A stretch of DNA of 64,000 nt. Origin: Bacteroidota bacterium. Lineage in GTDB: Bacteria; Bacteroidota; Bacteroidia; B-17B0; Aurantibacillaceae. How positions within the stretch are numbered: position 1 is the stretch's first letter; each line of letters starts with the position of its first letter. The notes below the pieces were generated by a model. The model worked only from the letters and a program-made list of their open reading frames with translations, made no database searches and was not told where the DNA came from. Where the stretch lies: the NCBI GenBank assembly GCA_013298715.1, contig JAAFIQ010000001.1:248001-312000 (forward strand). The letters are read 5' to 3'. Positions 1 through 64,000 of this stretch are shown piece after piece. The position numbers and the translations under genes are program-made.

Positions 1-2065
1 GATTTGGAATTGCAGAAACTATAACGTTAACAGTGCCTGTAGAAATACAACCTAATGAATTAGTTGTACTTGCAGAATAAATACCAGAATTGGATGTTTG
101 TGCATTACTAATAGTAGGACTTTGGAGATTACTCGTAAAACCGGAAGGACCTATCCAGGTTAAATTAGAATTTACGGCAGAGCTTAGTGATAAATTAGAG
201 CCAGAGCAAATTGGACCATTACTTGAAACAGAAATGGTTGGTGTAGGATTAACAATTACACTTACCGTTCCAATTGATGAGCAGCCGGAAGGATTTATTA
301 AGGACAAGGTATAATTACCAGAGTTGCTTACCTGTGAATTATTTATTGTAGGGTTTTGCAAGTTGCTATTAAATGCTGAAGGGCCACTCCATGAAAAGGT
401 GCCTGTACCAATTGCACTTAACGATAGAGTTGCACCGGCACACAAAGGACTATTGCTAGTTGGAGTAATGGTTGGATTTGGATTAACTACAATAACTTTT
501 TGTATTACATCAGAGCCTACACAGTTAGCAGCGGTTAGCTGTAGTGTGTATGTGCCAGGAGTAGTAAAAATTATTTGTGTTTGATTTTGCAAAAAAGGAT
601 TAGGAATATTATTAGCGGTGCTGCTCCAAGTATAAGAGGTAGGAGAATTAGATGACTGATTAATTAATGAAATTGGTTGGTTTACGCATATAAAAGACTG
701 TGGTGTAAACGATGCAATTGGACAGCCACACAGAATGGTTTGATCAATTTGAGTACTTTGTGCCACAGCTGGTAGAGCTAATTGAACAGAATTATTTTCG
801 ATATTTGAAGCAGAAAAAACTACATAATTCATACTCGTTTTAACAAATGTTGAATTAATAACAACACACGTACCTCCATTGTAACTGCCATTTAAGGATA
901 ATTTATTTATTGTAATTGAATAATCGTTTGAAGCGCTCAAAGGTGCGGTATTACCAGCAGTAAATATACTATTACCAACTACAACGCTGTTATAAAACGA
1001 ATCTTCATTCAATGGGTCTCCATAAAGTTTTTGCCAAACCATGTTGCCGGCATTATCTAGCTCAAACAGCATACCTTTTAAATTATTACCTGCACTAAAG
1101 CTATTAGAATAGCCTGAAAACAACAGATTGCCATTTGGCAAAATTTGAATATTTCTAGGCGTGTTGTTATTACCATTACCAACGTATTTGTTCGCCCAAA
1201 TTATGCCACCGTTGCTGTTTAACCTAAGTATTGTTAAGTCAGCATTTCCATTAGCGCTAGAAGATGTTCCCGCCACAATAATATCGTTATTAGCAAGTAC
1301 TTTTAAGCAATAACCCTTGTCATCAAAAGGTGTTGCAATGTTGTTTTCCCAAATTATATTACCATTTACATCTGTTTTAATTAAATGGATATCATCAGAA
1401 TTGGTGTTCGAAAACGAAATGTTTTGTCCTACAAAATAATATTCAGTTGCATTTGAGTTATTATCACATTGCCAACCGTTTTCCCATGTTACATCTACTA
1501 AACCAGTGAGTTTACTCCAAATAACATTTCCATTAGCATCAAGTTTTGAGAATAAAATATCTTTAAAATTTCCTGTGCGTGAAGCGTAACCTGTAACCAA
1601 TTGTTCACCATTAGGTAATCTTTTCCCATAAGCAATGTGCGCATCAATTGCGGTTGCATTGGTATAAAACCCGTTGCTAGAACTTAAACTTCCTGTTGGT
1701 GCAGAAAAATTTAAAATTGCACCCATAAAACCGGCGGCAATTCCTGATTCAGATCCATACAAAGTAGCAACCCCATTTTGATATGCGAAACTATTGATAA
1801 ATGATGTGTTTGGTGAAATAATATGATTTGAATAAATTACTTGTCCACAGGTATCTAAACACATAATGCCAGGCGCCATAGAAGAACCATTGTAGCCACT
1901 GGCACTAACGATTAGTCGGTTTGTGATATTATCGTAAAAAATGTTTTGTGTAATTATTCCACTAAAGTTTGGAATACTAGCACCATAAGTTTTACCAAAA
2001 GTAATCTGCCCGATTATAACAGACGAGAAGGTCAAAGAAAGTACTAGTAATAATTTATTTTTCAT
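1..2065 (-). CDS. Partial secreted propeller/PKD/Ig-like repeat protein (C-terminus outside window)
   Basis: Reading the minus strand from the ATG at 2065 gives an unbroken frame of about 688 codons that runs off the left edge. Residues 1-20 are a signal peptide (MKNKLLLVLSL... ending IIGQ). About 20-430 is a repetitive beta-rich section with recurring (N)GN(I/M)(I/V)W motifs, as in SBBP/propeller repeats. About 445-520 is PKD-like, with ASFTP and TPGTYTLQL. Two tandem Ig-like units of about 78 residues follow (about 525-680), each with an NSGxY motif before its last strand. Such Bacteroidota proteins usually end in a T9SS or gliding-type sorting domain, which would lie outside the window. 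Role inferred: surface or secreted adhesin-like protein; substrate unknown. Confidence 0.8.
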   Translation of the reverse strand, partial: MKNKLLLVLSLTFSSVIIGQITFGKTYGASIPNFSGIITQNIFYDNITNRLIVSASGYNGSSMAPGIMCLDTCGQVIYSNHIISPNTSFINSFAYQNGVATLYGSESGIAAGFMGAILNFSAPTGSLSSSNGFYTNATAIDAHIAYGKRLPNGEQLVTGYASRTGNFKDILFSKLDANGNVIWSKLTGLVDVTWENGWQCDNNSNATEYYFVGQNISFSNTNSDDIHLIKTDVNGNIIWENNIATPFDDKGYCLKVLANNDIIVAGTSSSANGNADLTILRLNSNGGIIWANKYVGNGNNNTPRNIQILPNGNLLFSGYSNSFSAGNNLKGMLFELDNAGNMVWQKLYGDPLNEDSFYNSVVVGNSIFTAGNTAPLSASNDYSITINKLSLNGSYNGGTCVVINSTFVKTSMNYVVFSASNIENNSVQLALPAVAQSTQIDQTILCGCPIASFTPQSFICVNQPISLINQSSNSPTSYTWSSTANNIPNPFLQNQTQIIFTTPGTYTLQLTAANCVGSDVIQKVIVVNPNPTITPTSNSPLCAGATLSLSAIGTGTFSWSGPSAFNSNLQNPTINNSQVSNSGNYTLSLINPSGCSSIGTVSVIVNPTPTISVSSNGPICSGSNLSLSSAVNSNLTWIGPSGFTSNLQSPTISNAQTSNSGIYSASTTNSLGCISTGTVNVIVSAIPN

Positions 2066-2288
2066 AATCAACTCAGTTATCAAATAATGGTTTCTTTTAC
2101 AAAGTTAGCTTATGCATTAATTCATCAAACACCGTTAAATAACCTAACAACTACATAACCAAAAAGCCATTAAATTGTTGAGTAAAAACTTTGTTTAAGT
2201 GAGTAAAAGCATGGGTGTGCCACAAAATTTATTTAACGGTTGCAGAAAAAAAATACAAACAAAAATTTAATTGTAAATTGTGCTGATT

Positions 2289-5216
2289 ATGAACATAATT
2301 TGTTTGAAAAAGATATGTGAGATTACTCTTAAACCAACCTATCTTTTTTGGATATATTTTAGTTTTTCAACTTTCATAAAATCCCAAACCTATTCTTTTA
2401 TAAATTATTCAACCGACGATGGGCTTCCTAGTAACAATATTTATAGTGTTGTAAAAGATCAAAATGGCTATGTTTGGTTTTCATCTAATTCAGGTGTCGG
2501 AAAATTTGTAACAGGAAGCATTAACGTTTTTTCTAAAAGTAGTGGCTTGCCAGATAATTCGGTTTTTACTCTTATAAAAAACGAGAATAACAAGTCGTTA
2601 TTAGGCACTTGTTATAATAACAATTTATTTTCAATTGACATTGAGTCTAACAAAATCAACATTGTAAATCAGGTTAAGTCCGTAATTCCTTTTCAAAATT
2701 TTTTCTTCGACCAAACTGTTATAATTGGTGACACAATTTTTTTAAGTGGTGGCACCGATTGTTACAAGGTGTACAAAAACAATAAGGTTTTAAAAAGCAG
2801 TGTTGATATGAATCATGATATGGTAATCAATTTTGAAAACCAAGTACCTTATATTCAAAGTTTAAAAAACTTTTTAAGCCAAAACACGAATAGACCTATA
2901 AGTATAAAAGTAAAATTTAAAAATAATTTGCATACATTTTTTGCCACTAACAGTAAAGAGTTATTAAACTACACTCATTATAGAGTCCATAAAGTAAATC
3001 CTGCTACCATCGCGTTAACTCTTGGAGACCGGCTTTTAATATTGAATAAAAATGGCGCGCAGAAAGAAATTGATTTTGACAAAGAAATAATTAGTCTTTT
3101 TGTAGACAACGATAATGATTGTTGGATTGGCTTAAAAAAAGGTGGTATTCATATTTTTAAAAAATCTAATTTCAATTCAACATCCACAAATTTACTTGGT
3201 TTAAACAGCGTAAGTTCAATTTGTCAGGACGACCAAAACGGAATCTGGGCAAGCACACTTGAGTCTGGAATTTATTACTGCAAATCAAAAAAAATATGTT
3301 CTATCCCCACCAACGAATCTATTAGTTCAGGAATAAACGCCATGAATAGTGATGGTAACTATATTTATGTTTCATCAAATGATAATACAATTTACTCATT
3401 TGATATAAAAAATAATTCCATAAAGAATAAATGGTTCATTGATGAAATTAATACAAGAAAAATTATTTGTAAAAATAATATTACGTTAATAAATGGAAGG
3501 ATAAAATCATACGTGATAAAGCACGGTGATAAAATTGAACTTAATAAAATGAATTTACAGTTACGGGATTATGTGTTTGATAAATCAGACTCTATAATTG
3601 GAATTTACCAAGCCGGATTAGTTAATTTAGGTAAGCAATTTGATGTTTTTTCAGTCAATATTATTGGTGTGAATGCATATTCCTTGGCAAAATGCGAAAA
3701 TGATAAAATTATAGTTGGATGTGATAATGGCTTGTATGAATACAAGAATAGAGCGCTTATTCCTTACTTTAAAAATAATTTACTGCTTAATAGCAGAGTT
3801 GACTACTTATTTTACGATAACAAGGAACGATTATGGATTGTAATAAATGGCTCAACAATACTCATAAAAGATAAAAATGAAACGCGACTATTAAAGATAA
3901 ATACCGAAATGGAAATCTTTAAAATTCGATCAATAGTAGAGAGTAACGATACGTATTGGATAGGAACAAACAAAGGCTTACTAAATTTAGAAGAATTAAA
4001 TTTCGATAAAAAGAATAGTTATACTTGCAAAAGTAGGCTTTTCACAAAGTTTGATGGCTTGCTTTCAAACGATATTACCACTCTAATTAAACAGCATAAC
4101 GTTTTGTTTATTGCCAATAGTAAAGGTCTTAACTATTTAAACATGAAGGATGACTTTTCGTCACAAACTTCTAAACCCATAACGTTTAACTTAACCATCG
4201 GAAATTCTAAAGTTGACTCCTTAACTAATCTAGAATTGCTACATAACTTTAATAGTATAAAAATTAAATTACAGCAGCCCTACTACTATGCTTTTAGCAA
4301 ACCAAAATTCTATTACAAAATAAATGGCCTTGATTGTACAATTGTAAACTCAGATTTAATAACACTTTCTAATTTAAAACCTGGCAAGTACACGTTGCAA
4401 ATTGCAAACTTTTATGATCCATCTGCCAAGTGCAGTTTGATTTTTACTATTTTAAAACCAATTTGGTATAGAACCTGGTTCATAATTAGTGAAGCGTTGG
4501 GTGTAATCTTGTTACTGGTATTCTTGTTTTCTCGCAGGCTTAAAAATGCACGTGTAAAAGATGAAGAGGAGCTGAGAATACAAAAAATTATTAATGACTA
4601 CAAGATTACATCACTTCAGGCGCAGATGAATCCGCATTTTATTTTTAATGCCTTAAATTCTATTCAACAATTCATTCTAACAAAAAAACCAAATGAAGCA
4701 TACGACTACCTTGCAAGATTCAGCAAACTCATAAGACTCGTGCTAGAATCTTCGAGGCAAAGTTATATAACACTTGCTAACGAAATAGAAATGCTAAAAT
4801 TATACATGGATATTGAGCAACAAAGAACGGGTAATAGCTTTACATACACCATTTCTTACAATAAAGACATTGATATTAATACTATTACTCTACCCGTGAT
4901 GATTATTCAACCGCATATAGAAAATTGCATTTGGCATGGAATTACTAATCTCAAAGATAGAGTTGGTGTAATAAATCTAAAATTTATCGAGACAGAAAAT
5001 CATTTAGTTATTGAGATAACAGATAACGGTGTTGGAAGGAAAAAAGCATTTGAGCTGGATGGTGGGGGTATAAACCAACACCCTTCTTTATCAATGAAAA
5101 TTAATGAAGAACGTTTAAAATTATTTAATTCTAAATTCCAAATAATTGATTTAGGTAGTATTGAAAATCCTTTAGGAACCAAAGTAATAATTTATTTAAC
5201 GAAAAATGATGAGTAA
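2289..5216 (+). CDS. Propeller-sensor histidine kinase (LytS/YehU-type His_kinase domain)
   Basis: About 975 residues. After an N-terminal hydrophobic segment ending in KSQ come two-component-regulator-propeller repeats (DGLPSNNIYSVVKDQNGYVW and later copies), a Y_Y_Y domain around 660-740, one membrane span (WFIISEALGVILLLVFLF), then a cytoplasmic kinase. The kinase has the phospho-acceptor motif NPHFIFNALNSIQQ (His783), an N box (IQPHIENCIWHG) and a DNGVGR G1 box. The predicted topology is a large periplasmic sensor with a cytoplasmic kinase, phosphorylating the regulator encoded next. I chose the ATG at 2289; an in-frame GTG at 2280 would add three residues. The stop overlaps the next start, so the pair is translationally coupled. 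The signal is unknown. Confidence 0.88.
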   Translation: MNIICLKKICEITLKPTYLFWIYFSFSTFIKSQTYSFINYSTDDGLPSNNIYSVVKDQNGYVWFSSNSGVGKFVTGSINVFSKSSGLPDNSVFTLIKNENNKSLLGTCYNNNLFSIDIESNKINIVNQVKSVIPFQNFFFDQTVIIGDTIFLSGGTDCYKVYKNNKVLKSSVDMNHDMVINFENQVPYIQSLKNFLSQNTNRPISIKVKFKNNLHTFFATNSKELLNYTHYRVHKVNPATIALTLGDRLLILNKNGAQKEIDFDKEIISLFVDNDNDCWIGLKKGGIHIFKKSNFNSTSTNLLGLNSVSSICQDDQNGIWASTLESGIYYCKSKKICSIPTNESISSGINAMNSDGNYIYVSSNDNTIYSFDIKNNSIKNKWFIDEINTRKIICKNNITLINGRIKSYVIKHGDKIELNKMNLQLRDYVFDKSDSIIGIYQAGLVNLGKQFDVFSVNIIGVNAYSLAKCENDKIIVGCDNGLYEYKNRALIPYFKNNLLLNSRVDYLFYDNKERLWIVINGSTILIKDKNETRLLKINTEMEIFKIRSIVESNDTYWIGTNKGLLNLEELNFDKKNSYTCKSRLFTKFDGLLSNDITTLIKQHNVLFIANSKGLNYLNMKDDFSSQTSKPITFNLTIGNSKVDSLTNLELLHNFNSIKIKLQQPYYYAFSKPKFYYKINGLDCTIVNSDLITLSNLKPGKYTLQIANFYDPSAKCSLIFTILKPIWYRTWFIISEALGVILLLVFLFSRRLKNARVKDEEELRIQKIINDYKITSLQAQMNPHFIFNALNSIQQFILTKKPNEAYDYLARFSKLIRLVLESSRQSYITLANEIEMLKLYMDIEQQRTGNSFTYTISYNKDIDINTITLPVMIIQPHIENCIWHGITNLKDRVGVINLKFIETENHLVIEITDNGVGRKKAFELDGGGINQHPSLSMKINEERLKLFNSKFQIIDLGSIENPLGTKVIIYLTKNDE

Positions 5217-5958
5217 TAATAAAACTTACAATGCGCTTATAATTGATGACGAAGCATCAAATAGAATTGTACTAAGAACGCTTATTGAGGCTGAACATAA
5301 AGAAATTAATATACTTGAAGATTTGAGTGATATTGATGATGCTTATCAAAAAATTATTGCTAACGAAATAGATTTAATTTTTTTAGATATAAAAATGCCT
5401 AAAGGTGGAGGATTTAAATTGCTCGAAAAATTTACTGATTACAAGTTTGAGATTATTTTTGTTACTAGCTACAATGAGTATGCACTTAAAGCAATTAAAG
5501 CCAGCGCATTAGATTACCTCTTAAAACCTATTGAAAGAATTGATTTAAAAAATGCTATCGATAAATTCAAAAAGCGTTCCATAGAAAAACTTGGATCAAA
5601 TAATGAATTAATTAAGAACTTAATCATTGAAAAAGAAAAAAAAGTAGCAATTCATCACAAAGGAAATGTAATACTTACCCCAATTTCTGAAATTAATTAC
5701 ATTGAAGCAGATGTTAATTATACGAATGTGTACTCACAAACAGAAAACTATTATATAGCTAAAACCCTTGCTGAATGGGAAGAAATCCTCAGCAATAATA
5801 GTTCTTTTGTAAGGATAAATAAAAGCGTAATTATTAACGTTGATTATTGCTCGTTTTACGAAAAAGGAAATCCAATCATCGTTTCTCTGAAAAATAATAA
5901 AAAAATACCGGTAAGCAGGCGAAGAAGAACCGAGGTAATTGAAAAATTAAAAAAGTAA
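5206..5958 (+). CDS. LytTR-family response regulator
   Basis: 250 residues. A receiver domain (1-125) has the acidic pair IIDDE (14-15), the phospho-acceptor Asp61 in LIFLDIKMP, and Lys107 in YLLKPIE. A LytTR DNA-binding domain (about 147-248) has the typical INYIEADVNYTNVY strand and SFVRINKSVIIN. It overlaps the end of the upstream propeller histidine kinase by 11 bases and is very likely its cognate regulator. LytTR proteins bind direct repeats upstream of targets; the T9SS-tailed gene that follows is a reasonable but unproven target. Two in-frame ATGs lie at 5206 and 5209. Confidence 0.92.
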   Translation: MMSNNKTYNALIIDDEASNRIVLRTLIEAEHKEINILEDLSDIDDAYQKIIANEIDLIFLDIKMPKGGGFKLLEKFTDYKFEIIFVTSYNEYALKAIKASALDYLLKPIERIDLKNAIDKFKKRSIEKLGSNNELIKNLIIEKEKKVAIHHKGNVILTPISEINYIEADVNYTNVYSQTENYYIAKTLAEWEEILSNNSSFVRINKSVIINVDYCSFYEKGNPIIVSLKNNKKIPVSRRRRTEVIEKLKK

Positions 5959-6042
5959 TTTTCTTGCTTTTGGAGTATTTTTTTTATTTTATGGTTTCAA
6001 TTGGCTCGATAATTTACTGAACTTCGTGTAAATAATTTATTT

Positions 6043-6867
6043 ATGAAAACTATTATCTCTACTATCATCATTGTATTCTGCGCAGTTGTTTCTTCTGCTC
6101 AATCAGGTGTAAACAACCTCGATTTCGAAAATTGGTCAGGCGGTTTTCCAGCCGGATTCCCCGTTTCCTCTGGCGTGGCACAACAAACCGCTACACCACA
6201 AAATGGACTAAAATATGTAAGAATTACGAGTAATGGCTCTGGTATGCCAAATCCAAGTGGGTACATGACTATAAACGGAACAGCTTTTACAAACATACCT
6301 GGTGTTCCTTACACTCTTAAACCTACCTCAATTACTGGTTATGTAAAAACAAATTTAAATTCTGGTGATACAGCGTATATATTTGGTTCATTCAGAAAAA
6401 ATAGAACAACAACAGTTGGTAGTTTTATCTTCCCAATCTTTCAAAATTACTCAAACTGGACACAGGTAACTATTCCAATAAACTATTCAAACGTTAACTC
6501 ACCAGATACAATACAATTAAACTTTGTAGCCAATAAGGCTATAATGGGCAAAACACCATGTTCTAATGGGGCCTTTTTAGAAATAGATAATTTTATGTTA
6601 ACTACCCCCACAGATTTAGTTAATCTAAACTCAGACATTAAGGAGTTTTCTCTTTTTCCAAATCCAACAAATTCAAACTTAATTTTCATTTCATCTTCAT
6701 CCAATTTTCAAAGCTATCAAATTAGTAATACTATTGGAGAAATTGTACAGAAAGGGAATTATACAAATGAACTTGATGTTAATGAACTAAAATCAGGTAT
6801 TTACTATCTGCAATTAGTTGATGAAAAGAAAAACGTCATAACAAAAAAATTTGTTGTTACAAGGTAA
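6043..6867 (+). CDS. Secreted protein with T9SS type A sorting domain
   Basis: 274 residues. The signal peptide (1-20) ends VVSSAQ. The middle, with LDFENWSGG near the N-terminus, looks like the beta-sandwich cargo modules common in T9SS substrates (carbohydrate-binding-like); no catalytic motif is seen. Residues about 200-274 form a type A C-terminal sorting domain, with FSLFPNPTNSNLIF, a central LDVNELKSGIYYLQL and a terminal KKFVV. It should be exported by Sec and then across the outer membrane by T9SS. It stands 84 bases after the LytTR regulator in the same direction, so regulation by that pair is plausible. The function of the cargo part is unknown. Confidence 0.85.
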   Translation: MKTIISTIIIVFCAVVSSAQSGVNNLDFENWSGGFPAGFPVSSGVAQQTATPQNGLKYVRITSNGSGMPNPSGYMTINGTAFTNIPGVPYTLKPTSITGYVKTNLNSGDTAYIFGSFRKNRTTTVGSFIFPIFQNYSNWTQVTIPINYSNVNSPDTIQLNFVANKAIMGKTPCSNGAFLEIDNFMLTTPTDLVNLNSDIKEFSLFPNPTNSNLIFISSSSNFQSYQISNTIGEIVQKGNYTNELDVNELKSGIYYLQLVDEKKNVITKKFVVTR

Positions 6868-6925
6868 GAAATTAATCTCTCCGTTTATTTTTAAAAAATT
6901 ACACTGCGCATTGATTAACTAATTC

Positions 6926-7145
6926 GGTTTAACTCAAAAACGCAAATATACCAATTGACAAGAGATTGGAGGGTTAAATCTCTTTTTAAGTGCAAACCTT
7001 TTTGGACGTTTTAAGGAAAATCCTTACAGATAAAACTTAGTTTCCTTTGCGTTTTTAGCTTGATAAAAATTAACTGACTCGTCGTTAGCCCTGCTTGCCG
7101 CAGGCAGGTCGATTCAGTTAATTTTTATACATTTTGAGTGAACCC
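6926..7145 (+). mobile_element. MITE-like repeat, copy 1 (no coding capacity)
   Basis: A 220-bp element whose sequence recurs in inverted orientation at 52424-52663. The right end is TTTTGAGTGAACCC followed by TA. The left end is a degraded version (GGTTTAACTCAAAA). Inside is a perfect 15-bp inverted repeat, ATAAAAATTAACTGA / TCAGTTAATTTTTAT, flanking a short variable core that here carries a CCTGCTTGCCGCAGGCAGG hairpin. It fills the gap between the convergent ends of the gene at 6043-6867 and the broken gene at 7156-8819. Terminal inverted repeats, a TA flank and lack of an ORF suggest a non-autonomous IS630/Tc1-like MITE. No transposase gene is in the window. Confidence 0.75.
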
Positions 7146-7155
7146 TAATTCATTA

Positions 7156-8819
7156 TCAATTACAGAATACAATTTTTTTTGTGGTAAGGAGTTCATTATC
7201 TTGAAACAATTGAGCAAAGTACACTCCAGTTAGGAGATTCCCTCGATTGAATGTAAATAGTTGTAGGCTATCAGCTTGCAAACAAGCAACTGTTTGATTT
7301 AAGGAATTAACAATTTTAACACTCAAAGTATTTGTTTTAAGATTAGTTTGCAAGGTTATATTTGAAGAACTTGGATTAGGAAAAACTTCTAATTTAATAG
7401 CGTTTTTAATTTCTTGTACTACGTTTGTTTGCATGTCAGAAATTTTCAGCGTAAAAACATCAAGGCCTGCAATTTTAGATAAAACAGTTGGCCCAAATGA
7501 GATAGTTGGACTAGTAAAAAAACCTGTTACAAAAATAGCCCCGTTGTTATAAATGGCAATGCTATTACCTTTATCGTCGGTACTTCCACCCACACACTTA
7601 GCCCAAAGTAAATTTCCTTGACCGTTATACTTAAGTAGAAAGAAATCAGAAACACCAGTATTAGTAAAGGTAGTTGATCCAAAAGTAATGGTTGCGCTTG
7701 TAAATTCACCTGTTACAAATATGTTTCCATTAGTATCTGTGGTAACAGAACTAACGTCTATATTAGAACTACCACCTTCGCTTTTTGCCAATATCAAATT
7801 TCCGGCGGCGCTATATTTTACTAAAAAAGTTAGCGGTCGCTAGGTTGGTTAAAGTTGCAGTGTCAATAGTAATAGCAGAACCGTAAAAAGAACCAGTTAC
7901 AATAATATTTCCGTTAGTATCGATGCTTACAGCGGTACCTCTCTCAAACGCATTCCCACTTGCACTTTTTGCCCAAAGCGCGTTCCTGCCACTATCATAT
8001 TTTGCAATAAAAAAATCTCCGCTACCAGTATTGAGTAAAGTTGTGTTTCCTATTGTAATAGATGAACTATGAAAATAACCTGTGGCAACAACATTTCCGA
8101 TATTGTCCGTAGCGATGCTTGCAATATGGTCATTGTTCATTCCTCCTTCACTTTTGGCCCAAAGAACATTTCCGTTTGTATAATACTTCACCAAAAAGCC
8201 ATCATAGGTAGTAGCGGAGCTTGTGCTTAGTGTATGAGTACCAAAAGTTAAAAGGGAGCTAGAAAAATCACCGGCTAAAAAACAGCTCCATTAGCATCGG
8301 CAGTAATGCTTGTACCCTCCTCCCATTCTGTACCGCCAGCACTTTTGGCCCAAATCACATTTCCGTTAGTGTCATATTTTACTATAAAAATATCCGTTCG
8401 GCCTGGTGCGCTATTGGTTAATGTAAAAGTACCGAAGGTAATGTTTGCACTAGCAAAAGAACCCGTTACAAAAATATTTCCAAAAGCATCTGTAGTTAAG
8501 CAATTACCAGATTCGTTAGAGATACCACCAGCACTTTTGGCCCAAAGCACATTTCCTGCGGAGTTATATTTCACCAAAAAAAATTCAGAGGTGCCAAGAG
8601 GATCAGGGTTTGTTAATTTAGTTGTTCCAAAGGCAATAGTAGTACTTGTAAAATAACCAGTTACAAAGCTATTACCATTTCCATCTAACGTTATACTATT
8701 GCCATTATCCATGCCATTTCCGCCTGCACTTTTCGACCAGAGGTAATTTGGTCCCTGAGCATTTGCAAAAAAACAAATCCAAGTGAACAAAACAACAACT
8801 TCATTTTAAATTTATTCAT
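7156..8819 (-). pseudogene. T9SS-secreted SBBP-repeat protein, broken by three homopolymer frameshifts
   Basis: Reads from the ATG at 8819. Fragments in shifted frames together give one coherent protein: a signal peptide (MNKFKMKLLFCSLG...FFANAQ), about eight 55-residue SBBP-type repeats (xGNVLWAKSAGG, FVTGYFTS, FLVKY), and a type A sorting tail (VFPNPSSSNITL...KKIVF). The frame breaks at three runs: A7 at 8767-8773, inside the signal peptide and one base short; A6 at 8277-8282, one base short; and A6 at 7823-7828, one base too many or two too few. Each repair restores the expected repeat sequence exactly. The gene may be decayed, phase-variable or mis-sequenced. If intact, it would be a secreted beta-propeller of unknown function. 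Confidence 0.8.
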
Positions 8820-8987
8820 CCTTCGTATTATATAATCTGATTATCAAAATTTATAGTTGTGTTAGTTATAAAAGCGTTTAATCTTGATAAACACAGACCC
8901 ATAAAATAGGTACGTTACAATTTCTTAAGTAAATATAGCTAAAAAAAATGAATTTTGAAATTGAATACACTTCTTATAAAACGCGAT

Positions 8988-9009
8988 AAATTGATTCTTG
9001 AATCAATTT
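8988..9009. repeat. Perfect 10-bp inverted repeat upstream of the MepB-like gene
   Basis: Arms AAATTGATTC and GAATCAATTT are separated by TT, 63 bases before the start of the gene at 9072. It is not followed by a T-run on the + strand, so it looks more like a dimeric operator than a terminator. It lies in the 252-base divergent gap between the SBBP gene (8819) and the gene at 9072. No other clear signal was found in that gap. Confidence 0.4.
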
Positions 9010-9071
9010 GAATCTACTCGAATAATGGATTATTTTTTTATATTTAAACAAGGAAAAAAGCCTTTTAAGAA

Positions 9072-9581
9072 ATGATTTTAATTACCGATGAACTCAGTAT
9101 AACTCAAGAATCACTTTACGCTAAATGTAGGTTAAAGTTTATGAAATTAAATTTTAATACAGAAAGTGAAGAGTACGGTGCTTGTAAGTTTATGATAAAC
9201 GGGTTTAAAATTCAATACAGGCATTCTAAAATTACTCCAACAAAGACTGGGCAATTTGTTACAATTTGGAAAAGAGACACCAGTGGTGCAACAAGGCCTT
9301 TTGATGTTTTGGACGATCTTGACTTTATCATAATAACATCAACTGATGGAGATAATTTTGGTCAATTTGTTTTTCCAAAAGCAATTTTGGTAGAAAAAGG
9401 AGTAATAACTCATGCGGGTAGAGAAGGTAAACGAGGAATTAGAGTTTATCCACCTTGGGCTGTTGCTTCAAATAAACAGGCGGAAAAGACTCAGCAATGG
9501 CAAATACAATATTTTTTTAAGATTCAAGGCGCTACTTTTAAAGACATCGACTCATTAAAAAAATTGTTTCAAAAAGTTTAA
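9072..9581 (+). CDS. MepB family protein
   Basis: 169 residues, the usual family length. Matches the MepB family (first named from the mepRAB multidrug locus of Staphylococcus aureus) in the conserved blocks EYGACKF, GQFVTIWKR, DDLDFIII, GQFVFPKAIL and GKRGIRVYPPW. The biochemical role is not established; the name reflects gene linkage in S. aureus. No MepR- or MATE-like gene lies nearby. It has no signal peptide or membrane span, so it is predicted cytoplasmic. It appears monocistronic, divergent from the broken SBBP gene and 97 bases before the DsbA-like gene. Confidence 0.8.
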   Translation: MILITDELSITQESLYAKCRLKFMKLNFNTESEEYGACKFMINGFKIQYRHSKITPTKTGQFVTIWKRDTSGATRPFDVLDDLDFIIITSTDGDNFGQFVFPKAILVEKGVITHAGREGKRGIRVYPPWAVASNKQAEKTQQWQIQYFFKIQGATFKDIDSLKKLFQKV

Positions 9582-9678
9582 TCTGTAATTTATGGTTTTT
9601 GGTACATTTATAGGAGAAGTAGTAATCTTAGATTATTGTTTGCACTTTTGCACAAACATTAAATTAGTTTAATAAAAA

Positions 9679-10680
9679 ATGAAAATTGCAAATTTATTGG
9701 TGATAGCATCTATACTCGTTGTGAATATGCAATGTAACTCTCAAAACAAAAAAAATATGGAAGAAAACAAAAATCCTTTATTATGTAAGCCCGAAAACGG
9801 TGTTTGCGAAATTGCCACAAGCAAAAGCAATACAACAACATCCGAAAGCAAGAAGGACATTCATAAAGCAGTTAAAATAATCTATTACACCGATCCTATT
9901 TGCTCATCATGCTGGGGTATTGAACCGCAACTGAGGAAACTAAAATTAGAATATGGAAATTTAATTGATATTGAATACCGAATGGGCGGCTTATTAAAAG
10001 ATTGGACGTACAACAGTGGGGGCATCAGCAAACCTTCGGATGTAGCCCATCATTGGGATGAGGTTAGCCACTACTACGATATGCCAATTGACGGAGATGT
10101 TTGGTTAGAAGATCCTTTAATGTCGTCGTACCCACCTTCAATTGCCTTTAAAGCAGCTGAGTTGCAAGATAAAGAAAAATCAGTTTTATTTCTTCGTGAA
10201 ATAAGAGAAATGGTTTTTTTAAAAAAGGTGAATATTACTAAATGGGAAAATTTAGAAAAAGCTGCTAAAAAAGTAGGCTTAAACATGAAGCAATTTAAAC
10301 AAGATTATGAAGGAAAGGCAAAAGAAACATTTATTGAAGATTTGAATAATGGCGGCAAATTAGGTGTAAGGGGTTTCCCAACGTTATTTTTTACAGATAG
10401 TTTAGGTAAGTACGAAATAGTTTATGGCGCTATGCCTTATACAAGTTTTGAAAATGCATTACTTAAATTTCAGCCCAATGCTAAAAAGGTTACTTATGAT
10501 AAAAGTTGGAATTTTGTTTTCTCCAAATATAATTCTTTAACCGCAAAAGAATATTCTGAACTAACTGGCACCGAACCTAAACAAAGTGAAGAAATGTTGA
10601 ACGAACTCACAACGAAAGGGAAGTTAGAAACATTCACCACAAAAAATGGCTCTATCTGGACTTTAAAGAAAACTGAATAA
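9679..10680 (+). CDS. DsbA-family thiol-disulfide oxidoreductase, lipoprotein-like (SpxH/FrnE-like fold)
   Basis: 333 residues. A hydrophobic N-terminus ends in a possible lipobox Cys19 (NMQCN), so it may be a lipid-anchored periplasmic protein. After a low-complexity linker comes a DsbA-like domain (about 65-265) with active site Cys75-Ser-Ser-Cys78 in DPICSSCWGIEPQ and the cis-Pro loop RGFPTLFF near 233. DPxCxxCWxxEPQ is typical of the FrnE/SpxH branch of the DsbA family. A C-terminal extension (about 270-333) resembles a small winged or helical tail. Role inferred: disulfide exchange in the cell envelope. It stands alone between its neighbours. Confidence 0.78.
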   Translation: MKIANLLVIASILVVNMQCNSQNKKNMEENKNPLLCKPENGVCEIATSKSNTTTSESKKDIHKAVKIIYYTDPICSSCWGIEPQLRKLKLEYGNLIDIEYRMGGLLKDWTYNSGGISKPSDVAHHWDEVSHYYDMPIDGDVWLEDPLMSSYPPSIAFKAAELQDKEKSVLFLREIREMVFLKKVNITKWENLEKAAKKVGLNMKQFKQDYEGKAKETFIEDLNNGGKLGVRGFPTLFFTDSLGKYEIVYGAMPYTSFENALLKFQPNAKKVTYDKSWNFVFSKYNSLTAKEYSELTGTEPKQSEEMLNELTTKGKLETFTTKNGSIWTLKKTE

Positions 10681-10797
10681 TAATCACAATAAATTTTCAA
10701 TTGTAAATTTAATTTTCTCTACACCATTATTAATAAGTTTAGTAAAATTTACAGTGCACAATTACATATTTTAAGATTCTACAATTAACTTTACAGT

Positions 10798-12024
10798 ATG
10801 CAAAACAGAAATTGGAAACAGGGTTCTTTCTACTTACTAGCAAGTATGTTTTGTTTTGCATTGCCTTTTAGAAATTTTGGAACGGAGTTGCCTTTTTCTT
10901 CGTATTTTATTTTAGGTTGGTTATTTTTTTCGTTTTTTAACCTTGAAAGAAAATATTTGATCATTGGTATAAAAAACAAAGCTTTTGTGCTATCTCAGTT
11001 ATTTTTTATTGGTACTTTACTTAGCGCTTTTTATTTTGGTGGGCCTGAACGCGAAAAAGCAATTGAAGTGAAGTTAAGTTTTGTTTTATTACCTTTCCTA
11101 GTGTTTTGTTTCAATTACCCAACAGAAATTTTGAAACGCTTCGTAAGCTCTTTCGTATCGGGTTGTTTATTTGCTTCTGTTTTTTTAATAGTACGTGCGC
11201 TCATTTATGCAGCAAAAGGAGAGCCTGAGTATTTAAGTTACTCTAGTTTTTCGTATTTTATGCATACTGCCTACTTTAGCATGTATCTTTTACTTGCGTT
11301 AATTTTTATTGTTGTTTTCTATCTTAAATGGTTTTCAAAAAGTAAATCACTTGTAAAAGTGAGTTTAATTTTTAGTTTAGTTTTTATAACAACTATTTTC
11401 ATGTGCGCATCAAAAATCGGTATCATTTGTTTACTTATAGTTGCGCCAATTTTAGTTTTGTACCGCTTTAAATTCACAATAAAAAAAGCTTTATTTTTTT
11501 TATTGGGCTTGGCCTTAATTATTATTTTTGGCGCTAAACTTTTTCCTACAACTGTTGAGCGATTTGAATCGTTAACTAATTTTGATGCCGCTCATATTGA
11601 TAAAAATTCTATTGAAAGCACATCTGTAAGGGTATTAATTTGGGGCGAGGCGAAGGAAATTTTTTTAAATAATTTTTTATTTGGAGTTGGCGTAGGTAAA
11701 GCAAACCAAGCGCTAAGCGATGCGTATAAAGCCAACGGATTAACTGGGGCGTTAGAGAAGAGTTTAAACGCACATAATCAATATTTACAAACCTGCGTAG
11801 GTATGGGTATAGCAGGCTTAATTCTATTAGTAGCCATGATGGCATTTTGCATTATCAATACCATAAAACTAAAACATATTATTATTATTTTATTTGTAAT
11901 AATTATTGCCATAAATTTTTTAGTTGAAAGCATGTTACAAACCTCAGCAGGAGTGTTGTTTTTTATGTTCTTTTATAGCTTATTTAATAGCCACGCTTAC
12001 CAAAAAATAGTGAATGAAAAATAA
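10798..12024 (+). CDS. O-antigen ligase / Wzy-type polymerase family membrane protein
   Basis: 408 residues with about ten to twelve predicted transmembrane helices. A Wzy_C/WaaL signature lies in the larger periplasmic loop (SLNAHNQYLQTCVGMGIAGL) before the last helices. Family members transfer or polymerise glycan from undecaprenyl carriers at the periplasmic face of the inner membrane. Sequence alone does not separate ligase from polymerase or a protein O-glycosylation ligase, and no glycosyltransferases flank it. It overlaps the M23 peptidase gene by 11 bases, which suggests coupled translation and a shared envelope role. TAACTTTA at 10786-10793 is a -7-like element only four bases before the ATG. 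Confidence 0.75.
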   Translation: MQNRNWKQGSFYLLASMFCFALPFRNFGTELPFSSYFILGWLFFSFFNLERKYLIIGIKNKAFVLSQLFFIGTLLSAFYFGGPEREKAIEVKLSFVLLPFLVFCFNYPTEILKRFVSSFVSGCLFASVFLIVRALIYAAKGEPEYLSYSSFSYFMHTAYFSMYLLLALIFIVVFYLKWFSKSKSLVKVSLIFSLVFITTIFMCASKIGIICLLIVAPILVLYRFKFTIKKALFFLLGLALIIIFGAKLFPTTVERFESLTNFDAAHIDKNSIESTSVRVLIWGEAKEIFLNNFLFGVGVGKANQALSDAYKANGLTGALEKSLNAHNQYLQTCVGMGIAGLILLVAMMAFCIINTIKLKHIIIILFVIIIAINFLVESMLQTSAGVLFFMFFYSLFNSHAYQKIVNEK

Positions 12025-13663
12025 ACTTCTTTTAATACTTTTTATTTCTTGTAGTAAAATTCTTATCGCACAAGAATATATTTGGCCACTAGATACTCCC
12101 TGTGTTATAACCGGAAATTATGGAGAGCTGAGGCCAAACCACTTTCATGCTGGATTAGATTTTAGTACAAAAAATAAAATCAACTTACCTGTTTATGCAA
12201 CTAAAGAGGGCTATATTTCGCGTATTAAAATTAGCGCTACTGGTTATGGCAAAAGTATTTATGTTACTCATCCAAACGGAAAAGTTACGTTATATGCGCA
12301 TTTAACAAGTTTCTCTAAAAAAATTACTGATAGAATTGTGCAAGAACATTATTCTCAAAAGAGTTATGAAATTGATTTTGCGCTTAAACCAACCGAATTT
12401 CCAATTCAAAAAAAAGAAATAATTGCTTACTCTGGAAATACCGGAAATTCAACGGGTCCGCATTTGCATTACGAAATTAGAGATGAAAAAACTGAAGCGC
12501 CACAAAATCCTTTAGAGGTATATAGAATAAATGACACTAGTGTTCCTACATTAAAAAGTATTGCGTTTTATAGTTTGGCAGATACTTCTATGCCAAGAGT
12601 AATATCTACTTATGCAGTAAAAACAAGTAAAACAAATCGACTTTCAGTTTTAAAAGACACTATAATACTAAGTCAAGGTATTTTAGGCTTAGCGTTTAAT
12701 GGCTTTGATTTACAAACAAAAAACGGAAGTCCGAACAATATTTTTAGTGCAAAAGTAACCTTGGATGAACGTGTTATTTATAAGCACACACTTAGCGAAA
12801 TAAGTTTTAGCGAACAACGTTTTGTAAATGAATTTAGTGAAGTTTTTGAAAAATTAAAATACCAAAAATGTTTTGTACCCACGTTATTCCCAAATAAATT
12901 CTACGATTCATACATAAGAAAAGGGAGAATAATATTAACAGATACAAATTTTCATACCGTTACACTAAGTGTAAACGATGAGCAAGGTAATGAAACAGAA
13001 TTAACATTTAAATTAAAAACAAAAAAACTAAATTATTACTCCGAAACACTCATAAAAAGCGATGTTTTTGTTGATTGCAGAAAAGATTTTTTTATTACTA
13101 AAAATAAATTACAGATTTATATTCCTGCAAAAACCTTGTATTACAGCACCAATTTAATTTTTGAAAACACAATAGAGCAGAGTGGTAAAATTATAATATT
13201 ACCAACTGAGGCTAATTTAAAATCTACATCAATTGTAGGTTTTGAATTACCTACAAAATTGCGCAAAAACAAAACTAAATTGGTATTAAAAAATGGTGGT
13301 AACACATTTATTCCAATAAATGTAAACGATTCGGTTTTTTATTCAGTGCGAAATTTTGGATGGTTTATTATAGATCAAGATACCCTTGACCCTGTAATTA
13401 AATCTGTTTTGCCAATTGCCAAAATTAAAGCTACAAAAAATTTAAAAACGATTTCTTTTAACATCACTGATAATTTAAGTGGCATTAGCACTTACAACTG
13501 CTATGTTAACGGTGGTTGGGTGCTTGCTGAATTTGATGCAAAAAGTAACTCGTTAAATTGTATATTACCAGATAACCTCCCAAAGGGAAAACAACAATTT
13601 AAAATTGAAGTTACGGATAGGGTAAAAAATAAATCAGTTTTAGAGTTTAAATTTGATAAGTGA
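12014..13663 (+). CDS. Secreted M23 (LytM-type) zinc metallopeptidase
   Basis: 549 residues. After a signal peptide (MKNKLLLILFISCSKILIAQ) the M23 domain (about 30-165) has the zinc-ligand motifs HFHAGLDF and GNSTGPHLHYEIR, plus YVTHPNGKVTLYAHL. All expected His/Asp ligands are present, so an active peptidoglycan endopeptidase is likely. The remaining about 380 residues are beta-rich and recall Ig-like or DUF-type tails in Bacteroidota M23 proteins; they end with a structured VTDRVKNKSVLEFKF strand. It overlaps the preceding O-antigen ligase-like gene and ends convergently, 9 bases from the phosphatase gene on the other strand. Confidence 0.87.
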   Translation: MKNKLLLILFISCSKILIAQEYIWPLDTPCVITGNYGELRPNHFHAGLDFSTKNKINLPVYATKEGYISRIKISATGYGKSIYVTHPNGKVTLYAHLTSFSKKITDRIVQEHYSQKSYEIDFALKPTEFPIQKKEIIAYSGNTGNSTGPHLHYEIRDEKTEAPQNPLEVYRINDTSVPTLKSIAFYSLADTSMPRVISTYAVKTSKTNRLSVLKDTIILSQGILGLAFNGFDLQTKNGSPNNIFSAKVTLDERVIYKHTLSEISFSEQRFVNEFSEVFEKLKYQKCFVPTLFPNKFYDSYIRKGRIILTDTNFHTVTLSVNDEQGNETELTFKLKTKKLNYYSETLIKSDVFVDCRKDFFITKNKLQIYIPAKTLYYSTNLIFENTIEQSGKIIILPTEANLKSTSIVGFELPTKLRKNKTKLVLKNGGNTFIPINVNDSVFYSVRNFGWFIIDQDTLDPVIKSVLPIAKIKATKNLKTISFNITDNLSGISTYNCYVNGGWVLAEFDAKSNSLNCILPDNLPKGKQQFKIEVTDRVKNKSVLEFKFDK

Positions 13664-13672
13664 TTCTCCTTC

Positions 13673-16600
13673 CTAAATCTTAACACCAATTACACACACA
13701 TCGTCTAGTTGTTCAAAACCTTCTTTCCAATTTATAAATGTTGACGAAATTTTTTGCTCTTGTTCGTCAATTGGCAATTGGGCAATTTCACATATTAATT
13801 TTTCAAAATTACTCGATTTGAATTTTTTTCCTTTTTCTCCTCCAAACTGATCAACGTAACCATCTGTTGTCATATAAATTACATCATTAGTTTCTAGTAA
13901 AAGGTAGTGGTTTGTGAAATCTTTATTCTCGCTTAAATAAATTCCTATGGGTTGTTTATCAGATTGCAATTTTATGATTTTATTGTTTCTTACAACTAAT
14001 AAGGAGTTGTTTGCGCCTGCAAATTCTAATTCATTAGTATTCATATTTAGTTTGCACAAACTTATATCCATACCATCTTTATTTTCTCCGGCTGCTCCGG
14101 TTTGCTTTAATGCCGAAATAATTTTTAAGCGAAGTTTATTTAAAACTAAATTTGGTTGTAATTCTTTTTCTTCGTTTACAATTTGATTGAGTAAATCAGA
14201 GCCTAACATACTCATAAATCCACCTGGTACGCCATGACCTGTGCAATCTACAGCAGCCCATAAAGCAAACTCATTTACTTTTGAGAACCAATAAAAATCG
14301 CCGCTTACAATATCTTTAGGCTGATAAAAAATAAAGTGTTGTGGTAAAGCTAGTTTAATTTGTTCTTTTGTTGGCAAAATAGATTGTTGTATGCGCAATG
14401 CATAATTTATTGAATCGGTTAACTCTTTATTTTTATGTTCAATAATATTCTTTTGACTTTCGATTTCGTTAGCTTTGTTAACGACTTCTTGAGTACGTTC
14501 GGCAATTTTATTTTCTAACTCTTTTTGCTTTTTAAGTAATGATTTTTCTCTTCGATTGATTAAAAGTTTAATTATGAGTGCAAATGAAATTGCAATCAAT
14601 AGATAAAACCACCAAGTTTTCCAAAACGGAGGACTAATAGAGAAACTAAAAACAAAAATGTTGCTTTCTTTATAATAACTATTTAGTGCTTTTACTTGTA
14701 ACGTGTACTCACCTGAACTTAAATTTGTGTAGCGTATTTTATTTTCTATTCCATTTTCCCTCCAAGTGCTGTCTAAGCCAAACAATCTATACTTAAACGT
14801 GTAAGGAGTTGGTGTAAAAATTTGTTCGGTATATAGTTCGAAGGATAAAAAATTTTCATTCCATTTTAAGGCTTCGTTTAATTGATTCTCATTTTTTAGT
14901 TGCGATAAATCAAAGCTTTTTTCTTTTATTAAAAATTTATTTAGATGCAAATTATACGCAAAATCTGGCACAATTATTTTTGATGGATCTATTATTAATT
15001 CGCCATTAAACGTTGCAAAATATAGCCTGCCGCAAGTGTCTTTTTGTGGAACTGAGTTAATGAAACTTCCTTCAGGTAATCCTAAATCGGAGTTGAAGCG
15101 AAACAACTGTTTTGAATTTTTATTCCAGCGCATTAACTGTTTGTCGCCCGCAATCCATTTTATACTATCGTTTTGCTCATTTATTGTGTTAATACTTTCG
15201 TTTTCCTCAAGCCCAACTTCCTTATTTAATTTTTTTGTAGAATAATCTTTTAAACTAAATTCGTATAAACCATTTTGGGTAGAGATATATAGGTTTCCCT
15301 CTCCATTTAAGCTTACCATTTTAATTGTGCTATCCGGAAAAAAGGCTGTTTTACTTTTTGCATTAAAATCCAATTGCTTTCTTTTTGTTGGATTGTATAT
15401 GGTAAATTGTTTTGGTCCTCCACTAAAAACCCAATCGCCGTTTGGTGTTATAAACGAATAATTTTCTTGATAACCACCTGGGAATTTATTGAGTCCGGCG
15501 TAAATAGACATTGAATTTTTTAAGGAATCATACATAAACATCCATCCATCGGCATAATGAAGTGCAATAGAAAATTTACTTGTGTTGCTGTGCCTAAACA
15601 TAAAACGCATTGCGGTTTGCTCACGAATATTATCATATTTTATTTCTTTAAATTTACCTGTTTCAGAATTAAATAAGGCAGGGTAGTTTGGGCTTGTTAT
15701 GAAGTAGTTTTTATCATCTATTGGTTTTATATCTTGTACTCTGCATCTGCTTGCATTTATATCCACTTTAGAAAATTTATTTGAATACAAGTTTGGTTTA
15801 AATGTTTTTGTAATTGTTCTTTCATTTGCATCGTAAACCAAAATACCATTTTCGTTTGCAATTAATAATTCTCCGTTAGGTTTTACATATAATTGATTTA
15901 CCGGAACCCTTTGAACGGCGCGGTCGTAAAAGTCTAAGTTCATATCAGTCCAACTTGCAATAAAAAATTGTTGTTGCAAACGGTTATAAACACTAAATGT
16001 TCCAATCTTGGTGCTCATCCATATATTTCCTTGCTTATCTTTATTTATAAATCCAATTCTATTATCAGCAATTGTTGTTGGTATTTTTATATTGTGTGTG
16101 TAATAGTTTATTTTTTTAGACTTTATATTAACAACAATTACACCTAAATTTGGTGTTCCCATCCAAACATTATTGTCGTCATCAATAACAAAGTTCCTTA
16201 CATTTTCTAAATTAAACTTTTCGGTATTTGCTAGTTGACTAATACGTTGGGCTGATTTATTTTTGGTATCAAAAAAAAGCAAGCCACAATAGGTTCCAAG
16301 CCAAATATTTTCATCGTTATCAACGTACACAAAATTTGTTATTCGGGCTGCGTATTCAATTCTTTCAAACTCTTTAGAGTTAACGCCATTAGTATAATCT
16401 TTAATTGCAAAGGGGGTAAATTCCTTGGTGTTTGGGTTAAAGATATTATGAGGCAAATCAACAAATTCATTACCAAAACTTGCCAAAAAAAAGTTCCCAT
16501 TTTTTAATTCAAATATTCCTTTTGAACAATTGGCATATTCTGGTTTTTTTACATTCGGGTTTTTACCATGTGGTAAATAAGAAATTATTTTGCCAGTATT

Positions 16601-17068
16601 TTTATCAAATGAGCAAATACCCGCGCCCCATGTTAACATCCAAAATCTATTTTTAGAATCAATAAATAGTTTTGATACAACTATTTCATTTTCTTTATCG
16701 CCAGCATTAAAATTTAATTTGTAATGTATTGCGTTATTTTTCTTGGTATCTATAAATGTAAGGTAGTGCTTGTTTATATATGTAAGCCATAAATTATCTT
16801 GTGCATCAATAAATAAGTTACCTATATTCTTAGAGAGTAATACCGAAGTATCCTCAGGATTAAATTGAATTTTATTTACGCCATAACCACTGTAATTAAA
16901 AAGCCCTTCTTCATACACACCCCACATCAATCCCTTGCTATCAAAACATTGCTGACTTGGGTAATTAATTCCGTAACTGGCAATAGAAACATGTTTGAAA
17001 TGCAAATCATTTTGAGAAAAGCAATTTACAAAAAAAAATACGAGGCTATATTTTAAAAAGAATTTCAA
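13673..17068 (-). CDS. Propeller-sensor SpoIIE/PP2C phosphatase (orphan copy)
   Basis: 1131 residues. It has a signal peptide ending FVNCFSQ, two-component-regulator-propeller repeats (for example DNNVWMGTPN), a Y_Y_Y domain (about 745-805), one membrane span (about 810-832) and a coiled coil (about 835-890, KELENKIAERTQEVVNKANE). The SpoIIE domain has all metal-binding Asp motifs: DIVSGDFYW (about 920), DCTGHGVPGGFMS, DGMDI, TTDGYVDQFGG and LDDVCVIG. Predicted topology is periplasmic sensor, single span, cytoplasmic Ser/Thr phosphatase. Unlike the two related genes in this window it has no SiaB/SiaC partner beside it. Its substrate could be a partner encoded elsewhere, or the SiaC-like proteins at 38192 or 57230. 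Confidence 0.88.
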   Translation of the reverse strand: MKFFLKYSLVFFFVNCFSQNDLHFKHVSIASYGINYPSQQCFDSKGLMWGVYEEGLFNYSGYGVNKIQFNPEDTSVLLSKNIGNLFIDAQDNLWLTYINKHYLTFIDTKKNNAIHYKLNFNAGDKENEIVVSKLFIDSKNRFWMLTWGAGICSFDKNTGKIISYLPHGKNPNVKKPEYANCSKGIFELKNGNFFLASFGNEFVDLPHNIFNPNTKEFTPFAIKDYTNGVNSKEFERIEYAARITNFVYVDNDENIWLGTYCGLLFFDTKNKSAQRISQLANTEKFNLENVRNFVIDDDNNVWMGTPNLGVIVVNIKSKKINYYTHNIKIPTTIADNRIGFINKDKQGNIWMSTKIGTFSVYNRLQQQFFIASWTDMNLDFYDRAVQRVPVNQLYVKPNGELLIANENGILVYDANERTITKTFKPNLYSNKFSKVDINASRCRVQDIKPIDDKNYFITSPNYPALFNSETGKFKEIKYDNIREQTAMRFMFRHSNTSKFSIALHYADGWMFMYDSLKNSMSIYAGLNKFPGGYQENYSFITPNGDWVFSGGPKQFTIYNPTKRKQLDFNAKSKTAFFPDSTIKMVSLNGEGNLYISTQNGLYEFSLKDYSTKKLNKEVGLEENESINTINEQNDSIKWIAGDKQLMRWNKNSKQLFRFNSDLGLPEGSFINSVPQKDTCGRLYFATFNGELIIDPSKIIVPDFAYNLHLNKFLIKEKSFDLSQLKNENQLNEALKWNENFLSFELYTEQIFTPTPYTFKYRLFGLDSTWRENGIENKIRYTNLSSGEYTLQVKALNSYYKESNIFVFSFSISPPFWKTWWFYLLIAISFALIIKLLINRREKSLLKKQKELENKIAERTQEVVNKANEIESQKNIIEHKNKELTDSINYALRIQQSILPTKEQIKLALPQHFIFYQPKDIVSGDFYWFSKVNEFALWAAVDCTGHGVPGGFMSMLGSDLLNQIVNEEKELQPNLVLNKLRLKIISALKQTGAAGENKDGMDISLCKLNMNTNELEFAGANNSLLVVRNNKIIKLQSDKQPIGIYLSENKDFTNHYLLLETNDVIYMTTDGYVDQFGGEKGKKFKSSNFEKLICEIAQLPIDEQEQKISSTFINWKEGFEQLDDVCVIGVKI

Positions 17069-17172
17069 GCAATGTAAAATTTAAAAATACTAAAAATGCA
17101 ATAATAAACATATTATCAAATCAGTTATTTCAATAATAAATGGTATATTTATATTTACATAAAACTTAAACA

Positions 17173-18102
17173 ATGCACAATCCTTTAATTAAACATGCAA
17201 AGCAATTACAAACCTTATTGATAAAAAGTAAAACACAGCCAAGCTCAGCATTGTACTTGTTAGAAAATAATGCGCGTACGCCATTATTTATGTTAGAATC
17301 TATAGCCCGTATTTTATATAAACAAAATGAAACACTGTATGCGAAGTGGCTTAAAGTTTCAAAAAAACTTGAAGATGCTTTAGGTGAACTTGACTACTAC
17401 GCCTACTATATAAAAGAAAACAAAACGTCTAGTTATTTTAATGTACAAGAAATAAATTACCTTGCAAAAAAGCACAACAAAGCACTAAATAAACTGAATG
17501 AAAAATTAGTAGACAAAGACTATTATTTAGACTGGATTGATGCTTTGCTAAAAAGTGAAATAAATTTTAACACCGCCAAGGAAAAGAAATTTATTAAAGA
17601 ATTATGCGATAAAGAATTGGTGAAATGCGCTGAATTTTTCAGCGAATTTACAGCTGGCTTTAATGATATGGAATTGCAAGTGCATGAACTGCGCCGTAAA
17701 TTGCGCTGGGTAAGCATTTACACACAAAGCTTTGATGGTTTATTTGCTTACAAAACAAGTAGAGCTAAATATAAATGGGAAAGTGAATTCATTTCTAAAG
17801 AAGAAACCATTTCGAAATTCAACGTATTGCCAACTAATAAAGGAATAAAAACTCCAATACAAATTAATAAAAAAGCCTTTTACGCATTAAGTTCTGTTAT
17901 TAGACAATTGGGCGATATTAAAGACCAAGGGTTAAAAGAGCATTCTAAAATATACACCGAAGAAAAACTTGATATTAAAGCCAATCCTTTAACCATTAAG
18001 AAAAGGCAAGACGAAGAAGCGAAATTATTAAAAGACGCCCACAGCTTATTAAAATCGTTTTTTGAAACTCATAAAATACATTCATTAATTATAGAAAGTT
18101 AG
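17173..18102 (+). CDS. Hypothetical helical protein, weakly CHAD-like
   Basis: 309 residues, almost entirely alpha-helical and Lys-rich, without signal peptide or membrane span. The block VHELRRKLRWVSIYTQSFDG recalls the first helix motif of CHAD domains, which bind polyphosphate through basic residues, but a second CHAD block is not obvious. It is divergent from the propeller-SpoIIE phosphatase at 13673-17068 and 82 bases before a LytTR regulator on the same strand. I do not recognise a specific family, so the CHAD link is a low-confidence suggestion. Predicted cytoplasmic. Confidence 0.55.
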   Translation: MHNPLIKHAKQLQTLLIKSKTQPSSALYLLENNARTPLFMLESIARILYKQNETLYAKWLKVSKKLEDALGELDYYAYYIKENKTSSYFNVQEINYLAKKHNKALNKLNEKLVDKDYYLDWIDALLKSEINFNTAKEKKFIKELCDKELVKCAEFFSEFTAGFNDMELQVHELRRKLRWVSIYTQSFDGLFAYKTSRAKYKWESEFISKEETISKFNVLPTNKGIKTPIQINKKAFYALSSVIRQLGDIKDQGLKEHSKIYTEEKLDIKANPLTIKKRQDEEAKLLKDAHSLLKSFFETHKIHSLIIES

Positions 18103-18184
18103 TGTTCCCTCAGCTAAAGGCTAGTTTTGATAATTTTAGTTTAAATAATAAATTTTTAATATTAAGTTTAAAAAAAATTTATGT

Positions 18185-18943
18185 ATGCAAAAATATAAAG
18201 CAGTAATAATAGATGATGAAGAGGATAGCCGCAGCAATACCAAAAACATGCTGCTTAACTACTGTTCTGAAATTGAAGTAATAGGCGAAGCGGCAAGCGG
18301 ACCAGAAGGAAAACAAAAAATTCAAGAGCTTAAACCACATGTTGTTTTTTTAGATATAAATATGCCGGGTATGAATGGTTTTCAAATGTTGGAAGGAATT
18401 TATAACCGAGATTTTTGTGTAATATTTTTAACTGCTTATAGCGAACATGGCATTACAGCAGTAAAAGCAGGTGCTACCGATTATTTATTAAAACCTTTAA
18501 TGCTAAGCGAACTACAAAGTGCTGTAAAAAAAGTGGTAGAGCATTACGACAAAAAAGTTGGCGCAAACGCAACACACGGCACAGGTAAAAGCGATACAGA
18601 TAAAAATTTGGTTTTAATTAACCACAGCAAAGGTTTTACATTAGTTGATTTTAAAGACATTGTGTGGCTTGAAGCAAGCGATAATTACACCAATTTATTT
18701 TTAAACGGACAAAAGAAAATAGTAGCTAGTAAAACCTTAAAAGAGTTTGAAGCCATATTACCAGACTCTGACTTTTTTAGAATACACCGCTCTGCCTTAA
18801 TAAATGTAAACTATGTAAAAGAATACAGCAATAACGAAGGTGGTGAAGTAATTTTAAGTGAAGGCACACACGTACAGGTTAGTAAAGCCCGCATTCAAGA
18901 GTTTTCTGATTTTATTAAAACAAAGAGTGTAACGCCGAAGTAG
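18185..18943 (+). CDS. LytTR-family response regulator (orphan)
   Basis: 252 residues. The receiver domain (1-122) has acidic residues IIDDEE (10-13), phospho-acceptor Asp57 in VVFLDINMPG and Lys in YLLKPLM. The LytTR domain (about 150-248) contains DIVWLEASDNYTNLF and FFRIHRSALINV. No histidine kinase gene adjoins it; Bacteroidota LytTR regulators often pair with a LytS-type kinase located elsewhere. It follows the CHAD-like gene and precedes two small secreted-protein genes on the same strand, which may be downstream members or targets. The ATG at 18185 is preceded by an AT-rich 82-base gap with no clear promoter. Confidence 0.9.
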   Translation: MQKYKAVIIDDEEDSRSNTKNMLLNYCSEIEVIGEAASGPEGKQKIQELKPHVVFLDINMPGMNGFQMLEGIYNRDFCVIFLTAYSEHGITAVKAGATDYLLKPLMLSELQSAVKKVVEHYDKKVGANATHGTGKSDTDKNLVLINHSKGFTLVDFKDIVWLEASDNYTNLFLNGQKKIVASKTLKEFEAILPDSDFFRIHRSALINVNYVKEYSNNEGGEVILSEGTHVQVSKARIQEFSDFIKTKSVTPK

Positions 18944-18993
18944 GTTTCGGATTACAAACAATCTTTGATTGACGCTAGTTTATAACGATAATA

Positions 18994-19401
18994 ATGAGAA
19001 GAAATTTGTTAGCAGCAACTCTTATTTGTTGTTCAGTAATTTCTTCTGGACAAAATTCTTGTGATAGTTCTAATCTTTATGGTAATTGGTTTTTTGTTAA
19101 AAGTTATTTCAGTTGGAATGTCCCGGAAAAAGATAGTCTCATTTACTTAATAGATAATGCTAAAAAATCGACAAACACTTTAACATTTAATTCAGTCGCG
19201 ACCTGTTTCTATAAAACTGGAAAAGACTCCACAAAACGAAATTATACTATTAATCAACAAAATTGTAAGATATATATGCGTCGTAAACAAAAATCAAAAA
19301 GGATATTTATTAAGGAAATCATTTTATTAGATGCTAAACATTTAATTCTTCAACGAGCAAACCCTCACCCTTACACAATATCCTTGTATAAGAAATCATA
19401 A
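18994..19401 (+). CDS. Small secreted protein, lipocalin-like
   Basis: 135 residues. A signal peptide ends VISSGQN. The mature part starts with LYGNWFFVKSY, the G-x-W pattern typical of lipocalin-like folds, and ends with alternating beta strands (ILLDAKHLILQ, YTISLY). It has no catalytic motif. It lies 50 bases after the LytTR regulator and 13 bases before the frameshifted TonB-C gene, probably as one transcript. Predicted periplasmic or outer-membrane associated; function unknown. Confidence 0.65.
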   Translation: MRRNLLAATLICCSVISSGQNSCDSSNLYGNWFFVKSYFSWNVPEKDSLIYLIDNAKKSTNTLTFNSVATCFYKTGKDSTKRNYTINQQNCKIYMRRKQKSKRIFIKEIILLDAKHLILQRANPHPYTISLYKKS

Positions 19402-19414
19402 GCTTTGATAAATC

Positions 19415-19842
19415 ATGCCAAAGATTCTCATAAGTCTCTTACTAATAATTTCTCTAGAGTTTTTCTCTCAGCAATCAGCCATTAAAATAAAAAAGGAAAA
19501 ACAAAGCCAAACACTTGCTTTAAGCGATAGACCCGCTTTTTTAAAGATTCTTCCAACATAGATGGTATTTTTATTGACGATTTTATTCAAAGGAATATTC
19601 AACTACCAGATTCTGAAATTAAAAACCAAGTATTAGGAAAAGTTTTTCTGACTTTTACAGTTAAAGAAAATGGTGAGCTCACAAATATTAAAGTTGTAAA
19701 AGGGCTAAATGGGTGCGTGCTTTGCGATAAAGAAGCGGTTAGGCTTTTTAGTACTATGCCAAAATGGAACCCCGCTGTTATAAATAATAAACCACTGGCT
19801 ACAACGCGCAATTGGACACTAGTTTTTACTTCCGAGAAATAA
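19415..19842 (+). pseudogene. TonB C-terminal-domain protein with one frameshift
   Basis: The ATG at 19415 opens a signal-peptide frame (MPKILISLLLIISLEFFSQQ) that hits a TAG at 19558. Adding one T to the T6 run at 19537-19542 continues the protein to the stop at 19840 (about 142 residues). The continuation includes a TonB-C-type block: VFLTFTVKENGELTNIKVVK, CDKEAVRLFSTMPKWNPAVI, then a last strand. This is the usual energy-transducer TonB C-terminal fold, here without a membrane anchor or proline-rich linker. The sequence as given cannot make the full protein. Explanations are a real decay mutation, slippage at the run, or a sequencing error. Confidence 0.75.
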
Positions 19843-19896
19843 ATTTCAGGAAATAATTTGAAACTGTTTACCTTACACTTTCAATGACTGAAAAAA

Positions 19897-21516
19897 TCAC
19901 TTCACCAAACTTCGTGCTTCATTCAAATCTATACGTTTGCCATTTCGCAAGGCTATTACAAAACAATCTTTAAATCCTTTTTCGCGCAGTTGGTTTTGGT
20001 GATTGGTAGCATCACTTAATTTTAAAAAATTACCCGATGTGTATTTTAGTATATTTTTATCTTTGTAATAGTCGCCTTCAATAATACTTGCAAACTTTTC
20101 TTGTTTTAAATTTAACTGTACATCGCTACTTGCAAATTGTACTTTAAAAAATATTTTGTCTTCATTATTGAGTTCATTACTTTTTTTAATTTCTAATTTA
20201 CTTATCGAGTCTTGTTTGTGTTTAATTTCTTTTTCTTTATTTGAGACTAAGACATTTGTTGTTGTACTTGTGTTCACGGTGTTGTTATTCTTCTCTTTAA
20301 ATTTTTCTGCTATGCTTTTTGCATCAAATTTTTCGTCCTCCTTTACTTTTGTTTCTGCTTCCGTCTTAACCTCTGTGGTTTTTTCTTCGCTCGTTAAAGT
20401 ACTTGTACTTACTAATTTTGTTTTTACACTGTCCATCTTTACGGCTTTAACATCCGTTGTTTTATCGGTAGTTTTTAATGAATCTTTTTTTGCTTTTGCC
20501 TTTTCAGCTTCTTCATCATCCATATCATCTTCATCTACCGCTTTCCTTTGCCCAGGTATATTACCTGCTTTTACATTTTCATTCTCCAACGGCTTTTGAT
20601 TTTCAATTTCATCAGTGTACTCCTTTTTTGTTCCCTCCACTTCATCCTTGTATTTTCTTAATCCCCTAAAAATGGCCTTTGCCAAATAATCTTGTCCTTC
20701 CACACTTCCTAAAAATTTTTCTTCTAAAGGATTAGTTAAATACCCAATTTCTGTTAAAATGCTTGGCATAGCCGTTCTCCAAAGCACCCAAATACTTTGG
20801 CGGTGTACTCCCTTGTCAATTCGTCCTGCTTTTTTTGTATATTCTTCTTGAATTTTTACAGCTAACGATGCGCTTTGTAACACATAAGCGCTGGTATAAT
20901 TGCTCATTATGATATAACTTTCAGGGCTATCAGGGTCAAAACCTTCGTATTTTTTTTCGTAGTTATCTTCTAAAAAAATAGCTGAGTTCTCGCGTTGCGC
21001 TACTTTCATTTTTCCTTCTTCATTTTTTGTGCCCATCACGTAAGTCTCTGTACCAAAGGGTTCTGGGTTAGGCTTTTCAACAACAACAATTTTTCCTTTT
21101 TTATTTTTATATGTCTTCTTTTTCTTTTTGCCAGTTTTAGGATCTTTAATGATTACTGGCTTACCCGCCGCATTGCAATGTATGCTAATAAACAAATCGG
21201 CCTTGGCTTTATTTGCTATTTGTGCACGGTCCTCTAACTCAACAAACACATCGGTAGTTCGGGTAAATATTACTTTTACATCTTTGTAGTTTTCTTCAAT
21301 AAGTTTTCCAAGCTTTAGTGCAACCGCCAAAGAAACATCTTTTTCTTTATGAAAACTTCCGTTACAGCCTGGGTCTTTGCCACCGTGGCCAGGATCTATA
21401 ACAATTACTTTAATGCCGCCAGCTTTGCCTTTTTTGTAATGTAAGGAGCTACTACTGGTAATAACAATGGTTATTACCAACACAACTATGTATTTAATTT
21501 TTTTAACTACTTGCAT
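19897..21516 (-). CDS. N-acetylmuramoyl-L-alanine amidase (Amidase_3) with SPOR-like tail
   Basis: 539 residues from the ATG at 21516 (a TTG at 21522 is also in frame). The N-terminal hydrophobic segment exports the protein. The Amidase_3 domain (about 35-275) has the zinc-site motifs IDPGHGGKDPG, LFISIHCNAA and the catalytic LTEIGYLTN. An inserted Lys-rich loop lies between the second and third motifs. A long Lys/Glu/Thr-rich linker (about 290-450) leads to a C-terminal SPOR-like module (FFKVQFASSDVQLN ... FKDCFVIAL), which in SPOR proteins binds denuded septal glycan. Likely role: peptidoglycan amidase in cell separation. It is divergent from lptD with a shared control region. Confidence 0.9.
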   Translation of the reverse strand: MQVVKKIKYIVVLVITIVITSSSSLHYKKGKAGGIKVIVIDPGHGGKDPGCNGSFHKEKDVSLAVALKLGKLIEENYKDVKVIFTRTTDVFVELEDRAQIANKAKADLFISIHCNAAGKPVIIKDPKTGKKKKKTYKNKKGKIVVVEKPNPEPFGTETYVMGTKNEEGKMKVAQRENSAIFLEDNYEKKYEGFDPDSPESYIIMSNYTSAYVLQSASLAVKIQEEYTKKAGRIDKGVHRQSIWVLWRTAMPSILTEIGYLTNPLEEKFLGSVEGQDYLAKAIFRGLRKYKDEVEGTKKEYTDEIENQKPLENENVKAGNIPGQRKAVDEDDMDDEEAEKAKAKKDSLKTTDKTTDVKAVKMDSVKTKLVSTSTLTSEEKTTEVKTEAETKVKEDEKFDAKSIAEKFKEKNNNTVNTSTTTNVLVSNKEKEIKHKQDSISKLEIKKSNELNNEDKIFFKVQFASSDVQLNLKQEKFASIIEGDYYKDKNILKYTSGNFLKLSDATNHQNQLREKGFKDCFVIALRNGKRIDLNEARSLVK

Positions 21517-21526
21517 GCTCAATTGG

Positions 21527-21542
21527 TTATGTTATAACATAA
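21527..21542. promoter_or_regulatory. 16-bp perfect palindrome between amidase and lptD
   Basis: TTATGTTATAACATAA reads the same on both strands. It lies 10 bases upstream of the amidase ATG and just before the TAGCTTTG -7 element for lptD. The position fits an operator acting on both divergent envelope genes; no regulator is identified. Confidence 0.45.
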
Positions 21543-21549
21543 AGTATTG

Positions 21550-21557
21550 TAGCTTTG
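21550..21557 (+). promoter_or_regulatory. Putative lptD promoter, -7 element
   Basis: TAGCTTTG fits the Bacteroidota -7 consensus TAnnTTTG. Transcription would start near 21562. This excludes the in-frame ATGs at 21467 and 21515 and favours the TTG at 21584 as the lptD start. Confidence 0.5.
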
Positions 21558-21583
21558 TAAATCTTAAAATTATTGCAAATCGT

Positions 21584-24157
21584 TTGACAAAAAGGCCACA
21601 TAGTAGAGTAGTTTTCTTCTTTATAATGTTAATATCTTTAATGGTTACAAATGCAGTAAATGCTCAAGTAGTAAAAGACACACTCGTTCAAAATGTAGAT
21701 ACATTAGAGGCTGCGGACAATGAAGAAACGCTAACTGAGCCAATTGACTATTATGCAGAGGATAGTATTGTTTACCTAGCATCGAGTAATAAATTATTGT
21801 TTTATGGTAAAGCCAAGGTAAATTATGGTGCATACAAAATTGAGTCTGAGTATATTGAAATCGACTCTAAAACAAATATTATTTCGGCATATGGTAAAAA
21901 AGATAGTACAGGCAAATTGGTTGGAACTCCTAAATTTAATGATGGTGGCGAGCAAATAGAGGCTGAAAAAATTATGTTTAACGCCAAAACAAAACGAGGT
22001 AAAATTTACAACGCACTCACAAAACAAGGCGATTTATTAGTTGTTGGGCAGCAAATAAAAAAAGATAGTACAAATATTATTTACATGAAAGATATGGCTT
22101 GTATTCCTTGCCAAGAAGCAGATGCCCGTACACGCTTTAAAGCAACAAGAGCAAAAATTATACCTGATGATAAAATTATAACAGGCCCTATGTTTTTAGA
22201 AATTGGCGGCGTACCCACACCGTTAGGTTTACCCTTTGGGTATTTTCCGAACAGCAAACGACAAAAAAATGGCATACTAATTCCAACACCAGGGTATAGC
22301 GAAAATCAAGGCTTCAGTTTGCGCAACCTAGGTTTTTATTGGGGTATTAACGATAAAACAGATTTTACCGCCTTTACAGATGTTTATACCAATGGGAGTT
22401 TTGCAATTAGAACCATAAATAATTACAACGTGCTTTACAAGGCTAGCGGCAGTTTTCAATTTGATTTTAATAATTTAATTGTGGGCGATAAAGACATTCC
22501 GAAAGAATTTTCTAAAAATAGAGGCTATGCAATTAGATGGAATCACACACAAGACAATAGAAACAATCCAACTATACGGTTTGGCGCTAATGTAAACTTT
22601 GCAAATAATCAAAACATAAATCGCTTCAATTCTTTTAATTCAAATCAGTTTTTACAAAATTCGTTTCAATCAAACATTAACCTCACCAAAACATTTAAGT
22701 GGAGTAGTCTTAGCTTAAATGCCACACACAATCAAACCACCAGTGGAACGCTTACTCCTGTTTCTATTAGTTTTCCTCAGCTTACTTTTAATGTAAATCG
22801 TTTCTTTCCTTTTAAAAGAGAAAATGCGGTAAAGCAAAATGTGTTTGATAAAATAGGCATGAGTTATTTGTTTGAGGCTCAAAATAGATTAACTGGTTTC
22901 GACTCAACCATTTTTAGAACAAGCGATATTGCTGATAGATTTACTTATGGAATTAGACATAGCCTACCAATTTCAACTAATTTTAATTTATTAAAATACC
23001 TTACTTTAACACCAGCAATAAACTTAACCTCGGTTATGTACACCAAAAGTCAGCGTCAACAATTTGTTGCAGATCCTACTTCAACATTAGGTGGTAAAAT
23101 TGTGAAAGATACTGTAAATGGATTTGTTGCGGGCTATGATGCAAATTTTAGTACTAGCCTAAATACAAAAGTGTTTTTTGATTACATGTACAAAAGCGGT
23201 AAGGTAAAACAAATAAGGCACTTGTTAATTCCTACCTTGGCCTACACTTACCGTCCAGATTTTGGCGAAGAGCAATATGGCTTTTGGAAAACAGTTCAGC
23301 GCGATGTAGCTGGAAATACGAGTAAATACAACATTTTTGACAACACCATATTTGGTGGGCCAGACATTGGAAAACAAAACGCATTAAGTTTAAACCTCAA
23401 TAATAATATTGAAGCAAAATTAAAAGTAAAAAGTGATACAGGAATAACTTATAAAAAAGTAAGTTTGATTGAAAATATTTCGGCAAGTGGTAGCTACAAT
23501 TTTGCAGCCGATAGTTTAAAAATGAGTTTATTGGGTTTAAGTGCTAGAACAACTTTATTCAAATATTTTAATGTGTTGGCTGCTGCTACATTTGACCCTT
23601 ATGGATACGATCCTACAACAAAAATTCGCGTTTCAAAATATGCTAAGGATGTGAACGGAAGATTGGTAAATTTTAGCAATGCAACATTTGCCGTAAATAC
23701 AAGCTTTGGGAGCGACAGACTAGCAGCACTTAAAAAAATTAAACAAGCGCCAGATATGAATAACAAAGCAGAAGGCGCTACCAGTAAAAATAAAGCAGAA
23801 GAATCACAAGAAAAATTACCGTGGGACATCAGTTTAAATTATAATTTAGGTTTGACATCAGATGTTAGAAAAATTATTCAACCTACACACCAATTAAGCA
23901 GTCGATTAAACGTTCAACCTACAAAGTATTGGAAGGTTGGGGTAACAACCGGTTTTGATTTTGTAACTCAAAAAATTAGTTATACAAGTGTAAACATATA
24001 CCGTGATTTAAAATGTTGGGAAGCAAGAATAGATTGGGTTCCGTTTGGCTTAAGAAAAAGTTATTTTTTAACCTTGAATTTAAAAAGCAGCATGTTTAGT
24101 GAAATGAAAATTCCTAAACGCAGCCCGCCAGAGTTTAATAACTTAAATGGATTATAG
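21584..24157 (+). CDS. lptD: LPS-assembly outer-membrane protein LptD
   Basis: 857 residues from the TTG at 21584. This start gives a clean signal peptide (LTKRPHSRVVFFF... VNA|Q), whereas upstream ATGs would overlap the divergent amidase gene and its promoter. Residues about 60-250 form the OstA/LptA-like periplasmic domain (YYGAKVNYGAYKIES-like strands, GGVPTPLGLPFGYFP). The rest is a large outer-membrane barrel rich in Asn and aromatic strands. Family role: inserts lipopolysaccharide into the outer leaflet together with LptE. A short low-complexity, charged stretch (SKNKAEESQEK) interrupts the barrel near residue 735 and is probably an external loop. The final strand ends MKIPKRSPPEFNNLNGL. 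Confidence 0.85.
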   Translation: MTKRPHSRVVFFFIMLISLMVTNAVNAQVVKDTLVQNVDTLEAADNEETLTEPIDYYAEDSIVYLASSNKLLFYGKAKVNYGAYKIESEYIEIDSKTNIISAYGKKDSTGKLVGTPKFNDGGEQIEAEKIMFNAKTKRGKIYNALTKQGDLLVVGQQIKKDSTNIIYMKDMACIPCQEADARTRFKATRAKIIPDDKIITGPMFLEIGGVPTPLGLPFGYFPNSKRQKNGILIPTPGYSENQGFSLRNLGFYWGINDKTDFTAFTDVYTNGSFAIRTINNYNVLYKASGSFQFDFNNLIVGDKDIPKEFSKNRGYAIRWNHTQDNRNNPTIRFGANVNFANNQNINRFNSFNSNQFLQNSFQSNINLTKTFKWSSLSLNATHNQTTSGTLTPVSISFPQLTFNVNRFFPFKRENAVKQNVFDKIGMSYLFEAQNRLTGFDSTIFRTSDIADRFTYGIRHSLPISTNFNLLKYLTLTPAINLTSVMYTKSQRQQFVADPTSTLGGKIVKDTVNGFVAGYDANFSTSLNTKVFFDYMYKSGKVKQIRHLLIPTLAYTYRPDFGEEQYGFWKTVQRDVAGNTSKYNIFDNTIFGGPDIGKQNALSLNLNNNIEAKLKVKSDTGITYKKVSLIENISASGSYNFAADSLKMSLLGLSARTTLFKYFNVLAAATFDPYGYDPTTKIRVSKYAKDVNGRLVNFSNATFAVNTSFGSDRLAALKKIKQAPDMNNKAEGATSKNKAEESQEKLPWDISLNYNLGLTSDVRKIIQPTHQLSSRLNVQPTKYWKVGVTTGFDFVTQKISYTSVNIYRDLKCWEARIDWVPFGLRKSYFLTLNLKSSMFSEMKIPKRSPPEFNNLNGL

Positions 24158-24189
24158 TTTGAATATACACAAACAACTAAAAATACTTT

Positions 24190-24197
24190 TAACTTTG
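24190..24197 (+). promoter_or_regulatory. Putative promoter -7 element for the VOC gene
   Basis: TAACTTTG matches TAnnTTTG, 20 bases before the ATG at 24218. It suggests separate transcription from lptD, which ends 60 bases upstream of the gene. Confidence 0.4.
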
Positions 24198-24217
24198 AAA
24201 AAAATCTTAAATTAAAA

Positions 24218-24625
24218 ATGAGCTCACAAGTTTTTATTAACCTTCCGGTTACAAATGTAGAAGCATCAATGGCAATTTACAAATCTATGGGATTCACAAA
24301 TAATCCGCAATTTTCAGACAATAGTGCCAAATGTATGGTTTGGAGCGAATCAATTTTTGTTATGCTAATGAGTACAGAACGTTTTAAAACATTTGCTACA
24401 AAACCAATTGCCGATACAAAAAACGGCTTGGCTGGTTTGTTTGCTTTATCTGTTGAAAGCGTTGATAAAATGAATGTAGTATGTGAATCTGCTTTAAAAG
24501 CAGGTGCCACAGAACCTTCGCCAATGAAAGACCATGGTTTTATGCAACAACGTAACATTGAAGATTTTGATGGGCACACATGGGAAATATTTTTTATGGA
24601 CTTAAGTAAATTTCCACAACAATAA
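24218..24625 (+). CDS. VOC-superfamily (glyoxalase/bleomycin-resistance-like) protein
   Basis: 135 residues, the usual single-domain length. The N-terminal half (VFINLPVTNVEASMAIYKSM) and C-terminal half (GFMQQRNIEDFDGHTWEIFF) show the paired beta-alpha-beta-beta-beta modules of the vicinal-oxygen-chelate fold, with Glu in the last strand where such proteins hold a metal ligand. Related Bacteroidota proteins are annotated as VOC family without known substrate. It lies 9 bases before the thioredoxin-like gene, so the two are likely co-transcribed. Predicted cytoplasmic. Confidence 0.85.
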   Translation: MSSQVFINLPVTNVEASMAIYKSMGFTNNPQFSDNSAKCMVWSESIFVMLMSTERFKTFATKPIADTKNGLAGLFALSVESVDKMNVVCESALKAGATEPSPMKDHGFMQQRNIEDFDGHTWEIFFMDLSKFPQQ

Positions 24626-24634
24626 TAATTATAC

Positions 24635-25240
24635 ATGACACTGAACGACGTAAATTTAGATAAGGCGTTTGATTACAAAGGTTATAGAACGCTTATAGAT
24701 TCCTTAATGAAAGAAGGAAAAACAACAGGCACAACGCAAACAGAAGATTACTTGCATTACGCAAAACTTAACCAAGCGCGTATGCAACGTTTAGAAAAAA
24801 CAGGCGAATTGTATTTAGAAACCAAACAGGCTTTAGATAGAATTAAACAAGAATTTGTTTGGATTGTGATTACCGAAGGCTGGTGCGGTGATGCAGCTCA
24901 AAACATTACACCACTTTTCTTAATGAGCGAATACTGCAAAAAAATAGATTTAAAGTTGGTGTTGCGCGATGAAAATTTAGATTTAATGGATAACTACTTA
25001 ACCAACGGCAGTCGCTCGATACCCAAATTAATTTGTTTTAATAAAAAAACAAATCAAGAAGTTTTTATTTGGGGACCACGACCCGCAGAGGCACAAAAAA
25101 TTGTTTCAGAATTAATAGCAAAAAAAGCAAGTCTTGAAGAAAAATCAATTGTGGCGCAAAAATGGTATAACGAAGATAAAACGGTAAGCTTGCAAAAAGA
25201 ATTTGTTGATTTAATAAATTCAACAATGTGTGGAAACTAA
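24635..25240 (+). CDS. Thioredoxin-family protein with single active-site Cys
   Basis: 201 residues, no signal peptide. A thioredoxin fold is indicated by WIVITEGWCGDAAQNITPLF (strand, then active-site loop) and SIPKLICFNKKT, where Ile-Pro supplies the cis-proline. The usual CxxC is replaced by WCGDAAQ, leaving only the first Cys, as in the Bacteroidota thioredoxin family of this length. A resolving partner or a non-redox role is therefore likely. It follows the VOC gene closely and ends 2 bases from the end of the convergent GH3 gene. Confidence 0.78.
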   Translation: MTLNDVNLDKAFDYKGYRTLIDSLMKEGKTTGTTQTEDYLHYAKLNQARMQRLEKTGELYLETKQALDRIKQEFVWIVITEGWCGDAAQNITPLFLMSEYCKKIDLKLVLRDENLDLMDNYLTNGSRSIPKLICFNKKTNQEVFIWGPRPAEAQKIVSELIAKKASLEEKSIVAQKWYNEDKTVSLQKEFVDLINSTMCGN

Positions 25241-25242
25241 AT

Positions 25243-26748
25243 TTACCAGTTGATAAGTTCCTCCAGCAACTTTCTATCGTTGCTCAATCTGGGTATTTTA
25301 AATTGTCCGCCTAATTTATTATTTTGTTTTAGCCAATTATAAAAAGCGTCTTTTGGCGCTTTGATAACTTTAGGTAAATGAAGTACAAAATTGTTGTAAC
25401 GTTTTGCTTCATAATCACTGTTTAGTTTTTTTAATTGCTCGTCAAGGCTAGCAATAAAAAATTCAAAATTGGTTGGTTCACTTTCAAACTCAATTAGCCA
25501 TTCGTGAGCGCCATTGGTTTCACTCATAAATATTGGAGCAACGGTGTAATCTTTTACTGTGGCCCTTGTTTTTTCGCATGCATAAGCCAAAGCATTATCT
25601 GTATTGTGCACCATAAGTTCTTCTCCAAAAACATTTATGTACTGTTTAGTACGACCACTAATTTTAAATCTATAAGGGTTTGTGCTTGTAAACTTGATCA
25701 CATCTCCCAATTGGTAACGCCACAAACCCGCGTTGGTAGAGATAATTACTGCATAATCGCAATTTAGTTTTACATCTTCTAAACTAATTACATAATTAAA
25801 GTTTTGCTGTTGCAGATGTTCAAGTTCTATAAATTCGTAAAAAATTCCATAATCTAGCATCAGTAAAAGCTCATCGCTTTTTAATTCATCTTGTATTCCA
25901 AAAAAACCTTCGCTGGCGCTATATAATTGCAAATAATTTAATTTTGGCAAATTAAACAAGGTGTCAAATTGATCCTTGTATGGCGTAAAACTTACTCCAC
26001 CATGAAAATAAACTTCTAGGTTAGGCCATACTTCTTTAACGGTTGTTGCATTTTTCTTTTCTAAAATTTTCTTGAGCAAAACCATCATCCAACTTGGCAC
26101 ACCAGCGAGGCTTACTACATTTTCGTTAATTAATGAATCTGCCATTTTTTCAAGTTTCATTTCCCACTCATCCATTAATGCAATATTTACATCGGGTGCT
26201 CTAAAAAAATCAGCCCACATGGGTAAATTTTTTATGATGATAGCACTTACATCGCCATGATAACTGGTGTGTTTTCCAAAAACATCTTCTTTAAAGCTCC
26301 CTCCAAGCGCTAAATTTTTTCCGGTAAATAACTGCGTGTTTGGATTATTGTAACAGTGCAACGTAATCATATCACGCCCAGCGTTGTAATGGCAACCGTT
26401 AAGGCTCTCATCACTCACTGGCAAAAATTTACTTTTATCAGTAGTGCCGCTGCTTTTTGCAAACCACTTAATTTCGCTATGCCACAAAACAGATTGCTCA
26501 CCTCTGCGCATACGTTCAATAAAAGGCTTTAGCGTTTCGTAATCGCTAATAGGCACCAATTTTTTAAATTGCTCGTAGTTTTTTATTTCTGAAAAATTAT
26601 ACTTTTTTCCGTACTCCGTTATAGAAGCATCTTTCAACAAATCAGTTAACCATTCTTGTTGCACATCAATAGGGTATTTAATAAACAACTCTATTTGGTG
26701 CATGCGCTTTTTCATTAACCAGCTCGCTATAGAGTTTAAGATGGGCAT
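25243..26748 (-). CDS. GH3-family acyl-adenylating enzyme
   Basis: 501 residues, full length for bacterial GH3 proteins. Recognisable blocks are WFAKSSGTTDKSKFLPVS (the P-loop-like ATP motif), LYSASEGFFGIQ and LWRYQLGDVIKFTS. In plants the GH3 fold adenylates hormone acids and conjugates them to amino acids; the bacterial substrate is unknown. No signal peptide, so cytoplasmic. It is transcribed in the same direction as tatC and the AhpD-like gene but separated from them by 77 bases. All ATP-site motifs look intact. Confidence 0.88.
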   Translation of the reverse strand: MPILNSIASWLMKKRMHQIELFIKYPIDVQQEWLTDLLKDASITEYGKKYNFSEIKNYEQFKKLVPISDYETLKPFIERMRRGEQSVLWHSEIKWFAKSSGTTDKSKFLPVSDESLNGCHYNAGRDMITLHCYNNPNTQLFTGKNLALGGSFKEDVFGKHTSYHGDVSAIIIKNLPMWADFFRAPDVNIALMDEWEMKLEKMADSLINENVVSLAGVPSWMMVLLKKILEKKNATTVKEVWPNLEVYFHGGVSFTPYKDQFDTLFNLPKLNYLQLYSASEGFFGIQDELKSDELLLMLDYGIFYEFIELEHLQQQNFNYVISLEDVKLNCDYAVIISTNAGLWRYQLGDVIKFTSTNPYRFKISGRTKQYINVFGEELMVHNTDNALAYACEKTRATVKDYTVAPIFMSETNGAHEWLIEFESEPTNFEFFIASLDEQLKKLNSDYEAKRYNNFVLHLPKVIKAPKDAFYNWLKQNNKLGGQFKIPRLSNDRKLLEELINW

Positions 26749-26825
26749 AAAAAGAGGAAGAGTAAATTTAAAGATTTAAATCAAACATGAGCTAAAAACT
26801 AAACTAACTAAAGCAGTTTAAAAGA

Positions 26826-27173
26826 TTAAATTTCTTTTGTTAGTTCTTCCCAAAACTCTGCCGCTCGGCGGGTATGAGGTATTACAATAGTTCCCCCCAC
26901 AATATTAGCTACAGCGAAAATTTCGTAAATCTCTTCTGTAGTGCATTTGGCCTCGCAGCATTTTATTAGATGGTACTTTATACAATCATCGCAGCGAAGT
27001 ACCATACTTGCAACTAAGCCCAACATTTCTTTTGTTTTTACAGACAACGCGCCCTCAGCATAAGTATTACTGTCTAAATTAAACAAGCGTTTTAATACTA
27101 AATTATCTTTACTTAAAATTACATCGTTCATTTTAGAACGGTATTCATTAAATTCATTTACGGAACTACTCAT
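26826..27173 (-). CDS. Carboxymuconolactone decarboxylase/AhpD-like protein
   Basis: 115 residues, typical single-domain length. The AhpD-like active-site helix is present: LRCDDCIKYHLIKC, with a Cys-x-x-Cys pair and the following His. The upstream helix KTKEMLGLVASMVLR and the later IYEIFAVANIVGG fit the family. Likely a small thiol peroxidase-type or redox-relay protein; the substrate cannot be inferred. Its start lies 3 bases after the tatC stop, so the two form one transcript. Confidence 0.85.
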   Translation of the reverse strand: MSSSVNEFNEYRSKMNDVILSKDNLVLKRLFNLDSNTYAEGALSVKTKEMLGLVASMVLRCDDCIKYHLIKCCEAKCTTEEIYEIFAVANIVGGTIVIPHTRRAAEFWEELTKEI

Positions 27174-27176
27174 AGA

Positions 27177-28013
27177 TTAACTTATTATACTTTGTTTTTT
27201 AACAACCCATGCACTTACAAACACGCTCAATTCATAAAGCAAATACATTGGTACCGATACTAGCATTTGTGAAGTAACGTCAGGGCTTGGTGTAATTACC
27301 GCACCTGCTATTAATATCACAACAACAGCATGCTTGCGGTATTTACGCATAAAGGCTGGAGATAAAATGCCAAGTTTGCTCAAAAAATAAACCAAGACCG
27401 GCATCTCAAAAATTATTCCTGATACAAGCGTCATTGTACTTATTAAAGAAATATAATCATCAAACGTATTGTTTGTTTGCACAATACCGCTATCTGAAAC
27501 AGTATAGCTTATTAAAAAATTATAACTCATTGGGAATAAAATAAAATATCCAAAACAAATTCCTACCAAAAACAAAAAAGAAGCAACTACAATAAATACT
27601 TTAAATGGCGCCATTTCTTTATCTTTAAGGGCTGGTTTAATAAACTTCCAGAGTTCCCATAACAAAAATGGAAAGCCGCAAATAAGCCCTGATACGAGTG
27701 AAATCCACATGTGGTTAAAAAACTGTTCTGATGCGCCGAGTGTTTGAAGCTTAGCAGGTTTAACAGTTATGCACATTACATCACCTGCGCCTATCTTATA
27801 ACCTAAAGCGCACATACCACGATAGCTTATAAAATCTTGTTTTAATGGGCCAAAAATAACGGTATCGAACAAAAAATTATTTAAGCAAAAAGCAGCAATT
27901 GCTAAAATCATGATAACAGCCGCACTACGCACCAAATGCCAGCGCAATGCCTCTAAATGTCCTAAAAAAGAGAGTTCGTTAGGGTTAGTAGTGTTATTTG
28001 AAAATATTCCCAA
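27177..28013 (-). CDS. tatC: Twin-arginine translocase subunit TatC
   Basis: 278 residues with six predicted membrane helices. The signature N-terminal block SFLGHLEALRWHLVRSA carries the conserved Glu of the signal-peptide binding site. The block FPFLLWELWKFIKPALKDKE follows helix 2, and PVLVYFLSKLGI the later helices. A longer first periplasmic loop (DFISYRGMCALGYKIGAGDV) is seen in other Bacteroidota TatC proteins. It docks twin-arginine precursors in the inner membrane. No tatA or tatB gene is in the window. It is divergent from the two-component operon starting at 28129 and co-transcribed with the AhpD-like gene. Confidence 0.93.
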   Translation of the reverse strand: MGIFSNNTTNPNELSFLGHLEALRWHLVRSAAVIMILAIAAFCLNNFLFDTVIFGPLKQDFISYRGMCALGYKIGAGDVMCITVKPAKLQTLGASEQFFNHMWISLVSGLICGFPFLLWELWKFIKPALKDKEMAPFKVFIVVASFLFLVGICFGYFILFPMSYNFLISYTVSDSGIVQTNNTFDDYISLISTMTLVSGIIFEMPVLVYFLSKLGILSPAFMRKYRKHAVVVILIAGAVITPSPDVTSQMLVSVPMYLLYELSVFVSAWVVKKQSIIS

Positions 28014-28078
28014 AACTAGAGTGCAAATTTAGGCTTATTAGTGAATTTTTGAGGTATTTAGACTAATATTTTTAATTT

Positions 28079-28086
28079 TAGCTTTG
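28079..28086 (+). promoter_or_regulatory. Putative promoter -7 element of the phosphorelay/SiaABC operon
   Basis: TAGCTTTG matches TAnnTTTG, 42 bases before the ATG at 28129. It lies in the divergent gap with tatC and favours the ATG at 28129 over an upstream TTG at 28084. Confidence 0.45.
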
Positions 28087-28128
28087 AGAATAGCACTAAA
28101 TACATACTTTCGTGTCTCAAAAAAAACC

Positions 28129-28491
28129 ATGGATAAAAATGTTTTAATAGTTGATGACGATAAATTATTTTTACGAGCAATGTACGAAAAATTAAAGCAG
28201 TACAATTTTAATTTAGTTTCATCGTGCAGTGTAAACGAAGCCTACGTAAAAGTTACAAATAAAGACTTTGATTTACTTATTTGTGATTTAATGATTGATG
28301 AACTTAATGGATTGGATTTAATTAAAGCTATTAAGCAAAATGTTGATTTTCCGATAGAAATTATTGTTGTTTCAAGCCTTGAATACGGCAGTAAAATTAT
28401 TAATGATTTAGGTTACGACAACGTTAAATTTCTTCATAAATCAACTATATTTAACGAAATTGATAAGCACCTGGCAAAATACAAATCATAG
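28129..28491 (+). CDS. Stand-alone receiver-domain response regulator
   Basis: 120 residues, a single receiver domain with no output domain. Acidic pocket VDDD (9-11), phospho-acceptor Asp53 in LLICDLMIDELNG, conserved Ser/Thr in IIVVSS and Lys in KFLHKS. It is the first gene of a tightly packed operon. Its end overlaps the hybrid kinase frame, and it probably acts as phosphate shuttle or sink for that kinase, or as a protein-binding regulator. The ATG at 28129 is chosen because it directly precedes the domain and follows the promoter. Confidence 0.85.
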   Translation: MDKNVLIVDDDKLFLRAMYEKLKQYNFNLVSSCSVNEAYVKVTNKDFDLLICDLMIDELNGLDLIKAIKQNVDFPIEIIVVSSLEYGSKIINDLGYDNVKFLHKSTIFNEIDKHLAKYKS

Positions 28492-30799
28492 TTACACTGC
28501 GCTAACAAGTTTGGTTGCCATAGCTAGAGCCTTGGCTAAGGCCAAATCATGTTTCGTTGATTTTAAAGAGCAACTCATTTTCTCAAACCCGGTTATTGAT
28601 TGCACTGTTGATTCGCTGAAATTAATTTGTAATAATTTGTCCTCAAAAGATTCACTAATTAATCTTGATGCTATTTATTTAGATTACTCAAAAGAAAAAA
28701 ACAAGCTCTGGTTATATAAGTTTGAAATAGATGCAACCAATTCTTTAACATTAGGATTTTTTAATTCCACGGAGCTGTCTCTTGAAAAATACTTGATTCA
28801 ACATTTAATTGAATTAGCAAAAATTTCTCTAACAGAAAACCAATCAATTATTGAAGATGAGAATTTGAATCTTGCAAGACTCTCTAACAATAATAAAAAT
28901 TACACCAATTTACTAAATCAAATACCTATTGGCTTGTTAACTGTAAATGCTGAAACACAACGTATTGTTAGCGCAAATAGTTATTTTTTAAAACTCTTTA
29001 AATTTAAGTCTAAAGAAGAAATTACCGAAAAAACGGTTGAAGAATCAAAACTATTTAGCGCCTCAACCTCACAGCAATTGTTAGAGTTGTTTTTAAGAGA
29101 AGGAGAAGTTACAAACAAACCGATATTGTGTTTCAAAAAAAATAGCGAGTTATTTTGGTGTTTAGTTTCTGTTCAACAAATACAATTAAACAATAAAAAG
29201 TTTTTTATTTATAACTTTTATGATGTTACAGATATTAAAAACCTAGAATCGGAACTAGATAAGGCAAGAAAAATTGCTGAGCAATCTTTAGAAATGCAGC
29301 GCCTATTTTTAGCAAATGTGAGTCATGAAATAAGAACACCTATAAATGGGATTTTAGGATTTACAGAATTGCTTCAACAAACCCAATTATCTAACGAACA
29401 AGCCGATTATTTGAGCTCAATCGCCATCTCAGGTAAAAATTTGGTTTCAGTAGTAAACGATATTTTAGATTCTACGAAAATAGAAGCAGGATTAATTACG
29501 CTAGAAACAATTCCTTTTAATATTAACACGGTATTTTTTGAAATAGAAAAAATTTATAAAAAACAAGCTCAGGTAAAGCACTTAAATTTTGAGCTTTTGG
29601 TAGATAAAAACTTACCGATAGAAGTTTACGGCGACCCTACTAGGCTTATACAAATTGTTAGTAATTTAATAAGTAATGCCTTAAAGTTCACAAGTAAGGG
29701 AGGTATAACTTTAGAAGCAAAACTTTTTCAAAGAAACAAGGAGGTAATTATATTGCAAATAAGTGTAAAAGATACAGGAATTGGAATTGAAAAAGATAAA
29801 TTATCCTCAGTTTTTGAAAAATTTGTTCAAGAAGATGTTTCTACCACGCGCCATTTTGGTGGAAGTGGCTTAGGTTTATCTATCGTAAAAAAACTAATTG
29901 AAATTCATAAAGGAAACATTGAAGTTACTAGTGAAAAAAATAAAGGTACTGAGTTTGTTTGTTATTTACCTTATAGTATGCAGGCAAGTGCTAATAACAA
30001 CACATCTATTATTGATACCACGGTTTCATTTCTTAAAGGAAAAAAAATATTATTGGCAGAAGACAATGAAATTAATCAAAAACTTACAAGTGCAATTTTA
30101 AAACGCGAAGGAGCTGAGGTAACAGTTGCAAACAATGGCAATATTGCGCTCAATTTACTTCAAAATATTACATACGATATAATTTTAATGGATATCCAAA
30201 TGCCAGAATTAGATGGTATTTCGGCTACAAAACAAATTAGAAATAACTTACAAATTAATTCACCAATAATTGCTATGACAGCAAATGTGCTCCCTGGCGA
30301 AAGAGCAGTTTGCCTAAAAGCTGGCATGAACGATTATTTAAGCAAACCATTTACTGTTAATTCATTACTCACCGTTTTAGCAAAAAATCTTACTTTAGAT
30401 TCTCAAGACCTGTTAAGCAATTCTATCAATACCAAACAAACAGGCCTAAAGCATTGTAATCTATCTTATCTTATTGATTTTTCAAACGGAAACACTACGT
30501 TTATAAAAGAAATGCTTGAATTGTTTTTAGAACAAAACCCTCAAGATTTACTTTTACTTAAAAACGCAGCCGAATCAAAAAACAAACAAAGTATACTAGC
30601 TATATTTCATAAACTAAAAACGAGTCTTGGCTTTATTGGTTTTAGCAAAGACCTGTTAGATAAAATTAAACTTGCAGAAACAAATTCTCTAACGCTAGAA
30701 CAAATTCTGTCGCTTACAAACAGTATAATTATTGAGTGCAAGGCAGCACAAAACGAGCTAAAAAACGAATTAGAAAAACTTACTTTATTAGAAACATAA
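28460..30799 (+). CDS. Hybrid histidine kinase: PAS, HisKA/HATPase, receiver, HPt
   Basis: About 779 residues, with no membrane span. An uncharacterised N-terminal region (1-140) is followed by a PAS-like domain (about 150-260, IPIGLLTVNAETQRIVSAN). HisKA has His289 in NVSHEIRTPINGILGF. HATPase has N, G1 and G2 boxes (NLISNALKFT, DTGIGIE, GGSGLGLSIVKKL). The receiver has Asp578 in IILMDIQMPELDG, and a C-terminal HPt has His717 in IFHKLKTSLGFIG. It is therefore a complete cytosolic phosphorelay chain in one protein. The start is uncertain: no ATG exists before the PAS region, TTG at 28460 overlaps the upstream gene, and TTG at 28511 is an alternative. It overlaps the next gene as TAATG. Confidence 0.9.
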   Translation: MISTWQNTNHSYTALTSLVAIARALAKAKSCFVDFKEQLIFSNPVIDCTVDSLKLICNNLSSKDSLINLDAIYLDYSKEKNKLWLYKFEIDATNSLTLGFFNSTELSLEKYLIQHLIELAKISLTENQSIIEDENLNLARLSNNNKNYTNLLNQIPIGLLTVNAETQRIVSANSYFLKLFKFKSKEEITEKTVEESKLFSASTSQQLLELFLREGEVTNKPILCFKKNSELFWCLVSVQQIQLNNKKFFIYNFYDVTDIKNLESELDKARKIAEQSLEMQRLFLANVSHEIRTPINGILGFTELLQQTQLSNEQADYLSSIAISGKNLVSVVNDILDSTKIEAGLITLETIPFNINTVFFEIEKIYKKQAQVKHLNFELLVDKNLPIEVYGDPTRLIQIVSNLISNALKFTSKGGITLEAKLFQRNKEVIILQISVKDTGIGIEKDKLSSVFEKFVQEDVSTTRHFGGSGLGLSIVKKLIEIHKGNIEVTSEKNKGTEFVCYLPYSMQASANNNTSIIDTTVSFLKGKKILLAEDNEINQKLTSAILKREGAEVTVANNGNIALNLLQNITYDIILMDIQMPELDGISATKQIRNNLQINSPIIAMTANVLPGERAVCLKAGMNDYLSKPFTVNSLLTVLAKNLTLDSQDLLSNSINTKQTGLKHCNLSYLIDFSNGNTTFIKEMLELFLEQNPQDLLLLKNAAESKNKQSILAIFHKLKTSLGFIGFSKDLLDKIKLAETNSLTLEQILSLTNSIIIECKAAQNELKNELEKLTLLET

Positions 30800-31245
30800 T
30801 GTCAAAAGAAATAAAAATATTTATTATTGATGACGATTCAAGTTTTTTGTTAATGGCTAAAAACTATTTATCAAAACAGTTAGCTAACAAATCATACAAG
30901 TTATTTACCTTTAATAATGGTGAACAAGCACTTTTAGAGGCTTACCGTTTGCCCGACTTAATAATTATTGATTATTACTTAGATAGTGTTTTACCAGATG
31001 CTGATAACGGTTTAAGAATTATTAGTAACTTCAAAGTTTTGTCCCCAACCTCAGATATTATTTTAATTTCAGGAAGCAATAATACTGCAATTGAAACTAC
31101 TTTTGAGAGATACGGAATAAAAAAATTTTATAAAAAATCAGAGGTAATTTTTGAAACGTTATTGAATGAAATTAATAGCACATCGCCAAAAAAACCAAGC
31201 ACATTCTTTAGCTCCTTTACTTCACTTTTTAAATCCAATTCCTAA
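30799..31245 (+). CDS. Stand-alone receiver response regulator with basic tail
   Basis: 148 residues. Receiver domain with acidic IIDDDS (10-13), phospho-acceptor Asp58 in LIIIDYYLD, Ser in ILISGSNN and Lys in FYKKSE. A short Ser/Phe/Lys-rich tail (about 130-148) replaces an output domain. The ATG overlaps the hybrid kinase stop as TAATG. Its stop (TAA at 31243-31245) is followed by TCAAA, where the next gene seems to start. Likely recipient of the hybrid kinase HPt phosphate, passing the signal by protein contact. Confidence 0.85.
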   Translation: MSKEIKIFIIDDDSSFLLMAKNYLSKQLANKSYKLFTFNNGEQALLEAYRLPDLIIIDYYLDSVLPDADNGLRIISNFKVLSPTSDIILISGSNNTAIETTFERYGIKKFYKKSEVIFETLLNEINSTSPKKPSTFFSSFTSLFKSNS

Positions 31246-31274
31246 TCAAAATAATAAATTACATAATTATTTTG

Positions 31275-33566
31275 ATGTTGATTAATTACTGCATGTTTTC
31301 GCAAAGCGTTAATAGATGCCTTAATAAAGCGCGTAACTATGCAGATAAAGGTGATTTCTATAGCGCTGCCAATAAGTATGAAATTGCTTTAGCAAAAGAT
31401 CCTCGAAATTATTACGCCAACTTTGAATATGGTTTATTGCAAAGTGCCAAGTTAAATAACGTTCAAAAAGCTGGTAAGCATTTATTTCAAGCATTGGCAA
31501 TAAGTAAAAAAGATACAGCCATTGAACTTTGCTTTGAGTTAGGTCAATTTTATCACTTTAAAGAAAAATACGACTCAGCAACCTATTACTACAACAGAGC
31601 GCTAGCAAAATGTAATTCTGAAGAAGAAGCGGCACTTTTTAGCTCAGGCATTTCACGAGAACTAGAAAGTTGCAAATACGCCACCAGCGAGCAAGGCAAA
31701 TCAAACAAACGCCGTTTAATAATTGAGAATTTAGGAAATCAAGTAAACACACATTACCCAGAGTATGTGCCAGTAGTAACACCCGATAGCGCTTACCTGT
31801 TATTTACCACGCGTAGGTTAAGTTCTTTAAGCAAAAAGATTGATAGGTTTGATGATAAATATTTTGAAGACATGTTTGTATCGAAAATTATTTCGAACGG
31901 AAACGCAAACGAAGCTACAAGCGTGCCAGCTTACAATAGCCAACTAAAAAATATTAGCAATGCGCTTACACACGAATCTGTTATAGGTTTTTCGCACGAT
32001 TCAACTATTCTACTAACTTACTTAGATAATAATTTATACCAATGCTTTTTGCAGAACGACGGTACCTATTCTAAACCTCAAAAAATGGATAGCACTATTA
32101 ATTTTGGAGAATACAATAACCACGCTTGTTTATCATCAGATAAAAAAACAATATATTTTTCAAGCGACAAATTTAATCATGGTAAAGGGGATTTAGATAT
32201 TTATAAATCTACTTTAAAAGAAAATGGAACCTGGTCTTATCCCGAAAACTTAGGAGATTCAATTAACACGGATTACGACGACCAAAGTCCTGAAATAGCA
32301 AAGGATGGCAACACGTTTTATTTCGCATCAAAAGGACATATTGGCTACGGAGGCTATGATTTATTTTCGAGTAAAATAAAAAATGGGCAATTTCTTAAAG
32401 CACAAAATATGGGTATTCCAATCAATTCGCCTGGAGATGATATTCACTTAAAAATTAATTCTAATGAAACCGATGGCTACTTTTCTTCGTCGCGAATTGG
32501 CGGTTATGGCGATATGGATATTTATCACATGAAATTAAACCGCAGTAAGTTTTACGATTGCAAACCATTTCAAAACAAAACATATTCGGTAAAATTCGAT
32601 GCCTCTAAATCGCTAGATACGGCAGGAAAAGCAATAAAAATAAAATGGGTGTTTGATAAGGATGTAACAGATAGTGGTTTAGTAATTAAGCATGTGTTTG
32701 ATACACCAGGCCAACATACCGTAAGTATTGATGCTGTGGATAACGTAACCGGCAGAATTGAAGTTGAAGATGCGGTAAGAGTAATTACCATTGATTCAGT
32801 AAACCATGTTGGCTTTTTAAACAAAAAAACTATTGTACTGGGAGATAGCGCCGTGTTCGATGCTTCACCAAGTTTTATAAATGGGACAAAAATTACAAAT
32901 TACCATTGGCAAATAAACGACTCGGTATTAAATACAGAAAATAAGTTAGTGAGTTATAACTTTACCAAGCCTGGGACTCAAAAAGTAAAACTAGAGGTTA
33001 TTACAAAAAACGGCGATGCGTTTTGTAACGAACAAACCTGTGTTGTGGTTAACAAGCCTATGTCGTCGAGCACCAGCGATGAAGATTTGGCAGCCTTGTT
33101 ATTAAACCAAAACAAATTAGCTAACGATGAGCTAATTAATATTTCAGAAAAAGATACAGCTCTTATAAAATTACTATCTACTTTAAAAAATAATAGTAAA
33201 TTTAATTTACTGCCAATTTATTTTGATTTTGATAAACACAATATAAGAGCAGATGCAGCCAAGCAGTTAAACGAAAACTATAGCGTATTAGAAGCGAACA
33301 AAGACGTAACTGTAATTATTACTGCACATTGCGACGCCAGAGGTTCTAAAGAATATAATATTGCCTTATCAAAACGCCGCTCAGCAGCAACAATTGAGTA
33401 CTTAAAAAACAAAGGCTTAGCTGTTTCAAGAGTTATACAGGTGCTTAATTTTGGAGAAAGTAAACATGTAAACGAGTGTGGAGATAATGTTGCATGCTCA
33501 ACTCAAAAACACCAACTCAACCGCCGTGTAGAATTTTTAATTGTAAATTTATCTAAGAAAAATTGA
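31275..33566 (+). CDS. TPR/PD40/PKD/OmpA-domain envelope protein
   Basis: About 763 residues. TPR-like helices (about 10-130) are followed by PD40/WD40-like propeller repeats (about 150-420, KTIYFSSDKFNHGKGDLDIY, GNTFYFASKGHIGYGGYDLF), two PKD-like domains (about 430-590) and an OmpA C-terminal peptidoglycan-binding domain (about 640-755, PIYFDFDKHNIRADAAKQL, AHCDARGSKEYNIALSKRR). The architecture resembles T9SS PorE and related proteins that tie outer-membrane complexes to peptidoglycan. The first ATG (31275) leaves a signal peptide that is too short. The open frame continues upstream to 31233 and would restore one (IIIL...YCMFSQ), perhaps from an ATC at 31245. It is coupled to the secreted-protein gene by a 4-base overlap. 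Confidence 0.85.
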   Translation: MLINYCMFSQSVNRCLNKARNYADKGDFYSAANKYEIALAKDPRNYYANFEYGLLQSAKLNNVQKAGKHLFQALAISKKDTAIELCFELGQFYHFKEKYDSATYYYNRALAKCNSEEEAALFSSGISRELESCKYATSEQGKSNKRRLIIENLGNQVNTHYPEYVPVVTPDSAYLLFTTRRLSSLSKKIDRFDDKYFEDMFVSKIISNGNANEATSVPAYNSQLKNISNALTHESVIGFSHDSTILLTYLDNNLYQCFLQNDGTYSKPQKMDSTINFGEYNNHACLSSDKKTIYFSSDKFNHGKGDLDIYKSTLKENGTWSYPENLGDSINTDYDDQSPEIAKDGNTFYFASKGHIGYGGYDLFSSKIKNGQFLKAQNMGIPINSPGDDIHLKINSNETDGYFSSSRIGGYGDMDIYHMKLNRSKFYDCKPFQNKTYSVKFDASKSLDTAGKAIKIKWVFDKDVTDSGLVIKHVFDTPGQHTVSIDAVDNVTGRIEVEDAVRVITIDSVNHVGFLNKKTIVLGDSAVFDASPSFINGTKITNYHWQINDSVLNTENKLVSYNFTKPGTQKVKLEVITKNGDAFCNEQTCVVVNKPMSSSTSDEDLAALLLNQNKLANDELINISEKDTALIKLLSTLKNNSKFNLLPIYFDFDKHNIRADAAKQLNENYSVLEANKDVTVIITAHCDARGSKEYNIALSKRRSAATIEYLKNKGLAVSRVIQVLNFGESKHVNECGDNVACSTQKHQLNRRVEFLIVNLSKKN

Positions 33567-34522
33567 AAAAATTAATTTATATATTACTTTTTATTTCTGG
33601 CTCACTCTTGGCTCAACAAGTTCCTTCAAAAGAAGAAAATGTTGATTTTTTGGCAACCTTTGGTAAAGAGGCCAACCCGAGTTGGGGAGATGATGACCAT
33701 GTGCAAATTTATTTTTTTGCCGTTCAAAAAAATAACAAATCACCGTTTTTTATCCGCGTATTTGATGCCGATTGCGGTGGAAGTAACGATCAAGCAAATG
33801 CAGCTTACAACACTAAAACAAATTTTAGTATTTATGGCGGAAAAAATTGTTATTCAAATAAAGATGCAAGAGGAACCAAAGCAACTGGAAAATTTAATAG
33901 TGGAATTTTATTAAAAACAAAAACAATTGGCAACGAAAAAGAGTTAGATAATAATTGGCTTACCTTTGGTCCTTTTAATCCTGAAGAAGGTGAGTTTGAT
34001 AAAGAATTAAACTCTTACGTTTTTAAAATAATTATTACAGGCAAAGAAGGTGATGATGGCAATATGTACCGCTTATTTTTTAGCACCAACGAATTAGTAA
34101 ATAAACCAGTAGAAGGTGGCAACGCCTTTGCATACGCAATTTCTTTTAGATTAATAAATACGTATAACGAAACAGCACACTTTTATCCATTTGTTGATAA
34201 TAACGTGGTTTCAATAACACAATTTAATTTTGATTTAGATAGCGATGGCGAAGTACTATTAACCACTTTACTTAAAAAATTGCATGTCCAAAAAATTTCA
34301 GGTGATAATGAATGGATGTCCTCAAAATCTAACTTAGTAAAAGAAGAGTTAAATACCTCACTTGACATTCAGATTGTAAAACAAAAAGCAAAAACCAACG
34401 ATGCAACTTTTTACATTACCAACCAATATGGCGTTGCACTTCCTATGTTTTCAATACCAATTGGCGGCTTACCACATTATAAATATAAAATAGACATTGA
34501 ATATCAATTCGATAAAAAATAA
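33563..34522 (+). CDS. Secreted protein of unknown function in the SiaABC-like operon
   Basis: 319 residues with a TTG start that overlaps the previous stop (ATTGA). The signal peptide MKKLIYILLFISGSLLAQQ is clear. The mature part is beta-rich, with no Cys pair and no catalytic motif that I recognise. Conserved-looking blocks include YFFAVQKNNKSPFFIRVFDA, TFGPFNPEEGEFDKELNSY and FNFDLDSDGE. Predicted periplasmic or outer-membrane associated. Being translationally coupled to the OmpA-type protein before it and the propeller phosphatase after it, it is a candidate sensor accessory or ligand carrier. No family assigned. Confidence 0.75.
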   Translation: MKKLIYILLFISGSLLAQQVPSKEENVDFLATFGKEANPSWGDDDHVQIYFFAVQKNNKSPFFIRVFDADCGGSNDQANAAYNTKTNFSIYGGKNCYSNKDARGTKATGKFNSGILLKTKTIGNEKELDNNWLTFGPFNPEEGEFDKELNSYVFKIIITGKEGDDGNMYRLFFSTNELVNKPVEGGNAFAYAISFRLINTYNETAHFYPFVDNNVVSITQFNFDLDSDGEVLLTTLLKKLHVQKISGDNEWMSSKSNLVKEELNTSLDIQIVKQKAKTNDATFYITNQYGVALPMFSIPIGGLPHYKYKIDIEYQFDKK

Positions 34523-37500
34523 ATGCCTCTATGTTTTTTTTATACTCTTCTTTATTAAGAATGGTGTGCTTTCTCAAACATTTAACTTTAGGCAGTATAA
34601 TGAAGATCAAGGCTTAAAAAGTTTATACATCTACTCCATCTCTCAAGCCAAAAATGGTTACTTATACCTTTCTACCAGCGATGGCTTGGTTTATTATGAT
34701 GGCCTAAATTTTAAGTTACTAAATAAAAAAAATGGCTTAAATGAAAATTTTGTAAACACGCATTACTGCGCAAATAATGGAAACATTTGGCTTGGTCACC
34801 TACAAGAAGGAGTATCTTTACTAAACAAGGGAAAAACAATTAAAATTAATTTGCCTGATTACAATAACTCAAGAGTAAATAAAATTATTGAATCAAAAGG
34901 TTCTATTTTTATAAATACCTCTAACGATGGCATTTATAAAATAACCAATGCACTTACAACACTAAAAATTAAAGGAATCACCTCAAATCAAATTAACGAT
35001 ATACTTTTGTTTGGAGATACCCTGTATTGCGCTACCTCTGAAAACGTAGAAGTTTATAAACTAGGTACAACCCAAGCCACCAAATTGTTTGAGATACCTA
35101 ATTCTCAAAATAAATTTTATACCAAACTTATAAATTTTAACAATAACATCATGTTATGCACACAAGATGATGGACTCGAGTTATTCGAAAAATCAAAAAA
35201 ATTGTGCAAAACAATTTTAAGTAAGCAACAGGCTGGTGTAATTAAATCAATTATACTGGATAAACAAAATTTTATTTGGATAGCTTCCGAAAATGCAGAA
35301 GTGAAAAAATTAAATTATTCTTTGGTAGATGAGGAATTAAAAATTATTCAAGAATATGGGCAGTTACAGGGTCTGCACGAAAAAAACATTACCTTTATTT
35401 TTGAAGACTTAGAAAATAATATTTGGCTTGGCAGCTACGGCTCAGGATTATATCAGCTCAACGAACAAAGCTTTACTTATCAAAATTATAGCGACATTGG
35501 TTTTGATAAACAAATAACTTGCGTAGAAGAAGTCTTTAAAAATAACTTTTTGTTAGGCACCAATTCTGGCCTTTATTTCGCAAGCTCGCTTTCGCTAAAT
35601 AAAACGATAGAATCATTTAAAACTAAGACTCTAAATAAATTATTCATAACTTGTTTACACAAAGATAAACGCAATAACTTTTGGGTTGGTACACAAAATA
35701 ATGGATTATTTGTAAAATTTAATGGGCAAAGCGAATTTATAAACATCAGCAAATCTATTTCACAAGAAAAAAATTCTGAAATTACATCTATCGCATCCTG
35801 CGATAGTAATAATGTATATATTGGTACCAACTTTGGGTTATTAACCTATTCTTTCGATAAAAATAAATTAACCCTAACAACCACAAACGAAGGACTAACC
35901 CATAACAATATTAAATTTTTATTTGTAGATAAGAGCAAAAAAATTTGGTTTGCAACACATGGCGCCACACTATTTAACTACAAAAATGGCGAATTTACAG
36001 TACTAAAAAACATCAACGAATTAAAATCATTTAAGTTAAATGGTATTTGCCAAGATAAACAAGGTGCAATATGGTTTTGTACTGAAGGAGATGGCGTATT
36101 TAGAATCAAGGATGGCGCTATAAAAAATTATAATTTAGGTAAAGGGCTCGGATCGAGCTTCTGTTATGGCATTTCAAACGATAGCAAAAATAATATTTGG
36201 GTAATTCATAAAAATAAATTTTCACTATTAAAAAACGAGGATAGCTTATTTAATTCCATAACACTACCTAAGTCTTTTCAAAACAGTAATAATCAGCCAC
36301 AACCCACAATTACCCAAGCAGAGAATTTATACTTCTTAAATAGCCAAGCCCTCTTACAATTTAATTTAAAAAACATAAAAAAGAATACCATTGCGCCAGT
36401 ACTATCCATAAATGCCATTTATTTAAACGATAATTTAACGCCCCCAGAAAACCTAAAAAACCTCAGCTATAATAATTACAAATTAAAAGTTGAATTTGCA
36501 GGAATTAATTTAGCCTACCCTGATAAAATAAAATATTTCTATAAACTTGAAGGCTATGATTACGATTGGAATGAGCTAAAATTCGATCAACGAAGTGTTT
36601 CTTTTCCATCTATTGCCGATGGTAACTATAACTTCTTACTCAAAGCATGTAACAATGATTTTGTATTTAATGAATTTCCTTTATCCATAAAAATCAAAAT
36701 ACAAAAACCTTTTTGGAAATCAATTTGGTTTTACACTTTAGCCTTTGTAGTACTAGTAATAATTGTATTAATTATCATTAGATTCCGAACACAACAATTA
36801 GAATTACAAAAAAATAAACTTACACAATTAGTAAACCTTCAAACCTTAGAGTTAAAAACAAAGTACGATGAATTAAATAAGGCTAAAAAAGTTATTGAGG
36901 AGATTAATCAAGATTTTACGGATAGCGTTACCTATGCCCAGCGCATTCAAGAGGCGGTATTACCAACAAAAGCAATTACCGAAGCTTTTTTAAATAAACT
37001 ACTTATTTTTTATAAACCCCGAGACATTGTAAGCGGCGATTTTTATTGGTATGGTTTAAAAAATAATAAATTTATAGTAGCTGTATGTGATTGCACTGGC
37101 CATGGTGTTCCTGGCGCATTTATGAGTTTAATTGGCGGAAGTATTTTAAATAAAATTGTTTTTGATAGAGGGATTACTGAGCCTTCGCAAATTCTGTTTG
37201 AATTAGATAACGAAGTAGTTAGTTCTATAAATAAAAACAATAGAAATGTAAACGATGGTATGGAGATGGGACTCATTTGCTTTGACTTTGAGGAACGAAA
37301 ATTATATTTTGCTGGTGCCCGCAGACCGTTAGTTTATTTTAACCGCAATACTAATAATCAAATGCAGTTAAACGAAATTAAAGGAGACATTTACCCAATA
37401 GGTGGTTTGCAAGGAATTTTTGATAGCACAAAAGAATTTACAACCAAAAGTATAGAAATTGAAAAAGAAAGCATGTTATACATGTTCTCAGATGGAATTA

Positions 37501-37682
37501 CCGATCAGTTTAATGACGGAAATAAAAAAAGAATTTCTACAAAAAGATTCAAGGAATTTTTATCAGAAATTGTTGAGTTTCCTATTACTGAGCAAGAAAT
37601 GTTATTGAATAGTTTTTTTTCTTCTTGGAAAGGCAATAATAACCAAACAGATGACGTATTAGTACTTGGAATTAGAATATAA
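34497..37682 (+). CDS. Propeller-sensor SpoIIE/PP2C phosphatase, SiaA-like (cluster 1)
   Basis: 1061 residues from a TTG start that overlaps the previous gene by 26 bases. Signal peptide ends NGVLSQ. Two-component-regulator-propeller repeats fill about 30-650 (IFEDLENNIWLGSYGSGLYQ and others), then Y_Y_Y (about 655-735), one membrane span (about 741-763), a coiled coil and the SpoIIE domain (about 830-1058). Metal-site motifs are complete: DIVSGDFYWYG, DCTGHGVPGAFMS, DGMEMGLI, FSDGITDQFND, TDDVLVLG. In Pseudomonas aeruginosa SiaA is a membrane PP2C phosphatase that dephosphorylates SiaC. Here the following two genes are SiaB- and SiaC-like, so the same role is inferred, with the propeller as periplasmic sensor. 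Confidence 0.88.
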   Translation: MNINSIKNKCLYVFFILFFIKNGVLSQTFNFRQYNEDQGLKSLYIYSISQAKNGYLYLSTSDGLVYYDGLNFKLLNKKNGLNENFVNTHYCANNGNIWLGHLQEGVSLLNKGKTIKINLPDYNNSRVNKIIESKGSIFINTSNDGIYKITNALTTLKIKGITSNQINDILLFGDTLYCATSENVEVYKLGTTQATKLFEIPNSQNKFYTKLINFNNNIMLCTQDDGLELFEKSKKLCKTILSKQQAGVIKSIILDKQNFIWIASENAEVKKLNYSLVDEELKIIQEYGQLQGLHEKNITFIFEDLENNIWLGSYGSGLYQLNEQSFTYQNYSDIGFDKQITCVEEVFKNNFLLGTNSGLYFASSLSLNKTIESFKTKTLNKLFITCLHKDKRNNFWVGTQNNGLFVKFNGQSEFINISKSISQEKNSEITSIASCDSNNVYIGTNFGLLTYSFDKNKLTLTTTNEGLTHNNIKFLFVDKSKKIWFATHGATLFNYKNGEFTVLKNINELKSFKLNGICQDKQGAIWFCTEGDGVFRIKDGAIKNYNLGKGLGSSFCYGISNDSKNNIWVIHKNKFSLLKNEDSLFNSITLPKSFQNSNNQPQPTITQAENLYFLNSQALLQFNLKNIKKNTIAPVLSINAIYLNDNLTPPENLKNLSYNNYKLKVEFAGINLAYPDKIKYFYKLEGYDYDWNELKFDQRSVSFPSIADGNYNFLLKACNNDFVFNEFPLSIKIKIQKPFWKSIWFYTLAFVVLVIIVLIIIRFRTQQLELQKNKLTQLVNLQTLELKTKYDELNKAKKVIEEINQDFTDSVTYAQRIQEAVLPTKAITEAFLNKLLIFYKPRDIVSGDFYWYGLKNNKFIVAVCDCTGHGVPGAFMSLIGGSILNKIVFDRGITEPSQILFELDNEVVSSINKNNRNVNDGMEMGLICFDFEERKLYFAGARRPLVYFNRNTNNQMQLNEIKGDIYPIGGLQGIFDSTKEFTTKSIEIEKESMLYMFSDGITDQFNDGNKKRISTKRFKEFLSEIVEFPITEQEMLLNSFFSSWKGNNNQTDDVLVLGIRI

Positions 37683-37683
37683 A

Positions 37684-38223
37684 ATGGCAAAAACGAATCT
37701 AGAAAAACCAATATATGAAAGCTGTTCGCCACTAATAAAAGAACAGTATAGTGAATGTATTGCTTGGCATACAAAGTTTTTAGAGGAAAAAAATGTCCCC
37801 AAATCGAAAGCAAAAGCGGTTTTACAAGCCTTAGTTGAGTGTTATCAGAATATCCTTAGCCACGCAAATCAAAGAGAAAAAACCTTCATAAATTCTATTA
37901 AAACATATTATAACAAAAAAACAATAAGGATAGAAACTTCAAACTACATACATGTTTTAAAAAAAGAAAGACTGAATGACTACCTACTTTTATTAGAAAC
38001 AAAAAATAAAAACCAACTAAAACAAATATATACAAAACGCTTGTTAGCACTTAATAAATCTCCCAATCAATCTACAAGCATGGGCTTAGTGGTTATTTTT
38101 TTAATCGCATCCCAACCACCCGAATTTAAATTTATTCAACATTCCGTTAAATATTATAAATTTGTTTTAAATTTATCTATCAATCTAGAAAATGGAAAAT
38201 TACTTTCATCAAGCTACGGATAA
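37684..38223 (+). CDS. siaB: SiaB-family protein kinase (DUF6272)
   Basis: 179 residues from the ATG at 37684, one base after the phosphatase stop. It has the GHKL/HATPase-like N box ALVECYQNILSHANQ (Glu52, Asn56, His60) and a glycine motif STSMGLVVIFLIA. The size and gene order fit the DUF6272/SiaB family. SiaB in Pseudomonas phosphorylates SiaC on a threonine and opposes SiaA. Predicted cytoplasmic. Its last 32 bases overlap the SiaC-like gene, so translation is coupled. The assignment rests on motifs plus context; sequence identity to SiaB cannot be measured here. Confidence 0.8.
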   Translation: MAKTNLEKPIYESCSPLIKEQYSECIAWHTKFLEEKNVPKSKAKAVLQALVECYQNILSHANQREKTFINSIKTYYNKKTIRIETSNYIHVLKKERLNDYLLLLETKNKNQLKQIYTKRLLALNKSPNQSTSMGLVVIFLIASQPPEFKFIQHSVKYYKFVLNLSINLENGKLLSSSYG

Positions 38224-38575
38224 TTTACCTTATGTAAATTTTGATACCGAAACTGGCGTTTTCGAAATTATAGGAAAATCATACCCCCAAAACGCTGAAA
38301 ACTTTTACGCCCCAATAATTAAACTAGTAAAAGAATATTGCCAATCGCCAAAAAACCAAACTTCAGTTACTTGTAAAATAGAGTATTTTCAAACAACCTC
38401 ACAACGTTTTCTAGTTGAAATTTTACATGATTTTTCAAAAATTTCTGCTCCAAATAAAATACAAATAAATTGGGGCTGCACAGATGACGTATTGGATGAC
38501 GAGGACGAAATTATTTTCGTAGGAAAAGATTTAGAAAATCTATTGAATTTTAAATTCAACTTTTTACGCCATTAA
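38192..38575 (+). CDS. siaC: SiaC-family regulatory phosphoprotein (DUF1987)
   Basis: 127 residues. Family blocks are FDTETGVFEIIGKSYPQNA, FYAPIIKLVKEY, KIEYFQTTSQRFLVEILHDF and a Trp-Gly, Asp/Glu-rich C-terminal strand pair (INWGCTDDVLDDEDEI). The YFQTTS stretch (Thr68, Thr69, Ser70) aligns with the phosphorylated region of Pseudomonas SiaC (Thr68 as I recall it). In that species unphosphorylated SiaC binds and activates the diguanylate cyclase SiaD. No GGDEF gene is seen in this window, so the target here must differ or lie elsewhere. It is the last gene of the overlapping series; the TPR gene follows after 78 bases. Confidence 0.85.
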   Translation: MENYFHQATDNLPYVNFDTETGVFEIIGKSYPQNAENFYAPIIKLVKEYCQSPKNQTSVTCKIEYFQTTSQRFLVEILHDFSKISAPNKIQINWGCTDDVLDDEDEIIFVGKDLENLLNFKFNFLRH

Positions 38576-38653
38576 AACTGACTTTAACTTAATTTAGAAT
38601 TCTTAGCCTTAGCTAAATTTATCTTTCTAACAAATTATAGCTAACTTTAAATT

Positions 38654-40471
38654 GTGTTTTTACGAACAACCATACTCTTCATACTACTTTCCGTTATAGG
38701 TTTTGCTCAACCAATTAAAACAGATAAGGCTAAACTGGCTTTACAATTTTATGATCAAAAAGAGTTTGATAAGGCCAACGAATATTTTGAAGATTTATTT
38801 GATAAACAACCTTACCAGTGGTTTAATAAATATTACAACAGTTTATTAGGCGCAAAAAACTATAGCAAAGCCGAAAAAATTTGCAAAAAAGTAATTAAAT
38901 CCAGTGCCGTATACCAACACAATTATGTTCATCTTGGAAATGTATACGCCTTGCAAAATGAACAAAAAAAAGAAAAAGAGGCTTACGAAAAAGCCCTAAA
39001 AGAATTAAACCCCATACAACCATTTGTAAACAATTTGGCCAACGCCTTTATCGAATTTCAAAAGTACGATATGGCAATTGAAGTATATTTAAAGGCACGT
39101 AAAAATAGCCCCGATTACCCCTACTTTTATGAAATTGCAGATTTATACAAACAAAAAAACGATTTAAAAGCTATGGTAAACGAGTATTTGAATGCTCTTG
39201 AGTTTAGAGATACAGAGTTACAAAACGTTCAAATAAATTTACAAAACAATTTAGGGTATGATGAAGCGCAAGGAGGATTTGATAATCCACTCCTTAAACA
39301 AGAATTACAAAAGCGTATTCAAAAAAATCCTGATAAAATTATTTTAAGCGACTTTTTAATTTTTATACAAAAACAACAAAAAGATTTTGATGGCGCTTTT
39401 GTGCAAAGCAAAGCCCTCGATAAACGCTTAAAAGAAAATGGTGAACGAATTTACGATTTAGCAAAAATTTGTGTAAGCAACAAGCATTGGCAAACCGCCC
39501 AACGTTGCTATGAATATTTAATCGAAAAAGGAAACAATAATCCATATTATGATTTAGCAACAGTGGATGGATTAACCGCCGAATACATGGCTATTCAAAA
39601 ATCACAACCTACCAAAGAGAGTTTAATTAATTTAGAAAGTAAGTACAAAAAAGTTATCGAAAAATACAAAGGTACCAACTTATCGGTTAGTCTTATTAAA
39701 TACATGGCTTTACTCCAAGCATATTATTTAGATAAGCCAGGTGAGGCTATTCTGCAATTAGAAAATTTAATTTCAAATTCAGGAATAAACGCAACAGAAA
39801 AAGCAGATTTAAAAATTCAATTGGCAGATATTAATTTATTAAAAGGCGATATCTGGGAAGCGTCACTTTTATACTCGCAAGTAGAAAAAGATTTTAAATA
39901 CGAACCCATAGGGCAAGATGCGAAATATAGAAACGCAAAATTAAGTTTTTATGCTGGAGATTTTACTTGGGCAAAAACACAAGCCAATGTTTTAAAAGGG
40001 GCAACATCAAAATTAATAGCAAATGATGCCTTAGATTTAAGTTTAATTATTACAGATGCTATTGGGATTGACACAAACGATTTGCCTCTAAAATTATTTG
40101 CTAGTGCAGAATTGCTTGGCTTGCAACATAAATATCAACAAGCAATTTCAAGATTAGACTCTATAAACTTATTGTTTAGCACACACACCTTAGGTGATGA
40201 TATAAATTTTAAAAAAGCCAAATTTTATTCTGAAACAAATAATTTAGCACAAGCCGAAAAAATGTACAAAGATATTTTAGAATTTTTCCCAACCGATTTG
40301 TATGGCGATGACGCACAATTTAAATTGGCGGAGTTGTATGAAAAACAAGGCAACAAAGAAAAAGCACAACAAACCTATAAAGATTTACTCACCAATTACA
40401 GTGGTAGTATTTTTGTAGTTGAAGCACGCAAACGTTACCGATTATTACGAGGAGATAATTTAAGTAATTAA
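38654..40471 (+). CDS. Secreted TPR protein
   Basis: 605 residues from a GTG start; signal peptide MFLRTTILFILLSVIGFAQ. Repeated 34-residue helical pairs (KAKLALQFYDQKEFDKANEY, KAEKICKKVIKSSAVYQHNY, QAEKMYKDILEFFPTDLYGD) span most of the length, so it is a TPR scaffold, probably periplasmic. It follows the SiaC-like gene after 78 bases on the same strand and may be the last gene of that operon. The terminal repeats resemble those of YbgF/BamD-type proteins (DDAQFKLAELYEKQGNKEKA). No enzymatic motif. Partner unknown. Confidence 0.82.
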   Translation: MFLRTTILFILLSVIGFAQPIKTDKAKLALQFYDQKEFDKANEYFEDLFDKQPYQWFNKYYNSLLGAKNYSKAEKICKKVIKSSAVYQHNYVHLGNVYALQNEQKKEKEAYEKALKELNPIQPFVNNLANAFIEFQKYDMAIEVYLKARKNSPDYPYFYEIADLYKQKNDLKAMVNEYLNALEFRDTELQNVQINLQNNLGYDEAQGGFDNPLLKQELQKRIQKNPDKIILSDFLIFIQKQQKDFDGAFVQSKALDKRLKENGERIYDLAKICVSNKHWQTAQRCYEYLIEKGNNNPYYDLATVDGLTAEYMAIQKSQPTKESLINLESKYKKVIEKYKGTNLSVSLIKYMALLQAYYLDKPGEAILQLENLISNSGINATEKADLKIQLADINLLKGDIWEASLLYSQVEKDFKYEPIGQDAKYRNAKLSFYAGDFTWAKTQANVLKGATSKLIANDALDLSLIITDAIGIDTNDLPLKLFASAELLGLQHKYQQAISRLDSINLLFSTHTLGDDINFKKAKFYSETNNLAQAEKMYKDILEFFPTDLYGDDAQFKLAELYEKQGNKEKAQQTYKDLLTNYSGSIFVVEARKRYRLLRGDNLSN

Positions 40472-40885
40472 GGAGTGTTAGGTAATTGAAAAATTCAACT
40501 ATTGCAAGGCTAAGATTTGAAGTAATAAAAATATTCTGAAAGGTAAAATTATAGAAGAACAAGCAAATCCATTAAAAAGCCTTGCGTTCACATTTAGAAT
40601 TATATAAAGGCCTTTTATGAGTTTAGATTGATTACCGATTGCTTGTACACAAGCTAACTCAATTATCCACAGGATAATTTCCCTAAGAAAAATTAATTGA
40701 GAGTGGTCGTTTGTTGCGACTTAATTTTTTTGAATCTTTTTTCATCAAAGAAAAAAAGTTAATTTAAAAAATACCTATGATTATATTAGTAGACTTAAGT
40801 AATCATACACTATCTTATTAATAAATCTAATTGCATTTACTAAGTTTTTTTCCTTTATTTGTTTCTCATTAAAAATTAATTAGAA
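40472..40885. other. 414-bp non-coding gap with stacked inverted repeats and one DnaA-box match
   Basis: No credible ORF. It contains TTATCC-ACA-GGATAA (40663-40677), whose first nine bases match the DnaA box TTATCCACA. It also holds AAAAATTAA/TTAATTTTT arms (40688-40696 and 40721-40729) around an inner GTCG/CGAC hairpin, and a CTTTTTTC/GAAAAAA(A)G hairpin (40736-40758). The latter two could terminate the upstream operon or be a decayed repeat. The pntA promoter must lie in the last 100 bases, but no clean TAnnTTTG was seen. Confidence 0.45.
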
Positions 40886-42433
40886 ATGAAAGTAGGAGTT
40901 CCAACGGAAATTTCAGCCAACGAATTAAGAGTTGCGGCAACACCCAAAACAATTAAACGCCTTCAAAAACAAGGTTTTGACGTTTATATACAAAAAGGAG
41001 CTGGTTTAAAAGCCAATTACGCAGATAAAGAATTTGAAGAAGCTGGTGCGAAATTAGTGAACACCGCTTCTGAAATATACACTCAATCGCATATTGTTTT
41101 AAAAGTAAAAGAACCAACTACTGAAGAAGTTGCGTTAATGCGCGAAGGCTTAGTAATGTTAAGTTACTTATGGCCTGCACAAAACCAAGACTTATTACAA
41201 AAGCTTGCCGATAAAAAAGTAAATGCTGTTGCAATGGACGCCATACCACGTATATCCCGTGCACAAAAAATGGATGTTTTGTCTTCAATGGCTAACATTG
41301 CTGGTTACCGTGCTGTTATTGAAGGCTCTTATCACTTTGGGCGTTTTTTAAACGGACAAATTACAGCTGCCGGAAAAGTAGAACCAGCCAAAGTATTAGT
41401 AATTGGTGCTGGTGTGGCAGGTTTAGCATCCATTGGTGCTGCAAACTCATTAGGCGCAATTGTACGTGCCTTTGATACACGTAAAGAAGTTGCAGAGCAA
41501 ATTGAATCAATGGGCGCACAATTTTTAACTGTCGAAATTGAAGAAGACGGTGCAACTGCCTCTGGTTACTCAAAAGAAATGAGTAAAGAATTTATTGAGG
41601 CCGAAATGAAATTGTTTTTAGAGCAAGCAAAAGAAGTTGATATTGTAATTACTACAGCTCAAATTCCTGGTCGTCCTGCTCCAAAATTATGGTTAGATTA
41701 TCACGTACAAGCCATGAAGCCAGGTTCTGTAATTGTTGATTTGGCAGCTAGTACAGGCGGTAATTGTGCCTTTACAAAAAACGGAGAAATCTTTACAACT
41801 GATAATGGTGTTACCATCGTTGGTAAGCTAAATCAATTGCCAAATCAAGCATCGCAACTGTATGGCAATAACCTTTGTCATTTATTAGATGATATGGGCA
41901 AAGCCGAAAAATTTAAAATAGATATGGAAGATGCTGTTGTTTCAAGAGCAATGGTAACTTATAACGGAAAAATTAATTGGCCACCTGCGCCTTTGCAGGT
42001 AAGTCCTACAGCTGGTGGTGGTGGTAAAAAAGTTGCCGCGCCAACAGCCGAAGAAACAAAAGCAATTGAAGAAGCAAAAGCTAAAAAGGCTGCAACATCT
42101 ACCATTATTGCATTAGCAGTGGTTGGTGCCTTGTTGTTATTGGTTGGTGCCTTTGCACCTTCAGCGTTTATTCAACATTTTACGGTGTTTGTTTTAGCTG
42201 TATTTGTGGGTTGGCAAGTTATTACTAACGTATCACATTCGTTACATACACCTTTAATGGCGGTTACCAATGCTATTAGCGGTATTATTGTGGTGGGTGG
42301 TTTATTGCAAACTAAAAACGATGCAACAAATATTATGACAATCATTGCATCAATAGCCATATTAATCGCAAGTATCAATATTGTTGGTGGTTTTGTAGTT
42401 ACTCACCGTATGTTGAAAATGTTTAAAAAATAA
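40886..42433 (+). CDS. pntA: NAD(P) transhydrogenase subunit alpha
   Basis: 515 residues, close to the Escherichia coli PntA length of 510. The N-terminal AlaDH/PNT domain ([20 protein letters not shown]) is followed by the NAD-binding Rossmann fold with [20 protein letters not shown] (about 172-191) and [12 protein letters not shown] linker rich in Ala and Lys leads to four membrane helices (about 405-510). With PntB it couples hydride transfer between NADH and NADP+ to proton flow across the inner membrane. pntB follows after a 69-base gap. The ATG context is unremarkable. Confidence 0.95.
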
Positions 42434-42502
42434 TCGCACGGGAGCTGAGGCCATCGAAGCGACCGACAAAGATTCAAAAAAATAAAATTTAATTTAAAAG
42501 TT

Positions 42503-43906
42503 ATGTTCATAGTTAAAGAAATACAAACAGCAGCATACTTATTTGCAAGTATCCTGTTCATTTTAAGTTTAAGTGGATTATCATCACAAGAAAGCGCAAA
42601 GCGTGGTGTACTCTACGGTATTGTTGGGATGATAGTTGCCATTATAGCAACGGTGTTAGGACAAGGTGTTGAAGGGCACATTTACATTATTGGCGCAATA
42701 GCAATTGCATCTATAATTGGTATTTTATTAGCCCGAAAAGTAGAGATGACTGCTATGCCGCAATTGGTAGCTATCCTACATAGCTTTGTTGGTTTGGCTG
42801 CTGTGTTGGTTGGTTTTGGTTCTTATTTAGATCCTGCTACACAAGCTTTAACTGGCGCAGAACACACAATACACTTGGTTGAAGTGTTTGTAGGAATTTT
42901 TATTGGTGCTATTACTTTTACTGGTTCTATTATTGCATGGGGAAAATTAGATGGCAAGGTACCTTCTAAACCTTGGAGTTTTAAAGGCCTTCAAATGATG
43001 AACTTAATTTTATTACTTGTGTGCGTAGCCTTGGGTGTTTTATTTTGTAATGCGCATGGCACAGGCGGAATGTTGTACTTGTTAATTATGACAGCCATTG
43101 CATCTTTTATTGGTGTTGTTTTAGTTATGGCAATTGGCGGAGGAGATATGCCAGTGGTTGTTTCTATGTTAAACTCTTATTCTGGTTGGGCTGCCTCTGC
43201 AGCTGGTTTTATGTTGGGTAATGATTTATTAATTGTAACTGGTGCTTTGGTTGGTAGTTCAGGTGCTATTCTTTCAATGCACATGTGCCATGCTATGAAC
43301 CGTTCGTTCTTCTCAGTAATATTCGCAAGCGGCGGCGGTGGTTCAAGCCAAGGTGGCGAGAAAAAAGCCATTGAAGGAGAAGTTACAGCATTAAACCACG
43401 AAGAAGTGGCAACACTTTTAAAAGAAGCAAAATCGGTTGTTATTGTGCCGGGTTATGGCATGGCAGTTGCAAAAGCGCAATACCCAATTTTTGATATGGT
43501 ACAAACTTTACGTAAAGCAAATAAAAATGTACGCTTTGCCATTCACCCAGTAGCGGGGCGTTTACCGGGCCACATGAACGTGCTGTTAGCCGAAGCAAAT
43601 GTGCCTTACGATATTGTTTTAGAAATGGATGAGATTAATGACGATATGCCAGATACAGATGTGGTGATGGTAATTGGTGCAAATGATGTTGTGAACCCAA
43701 GTGCGCAAGATGACCCAGCAAGTTCTATTTACGGTATGCCGGTTATTGAAGCATGGAAAGCAGAAAAAGTAATTATTATGAAACGCTCTATGAGTGCTGG
43801 TTATTCAGGCGAAGATAATCCATTATTTTACAAACCAAATTCTGAAATGCTTTATGGCGATGCAAAAGCAAGCGTGGAAAAGTTGTTAGGGTTTTTAAAA
43901 GCATAG
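42503..43906 (+). CDS. pntB: NAD(P) transhydrogenase subunit beta
   Basis: 467 residues (E. coli PntB 462). About nine membrane helices occupy residues 1-270. The C-terminal NADP-binding domain III has [19 protein letters not shown] (the GxGxxV-type fingerprint), [19 protein letters not shown] and [16 protein letters not shown]. It completes the PntAB proton-translocating transhydrogenase that supplies NADPH. The stop is only 8 bases before the TTG of the type IIG enzyme gene, so read-through transcription into that gene is likely. Confidence 0.95.
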
Positions 43907-43914
43907 CTTAAAGT

Positions 43915-46900
43915 TTGATCAAACTCAATTCAAATACTCCAAAAAGGGCGATAAAAGCGCTTATTAAACAAAAGCCTTTACGCAGCGAGATTGATGTTTT
44001 TAAAGCCAATTTAATTGCGCTTCTTGATAAATTAACGGTTGTAGAAAATCAACCGAGTGATGAAAGTGAAGAGCATTTAAAAAACAATGTGCGTGATTTT
44101 TTGCGTGATACGTTTTATAAAGATACCAACGCGCTTAACACAAAGGATAAAAAAGACCTTGTTTTACATTTAGATAAAACTACGCAAAGCCCTGTTGGCG
44201 TTATTTTTGAAGCCAAACGCCCAAGTAACACAAATGAAATGCTTAGTATTGGCAATGCTAATAAAAAATCATTTCATGAGTTGGTGTTGTACTATATGCA
44301 AGAGCGCCATCAAGGCAATAACGAATTAAAACAGTTGGTAATTACGGATGTGCTACAATGGTTTGTGTTTGATGCCAACGAATTTGATAAACACATTTAT
44401 CGTAACACGGCAATTAAAAAATTATTCGAAACTAAGTTAAACGATAAAAAAGATAATCCTTGGTTTTACGATGAGCTTGCAAAGCTTATAACAAAGCTAG
44501 ATACAGAATTAAACCTTGTTTACTTTAATTTAAAAGATTACGAAACGTTTTTACGCGATACTAATTTAGAAAATGATAAAGAGCTCATCTCACTTCAAAA
44601 ATTATTTTCGCCAACGTATTTATTAAAACAAAGTTTTACCAACGATAGCAACTCCTTAAACGAAAAATTTTATAAAGAATTGTTACACCTAATGGGTTTA
44701 GAAGAAACCAAAGAAGGTGGCAAACTTGTAATTAAACGAAAAGAAAAAAACAGACAAGCGGCATCGTTAATAGAACTTACAATTGATGCTTTACAAACCG
44801 AAGATAGTTTTTATAAAGTAAGCGATTTAAAAAGTTTTGGCACTGATAAAGAAGAGCAAACCTTTAATATTGCTTTAGAACTTTGTATTACTTGGGTAAA
44901 CCGTATTTTATTTTTAAAGTTATTAGAAGGGCAATTGTATAATTACCACAAAGCCAATAAGGATTATTTGTTTTTAAACACCAACATTATTAATGATTAC
45001 GATGAGTTGTTTAAATTGTTTCATAAAGTATTGGCCGTAAATATTAACGAGCGCACTGCCGTTATTCAAACAAAATACAGCCGTGTGCCTTACCTTAATA
45101 GTTCGTTGTTTGAAATTAGCGCGCTTGAAGACCAAACCATAAAAATAAATGCCTTAGATAATAATGCTTTATTAGAATTACATAGTGGCAGTGTTTTAAA
45201 AGATACAAAAAAGCAAACTGCAAGTTTACCTAGCTTGCATTATTTGTTTAATTTTTTAGATGCTTATGACTTTGCCGGCGAAGGAAACGACGATATTAAA
45301 GAAGATAGCAAAACCATTATTAACGCTTCTGTTTTAGGTAAGGTATTTGAAAAAATTAATGGCTACAAAGATGGCTCTATTTTTACGCCTGCCTTTATAA
45401 CCATGTACATGTGCCGCCAAAGTATACGTATGGCGGTTGTTCAGAAGTTTAAGGAATATTTTATCAAGAAAGACTTACAAGATTTAAAAGCAGATTCGAT
45501 TGAAGAAATATATGAACACATAATCAGGAAGATTTCTATTCATGATGCTAATGATTTAATTAACTCTATTAAGATTTGCGATCCAGCCGTTGGTTCAGGA
45601 CACTTTTTGGTTTCAGCTCTCAATGAAATTATTTCCATCAAAGCAGATTTAGGAATTTTATGTGATGAAACAGGTAAAACATTAAGAGGTTATTCTATCG
45701 ACATAATTGACGATGAATTATTTATTACTGATGAGAATGGTTCACCCTTTATTTATAATCCTTTAAATAAAGAGAGCCAACGCATGCAAAAAGCTTTGTT
45801 CCTGCAAAAACAAGCCATTATAGAAAATGGTTTGTTTGGTGTAGACATTAATCCCAAATCGGTTTTAATTTGCCGTTTGCGTTTGTGGATAGAGTTACTT
45901 AAAAACATGTATTACAAAAGCACCGATGCTAAAGCTTGGCACACAGCCGATGGTAGTTTAGAAACCCTTCCTAATATTGACATTAATATAAAATGCGGCA
46001 ATAGTTTGCTCAGTCGTTTTGCTTTAAATGCTGATTTAAGTAAGGCCTTAAAAAGTATTAAATACGATATTAATGCTTACCGCGGTTTTGTAAACGATTA
46101 TAAAAACGAAAAAAGTAGAGATGTAAAACGTGGTTTATTAAAATTGATAAACGACATTAAAACCAATTTTAAAACCGAGATAACAAAAAATTTAAAAGAG
46201 TATAAAGAATTAGTAAAATTACAATACGAATACAATTTATTAGTTGCGCCAAATATTTTTAAAGATAATGAGGTAAACGAACCTGAAGAAACGTATGGCA
46301 ACAAAGGAAATATAAAAAAATCAAAAGAACGCATAAAAAGATTAGAGGCAGATATTGCACTAGCCACACAAAAATTAGAAGACATAAAAAACAATGCCAT
46401 TTACCGCAATGCCTTTGAGTGGCGTTTCGAATTCCCCGAAGTATTAAACGATGCAGGCGATTTTTTAGGCTTTGATGTGGTGATTGGGAATCCGCCTTAC
46501 GGAGTTTCTATTAAAGATCAATTAAGAGATGAATTGGTGCTATCCTTAAACAAAGTACCTGACTTTGAAATTTATTATTTTTTTATAAATCTATCCAAAA
46601 AATTATTAAAACCTAACGGCATAAAATCTTTTATTATTCCGAATTCAATACTTTTTAATGTATTTGCTAAAGCTTACAGAGAAAATTTATTTAATGAATG
46701 GCAAATACAAGAAATATTAGATTGTACAGATTTTAATGTTTTTGAAGGTTCCGCAACTGTTCGTTGCATTGTAACTTTATTTTTAAATTCAAAAAATAAC
46801 AACAAGATTTTTTACCGCCCAACTGCAAAGGCTGAATCATTTGAAGAATTAATTAGTAGAGATTTAGTTGCTACAACTAAAGATATACTTTTAGCCAATA

Positions 46901-47637
46901 ATCAAAATTGGGCTCTAGTTTTCAAACTTGATTCTTTTAAAATTAATCTTATAAGTAAAATTCGATTAAATAAAAAAAATATTTCAGATTACTTTCCAGA
47001 AATAAGTCAAGGCTTGATTGCTTATGACAAGTATCAAGGACAAGATGAAACAACTATAAAAAATAGAGTTTATCATAGTAATAAAAAACAAACTGGTTGG
47101 AAAAAATGGCTCTGGGGAGAAGATGTAACTCCGTATTCTGTGAGTTGGAATGGAAATGAATTCATTAACTATTCAGGAGGCATAGCTAATCCTAGAGAGC
47201 CTAAATTTTTTTCAAAAGAACGGATTTTGATAAGAGAAATAACAAACCCAAAAATATTTGTTGGTTATACTAAAGAAGAATTATATAATGACCCTGCAAT
47301 TATAAATGTTCTTTCTAATAAAACAGGGAGTTACGAAATCAAAACTTTATTAGGTATTTTAAACTCGAAACTAGCAACGTTCTTTCATTTTAACTCTTCT
47401 CCTAAGGCAACGAAAGGAGCATTTCCTAAAATTCTCGTAGAAGATATTAAAAAATTCCCTTTACCAAATATTAGCAAAAAAGAACAACAAAAAATCATCA
47501 CCCTCGTTGATAAAATCCTTTTACAAAAACAACAAGGTAAAGAAACTAGCGCTATAGAAAAACAAATAGATGAGTTGGTGTATCAGTTATACGAATTAAC
47601 GCCAGAGGAAATAAAAATTATTGAAGGGGCTGATTAG
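43915..47637 (+). CDS. Type IIG restriction-modification enzyme (Eco57I-like)
   Basis: 1240 residues, TTG start. An N-terminal PD-(D/E)xK-like nuclease site is suggested by Asp81 and Glu99-Ala-Lys101 in VGVIFEAKRP. The gamma-type adenine-N6 methyltransferase core has motif I DPAVGSGHFLVSAL (Asp556) and motif IV NPPYGVS (Asn859). A helical insert (about 690-830) separates them. The C-terminal third, with FPEISQGL and FPLPNISKKEQQKIITLVDK, is the TaqI/type I S-like target-recognition region. One polypeptide thus carries cleavage, methylation and specificity. It sits 8 bases behind pntB with no separate R, M or S gene, an unusual location for a defence gene. Recognition sequence unknown. Confidence 0.85.
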   Translation: MIKLNSNTPKRAIKALIKQKPLRSEIDVFKANLIALLDKLTVVENQPSDESEEHLKNNVRDFLRDTFYKDTNALNTKDKKDLVLHLDKTTQSPVGVIFEAKRPSNTNEMLSIGNANKKSFHELVLYYMQERHQGNNELKQLVITDVLQWFVFDANEFDKHIYRNTAIKKLFETKLNDKKDNPWFYDELAKLITKLDTELNLVYFNLKDYETFLRDTNLENDKELISLQKLFSPTYLLKQSFTNDSNSLNEKFYKELLHLMGLEETKEGGKLVIKRKEKNRQAASLIELTIDALQTEDSFYKVSDLKSFGTDKEEQTFNIALELCITWVNRILFLKLLEGQLYNYHKANKDYLFLNTNIINDYDELFKLFHKVLAVNINERTAVIQTKYSRVPYLNSSLFEISALEDQTIKINALDNNALLELHSGSVLKDTKKQTASLPSLHYLFNFLDAYDFAGEGNDDIKEDSKTIINASVLGKVFEKINGYKDGSIFTPAFITMYMCRQSIRMAVVQKFKEYFIKKDLQDLKADSIEEIYEHIIRKISIHDANDLINSIKICDPAVGSGHFLVSALNEIISIKADLGILCDETGKTLRGYSIDIIDDELFITDENGSPFIYNPLNKESQRMQKALFLQKQAIIENGLFGVDINPKSVLICRLRLWIELLKNMYYKSTDAKAWHTADGSLETLPNIDINIKCGNSLLSRFALNADLSKALKSIKYDINAYRGFVNDYKNEKSRDVKRGLLKLINDIKTNFKTEITKNLKEYKELVKLQYEYNLLVAPNIFKDNEVNEPEETYGNKGNIKKSKERIKRLEADIALATQKLEDIKNNAIYRNAFEWRFEFPEVLNDAGDFLGFDVVIGNPPYGVSIKDQLRDELVLSLNKVPDFEIYYFFINLSKKLLKPNGIKSFIIPNSILFNVFAKAYRENLFNEWQIQEILDCTDFNVFEGSATVRCIVTLFLNSKNNNKIFYRPTAKAESFEELISRDLVATTKDILLANNQNWALVFKLDSFKINLISKIRLNKKNISDYFPEISQGLIAYDKYQGQDETTIKNRVYHSNKKQTGWKKWLWGEDVTPYSVSWNGNEFINYSGGIANPREPKFFSKERILIREITNPKIFVGYTKEELYNDPAIINVLSNKTGSYEIKTLLGILNSKLATFFHFNSSPKATKGAFPKILVEDIKKFPLPNISKKEQQKIITLVDKILLQKQQGKETSAIEKQIDELVYQLYELTPEEIKIIEGAD

Positions 47638-47681
47638 CGGTTATTATTTTATTTGTTCCTTTAAGTAATTCATAATTTAAG

Positions 47682-47689
47682 TATATTTG
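47682..47689 (+). promoter_or_regulatory. Putative promoter -7 element for the metal trio
   Basis: TATATTTG matches TAnnTTTG and ends five bases before the GTG at 47695, so the transcript could be leaderless or nearly so. Confidence 0.45.
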
Positions 47690-47694
47690 GATAG

Positions 47695-48015
47695 GTGAAA
47701 AAATTACTACACATACTTTTTTGTTTCTATTTTATTACACTTGCTTTTATGCCTTGTATAGAAAATAAAGGTTGTGAAGATAATTGCTGTAAAACCGAAA
47801 CCGCTCAACACGATACAAATAAAGATTCTACTAAATCAGAAGATGCTTGTAGTCCGTTTTGTGTAAGTAAATGTTGCACACCCCATTTTGTAACACAAGA
47901 CTTTAGCAGTACTATTAAAAATATTGCTACAGTAAATACTATTTATACACAACACACCCTTTCAGAATTGCCTGAAGTGTCGCTTCCAATTTGGCAACCG
48001 CCTAGGTTAGTTTAG
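47695..48015 (+). CDS. DUF6660-like small Cys-rich secreted protein
   Basis: 106 residues from a GTG start. Signal peptide (KLLHILFCFYFITLAFMPC) followed by a Cys-rich segment: CEDNCC near 30 and CSPFCVSKCC near 55, eight or more Cys in about 45 residues, with a nearby His. The C-terminus ends IWQPPRLV, as in DUF6660 proteins found with heavy-metal transport genes in Bacteroidota. Likely a periplasmic or membrane-attached metal-binding peptide. It is followed by an HMA-like protein and a TonB receptor in the same direction, consistent with a metal (perhaps copper) locus. Confidence 0.7.
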   Translation: MKKLLHILFCFYFITLAFMPCIENKGCEDNCCKTETAQHDTNKDSTKSEDACSPFCVSKCCTPHFVTQDFSSTIKNIATVNTIYTQHTLSELPEVSLPIWQPPRLV

Positions 48016-48071
48016 TAATTATTTGCGTATTTAATACGTGCTTCTTAATTATTAAACTAAAACTATTACAA

Positions 48072-48404
48072 GTGAAAAATATTAAATTTTTATTAGTTGT
48101 TTTAACTATTTTATGTGTTAAAACAACCTGCTTGGCACAAGCACAACCAGTAATTGATTCACTAAAAACAATTACGGTGAAAGTAAAAGGCCTTACATGT
48201 AAAGGCGATTTAAAAACCATTGCCGGAAATGTAGAAGAAATAAAAGGTGTAAAAAAATGCGAGCCAATAAAACTTGGTGCTGCATCAACCTTTAAAGTAA
48301 TTTATAATCCATTAATTGCTAAAGAAACCGAGATTTATAAAGCAATTGAAGATACAGAAGGTTGCGAAAACGCAAGCGATAGACCCTACAAGGTAAAAAA
48401 GTAA
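48072..48404 (+). CDS. Secreted HMA-like domain protein lacking the CxxC
   Basis: 110 residues from a GTG start; signal peptide ends CLAQAQ. The ferredoxin-like HMA fold is evident (ITVKVKGLTCKGDLKTIAGN, VKKCEPIKLG, IYKAIEDTEGCE). The canonical metal site GMxCxxC is reduced to GLTCKGD with a single Cys; further Cys lie in the second strand and near the C-terminus. It may bind metal with a rearranged ligand set or pass it to the adjacent TonB receptor. It lies 56 bases after the DUF6660-like gene and 27 bases before the receptor gene. Confidence 0.78.
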   Translation: MKNIKFLLVVLTILCVKTTCLAQAQPVIDSLKTITVKVKGLTCKGDLKTIAGNVEEIKGVKKCEPIKLGAASTFKVIYNPLIAKETEIYKAIEDTEGCENASDRPYKVKK

Positions 48405-48431
48405 AGTAATTTTAATTATTAAACTAGTACA

Positions 48432-50678
48432 ATGAAAAAAATAGTAATCATTGTTGCTTTACTTTTTCCTGTAACTTTTTTTTCGCAAAACCTAAAAGGA
48501 AAAGTTATCGACTCAAAAAAAGAGGCAATTGTTGGCGCCAATGTATATTGGCTAAATACAAGTATGGCATCCGTATCTAATGAAAATGGTGAATTTGAAA
48601 TTAGTATACCGCCGTCTGACTCGTTACAAAAAAGTAAAGCACATAATAAACTGTTAGCAAATTACATAGGTTATGGTACCGACACTATAACCGTTAAAAC
48701 ACAAACCTATGTAGTTTTTAAATTAAAAGAAAACAAAACACTCAATGAAGTTGTTGTGGTTGGTGAAAAAGATGGAATTATTCTTTCTAACAAAAGTGTA
48801 AATAAACTAGAAATAATTGGGGAAGGCGAATTAAAAAAATCTGCTTGTTGTGATTTGGCAGGATGCTTTGAAACACAAGCCAGTATTCAACCACACACCA
48901 CTAATGTAATTACAAATTCAAAAGAACTGCGTATACTTGGTTTATCGGGCGTTTACAACCAAATTTTAATTGATGGTTTTCCTATTATCCAGGGCTTGGC
49001 TTATACTTATGGCATTAGCGGTTTTCCTGGCACATTGGTAGATAATATTTATGTTGCAAAAGGCGCTAACAGTGTAATGCAAGGTTATGAGAGTATTAGC
49101 GGACAAGTAAATGTTGTCACAAAAGAACCAGATAAAACAGATAAATTATTTTTAAATGTTTATGCAAATAGTTTTTTAGAAAAACATGTTAATGTAAATT
49201 TTGCCTTTAAGAAAAAGAAGTGGAGTAATTTAATTGCCTTCCATACCGTGCAACCCGCAAATAAAACAGATAGGGATGGAGACGATTTTTTAGATTTACC
49301 TTTACTTAAACGCTACGTTGCCTACACCAAATTAAAGTACGGTAAAGAAAATGATTGGGGATTAAGTTTTAAAATGGGTTTGCGTTATATAAATGAACAG
49401 CGCATAGGCGGACAAGAATTTTTTAACCCAGATAAAGATAAGGGCACACAAAACGCCTACGGCCAAACCGTAAATTTAGGGCAACCAGAAGGGTACATGC
49501 GCGTTGGCTATCGCTTTAACGATGTGCATAACATTGCCGTATATTCTTCAGCGTATACGCAACAGCAGCAATCTTATTTTGGAACAACAAAATACACTGG
49601 TTTACAAAATAATTTCTATTTAAACGGACAATACGAATTAAATTATTTAGAAAAACATTCGCTTAAAACAGGAATTAGTTTTCGTCATTTTCAATTAAAC
49701 GAAATAATTTCTTTTTCTGATACAACGTTAAAAAGAACCTATGCTGGTAAATACAATCGTTTGGAAGATATACCTGGCTTGTTTGCTGAAAATGCCATGA
49801 GTTTTTTTAATAATAAATTAAATTGGATACTTGGCGTTAGGCTTGATCATCACAATGAGTTTAGCTATAAATTTACGCCACGGACTATGATAAAATGGGA
49901 TGTTGCAAAAAATTCTATTGTAAGAGCAAGCATAGGTAAAGGATGGCGCACTGTAAATTTATTTAGCGAAAACGTTGGTATGCTTGCCAGTTCAAGAGAT
50001 ATAGTAATTACAGAAAAACTAAAGCCAGAGGAAGCTTGGAACTATGGCTTAAATTTTACACAAAAATTTGAGCGCCAAAACCTAACCGGGCATTTTAGTG
50101 TAGATGCATATCACACGCAATTTCAAAATCAAATTTTCCCGAATTATGATTTAGATGCCACAAAGGCCTTTGTATCTAATTTTGGAGGAACAAGTGTAAG
50201 TAATGGATTTCAGGCAGATGTATATGTGAAATTATGGCGTAGGTTTGAATTTAAAACGGGCTATAATTTTTTAGATGTTTATCAAATTATAAACGGTACT
50301 AAAGATGTTTTACCATTTAATTCGATGCATAAAATGCTTGTAACATTTGGCTACAAACCAATCAACAATAAATTTCATATTGATGTTAATCTTCATGTTT
50401 TTGGTAAACAGCGCTTACCAAATACAACTGGTAATCCGAGTGATTTTAAACAGCCCGATTTCTCAAAACCTTATCAATTGTTGAATGCGCAGTTTACATA
50501 TATTTTAAAAAAGTTTGAATTTTATGCTGGTTGCGAAAACATATTTAACTTTAGGCAAAATCAACCTTTGGTAAGTTGGCAAAATCCATTTGGGAACTAC
50601 TTTGATTCATCATTTGCCTGGGGGCCAACAAGAGGAAGAGAGTTTTATGGTGGTATACGTTTTAAGTTAGATAGTTAG
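48432..50678 (+). CDS. TonB-dependent receptor with CarboxypepD_reg-like domain (metal-linked)
   Basis: 748 residues. Signal peptide (MKKIVIIVALLFPVTFFSQ), CarboxypepD_reg-like beta-sandwich (about 20-110, LKGKVIDSKKEAIVGANVYW), plug (about 125-230, ILIDGFPIIQGL, IYVAKGANSVMQGYESISGQ) and a 22-strand barrel ending in a C-terminal aromatic strand (REFYGGIRFKLDS). The plug carries SACCDLAGCFET, a Cys-containing variant of a motif found in a Bacteroidota receptor family linked to metal genes. No SusD partner follows, so it is not a Sus-type glycan transporter. Substrate inferred from neighbours: a metal ion or metal complex. Confidence 0.85.
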   Translation: MKKIVIIVALLFPVTFFSQNLKGKVIDSKKEAIVGANVYWLNTSMASVSNENGEFEISIPPSDSLQKSKAHNKLLANYIGYGTDTITVKTQTYVVFKLKENKTLNEVVVVGEKDGIILSNKSVNKLEIIGEGELKKSACCDLAGCFETQASIQPHTTNVITNSKELRILGLSGVYNQILIDGFPIIQGLAYTYGISGFPGTLVDNIYVAKGANSVMQGYESISGQVNVVTKEPDKTDKLFLNVYANSFLEKHVNVNFAFKKKKWSNLIAFHTVQPANKTDRDGDDFLDLPLLKRYVAYTKLKYGKENDWGLSFKMGLRYINEQRIGGQEFFNPDKDKGTQNAYGQTVNLGQPEGYMRVGYRFNDVHNIAVYSSAYTQQQQSYFGTTKYTGLQNNFYLNGQYELNYLEKHSLKTGISFRHFQLNEIISFSDTTLKRTYAGKYNRLEDIPGLFAENAMSFFNNKLNWILGVRLDHHNEFSYKFTPRTMIKWDVAKNSIVRASIGKGWRTVNLFSENVGMLASSRDIVITEKLKPEEAWNYGLNFTQKFERQNLTGHFSVDAYHTQFQNQIFPNYDLDATKAFVSNFGGTSVSNGFQADVYVKLWRRFEFKTGYNFLDVYQIINGTKDVLPFNSMHKMLVTFGYKPINNKFHIDVNLHVFGKQRLPNTTGNPSDFKQPDFSKPYQLLNAQFTYILKKFEFYAGCENIFNFRQNQPLVSWQNPFGNYFDSSFAWGPTRGREFYGGIRFKLDS

Positions 50679-50731
50679 GGGTTTTTAAGGTAATTCTGGC
50701 AAATAGAGAATAAAATTGAATAAGCTGATTC

Positions 50732-51481
50732 TTATTTCTTAAAGAACTGCTTCATAAATTCGCTTGCAAAAACGAAGTTAAAAAGTTCTTTGTTATCGGT
50801 ATTTAATATTTTTGATTTATCCCCAACCCACCAATTTTCGCCTTTAAAAACAAACATAATATTTTCGCCAATTTCTACCACCGAATTCATATCATGCGTA
50901 ATGATTATGGTTGTAATATTGTATTCCTTTGTAATATCACTTATTAATTCATCAATTACAATACTTGTTTTAGGATCTAGCCCCGAGTTTGGTTCATCGC
51001 AAAATAAATAGCTTGGATTATTTGCAATTGCTCGTGCAAGCGCAGCTCGCTTTTTCATACCGCCACTTAATTCCGCCGGGTACAATTTATTTCTACCGGT
51101 AAGTTGTACGCGCTCTAAACAAAAATTCACACGATCCATTTTTTCTGCTTTACTCAAATCGGTAAACATATCTAAAGGAAAGCGGACATTCTCTTCTACT
51201 GTTTGCGAATCAAATAAAGCACCTCCTTGAAATAACATTCCAATTTTTTTCCGAACCTCTTGTTGTTCTTTTCTATTAAGTTTCGGGAAATTTACACCGT
51301 CGTACAAAATATCCCCACCATCAACTTGATGCAAGCCTACCATTAATTTTAAAATAGTTGTTTTTCCGCAACCACTTTCGCCAATAATCAAGTTGGTTTT
51401 TCCGGGTTCAAAAACACACGACACATTTTTTACTACATGCCTATCGCCAAAGGTTTTATTTATGTTTTTAATTTCAATCAA
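50732..51481 (-). CDS. ABC transporter ATP-binding protein, MlaF-like
   Basis: 249 residues with a complete nucleotide-binding domain: Walker A GESGCGKTT, Q loop MLFQGGALFDSQTV, signature LSGGMKKRAALARAI, Walker B YLFCDEPNSGLDP and the H loop IIITHDMNSV. Its start overlaps the permease stop by four bases (ATGA). The MlaE-type permease beside it marks it as the ATPase of a phospholipid or lipid trafficking system at the inner membrane. No MCE-domain (MlaD) gene is adjacent in this window. Confidence 0.9.
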   Translation of the reverse strand: MIEIKNINKTFGDRHVVKNVSCVFEPGKTNLIIGESGCGKTTILKLMVGLHQVDGGDILYDGVNFPKLNRKEQQEVRKKIGMLFQGGALFDSQTVEENVRFPLDMFTDLSKAEKMDRVNFCLERVQLTGRNKLYPAELSGGMKKRAALARAIANNPSYLFCDEPNSGLDPKTSIVIDELISDITKEYNITTIIITHDMNSVVEIGENIMFVFKGENWWVGDKSKILNTDNKELFNFVFASEFMKQFFKK

Positions 51482-52221
51482 TGATTTAAGAAAATGTTTG
51501 TTAAGATTAAACCAAATAATAAAATTAAAATGCTGCTGTAAACAACTGCACTGGTGCTACTTTTACCAACTTCTAAGGCGCCACCTTGTGTGTAATAACC
51601 AAAATAACTAGAAACTGAGGTTATCAGAAATGCAAACACAATAACCTTAGTAAATGAGTAATACAATTTATTAGGATCGAAAAATGCTTGTATGCCAAAA
51701 ATATATTCGTAACCTGTGCAAGCACCCGCTGAAACGCCCATGATATAGCCACCAAAAATCCCTAAAAACATACTTAGCGCAATTAAAAACGGAAATATTA
51801 AAACAGCAGCTGCGATTTTTGGAAAAATTAAATAACCCGCTGAATTTATTCCCATAATTTCCAAAGCATCAATTTGCTCAGTAATACGCATTGCGCCAAT
51901 TTCAGAGGCAATATTACTTCCAACTTTACCTGCTAAAATTAAACAAACGATTGTAGGGCTAAACTCTAATAAAATACTTTCGCGTGTTGTAAAACCAACA
52001 GCATACAACGGCACCCACGGACTGCTAAAACCAAAGGCAGCCTGAATAGTAATAATACCACCCATAAATACTGAGATAATAGCGATTATTGGTAAGGATG
52101 AAATTCCAATACTATTAATTTCGTGAACTATTTGGCGCCAGTAAACACCAACTTTTTCGGGCTTACTAAACACCCTAATAAGTAGCATTGCGTAACGCCC
52201 TATGTGAAAAAATGGTTTCAT
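51478..52221 (-). CDS. MlaE-family ABC transporter permease
   Basis: 247 residues with about five membrane helices. Family blocks are present: FMGGIITIQAAFGFSSPW, ESILLEFSPTIVCLILAGKV, GSNIASEIGAMRITEQIDAL and MGINSAGYLIFPKIAAAVLI. These match the MlaE/TGD1 permease family that moves phospholipid between membranes. It is the first gene of a two-gene unit with the MlaF-like ATPase. It is divergent from a tiny lipoprotein gene with 47 bases between starts. Confidence 0.92.
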   Translation of the reverse strand: MKPFFHIGRYAMLLIRVFSKPEKVGVYWRQIVHEINSIGISSLPIIAIISVFMGGIITIQAAFGFSSPWVPLYAVGFTTRESILLEFSPTIVCLILAGKVGSNIASEIGAMRITEQIDALEIMGINSAGYLIFPKIAAAVLIFPFLIALSMFLGIFGGYIMGVSAGACTGYEYIFGIQAFFDPNKLYYSFTKVIVFAFLITSVSSYFGYYTQGGALEVGKSSTSAVVYSSILILLFGLILTNIFLNH

Positions 52222-52252
52222 TTATTTGCCTTAAAAATACTAATATTATTGG

Positions 52253-52260
52253 TATATTTG
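52253..52260 (+). promoter_or_regulatory. Putative promoter -7 element of the small lipoprotein gene
   Basis: TATATTTG matches TAnnTTTG and lies eight bases before the ATG at 52269, again implying a very short leader. Confidence 0.4.
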
Positions 52261-52268
52261 TGAGGTAA

Positions 52269-52424
52269 ATGATTAGAAGAATTATATTAGTACTTTTAGT
52301 TACAAGCCTTTCAGCTACTGGGCTTCAATCATGCTTTATTTTTAAGCCCAAAAACCGTTGCGATAGTTGCCCAGGTATTATTAAACATAAAAAAACAAGG
52401 AAATCTACCAAAGGGAGTATTTAG
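52269..52424 (+). CDS. 51-residue putative lipoprotein whose stop codon is made by the MITE junction
   Basis: MIRRIILVLLVTSLSATGLQ precedes a lipobox-type Cys22 (LQSC). The mature peptide is 30 residues, contains CDSCPG and is very basic (HKKTRKSTKGS). Such tiny lipoproteins with a CxxCP are frequent in Bacteroidota and have no known role. The TAG stop at 52422-52424 consists of the TA flank plus the first base of the inverted-repeat element. Without the insertion the frame would read on toward the convergent gene, so the native C-terminus may have been changed. A good -7 element lies just upstream. Confidence 0.6.
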   Translation: MIRRIILVLLVTSLSATGLQSCFIFKPKNRCDSCPGIIKHKKTRKSTKGSI

Positions 52425-52663
52425 GGTTCACTCAAAATGTATAAAAATTAACTGAATCGAGGCAGCGAAGTGAAGATGTATATAAATACTTTGAACTGAG
52501 CTAACGACGAGTCAGTTAATTTTTATCAAGCTAAAAACGCAAAGAAAACTAAATTTTATCTGTAAGGATTTTCCTTAGAAAGTCCAAAAAGGTTTGCACT
52601 TAAAAAGAGATTTAACCCTCCGAGCTCTTGTCAATTGGCATATTTGCGTTTTTGAGTGAACCC
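52424..52663 (-). mobile_element. MITE-like repeat, copy 2 (intact terminal inverted repeats)
   Basis: A 240-bp element, the inverted counterpart of 6926-7145. The ends are GGGTTCACTCAAAA and TTTTGAGTGAACCC, flanked by TA on both sides (52422-52423 and 52664-52665). The internal 15-bp arms ATAAAAATTAACTGA/TCAGTTAATTTTTAT are also perfect. The two copies agree closely over about 85 bp on one side of the core and the last 30 bp on the other; the core between the arms differs. It has no ORF. The TA flank and terminal inverted repeats fit an IS630/Tc1-mariner-type MITE. It lies between convergent gene ends, as copy 1 does. Confidence 0.8.
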
Positions 52664-52666
52664 TAT

Positions 52667-53587
52667 TTAATAAAACAAGTTCGCATTGCTAAATACATTC
52701 CAATAAAAACTTGGTTTCTTAATTTTTTGATTAGGTAAGTATAAAAAAGCATTACCTGTTGTATCAAGCATGGGTATATGGCAGTTTTGTGCTTTGTTCC
52801 ATTTTTTGGGAATAAATTTTAAATCGTGAATAAATTTATTTTGAACAGCATTTCTTACCTGTTCAGCATCTACACCAACATTGCCTTGTATGTTTTGTCC
52901 GAATCCCATATTAATTTTTGTTTGTAAACTCAACAAACCATGCGAGTAATTGCAGTACAATCCGCCTGTGGTATCCATGTAACATTTATTGTAAAATTCT
53001 TTATTATCAATTTTGGTGAATTGTCCCATTTTACCGGTCCACATTGTACAGTTTATTGCTACTTGCACAATACTATCGTGCTGGTATTGCAATAAAAATG
53101 AGCCAGTTCTAAATCTATCTAACACTTGTTTTGCAAGAATATCATTCTCTGTTATAAAACTAATTTTGCCAAATTGTAAATTTACAATGCCTGTTACTTG
53201 ACTTGTTTTAATTTTATTTGAATACAAATTATAACTGTATGCAACACAGTTTTTATATTTTGTTTGATTAGACACAGAATTAAAAAAAGGATTAAAAAAA
53301 TTTTGTTTTTTTCCGTAGCCTAAAACTATGCCTTGTGCTAAAACAAATTCGGTATAGATTTTTTTTGGTCCTAAATTTTTTATATTAATGTAAAACCGCG
53401 CTTCGGTATTTGCTTGAAAATTATTATCAATAAAATAAAAATTAGCATTAAAACCAATACGCTGAAAATGACTACCAATGGCAAAGTTAGCACCAATGTT
53501 TAAACCCATTCGTTTATTGTACAGCAAAATATCTTGTGCCATAATTTGAGACCATAAAAAAATTAGTATCAATAGATTTCTAAACAT
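52667..53587 (-). CDS. Secreted beta-rich protein, possibly Ntox23-like
   Basis: 306 residues; signal peptide MFRNLLILIFLWSQIMAQ. The body is beta-rich with alternating aromatic strands (MGLNIGANFAIGSHFQRIGF, EARFYINIKNLG). The section ITENDILAKQVLDRFRTGSF recalls the ND...DRxRTG block of polymorphic-toxin type 23 (Ntox23) domains of Bacteroidota. The C-terminal EQVRNAVQNKFIHDLKFIPK and a Cys-His-Ile-Pro stretch are distinct. There is no toxin delivery domain or immunity gene, so a toxin role is doubtful. Its start is one base after the aroK stop, so it is probably the last gene of the SiaBC-phosphatase-aroK operon. Its stop lies four bases from the MITE. Confidence 0.6.
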   Translation of the reverse strand: MFRNLLILIFLWSQIMAQDILLYNKRMGLNIGANFAIGSHFQRIGFNANFYFIDNNFQANTEARFYINIKNLGPKKIYTEFVLAQGIVLGYGKKQNFFNPFFNSVSNQTKYKNCVAYSYNLYSNKIKTSQVTGIVNLQFGKISFITENDILAKQVLDRFRTGSFLLQYQHDSIVQVAINCTMWTGKMGQFTKIDNKEFYNKCYMDTTGGLYCNYSHGLLSLQTKINMGFGQNIQGNVGVDAEQVRNAVQNKFIHDLKFIPKKWNKAQNCHIPMLDTTGNAFLYLPNQKIKKPSFYWNVFSNANLFY

Positions 53588-53588
53588 T

Positions 53589-54116
53589 TTATTTGTAAAA
53601 AATTTCTATTTCATTAATTATTCTATTGGGCGTTAAACTTAATCCGTTTAAAATAATATGCGAAGATAAATAATAGGTTTCTCGCTCTTTCAATTTAGTT
53701 TCAATAAATAAAAGTAATTCATCGTTATTTAAATTTTGTAAAAGTGGTCGTTTTGTTTTGGCATTTACCAAGCGGCTGTAAAGTGATTTTGGATCTAACT
53801 GTAAATAAATTAAGCAACCCTTTTGTTTTATTACGTTTAAATTGTCGTTAAAGCAAACAGTTCCACCACCAAGTGCTACAACAGTTTTGTTTAAGGTTTC
53901 AGCAATTTTACTTAATTCTTTGGTTTCAATTTCTCTAAAAAATAATTCGCCAACTTTATTAAATAATTCAGAAATTGTTGTGTGATTTGCTTTTTCGATT
54001 TCTTTATCTAAATCAAAAAAATTATAATTTAATTCGTTGGCAAGTTTTTTCCCTATACTAGATTTTCCGCAACCCATAAAACCAGTTAAGAATATTATTT
54101 GAGGAAGGTGCATCAT
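53589..54116 (-). CDS. aroK: Shikimate kinase
   Basis: 175 residues, standard length. Walker A GFMGCGKSSIGKKLA (about 12-26), the shikimate-binding FFDLDKEIEKANHTTISELF with the DxD-like Asp, FREIETKEL (Arg) and the ALGGGTVCF loop are all intact. It phosphorylates shikimate with ATP in the pathway to chorismate and aromatic amino acids. The ATG overlaps the stop of the propeller phosphatase gene as TAATG, so a core biosynthetic gene is translationally coupled to a signalling module. A second ATG lies three bases downstream. Confidence 0.92.
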   Translation of the reverse strand: MMHLPQIIFLTGFMGCGKSSIGKKLANELNYNFFDLDKEIEKANHTTISELFNKVGELFFREIETKELSKIAETLNKTVVALGGGTVCFNDNLNVIKQKGCLIYLQLDPKSLYSRLVNAKTKRPLLQNLNNDELLLFIETKLKERETYYLSSHIILNGLSLTPNRIINEIEIFYK

Positions 54117-57100
54117 TAAATTATTTCTATTGCAAAAAAGGTTGTATCGTCAACTTGCTGGGCACTACCTTTAAACTCTAGGTAAAAATTCTTCAGGTAC
54201 ACTACTTGTTGTTCAAGCGACAGGGTTTTAGTTTTTTCTAACTCTCTTTTTAAACCGAGTTTGTACATACGCTTTTTAGTAGTAAAGTGTTTCTGATCGT
54301 AGTAACCATCTGATACAAGGTAGATTCTATCTCCTTTATTAACGGGAAGATCAACCTCTTTTAGTTCTTCTGATGAAATTTCATAAAATGTGTTGTTCGA
54401 TTTAATTTCAGTTATTTCATTGTTTGAAAATAAAAAAACAGATTGGCTGGTTCCAAAAAACGAAACATTTTTAGTTTCATTATTATAACTAATTAAAGAA
54501 ATCGCATAACTTTCTTTAGCATTATTACTAACGCCATACACTTTTTTAAACTCATGATTGAGGGTAGCTACAATTTGCTGTAAACTTTTTTTGGATGTGA
54601 TTGAATCAATAATTCCATGCAGTAAAGAGAAAACAGAAAATGAAAGTAGTGCACCGGGAACGCCATGGCCAGTGCAATCTACAATAGCAAAATAAGATAA
54701 ATTATCTTTCTTATTTATATAATAAAAATCACCGCTTACAATGTCTTTGGGTAAATAAAAAAGCGAAACTTTAACACGATTAATTAATTCTTCGTTAATA
54801 AACGTCTCTGATGGTAAAATGCTGTTTTGAATATTCTGAGCGTACTCTAAACTTTCTGTAATTAATTTATTTTTGGCCGAAAGTTGTAGGTTTGAGTAAC
54901 TTAACTCTTCGGTTTTTTGATTTAAGGCTTTTGTGCGCTCATCTACTTTTTTCTCAAGCAGGGCATTTTTAATTTTTATTGATCGCAATCGTAACTGAAC
55001 AAAAATATAAATTAGTAGAAGTATTGCTGTTACAACAATTACTTTAAACCACCAGGTTTTATAAAATGGAGGGCTAATAATAATATTGTAACTTAAAATT
55101 TTACCAATATTTTTCTTTCCGTTTGATAGCGAAAGTTGAAATACATATTCGTTAGGTTCTAAGTTTGTATAAATTGCTTTGTTGTATGTATTAGGTAAAC
55201 TCCAATTGCTGTTATATCCTAGTAAGCGGTAGGTATAATAAACATTGTCAAATAAATGATGATTAATGCCACAAAACTCTATTTGAATATCATTTTCAAA
55301 ATGTTCTAATTTTAAATCTTTAGCAACATCAACCATTTCATTAATGTAATTTTTTGACTTTTTAAACACCAATGAAACTGAATCGTGCGAAACGTTAGAG
55401 AGGAAAATTGGTATATCAATTTTTAATTGATTACTAGGCTTATACCTATAAGCGCCTGTCTCAGTTGGAATCCAAACATATTGACCCTCGGAGAAAATAA
55501 ATTTATTAGTTAAATCATTTTCTATTAAACCATTTTTTGAATTTATAACTTGGTAAATACAGTTTTGATTATTTTTTGGTTTAATTGGAATTTGGATGAG
55601 TCCCTTATTGGTGGCTACAAACAAAGAGGTGTCTATAATTGCAATACTTGCTATTTCATTTGTAAAAAATCCATCTTTTCTGGTATTAGATTTTACTTTA
55701 TCATCTTCTAAGCAAAATAAACCCCTATCTGCGGCTATCCAAATATGATTATATTTATCTTTAAGAACACTATTTACTATCCCTGTAGGAAAGCCAACAA
55801 CATTTTTATGACTAAAGTATTCAACTGTTCGTTCTTTAATTTTTATTAATCCATCGCCAGTGGCAAAATAAGGCGTATTATTTAAAACTAATCCATCTTG
55901 AAAATAAGCCACTTTAAATAATTTATTATTAAAGGAATCTACCTTATTGATGTAATAATTATATTTTATGAACGACCTTTTATAACCAAGCCAAATAAAC
56001 GAATCTTGCAAAACCATGCTCATAGATTGATTGTCGAGCTTATTAATTTTATACTCAAAATTTTTTGTTTTTCCATCAGGACTAATTTTTAAAAAACCTG
56101 TTTCGCCGTTAGTGAGGTAGAGGTTATTTTTTTTATCAAAGAGTATTTTTTGCCAACTCCCGTTGAACGGCTTTAAGTTTAAATAAGGAACAAATTTATT
56201 TGAATCAACATTAAAGAATTTAATGTCACTTGCAGATAATGCAAAGAGTTGATTATTATTATTTTTTGCAAAGGCAATTGGTGCGGTATTGAGTGGATAC
56301 TTTACAATGTTGCAATTAATCATTTTAAATAATCCATTGGTACTGCTACCAACCCAAAGTAGTTTATTGTTATCAAGGGCTAAACATTTAATCTCACATT
56401 TATCAATACCATTATCAGGCCCAAAATAATCAAACTTAATAAGGTCTGTTGTTCTATAAAGTCCTATTTTTGTACCAATCCAAACTTCATTGCCGTTTAC
56501 TAAAATACATTTAATGCTTGAGGTTTTAAATCCATTATCACTGGTAATTCTCTTTATAAGTTTAAAATTTTTAAAAACTAATAGCCCGTTTTTTGTGGCT
56601 GCTAAAACTAAGTCTTTATAAATTTTTATATCTGAAGCGCCTCCAATTGAATTATTAAATTCATCTTTTATTTCTATTATTTGTTTGTTTGCAAGCCTAA
56701 CCAGTATTGATTTACGTGAAGGCAGCCAGCAATTATTTTGAGCGTCGAATGTAATTGAATAAGCAATAACTTTTGTTTTAATTAAATTTCTTTTTCCATT
56801 CACTATTTCCATTAGCCCATCCTGGGTTGAAAGATAGAGTTTGTTTTTGTATTGCGTAATAACCAAAACATTAGAACCTAGGCTATCATTTAAAAGTTGG
56901 TTAAGGTTTTTAATTGTATCTTTAGATATAACATCCAAGCCGCCTTGAGAGCCAACGTAAATACTGGTATCGGTTAAAAATAAACATCGTATTAAATCAT
57001 TGTGCAACCCATCATCTTGATTAATGTTTTTAAAACTAACACCGTTGTAGCAAGATATACCTCCACCAAATGTTGCTATCCAAATGCGATTAAACTTATC

Positions 57101-57229
57101 GGCTTTAATATCATAAATAATTGAAGAGGGTAAACCATCCTCGACCGAAATTTTTTTAAAGGTTTGAGAATTTGTTTTAAGTAAATAAAAAAACAAACAT
57201 AAAATTAAAAGATGTTTTTTTTGAAACAA
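54116..57229 (-). CDS. Propeller-sensor SpoIIE/PP2C phosphatase, SiaA-like (cluster 2)
   Basis: 1037 residues. A signal peptide (ending KTNSQ) is followed by two-component-regulator-propeller repeats (VEDGLPSSIIYDIKADKFNR, DKYNHIWIAADRGLFCL), Y_Y_Y (about 640-715), one membrane span (about 722-745), a coiled coil (about 750-800) and a SpoIIE domain. Present are DIVSGDFYYIN (about 830), DCTGHGVPGALLSFS, LVSDGYYDQKH and VDDTTFFAIEI. The DGM(D/E) segment seen in the other two copies is replaced by AKESYAISL, so catalysis or substrate preference may differ. It starts directly at the SiaC-like stop; order here is SiaB, SiaC, phosphatase. Confidence 0.88.
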   Translation of the reverse strand: MFQKKHLLILCLFFYLLKTNSQTFKKISVEDGLPSSIIYDIKADKFNRIWIATFGGGISCYNGVSFKNINQDDGLHNDLIRCLFLTDTSIYVGSQGGLDVISKDTIKNLNQLLNDSLGSNVLVITQYKNKLYLSTQDGLMEIVNGKRNLIKTKVIAYSITFDAQNNCWLPSRKSILVRLANKQIIEIKDEFNNSIGGASDIKIYKDLVLAATKNGLLVFKNFKLIKRITSDNGFKTSSIKCILVNGNEVWIGTKIGLYRTTDLIKFDYFGPDNGIDKCEIKCLALDNNKLLWVGSSTNGLFKMINCNIVKYPLNTAPIAFAKNNNNQLFALSASDIKFFNVDSNKFVPYLNLKPFNGSWQKILFDKKNNLYLTNGETGFLKISPDGKTKNFEYKINKLDNQSMSMVLQDSFIWLGYKRSFIKYNYYINKVDSFNNKLFKVAYFQDGLVLNNTPYFATGDGLIKIKERTVEYFSHKNVVGFPTGIVNSVLKDKYNHIWIAADRGLFCLEDDKVKSNTRKDGFFTNEIASIAIIDTSLFVATNKGLIQIPIKPKNNQNCIYQVINSKNGLIENDLTNKFIFSEGQYVWIPTETGAYRYKPSNQLKIDIPIFLSNVSHDSVSLVFKKSKNYINEMVDVAKDLKLEHFENDIQIEFCGINHHLFDNVYYTYRLLGYNSNWSLPNTYNKAIYTNLEPNEYVFQLSLSNGKKNIGKILSYNIIISPPFYKTWWFKVIVVTAILLLIYIFVQLRLRSIKIKNALLEKKVDERTKALNQKTEELSYSNLQLSAKNKLITESLEYAQNIQNSILPSETFINEELINRVKVSLFYLPKDIVSGDFYYINKKDNLSYFAIVDCTGHGVPGALLSFSVFSLLHGIIDSITSKKSLQQIVATLNHEFKKVYGVSNNAKESYAISLISYNNETKNVSFFGTSQSVFLFSNNEITEIKSNNTFYEISSEELKEVDLPVNKGDRIYLVSDGYYDQKHFTTKKRMYKLGLKRELEKTKTLSLEQQVVYLKNFYLEFKGSAQQVDDTTFFAIEII

Positions 57230-57646
57230 TTATAATTTTGGATGGTAATTAAATTTTAAGCCGCACAATTTTTCCATTTCTTTGCCAGCATCGAACATGT
57301 CTTCATCTTCCATGTAATAAAACCAATCAATTTCAAAATTGATTTTAAATTTATCTTTTCCTTCTTTATTTAAGAATAAAAATAAATCAAACATTACTTT
57401 TGCTGATGTTGAGTTAAAATAGTCAAAATCAACTTTTAATGCTTTACTAAGCGTGGCTTTGCTACTATCTAAATCATTTAAAACATACAAATAATTAAAA
57501 TATTCTTTAAACCATGTAAATACGGGTTCGTAATACTTTAAAGGATTCTCAGGCCTACTTTCTCCACTTATAACAAATTTATTTTCTAAATGATTTAAGT
57601 AAATACTTGGGTTTATTTCATTCCCACTAATCTCAAGCGCTTGCAT
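57230..57646 (-). CDS. siaC: SiaC-family regulatory phosphoprotein (DUF1987), cluster 2
   Basis: 138 residues. Blocks FVISGESRPENPLKYYEPVF, WFKEYFNY and VDFDYFNSTSAKVMFDLFLF match the DUF1987/SiaC pattern. NSTS (Ser79, Thr80, Ser81) lies where the SiaC phosphosite is expected, and a C-terminal acidic segment (YMEDEDMFDAGKEMEKL) follows. It is closer to the classical YFN(T/S)(S/T)S motif than the copy at 38192, which has YFQTTS. It overlaps the SiaB-like gene by 14 bases and abuts the phosphatase gene without a gap, so all three are coupled. The output partner is not encoded nearby. Confidence 0.82.
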   Translation of the reverse strand: MQALEISGNEINPSIYLNHLENKFVISGESRPENPLKYYEPVFTWFKEYFNYLYVLNDLDSSKATLSKALKVDFDYFNSTSAKVMFDLFLFLNKEGKDKFKINFEIDWFYYMEDEDMFDAGKEMEKLCGLKFNYHPKL

Positions 57647-58175
57647 AATTTTTGCTATTTATATTAAAGTTTATATTGAATAAATAATTATTGTTATGTG
57701 AATTGATTTTATATTCGCAAACATCTGTTTTAATGTACATATCAACCAAGCCTAAACCTGCAGTTGCAACTTTAGAATAAGTTTTGTTTGCTATAATTTC
57801 GGCCTTCAATGTTTTTAATTCCTCCTTACTTTTGGTGGTCATAAAATCCATTTGGTTTTTAATTGCCTTCTTTTGTTCTTCATTAATAACATTAATTGTA
57901 TCTATTTTATAACCATTTTCCTTTTTTGAAATTAATAAAAATGATTTATAAGGTAAGATATCTTCACTAGGGAAAAAATTATGCTTGATAATGTTTTCAA
58001 CACATTCATTAATGGCGTTATAAACGCGCATGGTAGTTGTTATTGATTCGCCATTTGCTTTTAGTTTTGTTTTTGTAATAGACAAGATGGTGTTTAGCAC
58101 ACTTGAATCCATAAACCCATAATAGCTAAATATAACATTGTTAGTGTAAAGGTTGTTAATTAATGATTCCATCAT
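57633..58175 (-). CDS. siaB: SiaB-family protein kinase (DUF6272), cluster 2
   Basis: 180 residues from the ATG at 58175 (a second ATG lies at 58172). The N box AINECVENIIKHN (Glu57, Asn61, His65) and the glycine loop KVATAGLGLVDMYIK mark a GHKL-type ATP site; FSYYGFMDSSVLNTILS at the N-terminus fits the DUF6272 helix. It is predicted to phosphorylate the SiaC-like protein encoded next. It is the first gene of a five-gene minus-strand operon. A near-ideal promoter ends three bases before the ATG, so the message is probably leaderless. Confidence 0.78.
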   Translation of the reverse strand: MMESLINNLYTNNVIFSYYGFMDSSVLNTILSITKTKLKANGESITTTMRVYNAINECVENIIKHNFFPSEDILPYKSFLLISKKENGYKIDTINVINEEQKKAIKNQMDFMTTKSKEELKTLKAEIIANKTYSKVATAGLGLVDMYIKTDVCEYKINSHNNNYLFNINFNINSKNYASA

Positions 58176-58178
58176 ACA

Positions 58179-58209
58179 CAAATTTAGCTTATTTTTAGAG
58201 CCGTACAAA
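58179..58209 (-). promoter_or_regulatory. Bacteroidota promoter of SiaBC cluster 2
   Basis: On the minus strand TTTG (58209-58206), 19 bases, then TAAATTTG (58186-58179) match the -33/-7 consensus TTTG-N19-TAnnTTTG. The -7 element ends three bases before the ATG at 58175. This is the best promoter match found in the window. Confidence 0.7.
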
Positions 58210-58297
58210 TACTTTTAGAGCAAATTCAATTATCTTTAGATTAAATTTTTCAGATTAACTAAGCGCTAATAAATATTTACTTTTTTATTAAGCGATT

Positions 58298-59275
58298 TCA
58301 TTTTTTACTCAAAGCAAATTCCTTTGCAAAATAGGTTAATATTACATCAGCCCCTGCACGTTTTATACTGAGTAATATTTCATCGCGAACTTTTTCACCA
58401 TCTATCCAACCCTTTGCTGCTGCAGCTTTTACCATAGCGTACTCCCCGCTTACATTGTATGCCGCTATTGGTAAAGTAAAGTTATCGCTTAACAATTTTA
58501 TAACATCCAAGTAACTTAAAGCGGGTTTTACCATTAAAAAATCTGCTCCTTCTTGTAAGTCCAAATCGGCCTCTATTAATGCTTCTTTACTATTTGCAGG
58601 ATTCATTTGGTATGTTTTTTTATCGCCAAATTTTGGGGCACTGTCCAAAGCATCTCTAAATGGACCATAAAAGGCGCTTGCATACTTGGCGGTATAACTC
58701 ATAATTGAAACATCTGTAAACCCATTTTCGTCTAATGCTGCGCGTATTGCGCCTACCCTACCATCCATCATATCGCTTGGGCCAATAATATCTGCTCCTG
58801 CTTGTGCTTGCACTAATGCCATTTTGCAAAGTATATCTAATGTTTCATCATTTAAAATTTTTCCGTTTTTTACCAAGCCGTCGTGTCCATCACTACTGTA
58901 AGGGTCCATGGCAACATCGGTCATTATTACCGCCTCAGGAAAATTCTTTTTTATTAATTGAATAGTTGTGGGATAAAGCCCTTTGCTATTTAAGCCTTCC
59001 GTTGCTCTTTTATCCTTTAACTTATCATTTATACTCGGAAATAAACAAAATGTGCTTAAGCCTAATTTTAAACAACTTTCTATTTCTTTTATAATCAAGT
59101 CTGTGCTAAGCCTGTATATGCCTGGCATTGAGGCTACTTCTGATTTTTTGTTTTTACCTTCAATTAAAAAAAGTGGTAAAATTAAATCGTTTGTTGTAAC
59201 CCAATTTTCTTGTGTAATATTTCTGATTATTTGGTTTTTTCGGTTACGGCGTGGGCGTTGTGGTATGTTATACAT
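58298..59275 (-). CDS. hemB: Porphobilinogen synthase (delta-aminolevulinic acid dehydratase)
   Basis: 325 residues from the ATG at 59275; the start MYNIPQRPRRNR is typical and an upstream in-frame extension would run through its promoter. The Schiff-base lysines are in IMSYTAKYASAFYGPFRD and ADFLMVKPALSYLD. The metal region reads TDVAMDPYSSDGHDG, with Asp in place of the zinc-binding Cys triad, so this is the Mg-dependent, non-zinc type. It condenses two 5-aminolevulinate molecules in haem synthesis. It is divergent from the gene at 59349. A TATATTTG -7 element lies at 59302-59295. Confidence 0.95.
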   Translation of the reverse strand: MYNIPQRPRRNRKNQIIRNITQENWVTTNDLILPLFLIEGKNKKSEVASMPGIYRLSTDLIIKEIESCLKLGLSTFCLFPSINDKLKDKRATEGLNSKGLYPTTIQLIKKNFPEAVIMTDVAMDPYSSDGHDGLVKNGKILNDETLDILCKMALVQAQAGADIIGPSDMMDGRVGAIRAALDENGFTDVSIMSYTAKYASAFYGPFRDALDSAPKFGDKKTYQMNPANSKEALIEADLDLQEGADFLMVKPALSYLDVIKLLSDNFTLPIAAYNVSGEYAMVKAAAAKGWIDGEKVRDEILLSIKRAGADVILTYFAKEFALSKK

Positions 59276-59294
59276 AATATTGTAAATAAATTTA

Positions 59295-59302
59295 CAAATA
59301 TA
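59295..59302 (-). promoter_or_regulatory. Putative hemB promoter -7 element
   Basis: TATATTTG on the minus strand, 19 bases before the hemB ATG; matches TAnnTTTG. Confidence 0.45.
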
Positions 59303-59325
59303 ATTCAACTTAAAAAATTTAAAGT

Positions 59326-59333
59326 TAAATTTG
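59326..59333 (+). promoter_or_regulatory. Putative promoter -7 element for the gene at 59349
   Basis: TAAATTTG on the + strand, 15 bases before the ATG; back to back with the hemB promoter. Confidence 0.45.
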
Positions 59334-59348
59334 TTATATTTAATCCCC

Positions 59349-60185
59349 ATGAAAATTATATGTATACTTCTTTTTTTACAACTTTGGTTGCTGCCAATTT
59401 TTAAATCACAAAATGTAAGTGGAATTGTACTAAATTCCTCAACAAAAGAAGAAATTCCTTACGTTGCGGTTGGCATAAAAGGAACAAGTTTTGGCACACT
59501 TAGTAATGAAAAAGGTGTGTTTAGTCTAGATGGAAAATTTAAGGAAATGGATACACTTGTTTTCTCAGGTATGGGTTTTCAGACAGAGTTTATCATTTAT
59601 CACCAAAGTACAAGTAACAAGTTAGATACTGTTTTTTTAAAAGAACAAAACATAGTTTTACCTAACATAGTTGTGTATGCTCCATTAACAAATAGTTCAG
59701 AAATCGGATTTTCAAAAACGAGCGCATCTCGGTCGGTTAATTTTGCTCTTAGCAATGGTATAAATAAAAATGTAGGATCGCAAGTTGGTAAATATTTTAA
59801 ATTTGATAAAGCTACAGAGTTACAAAAATTTTCATTTTACTTAAACGAAAATAATTTTGACACTGTAAAATTTAGAGTTAATGTATTTGATATTGAATCC
59901 AACATACCAAGTAATTTTTTACACTCAGAAGAAATTTTGTTAGAGCTTGTAAATGCAAAGGCTGGGTGGATACAAGTAGATTTAAGTAAATACAAAATTA
60001 GAGTAGATAAACCTGTTGCCCTTTGTTTGGAATGGATTTATGGGGGCAAAAAAGGAAATAAACTCACACTACCAATCTCGTTACCAGTTTTTGGGAGCAA
60101 GCATTTTTATAAATATGGGAGTCAAAATAATTGGAAGGTTTTTGGGAATATGAGTACACCAATGTTACTAACTGTTATGCAATAA
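59349..60185 (+). CDS. Secreted CarboxypepD_reg-like domain protein
   Basis: 278 residues from the ATG at 59349; signal peptide MKIICILLFLQLWLLPIFKSQ. The N-terminal CarboxypepD_reg-like domain (about 22-105) has VSGIVLNSSTKEEIPYVAVG, GTLSNEKGVFSL and LVFSGMGFQ. The C-terminal half is beta-rich (KFSFYLNENNFDTVKFRVNV, LSKYKIRVDKPVALCLEW) and resembles a jelly-roll. There is no barrel, so it is not a TonB receptor. Likely an outer-membrane-surface or periplasmic protein; function unknown. Its stop overlaps the DUF2306 start as TAATG. Confidence 0.8.
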   Translation: MKIICILLFLQLWLLPIFKSQNVSGIVLNSSTKEEIPYVAVGIKGTSFGTLSNEKGVFSLDGKFKEMDTLVFSGMGFQTEFIIYHQSTSNKLDTVFLKEQNIVLPNIVVYAPLTNSSEIGFSKTSASRSVNFALSNGINKNVGSQVGKYFKFDKATELQKFSFYLNENNFDTVKFRVNVFDIESNIPSNFLHSEEILLELVNAKAGWIQVDLSKYKIRVDKPVALCLEWIYGGKKGNKLTLPISLPVFGSKHFYKYGSQNNWKVFGNMSTPMLLTVMQ

Positions 60186-60817
60186 TGAAAAAAGTATTTC
60201 AAGTTATATTAGCCATTTTTGCAGTATTTGTTGGTATTTATCCTGCTATCTATTTTTTCGTGACTAGTAGCTTTGGGTTATTAAGTACAAAATCAGAGTT
60301 AGTTTTAAATTCAACTATTTGGAAAATTTTTTTTTATGCACATATATTTTCTGGAGGAATTGCTCTATTAATTGGATGGATTCAATTTATTAAACGGCTT
60401 AGGGAAAAGCGATTAAAGTTGCACAGAAACATTGGCAAAACTTATGTTTTACTTTGTTTAATTAGTGGCATTTCTGCTTTGGTTATTGCACAAAATGCAA
60501 CTGGTGGTTTAATATCCATACTTGGTTTTTCTTTTCTTGCACTTTTTTGGCTGTACTTTACATATAAAGGATATGTGGCAATAAGACAGAGAGAAATTGT
60601 GAAACATCAAAACTTTATGCTTCTAAGTTATGCTGCCACATTTGCTGCCGTAACACTAAGGATTTGGCTTCCAGTATTGGTGCTAGTAGTTGATGACTTT
60701 TTTCTGGCTTATAAAATTACTGCGTGGGTATGTTGGGTCCCGAACCTTGTTGTTGCATGGCTAATTATAAAGAAAAAATCACTGTTTCATAAAACGTTTC
60801 CCAATCCAATAATCTAA
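60185..60817 (+). CDS. DUF2306 membrane protein
   Basis: 210 residues with six predicted membrane helices. The DUF2306 pattern is visible: HIFSGGIALLIGWIQF, then KLHRNIGKTYVLLCLISG with the conserved HRxxGxxY, HQNFMLLSYAATFAAVTLRI, and a late Trp-rich helix. Function of the family is unknown; the conserved His residues suggest a haem- or quinone-linked integral membrane protein. Start set at the ATG coupled to the previous stop. Its 3' end overlaps the convergent DoxX gene by 39 bases. Confidence 0.8.
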   Translation: MKKVFQVILAIFAVFVGIYPAIYFFVTSSFGLLSTKSELVLNSTIWKIFFYAHIFSGGIALLIGWIQFIKRLREKRLKLHRNIGKTYVLLCLISGISALVIAQNATGGLISILGFSFLALFWLYFTYKGYVAIRQREIVKHQNFMLLSYAATFAAVTLRIWLPVLVLVVDDFFLAYKITAWVCWVPNLVVAWLIIKKKSLFHKTFPNPII

Positions 60818-61219
60818 TCCTAATTTGCCACTACCAAAAGTAAGTAAGGCAAATAACATAAGTAAATAGTATAAAGGAATTTCAAAGCCATTATCGCCCG
60901 CAGCAAAACCATTTGCCCAGTGTGCAGTTTTTATTGCAACAATCATAGTAACAATTAATGCAACAGAAATGTAACGTGTGCCTAAGCCTAGAATTAATAA
61001 AAACACACCTAACATTTCAGTAGTAGCAGCCAAGTATGCATTCAGCTTCGGCGCCACGATACCAATACTTTCAAACCAATCAGCAACCGAGTTCATATCT
61101 TGCCACTTTATTTTCGCAGTTTCGTAAAAACCATAAGCAAGCACTAATCGTAAAGCTAATAAACTAACAGACTGAAAGTTGTTACTTAAATTATTAAATT
61201 TCAATATTAATTTTTTCAT
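60779..61219 (-). CDS. DoxX-family membrane protein (BufX/HvfX-like)
   Basis: 146 residues with four predicted helices (LLALRLVLAYGFYETAKIKW, AATTEMLGVFLLILGLGTRY, VALIVTMIVAIKTAH, YYLLMLFALLTFGSGKLGLD). DoxX-type proteins accompany many bufferin and HvfABC clusters, where they probably assist redox or maturation steps at the membrane. It is the last gene of the minus-strand set precursor, MNIO enzyme, BufC-like, DoxX, 18 bases after the BufC-like stop. Assignment to the RiPP system rests on context. Confidence 0.82.
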   Translation of the reverse strand: MKKLILKFNNLSNNFQSVSLLALRLVLAYGFYETAKIKWQDMNSVADWFESIGIVAPKLNAYLAATTEMLGVFLLILGLGTRYISVALIVTMIVAIKTAHWANGFAAGDNGFEIPLYYLLMLFALLTFGSGKLGLDYWIGKRFMKQ

Positions 61220-61237
61220 GGGGATGTTGTTTATGGT

Positions 61238-61990
61238 TTATGTATTTAAAAATCCGATTATAAATTGCCGCTGTTTTAAATCTTCAATGAAAGTTAACAC
61301 ATGCGATCTTAGAAGATCTAAATCATGAATTTTAAATAGTGTATTCGCCTCACCGAGAATTTCAGAGAGATTTTTCTCATTGGCAATGCCTTCAATAACA
61401 AAAACGTAAAGCATTGATAAATCAATAAACTGCACATTGCCTGTATCTTTTTCGCGATAGATTAATAAAAAATAATTACCTAACTTTTCAATCAAATTAT
61501 CTGTTGGAGAAGTTGTGTGTACAGGATAGTTAAACGAAACTAATTTATGTTCAGGGTTTATTGCGATTGCCTCCTCTAACCAACTGCCTATTTCTTTTGT
61601 TGGTGGATAAGCCAAGTCTTCCATAGTGTGCACTTCCAACTCTAACCATTCAAAATACAAAAGGTCATTTAAAAAAGGTAAGTTTAATTTTTCTGAAATA
61701 TTTTTTTCTTTACAATAATGGTAAAACTCTAAAGGCATTTTCCAAACTTGTGTAGTTTGGCATTTATGTTCTGTAAAAAAAGTATGTGTTAATTCTTGCC
61801 ATTGTTCGTTGGGCAAAAAACTATAAGTTATTGGGTAGGCTGTTTCTAAAGTATCGCAAGCAATATTAAAAACCAACCTTCGGTATTGGTATAAATTATT
61901 TTTGTTACTTAAAATTAAATCTGGTTCAATTCCATTTCTGCAATAGTTGGCCAAATTGGCTTGCTGTGTATAGGTTTCTTCTTTAAGCAT
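61238..61990 (-). CDS. hvfC: BufC/HvfC partner protein (DUF2063 N-terminal domain)
   Basis: 250 residues from the ATG at 61990, which overlaps the MNIO gene stop by eight bases. The DUF2063 domain (about 5-100) shows NLANYCRNG, QYRRLVFNIACDTLETAYPI and QWQELTHTFF. A second helical domain (about 110-250) has LPFLNDLLYFEWLELEVHTM, the usual arrangement of BufC-type partners. In characterised MNIO systems this protein binds the precursor leader and delivers it to the oxygenase. The downstream DoxX and upstream MNIO genes support this role. Confidence 0.82.
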   Translation of the reverse strand: MLKEETYTQQANLANYCRNGIEPDLILSNKNNLYQYRRLVFNIACDTLETAYPITYSFLPNEQWQELTHTFFTEHKCQTTQVWKMPLEFYHYCKEKNISEKLNLPFLNDLLYFEWLELEVHTMEDLAYPPTKEIGSWLEEAIAINPEHKLVSFNYPVHTTSPTDNLIEKLGNYFLLIYREKDTGNVQFIDLSMLYVFVIEGIANEKNLSEILGEANTLFKIHDLDLLRSHVLTFIEDLKQRQFIIGFLNT

Positions 61991-62819
61991 AAACAAAACT
62001 TTTTTTCCAGTTATTGGCAACAAGTTCATCCATGCGGCTTAACTCGTTTTGTAATTCTGCTAATTCAGGCATATTAAAATCTCTTTCCAATAAAACAGGC
62101 ACTGGCTCAATTAATTTTGTGGCGTAATCAAATAATTCAAACACTGGGTCAATAATAGCTTGGCCGTGTGTATCAATTATCAAGCTATCGCTTACTTGCT
62201 CGTGCCCAGCCATGTGTATGTAAGCCACTTGCGAAAGAGGTAACTTTTTAATGAACTCCTTTGCGTTATAATTATGGTTAAAAGAGTTTACGTAAACATT
62301 ATTTACATCCAACAAAAGTTTACACTTGCTCTCATTTACAATAGCAGAAATAAATTCTTCTTCTTTCATTTCTGCAGCTACAGATGTGTAATAGCTTACG
62401 TTTTCAATTACAAGTGGCATTTCTAAAATGTCTTGTACTTGTTTAATGCGTTGTACAATGTGCTTTACTGCATCTTCTCTAAAAGGAATAGGCAATAAAT
62501 CGTAAAGGTGCGCATTATCACATTTACTATAGCTAAGATGTTCGCTATAAATTTTTACGTTGTAACGTTTTAAAAAATGTTTTACTTGTTTTACAAATTC
62601 AACATCCAACTCATCAGGACTACCAATGCTTAGCGATAAGCCATGGCAAGTAATAGTATATTTTTCTGCAGCTTTATCTAATAATTTTTTCCAATAGCCA
62701 CCCATGCCAATCCAGTTTTCTGGCGCCATTTCTATGAAAGCGGGAGTGAGTTCAGTACTTTGCAAAAACTCTTCTGCAAAATCTTTTCTAAAGCCTATAC
62801 CTATTTGGTGTTGTAACAT
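61983..62819 (-). CDS. hvfB: MNIO-family iron oxygenase (DUF692, BufB/HvfB-like)
   Basis: 278 residues, full length. Metal-ligand blocks of the MNIO TIM barrel appear in order: AFIEMAPENWIGMGG, TCHGLSLSIG (His), YSEHLSYS (Glu-His), LVIENVSYY (Glu-Asn), LLLDVNNVYVN (Asp-Asn), YIHMAGHE (His-His), IDTHGQAIIDPVF (Asp-His) and LLERDFNMPEL (Glu-Asp). MNIO enzymes oxidise precursor cysteines to oxazolone/thioamide or thiooxazole groups that bind copper. It follows the Cys-repeat precursor gene across an intrinsic terminator. All catalytic positions look intact. Confidence 0.92.
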   Translation of the reverse strand: MLQHQIGIGFRKDFAEEFLQSTELTPAFIEMAPENWIGMGGYWKKLLDKAAEKYTITCHGLSLSIGSPDELDVEFVKQVKHFLKRYNVKIYSEHLSYSKCDNAHLYDLLPIPFREDAVKHIVQRIKQVQDILEMPLVIENVSYYTSVAAEMKEEEFISAIVNESKCKLLLDVNNVYVNSFNHNYNAKEFIKKLPLSQVAYIHMAGHEQVSDSLIIDTHGQAIIDPVFELFDYATKLIEPVPVLLERDFNMPELAELQNELSRMDELVANNWKKSFVYA

Positions 62820-62841
62820 AAATTTATATGAGAATAAAAAA

Positions 62842-62866
62842 ACCCTTCAAAACGTATTTGAAGGGT
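62842..62866 (-). terminator. Intrinsic terminator between RiPP precursor and MNIO gene
   Basis: Perfect 10-bp stem ACCCTTCAAA/TTTGAAGGGT with a five-base loop, followed on the minus strand by T7 (62841-62835). It lies between the precursor stop and the MNIO start and should limit read-through, giving more precursor than enzyme. An A-run on the other side makes it weakly bidirectional. Confidence 0.85.
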
Positions 62867-62885
62867 AATTTTTTTTGTGATTAAA

Positions 62886-63233
62886 TTAGTGAGGTTTTTT
62901 TTCTGTAGATTTTTTTTCTCCACATTTACCTTCTCCACACTTACCATCTTTAGCTTTTTTCTCTCCGCATTTTGCATCTTTAGCTTTTTTCTCGCCACAT
63001 TTTGCATCTTTAGCTTTTTTCTCGCCACATTTTGCATCTTTTGATTTAGTTGCATCTGTAGTTTCAGCTTTTTTCTCGCCGCAAGCAGCTTCAATAGATT
63101 TTACTAAAGATGTACGAACTTCGCCAGCAGTGCCTAAAGCATTGTAGTTTAATAAACTTGAAGCGTTAATAGCGCTAGCGCTCATTAATGCACCTGCAAT
63201 AATAGATGCAGTTAAGGTTGATTTTTTTTCCAT
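62886..63233 (-). CDS. hvfA: Putative bufferin/HvfA-like RiPP precursor with six Cys-Gly-Glu motifs
   Basis: 115 residues from the ATG at 63233. The leader (1-45) combines a signal-peptide-like helix (STLTASIIAGALMSASAINA) and a segment LLNYNALGTAGEVRTSL typical of HvfA/BufA leaders. The core has Cys at 51, 69, 79, 89, 99 and 103, each in CGE. Four lie in a ten-residue period (KCGEKKAKDA-like), and the last two form DGKCGEGKCGEKK, containing the EGKCG motif of HvfA-type metallophores. The rest is Lys-rich. Neighbouring MNIO, BufC-like and DoxX genes make post-translational cysteine modification and copper binding the likely role. It lies downstream of truB by 130 bases. Confidence 0.82.
   Translation of the reverse strand: MEKKSTLTASIIAGALMSASAINASSLLNYNALGTAGEVRTSLVKSIEAACGEKKAETTDATKSKDAKCGEKKAKDAKCGEKKAKDAKCGEKKAKDGKCGEGKCGEKKSTEKKPH
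62946..63035 (-). repeat. Three 30-bp tandem repeats coding the CGEKKAKDxK decapeptide
   Basis: Units at 62946-62975, 62976-63005 and 63006-63035 are nearly identical; units 2 and 3 match exactly and unit 1 differs at two positions. Each codes one copy of the ten-residue Cys-Gly-Glu core repeat. Unit number could change by slippage, which would alter how many modified cysteines the peptide carries. Confidence 0.85.
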
Positions 63234-63363
63234 GTTTTTAATTGTTTTGTTAGTGAATAATAAATATACGCTCAAAAACACACCAATAGATTTCCACAAG
63301 CGTTAAAATTACGTTAATTTAGCATAACATGCTGATAATTAATGGGTTTAATTTTTAATTCGC

Positions 63364-64000
63364 TTATAAACCTCTTAGAGTTTCTACAAAATCTGGAATT
63401 GAAGACGCGTTTTCAATATTAAAATCGCCTATTTTGGTTCTTCTTAAACTTATTAAATGTGCACCACTGTTAAGTGCCAAGCCAAAATCGCGTGCAATGC
63501 TTCTTATATAAGTGCCTTTGGTACATTGAATCTTAAAAGAAACTTCAAACTCTTTTATTTCGGTAATTTCAAATAGTTTTATAGTTATTGGTCGTGCTTT
63601 TAATTCTACTTCTTTACCAGCTCTTGCAAGATCATAAGCGCGCTTACCATTTACCATAACAGCACTAAAAATTGGCGGCACTTGTTCTTGCTCGCCCATA
63701 AATTTCTTAGTAGTTTGCAAAATCAAATCATCTGTAATATGTTCTGTAGGAAATATTTTATCAATAGGTTTTTCTAAATCGTAACAAGGGGTTGTTGCGC
63801 CTAGCTTTATTGTACCCGTGTACTCTTTATCTAGTCCCATTAACTCGTTAATAGTTTTCGTTTTTTTTCCAGTACAGACTACTAAAAGTCCTGTAGCCAA
63901 AGGATCTAGCGTGCCAGCGTGTCCTACTTTTGGTTTTGTTTTAATTGTATCTAGTACTAAAGATGGGTGATGTTTAATACTATGTTTTATTTTATTCACT
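63364..64000 (-). CDS. truB: tRNA pseudouridine(55) synthase TruB, 5' part outside window
   Basis: About 212 residues visible; the N-terminus lies beyond the right edge. The catalytic motif KVGHAGTLDPLATG (with the active Asp), ELMGLDKEYTGTIKLG, the FMGEQEQVPPIFSAVMVNGK block, RAYDLARAG and the late CTKGTYIRSIARDFG are clear TruB signatures. It converts U55 in the T-loop of tRNAs. The short C-terminal domain ends LRRTKIGDFNIENASSI. The RiPP precursor follows on the same strand after a 130-base gap that holds AGCAT/ATGCT arms at 63321-63333. Confidence 0.93.
   Translation of the reverse strand, partial: VNKIKHSIKHHPSLVLDTIKTKPKVGHAGTLDPLATGLLVVCTGKKTKTINELMGLDKEYTGTIKLGATTPCYDLEKPIDKIFPTEHITDDLILQTTKKFMGEQEQVPPIFSAVMVNGKRAYDLARAGKEVELKARPITIKLFEITEIKEFEVSFKIQCTKGTYIRSIARDFGLALNSGAHLISLRRTKIGDFNIENASSIPDFVETLRGL

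Follow-up and report, generated by a model that had tools for sequence, protein, structure and literature searches.

Closest described systems

The HvfABCX (oxazolin) system of Haemophilus influenzae comprises a signal-bearing precursor with six modifiable cysteines, an MNIO enzyme, an RRE partner and the DoxX-like protein HvfX (PMC13419390), which have counterparts, the signal sequence being putative, in the cluster described here, found in a 64,000-nt stretch of a Bacteroidota genome (hereafter the window). HvfA of H. influenzae carries three AEGKCGEGKCG motifs, whereas the precursor of the window has mostly single-Cys decapeptides and one KCGEGKCG pair, and its leader, LGTAGEVR, common in Bacteroidota, also differs (PMC13419390). 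The captophorins, including fontiphorin FonABC, share with the window Lys-Cys pentads, an MNIO with a DUF2063 partner and, as mapped by motif, the Arg and Phe substrate residues; in FonB, however, a second Arg occupies the place of a Lys (K12) in HvfB of the window (PMC13097082). Characterized captophorins belong to Pseudomonadota, and the main text of that paper does not mention Bacteroidota (PMC13097082). In both papers, 5-thiooxazole rather than oxazolone/thioamide is assigned to the HvfB/EGKCG branch (PMC13097082, PMC13419390), which favors the second of the two chemistries, oxazolone/thioamide or thiooxazole, that the first-pass annotation of this DNA had allowed for.

Bufferins and the Caulobacter sigma-F/NrsF operons have in common with these clusters the MNIO-DUF2063-DoxX core and an ECF sigma factor with a Cys-dependent anti-sigma, but their precursor is of the DUF2282 type and NrsF is membrane-bound, in contrast to the small anti-sigma of the congeners of the window species (PMC12452194, PMC3511200). 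In Neisseria, NGO1944-NGO1948 likewise groups DUF2063, DUF692, periplasmic protein and DoxX genes, and includes an ECF sigma gene that the window locus lacks (PMC2954202). Finally, an hvf locus on an Acinetobacter ursingii plasmid (L136) combines an HvfB above the model cut-off, single-Cys Lys-rich repeats and a hairpin between hvfA and hvfB, judged by its fold without a shuffle control. It differs by an 11-residue repeat and, by eye, by having no LGSGxEVR-like leader; sigma and zf-HC2 genes lie within the cluster, the sigma genes after the partner gene.

An HvfABCX operon in the window

Four genes, all intact in frame, lie on the minus strand of the window from 63233 down to 60779 in the order hvfA-hvfB-hvfC-hvfX, in agreement with the precursor, MNIO, DUF2063 partner and DoxX genes first annotated in that order on one strand. 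The putative maturase HvfB (278 aa; 61983..62819, minus strand) scores 391.7 bits against the NCBIfam equivalog NF003818 (cut-off 360), and matches Pfam PF05114 (MNIO) with E 2e-100 and PDB 3bww with E 2.2e-68. In a 58-row MNIO tree containing a single non-Bacteroidota HvfB, and in which the labels BufB1, BufB2 and 'other' are author-assigned, it joins this HvfB, from Acinetobacter, with support 98/94, apart from BufB. Nine residues (H59, H94, E139, D171, H202, D216, H218, E245 and D247) are invariant in all 84 Bacteroidota HvfB rows, while R11 is found in 83 of them, K or R at position 12 and F or Y at position 248 in every one. The Lys-Cys substrate residues of FonB (Arg15, Arg16, Asp249 and Phe250) correspond, when mapped by motif, to R11, K12, D247 and F248. 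Against the MbnB equivalog of methanobactin, TIGR04159, HvfB reaches 49 bits for a cut-off of 325.

The partner gene hvfC (250 aa; 61238..61990, minus strand) overlaps hvfB by 8 nt, and an upstream in-frame ATG at 62029 would give an alternative product of 263 aa. HvfC exceeds the Pfam cut-offs for DUF2063 (52.4 vs 27.2) and NGO1945_C (34.4 vs 27), and narrowly misses that of the HvfC equivalog NF050145 (126.2 bits, cut-off 142). In Foldseek comparisons, its structural model matches 3dee (E 1.3e-7, TMt 0.74), TglHI (E 9.5e-6) and, at an E-value of only 0.095 with probability 1.00, the RRE protein TbiB1, so that the modeled HvfC has the NGO1945 fold, a DUF2063 domain with an RRE-type fold. HvfX (146 aa; 60779..61219, minus strand), a DoxX-type membrane protein, scores 117.4 bits against its equivalog NF050144 (cut-off 80) and 72.2 bits against Pfam DoxX. 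In two other loci, L100 and L130, proteins that look thioredoxin- or peroxiredoxin-like by eye adjoin hvfX.

After near-identical loci were collapsed, 85 of 89 distinct DUF2063-type loci had the MNIO gene with a precursor gene upstream and a DUF2063 gene downstream. Three others (L034, L071 and L131) had no precursor by our filter, L071 and L131 beginning just before the MNIO gene; in L105 the precursor lies downstream, and this locus was kept in the precursor set and excluded from gap and promoter counts. Given this recurrence, the Pfam E-value of the MNIO and the NCBIfam score of HvfB, the grouping is not due to chance. By sequence, the cluster is a member of the HvfABCX (oxazolin/captophorin, EGKCG) branch of MNIO RiPPs, distinct from bufferins proper, since its MNIO stays below the BufB equivalog cut-off (282.3 bits vs 310), DUF2282 gives no match at E<=1 and the tree places the enzyme with Acinetobacter HvfB. 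The initial label "bufferin/HvfA-like RiPP" thus keeps its second half, an MNIO/DUF2063 RiPP of the HvfA kind, and loses the first. When 850 neighboring ORFs from 77 loci were clustered, nothing other than the four hvf genes and the two regulator genes occurred in more than 10 loci. A mobile origin was rejected, as the searches returned no phage match, and 354 plasmid records matching the MNIO, every one below 60% identity.

The precursor and its product

The precursor gene hvfA (62886..63233, minus strand) encodes a secreted-looking protein of 115 aa, aligned here with 12 relatives, whose N-terminus appears signal-like by eye (basic start, hydrophobic stretch, AINA/S site). It scores 27.2 bits against the NCBIfam KCGExKCG domain NF050137 (cut-off 19.5), and 23.3 bits, over positions 1-96 of 96, against the HvfA equivalog NF050188 (cut-off 95); we therefore regard it as an HvfA-family precursor and not as an HvfA equivalog. 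Each of its six cysteines stands in a CGE motif, with Cys-to-Cys spacings of 18, 10, 10, 10 and 5, as expected from the six motifs and ten-residue period first noticed. The decapeptide units are encoded by a tandem array at 62945..63041 (minus strand; TRF: period 30 bp, 3.2 copies, 97% match).

Comparison of 84 distinct Bacteroidota precursors indicates that the [E/D]xKCG context of each Cys is nearly constant, while spacing and repeat number appear free: of 465 core cysteines, 454 have E or D at -3, 408 have K at -1 and 454 have G at +1. The steps between cysteines are 5 (184 times), 10 (37), 14 (16), 18 (15), 17 (11), 11 (9) and others, a few of the long ones beginning at a signal-region Cys. 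The decapeptide is one among many spacings in Bacteroidota. A role for it as a fixed structural lattice was ruled out, because spacings vary across these precursors and the HvfA core (residues 53-115) is predicted to be disordered (pLDDT <50), unlike the 17-residue repeats reported to form a beta-helix (PMC12452194). The Lys-rich repeat core had been noted as a difference from the well-studied proteobacterial precursors; the Acinetobacter plasmid precursor, with its Lys-rich single-Cys repeats of 11 residues (counted by eye), weakens the view that such a repeat is special to Bacteroidota.

Membership in the HvfABCX family makes it probable that the cluster produces 5-thiooxazole copper ligands, and a metal-binding product is likely; its binding capacity may, as first proposed, scale with repeat number. 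In the proposed mechanism, HvfB, as an iron MNIO, and HvfC, as a leader-binding RRE partner, would turn each [E/D]xKCG Cys of HvfA into 5-thiooxazole; the peptide, largely unfolded, would then be exported and bind copper either in the periplasm or beyond the cell, with HvfX as an accessory membrane protein. That the peptide instead serves against other metals or oxidants, copper being incidental, seems unlikely to us: Caulobacter sigma-F, which controls such operons, does respond to chromium and cadmium (PMC3511200), and the neighbors of hvfX in L100 and L130 would suit an oxidant response, but evidence for a copper role exists for 5-thiooxazole peptides that share the pentad of the window (PMC13097082).

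A hairpin between precursor and enzyme genes

The 66-nt gap between hvfA and hvfB folds at -16 kcal/mol (z -5.4, or -4.5 with other shuffles) and contains a terminator-like hairpin (62842..62866, minus strand) of 10 pairs followed by a T run, one of 3 such sites detected by the scan in the region vs 2.0 expected. A z-score below -2.5 was obtained for 63 of the 73 gaps folded, that of the window included; another 10 of the 83 gaps are shorter than 30 nt and were left unfolded. Such a hairpin occurs in 37 of 44 hvfA-hvfB gaps vs 15 of 101 control gaps, the latter defined by a greedy ORF model and not by a gene caller. A stable hairpin thus usually separates precursor and enzyme genes in hvf loci, and may keep precursor mRNA more abundant than enzyme mRNA.

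Probable loss of a sigma switch

An ECF sigma gene and an anti-sigma gene lie upstream of hvf in 57 of 76 Bacteroidota loci. The pattern TGTAAG-N16-CG[TA]C was found in 57 of 85 loci vs 3.0 expected and, when loci with less than 1200 nt upstream were excluded (76 of 85 kept), its strict form occurred in 43 of 58 loci with an upstream regulator vs 4 of 18 without (Fisher p 1.6e-4). The pairing is not one-to-one: the strict motif is present in these four loci, in one of which (L126) the pair lies downstream, and absent from 15 loci with a regulator. Pair and motif occur together, for example, in the Chitinophaga loci L106 and L108. A PWM applied at the 95th percentile of shuffles gave a weaker contrast (55/65 vs 9/20), loci with little upstream sequence being included. 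The patterns were picked after viewing the same loci; each locus was scored with a leave-one-out PWM, a precaution not extended to the shuffle control. A sigma-70 scan returned 10 matches vs 11.6 expected. In many Bacteroidota, a dedicated ECF sigma, held by a small Cys-rich anti-sigma, would switch on the operon at this motif.

In the window, the 130-nt gap between truB and hvfA (63234..63363, minus strand), known from one assembly, contains neither regulator gene, and no TGTAAG-N16-CG[TA]C promoter was found, the best two-part motif score falling inside the shuffle range. The 12-mer CGTATATTTATT (63259..63270, minus strand), an AT-rich stretch also found upstream of hvfA in L056 and L058, may be a remnant of an ECF -10 element; no TGTAAG lies 16 nt before it. 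A whole-assembly search yielded no anti-sigma match at E<=0.001. Other ECF sigmas encoded by this genome, at best 28% identical (by E-value), are not convincing as orthologues of the hvf sigma, and one of them could nonetheless serve hvf. The case is not unique, as 17 further loci among the 76 also have no upstream pair.

Two sister species, G036 and G014, have the same truB neighbor and retain both regulator genes, for which reason the module was probably deleted in the window lineage, while hvfB and hvfC stayed under apparent constraint. It seems quite improbable that the pair was never there, having been gained by the sisters, or that the cluster was newly inserted behind truB. The distribution of hvf is indeed patchy, with an HvfB-type match in 14 of 36 congeners, but the shared synteny, the upstream pair of the wider set and the persisting 12-mer argue for a former presence of the pair. 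An anti-sigma gene was found in each of these 14 congeners; it encodes a small protein that scores below the zf-HC2 cut-off or does not match zf-HC2.

Decay of the operon after regulator loss appears slightly less probable still. Besides the missing pair and promoter motif, it could invoke the divergence of hvfX (56.2 and 53.5% identity to the sisters vs 61.3% between them). Against it stand four intact frames, a clean repeat array and the retained conserved residues; moreover, hvfB is 80.6% identical between window and G036, 81.9% between window and G014 and 82.3% between the sisters, and hvfC is as conserved between window and sister as between the two pair-bearing sisters, which suggests no relaxation of hvfB. 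Least credible of all, a bufferin proper (BufA/BufB/BufC, with a DUF2282 or 6-Cys precursor and its own MNIO type) would explain the identical gene order and the BufB score of 282.3 bits, but is set aside by the family cut-offs, by a precursor without DUF2282 match and with a core predicted unfolded, by R11-K12 and F248 of the Lys-Cys type and by a tree that sets the enzyme apart from four others, namely three MNIOs associated with DUF2282 and a further BufB.

We consider it likely that the window carries an HvfABCX operon for a thiooxazole copper peptide, which lost its control module by a deletion between truB and hvfA while its biosynthetic genes remained constrained. Along with the module, the -35 half of the promoter would have been lost; since the genes are still constrained, expression would have to come another way, perhaps by read-through from truB or from a new promoter.

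Concluding remarks

The characterized thiooxazole copper peptides that we found in print come from Pseudomonadota; our data add dozens of members from Bacteroidota, whose hvf operon, we propose, has its own specific promoter and sigma pair. We give roughly even odds to the broader reading that hvf in Bacteroidota is typically a self-contained, sigma-switched metal-response unit, whose switch was here cleanly deleted, leaving genes under selection and under constitutive or truB/housekeeping control. If so, the deletion would be a natural rewiring, by which production of the copper peptide no longer depends on stress but is constitutive or follows truB/housekeeping control. In this respect the window species resembles a naturally arising knockout of the sigma switch, so that comparison with its sisters would allow expression, metal response and fitness to be tested with and without the sigma factor.

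The hvf Cluster and Its Family

The biosynthetic cluster in the window is of a known type, from a phylum that has received less study. All its genes lie on the minus strand: the precursor gene hvfA (62886-63233), the MNIO gene hvfB (61983-62819), the DUF2063 partner gene hvfC (61238-61990) and the DoxX gene hvfX (60779-61219), with truB (63364 onward, same strand; complete in locus L002) 130 nt upstream of hvfA. A plus-strand DUF2306 membrane protein gene (60185-60817), which shares 39 nt with the end of hvfX, is taken as unrelated to the cluster. Against NCBIfam, the MNIO passes the HvfB model (391.7 bits, cut-off 360), falls below BufB (282.3 bits, cut-off 310) and lies far below the MbnB, ApyH and ChrH cut-offs, while the DoxX protein passes HvfX (117.4 bits, cut-off 80), the partner is slightly below HvfC (126.2 bits, cut-off 142), and the precursor scores above the KCGExKCG domain cut-off and below that of the HvfA equivalog. 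Pfam assigns the MNIO to PF05114, the partner to DUF2063 plus NGO1945_C and the hvfX product to DoxX. In PDB sequence searches, the MNIO matches 3bww (E 2.2e-68) and the partner 3dee (E 1.4e-4). The partner as modeled by AlphaFold (pLDDT 84.9) matches 3dee and TglHI (both E <0.001) and, weakly, the RRE protein TbiB1 (E 0.095, probability 1.00), which supports the predicted role of this protein in leader binding.

In a tree of 58 MNIO rows, the 31 Bacteroidota HvfB rows fall on one side of a branch (support 87/88), and their neighbor is the HvfB of an Acinetobacter ursingii plasmid (98/94). Three DUF2282-associated MNIOs, one other BufB, other MNIOs and eight Bacteroidota MNIOs lacking a DUF2063 partner are separate from the HvfB rows, the deep part of the tree being unsure because of several long branches. 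Nine His/Asp/Glu positions are invariant in all 84 aligned HvfB rows; such residues serve as iron ligands or as a base in MNIOs, the fontiphorin enzyme FonB included. The substrate residues described for FonB, Arg15, Arg16 and Phe250 (PMC13097082), may correspond by motif mapping to R11, K12 and F248 of the window HvfB.

Of 36 congeners, 14 have an HvfB-type match. Among 395 genomes sampled across the phylum, seven rows, the window's own genome among them, pass the HvfB cut-off. The EGKCG group is described as comprising about 2,000 proteins, mostly from Pseudomonadota (PMC12452194), and Bacteroidota members may well be present in published data sets already.

Several other MNIO loci were encountered. 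Loci L037-L047 carry Bacteroidota MNIOs, eight of which form one branch (98/93), with Trp at 246 and no Phe at 248; our filters found neither an HvfC-like partner nor a precursor in these short loci. Six congeners have a second, longer MNIO (L023-L028, frames of 372-401 aa), and the three placed in the tree are far from HvfB. In L022 (G025:C243, from a congener) and L142, the MNIO genes adjoin proteins of a different kind, ending in a GGCGGC-type run in the former and annotated as TIGR04222 in the latter; we regard them as a different MNIO substrate class. Finally, a BufB-type cluster (L138) lies near a copper-resistance multicopper oxidase gene on Pseudomonas putida pKF715B, a plasmid typed as conjugative.

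Precursor Repeats

We collected 84 distinct precursors from genus relatives, phylum genomes and a contig scan (best 80 of at least 574 confirmed). An LGSGxEVR-like leader motif is found in 81 of them. Among the 465 core Cys (those beyond residue 39), E/D occupies position -3 in 454, K position -1 in 408 and G position +1 in 454. Each precursor contains 3 to 9 Cys, with 4-6 in 65/84. The spacing of these Cys is free. Of the 17 precursors from the genus and its closest relatives, 15 contain decapeptide units and all 17 bear the KCGEGKCGEKK pair; decapeptide units reappear in L081, which is more distant. L105, L119 and the precursor from the Acinetobacter plasmid have 11-residue periods, and others have longer ones. 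The L105 precursor, which has seven Cys at a strict 11-residue period, is placed downstream (+1998) of its MNIO, not upstream. The decapeptide possibly represents two pentads, the second without its former Cys (DAKCG-EKKAK). With FonBC, a two-repeat substrate was modified and a one-repeat substrate was not (PMC13097082). The unmodified core is predicted to be disordered by a structure model built on a shallow alignment.

A Hairpin Between hvfA and hvfB

The 66-nt gap between hvfA and hvfB in the window folds with an energy of -16 kcal/mol (z -5.4) into a hairpin with a 10-pair stem followed by a T run. An intrinsic-terminator pattern is present in 28 of 83 such gaps, against 0.2 expected from mononucleotide shuffles, and z is below -2.5 in 63 of the 73 gaps that span 30 nt or more. 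In loci 6 kb or longer, the same holds for 37 of 44 hvfA-hvfB gaps of 40-200 nt vs. 15 of 101 other codirectional gaps. The stem sequence varies from species to species. Through partial termination or 3'-end protection, the hairpin could allow the precursor to exceed the enzyme. Neither "hairpin" nor "terminator" appears in the main text of two published landscape papers.

A Putative Sigma/Anti-Sigma Switch and Its Probable Loss in the Window

Clustering of 850 neighboring ORFs from 77 loci revealed two non-core families recurring directly upstream of hvfA. One is an ECF sigma factor, the other a small Cys-rich protein (76-117 aa) with a C...HxxxCxxC pattern. Every sigma protein that was scanned passes Pfam Sigma70_r2, and the small proteins fall under the zf-HC2 cut-off or have no zf-HC2 match, except for the Acinetobacter one, which passes. 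From its position and pattern, we call this protein a putative anti-sigma factor. In profile searches of the 76 loci whose upstream sequence reaches 1200 nt or more, 57 carry both genes upstream, one the sigma gene alone, and 18, the window included, neither. In L126, the pair lies downstream of the hvf genes, yet the promoter motif precedes hvfA. An extra gene separates hvfC and hvfX in L100, L130, L069, L079 and L088, peroxiredoxin- or thioredoxin-like by eye in the first two.

A precedent for the control of MNIO operons by an ECF sigma factor is Caulobacter sigma-F/NrsF (PMC3511200); a sigma gene also lies alongside Neisseria NGO1945-1948 (PMC2954202), and sigma genes are reported for Buf1 clusters, not for Buf2, in PMC12452194. 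Among the papers listed in literature searches, none concerned the regulation of Bacteroidota hvf genes to judge by title or abstract.

Near the start of hvfA, 57 of 85 loci carry TGTAA[GCA]-N14-19-CG[TA], compared with 3.0 expected from mononucleotide shuffles, and the spacer is 16 nt in 51 and 17 nt in 2 of 53 training sites. These elements are of the same class as those of Bacillus subtilis SigX, TGTAAC at -35 and CGWC at -10 (quoted in PMC12153292). A strict form of the motif is found in 43 of 58 loci with an upstream regulator vs. 4 of 18 without, a difference whose Fisher p (1.6e-4) should not be read literally because the loci are related to one another. At the 95th percentile of shuffles, a position weight matrix detects 55 of 65 loci with a regulator vs. 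9 of 20 without; some regulator-bearing loci have variants such as TGTCAGG. The best window score is 2.5 (rank 69/85), the 95th percentile of the shuffles being 7.5. CGTATATTTATT is retained before the window hvfA, as similarly in L056 and L058, and no TGTAAG stands at 16-nt spacing from it.

The anti-sigma profile matches all 14 congeners that have an HvfB-type MNIO (E 1e-27 or better), always on the contig of hvfB, and matches more weakly three hvf-less congeners and certain genomes from other genera. In the genome to which the window belongs, 99.99% complete, it has no match at E 0.001, the best score (E 0.0086) falling within a 329-aa frame; a sister sigma protein used as query yields eight ECF-like matches there, the best at 28% identity. 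The two sister species sharing the truB neighbor (G036 and G014) have the order truB-sigma-anti-sigma-hvfABCX; in the window, 130 nt separate truB from the hvfABCX genes that come next. The similarity of hvfB and hvfC between window and sisters about equals that between the sisters, and that of hvfX is slightly lower. The putative switch borne by its nearest relatives is gone in the window.
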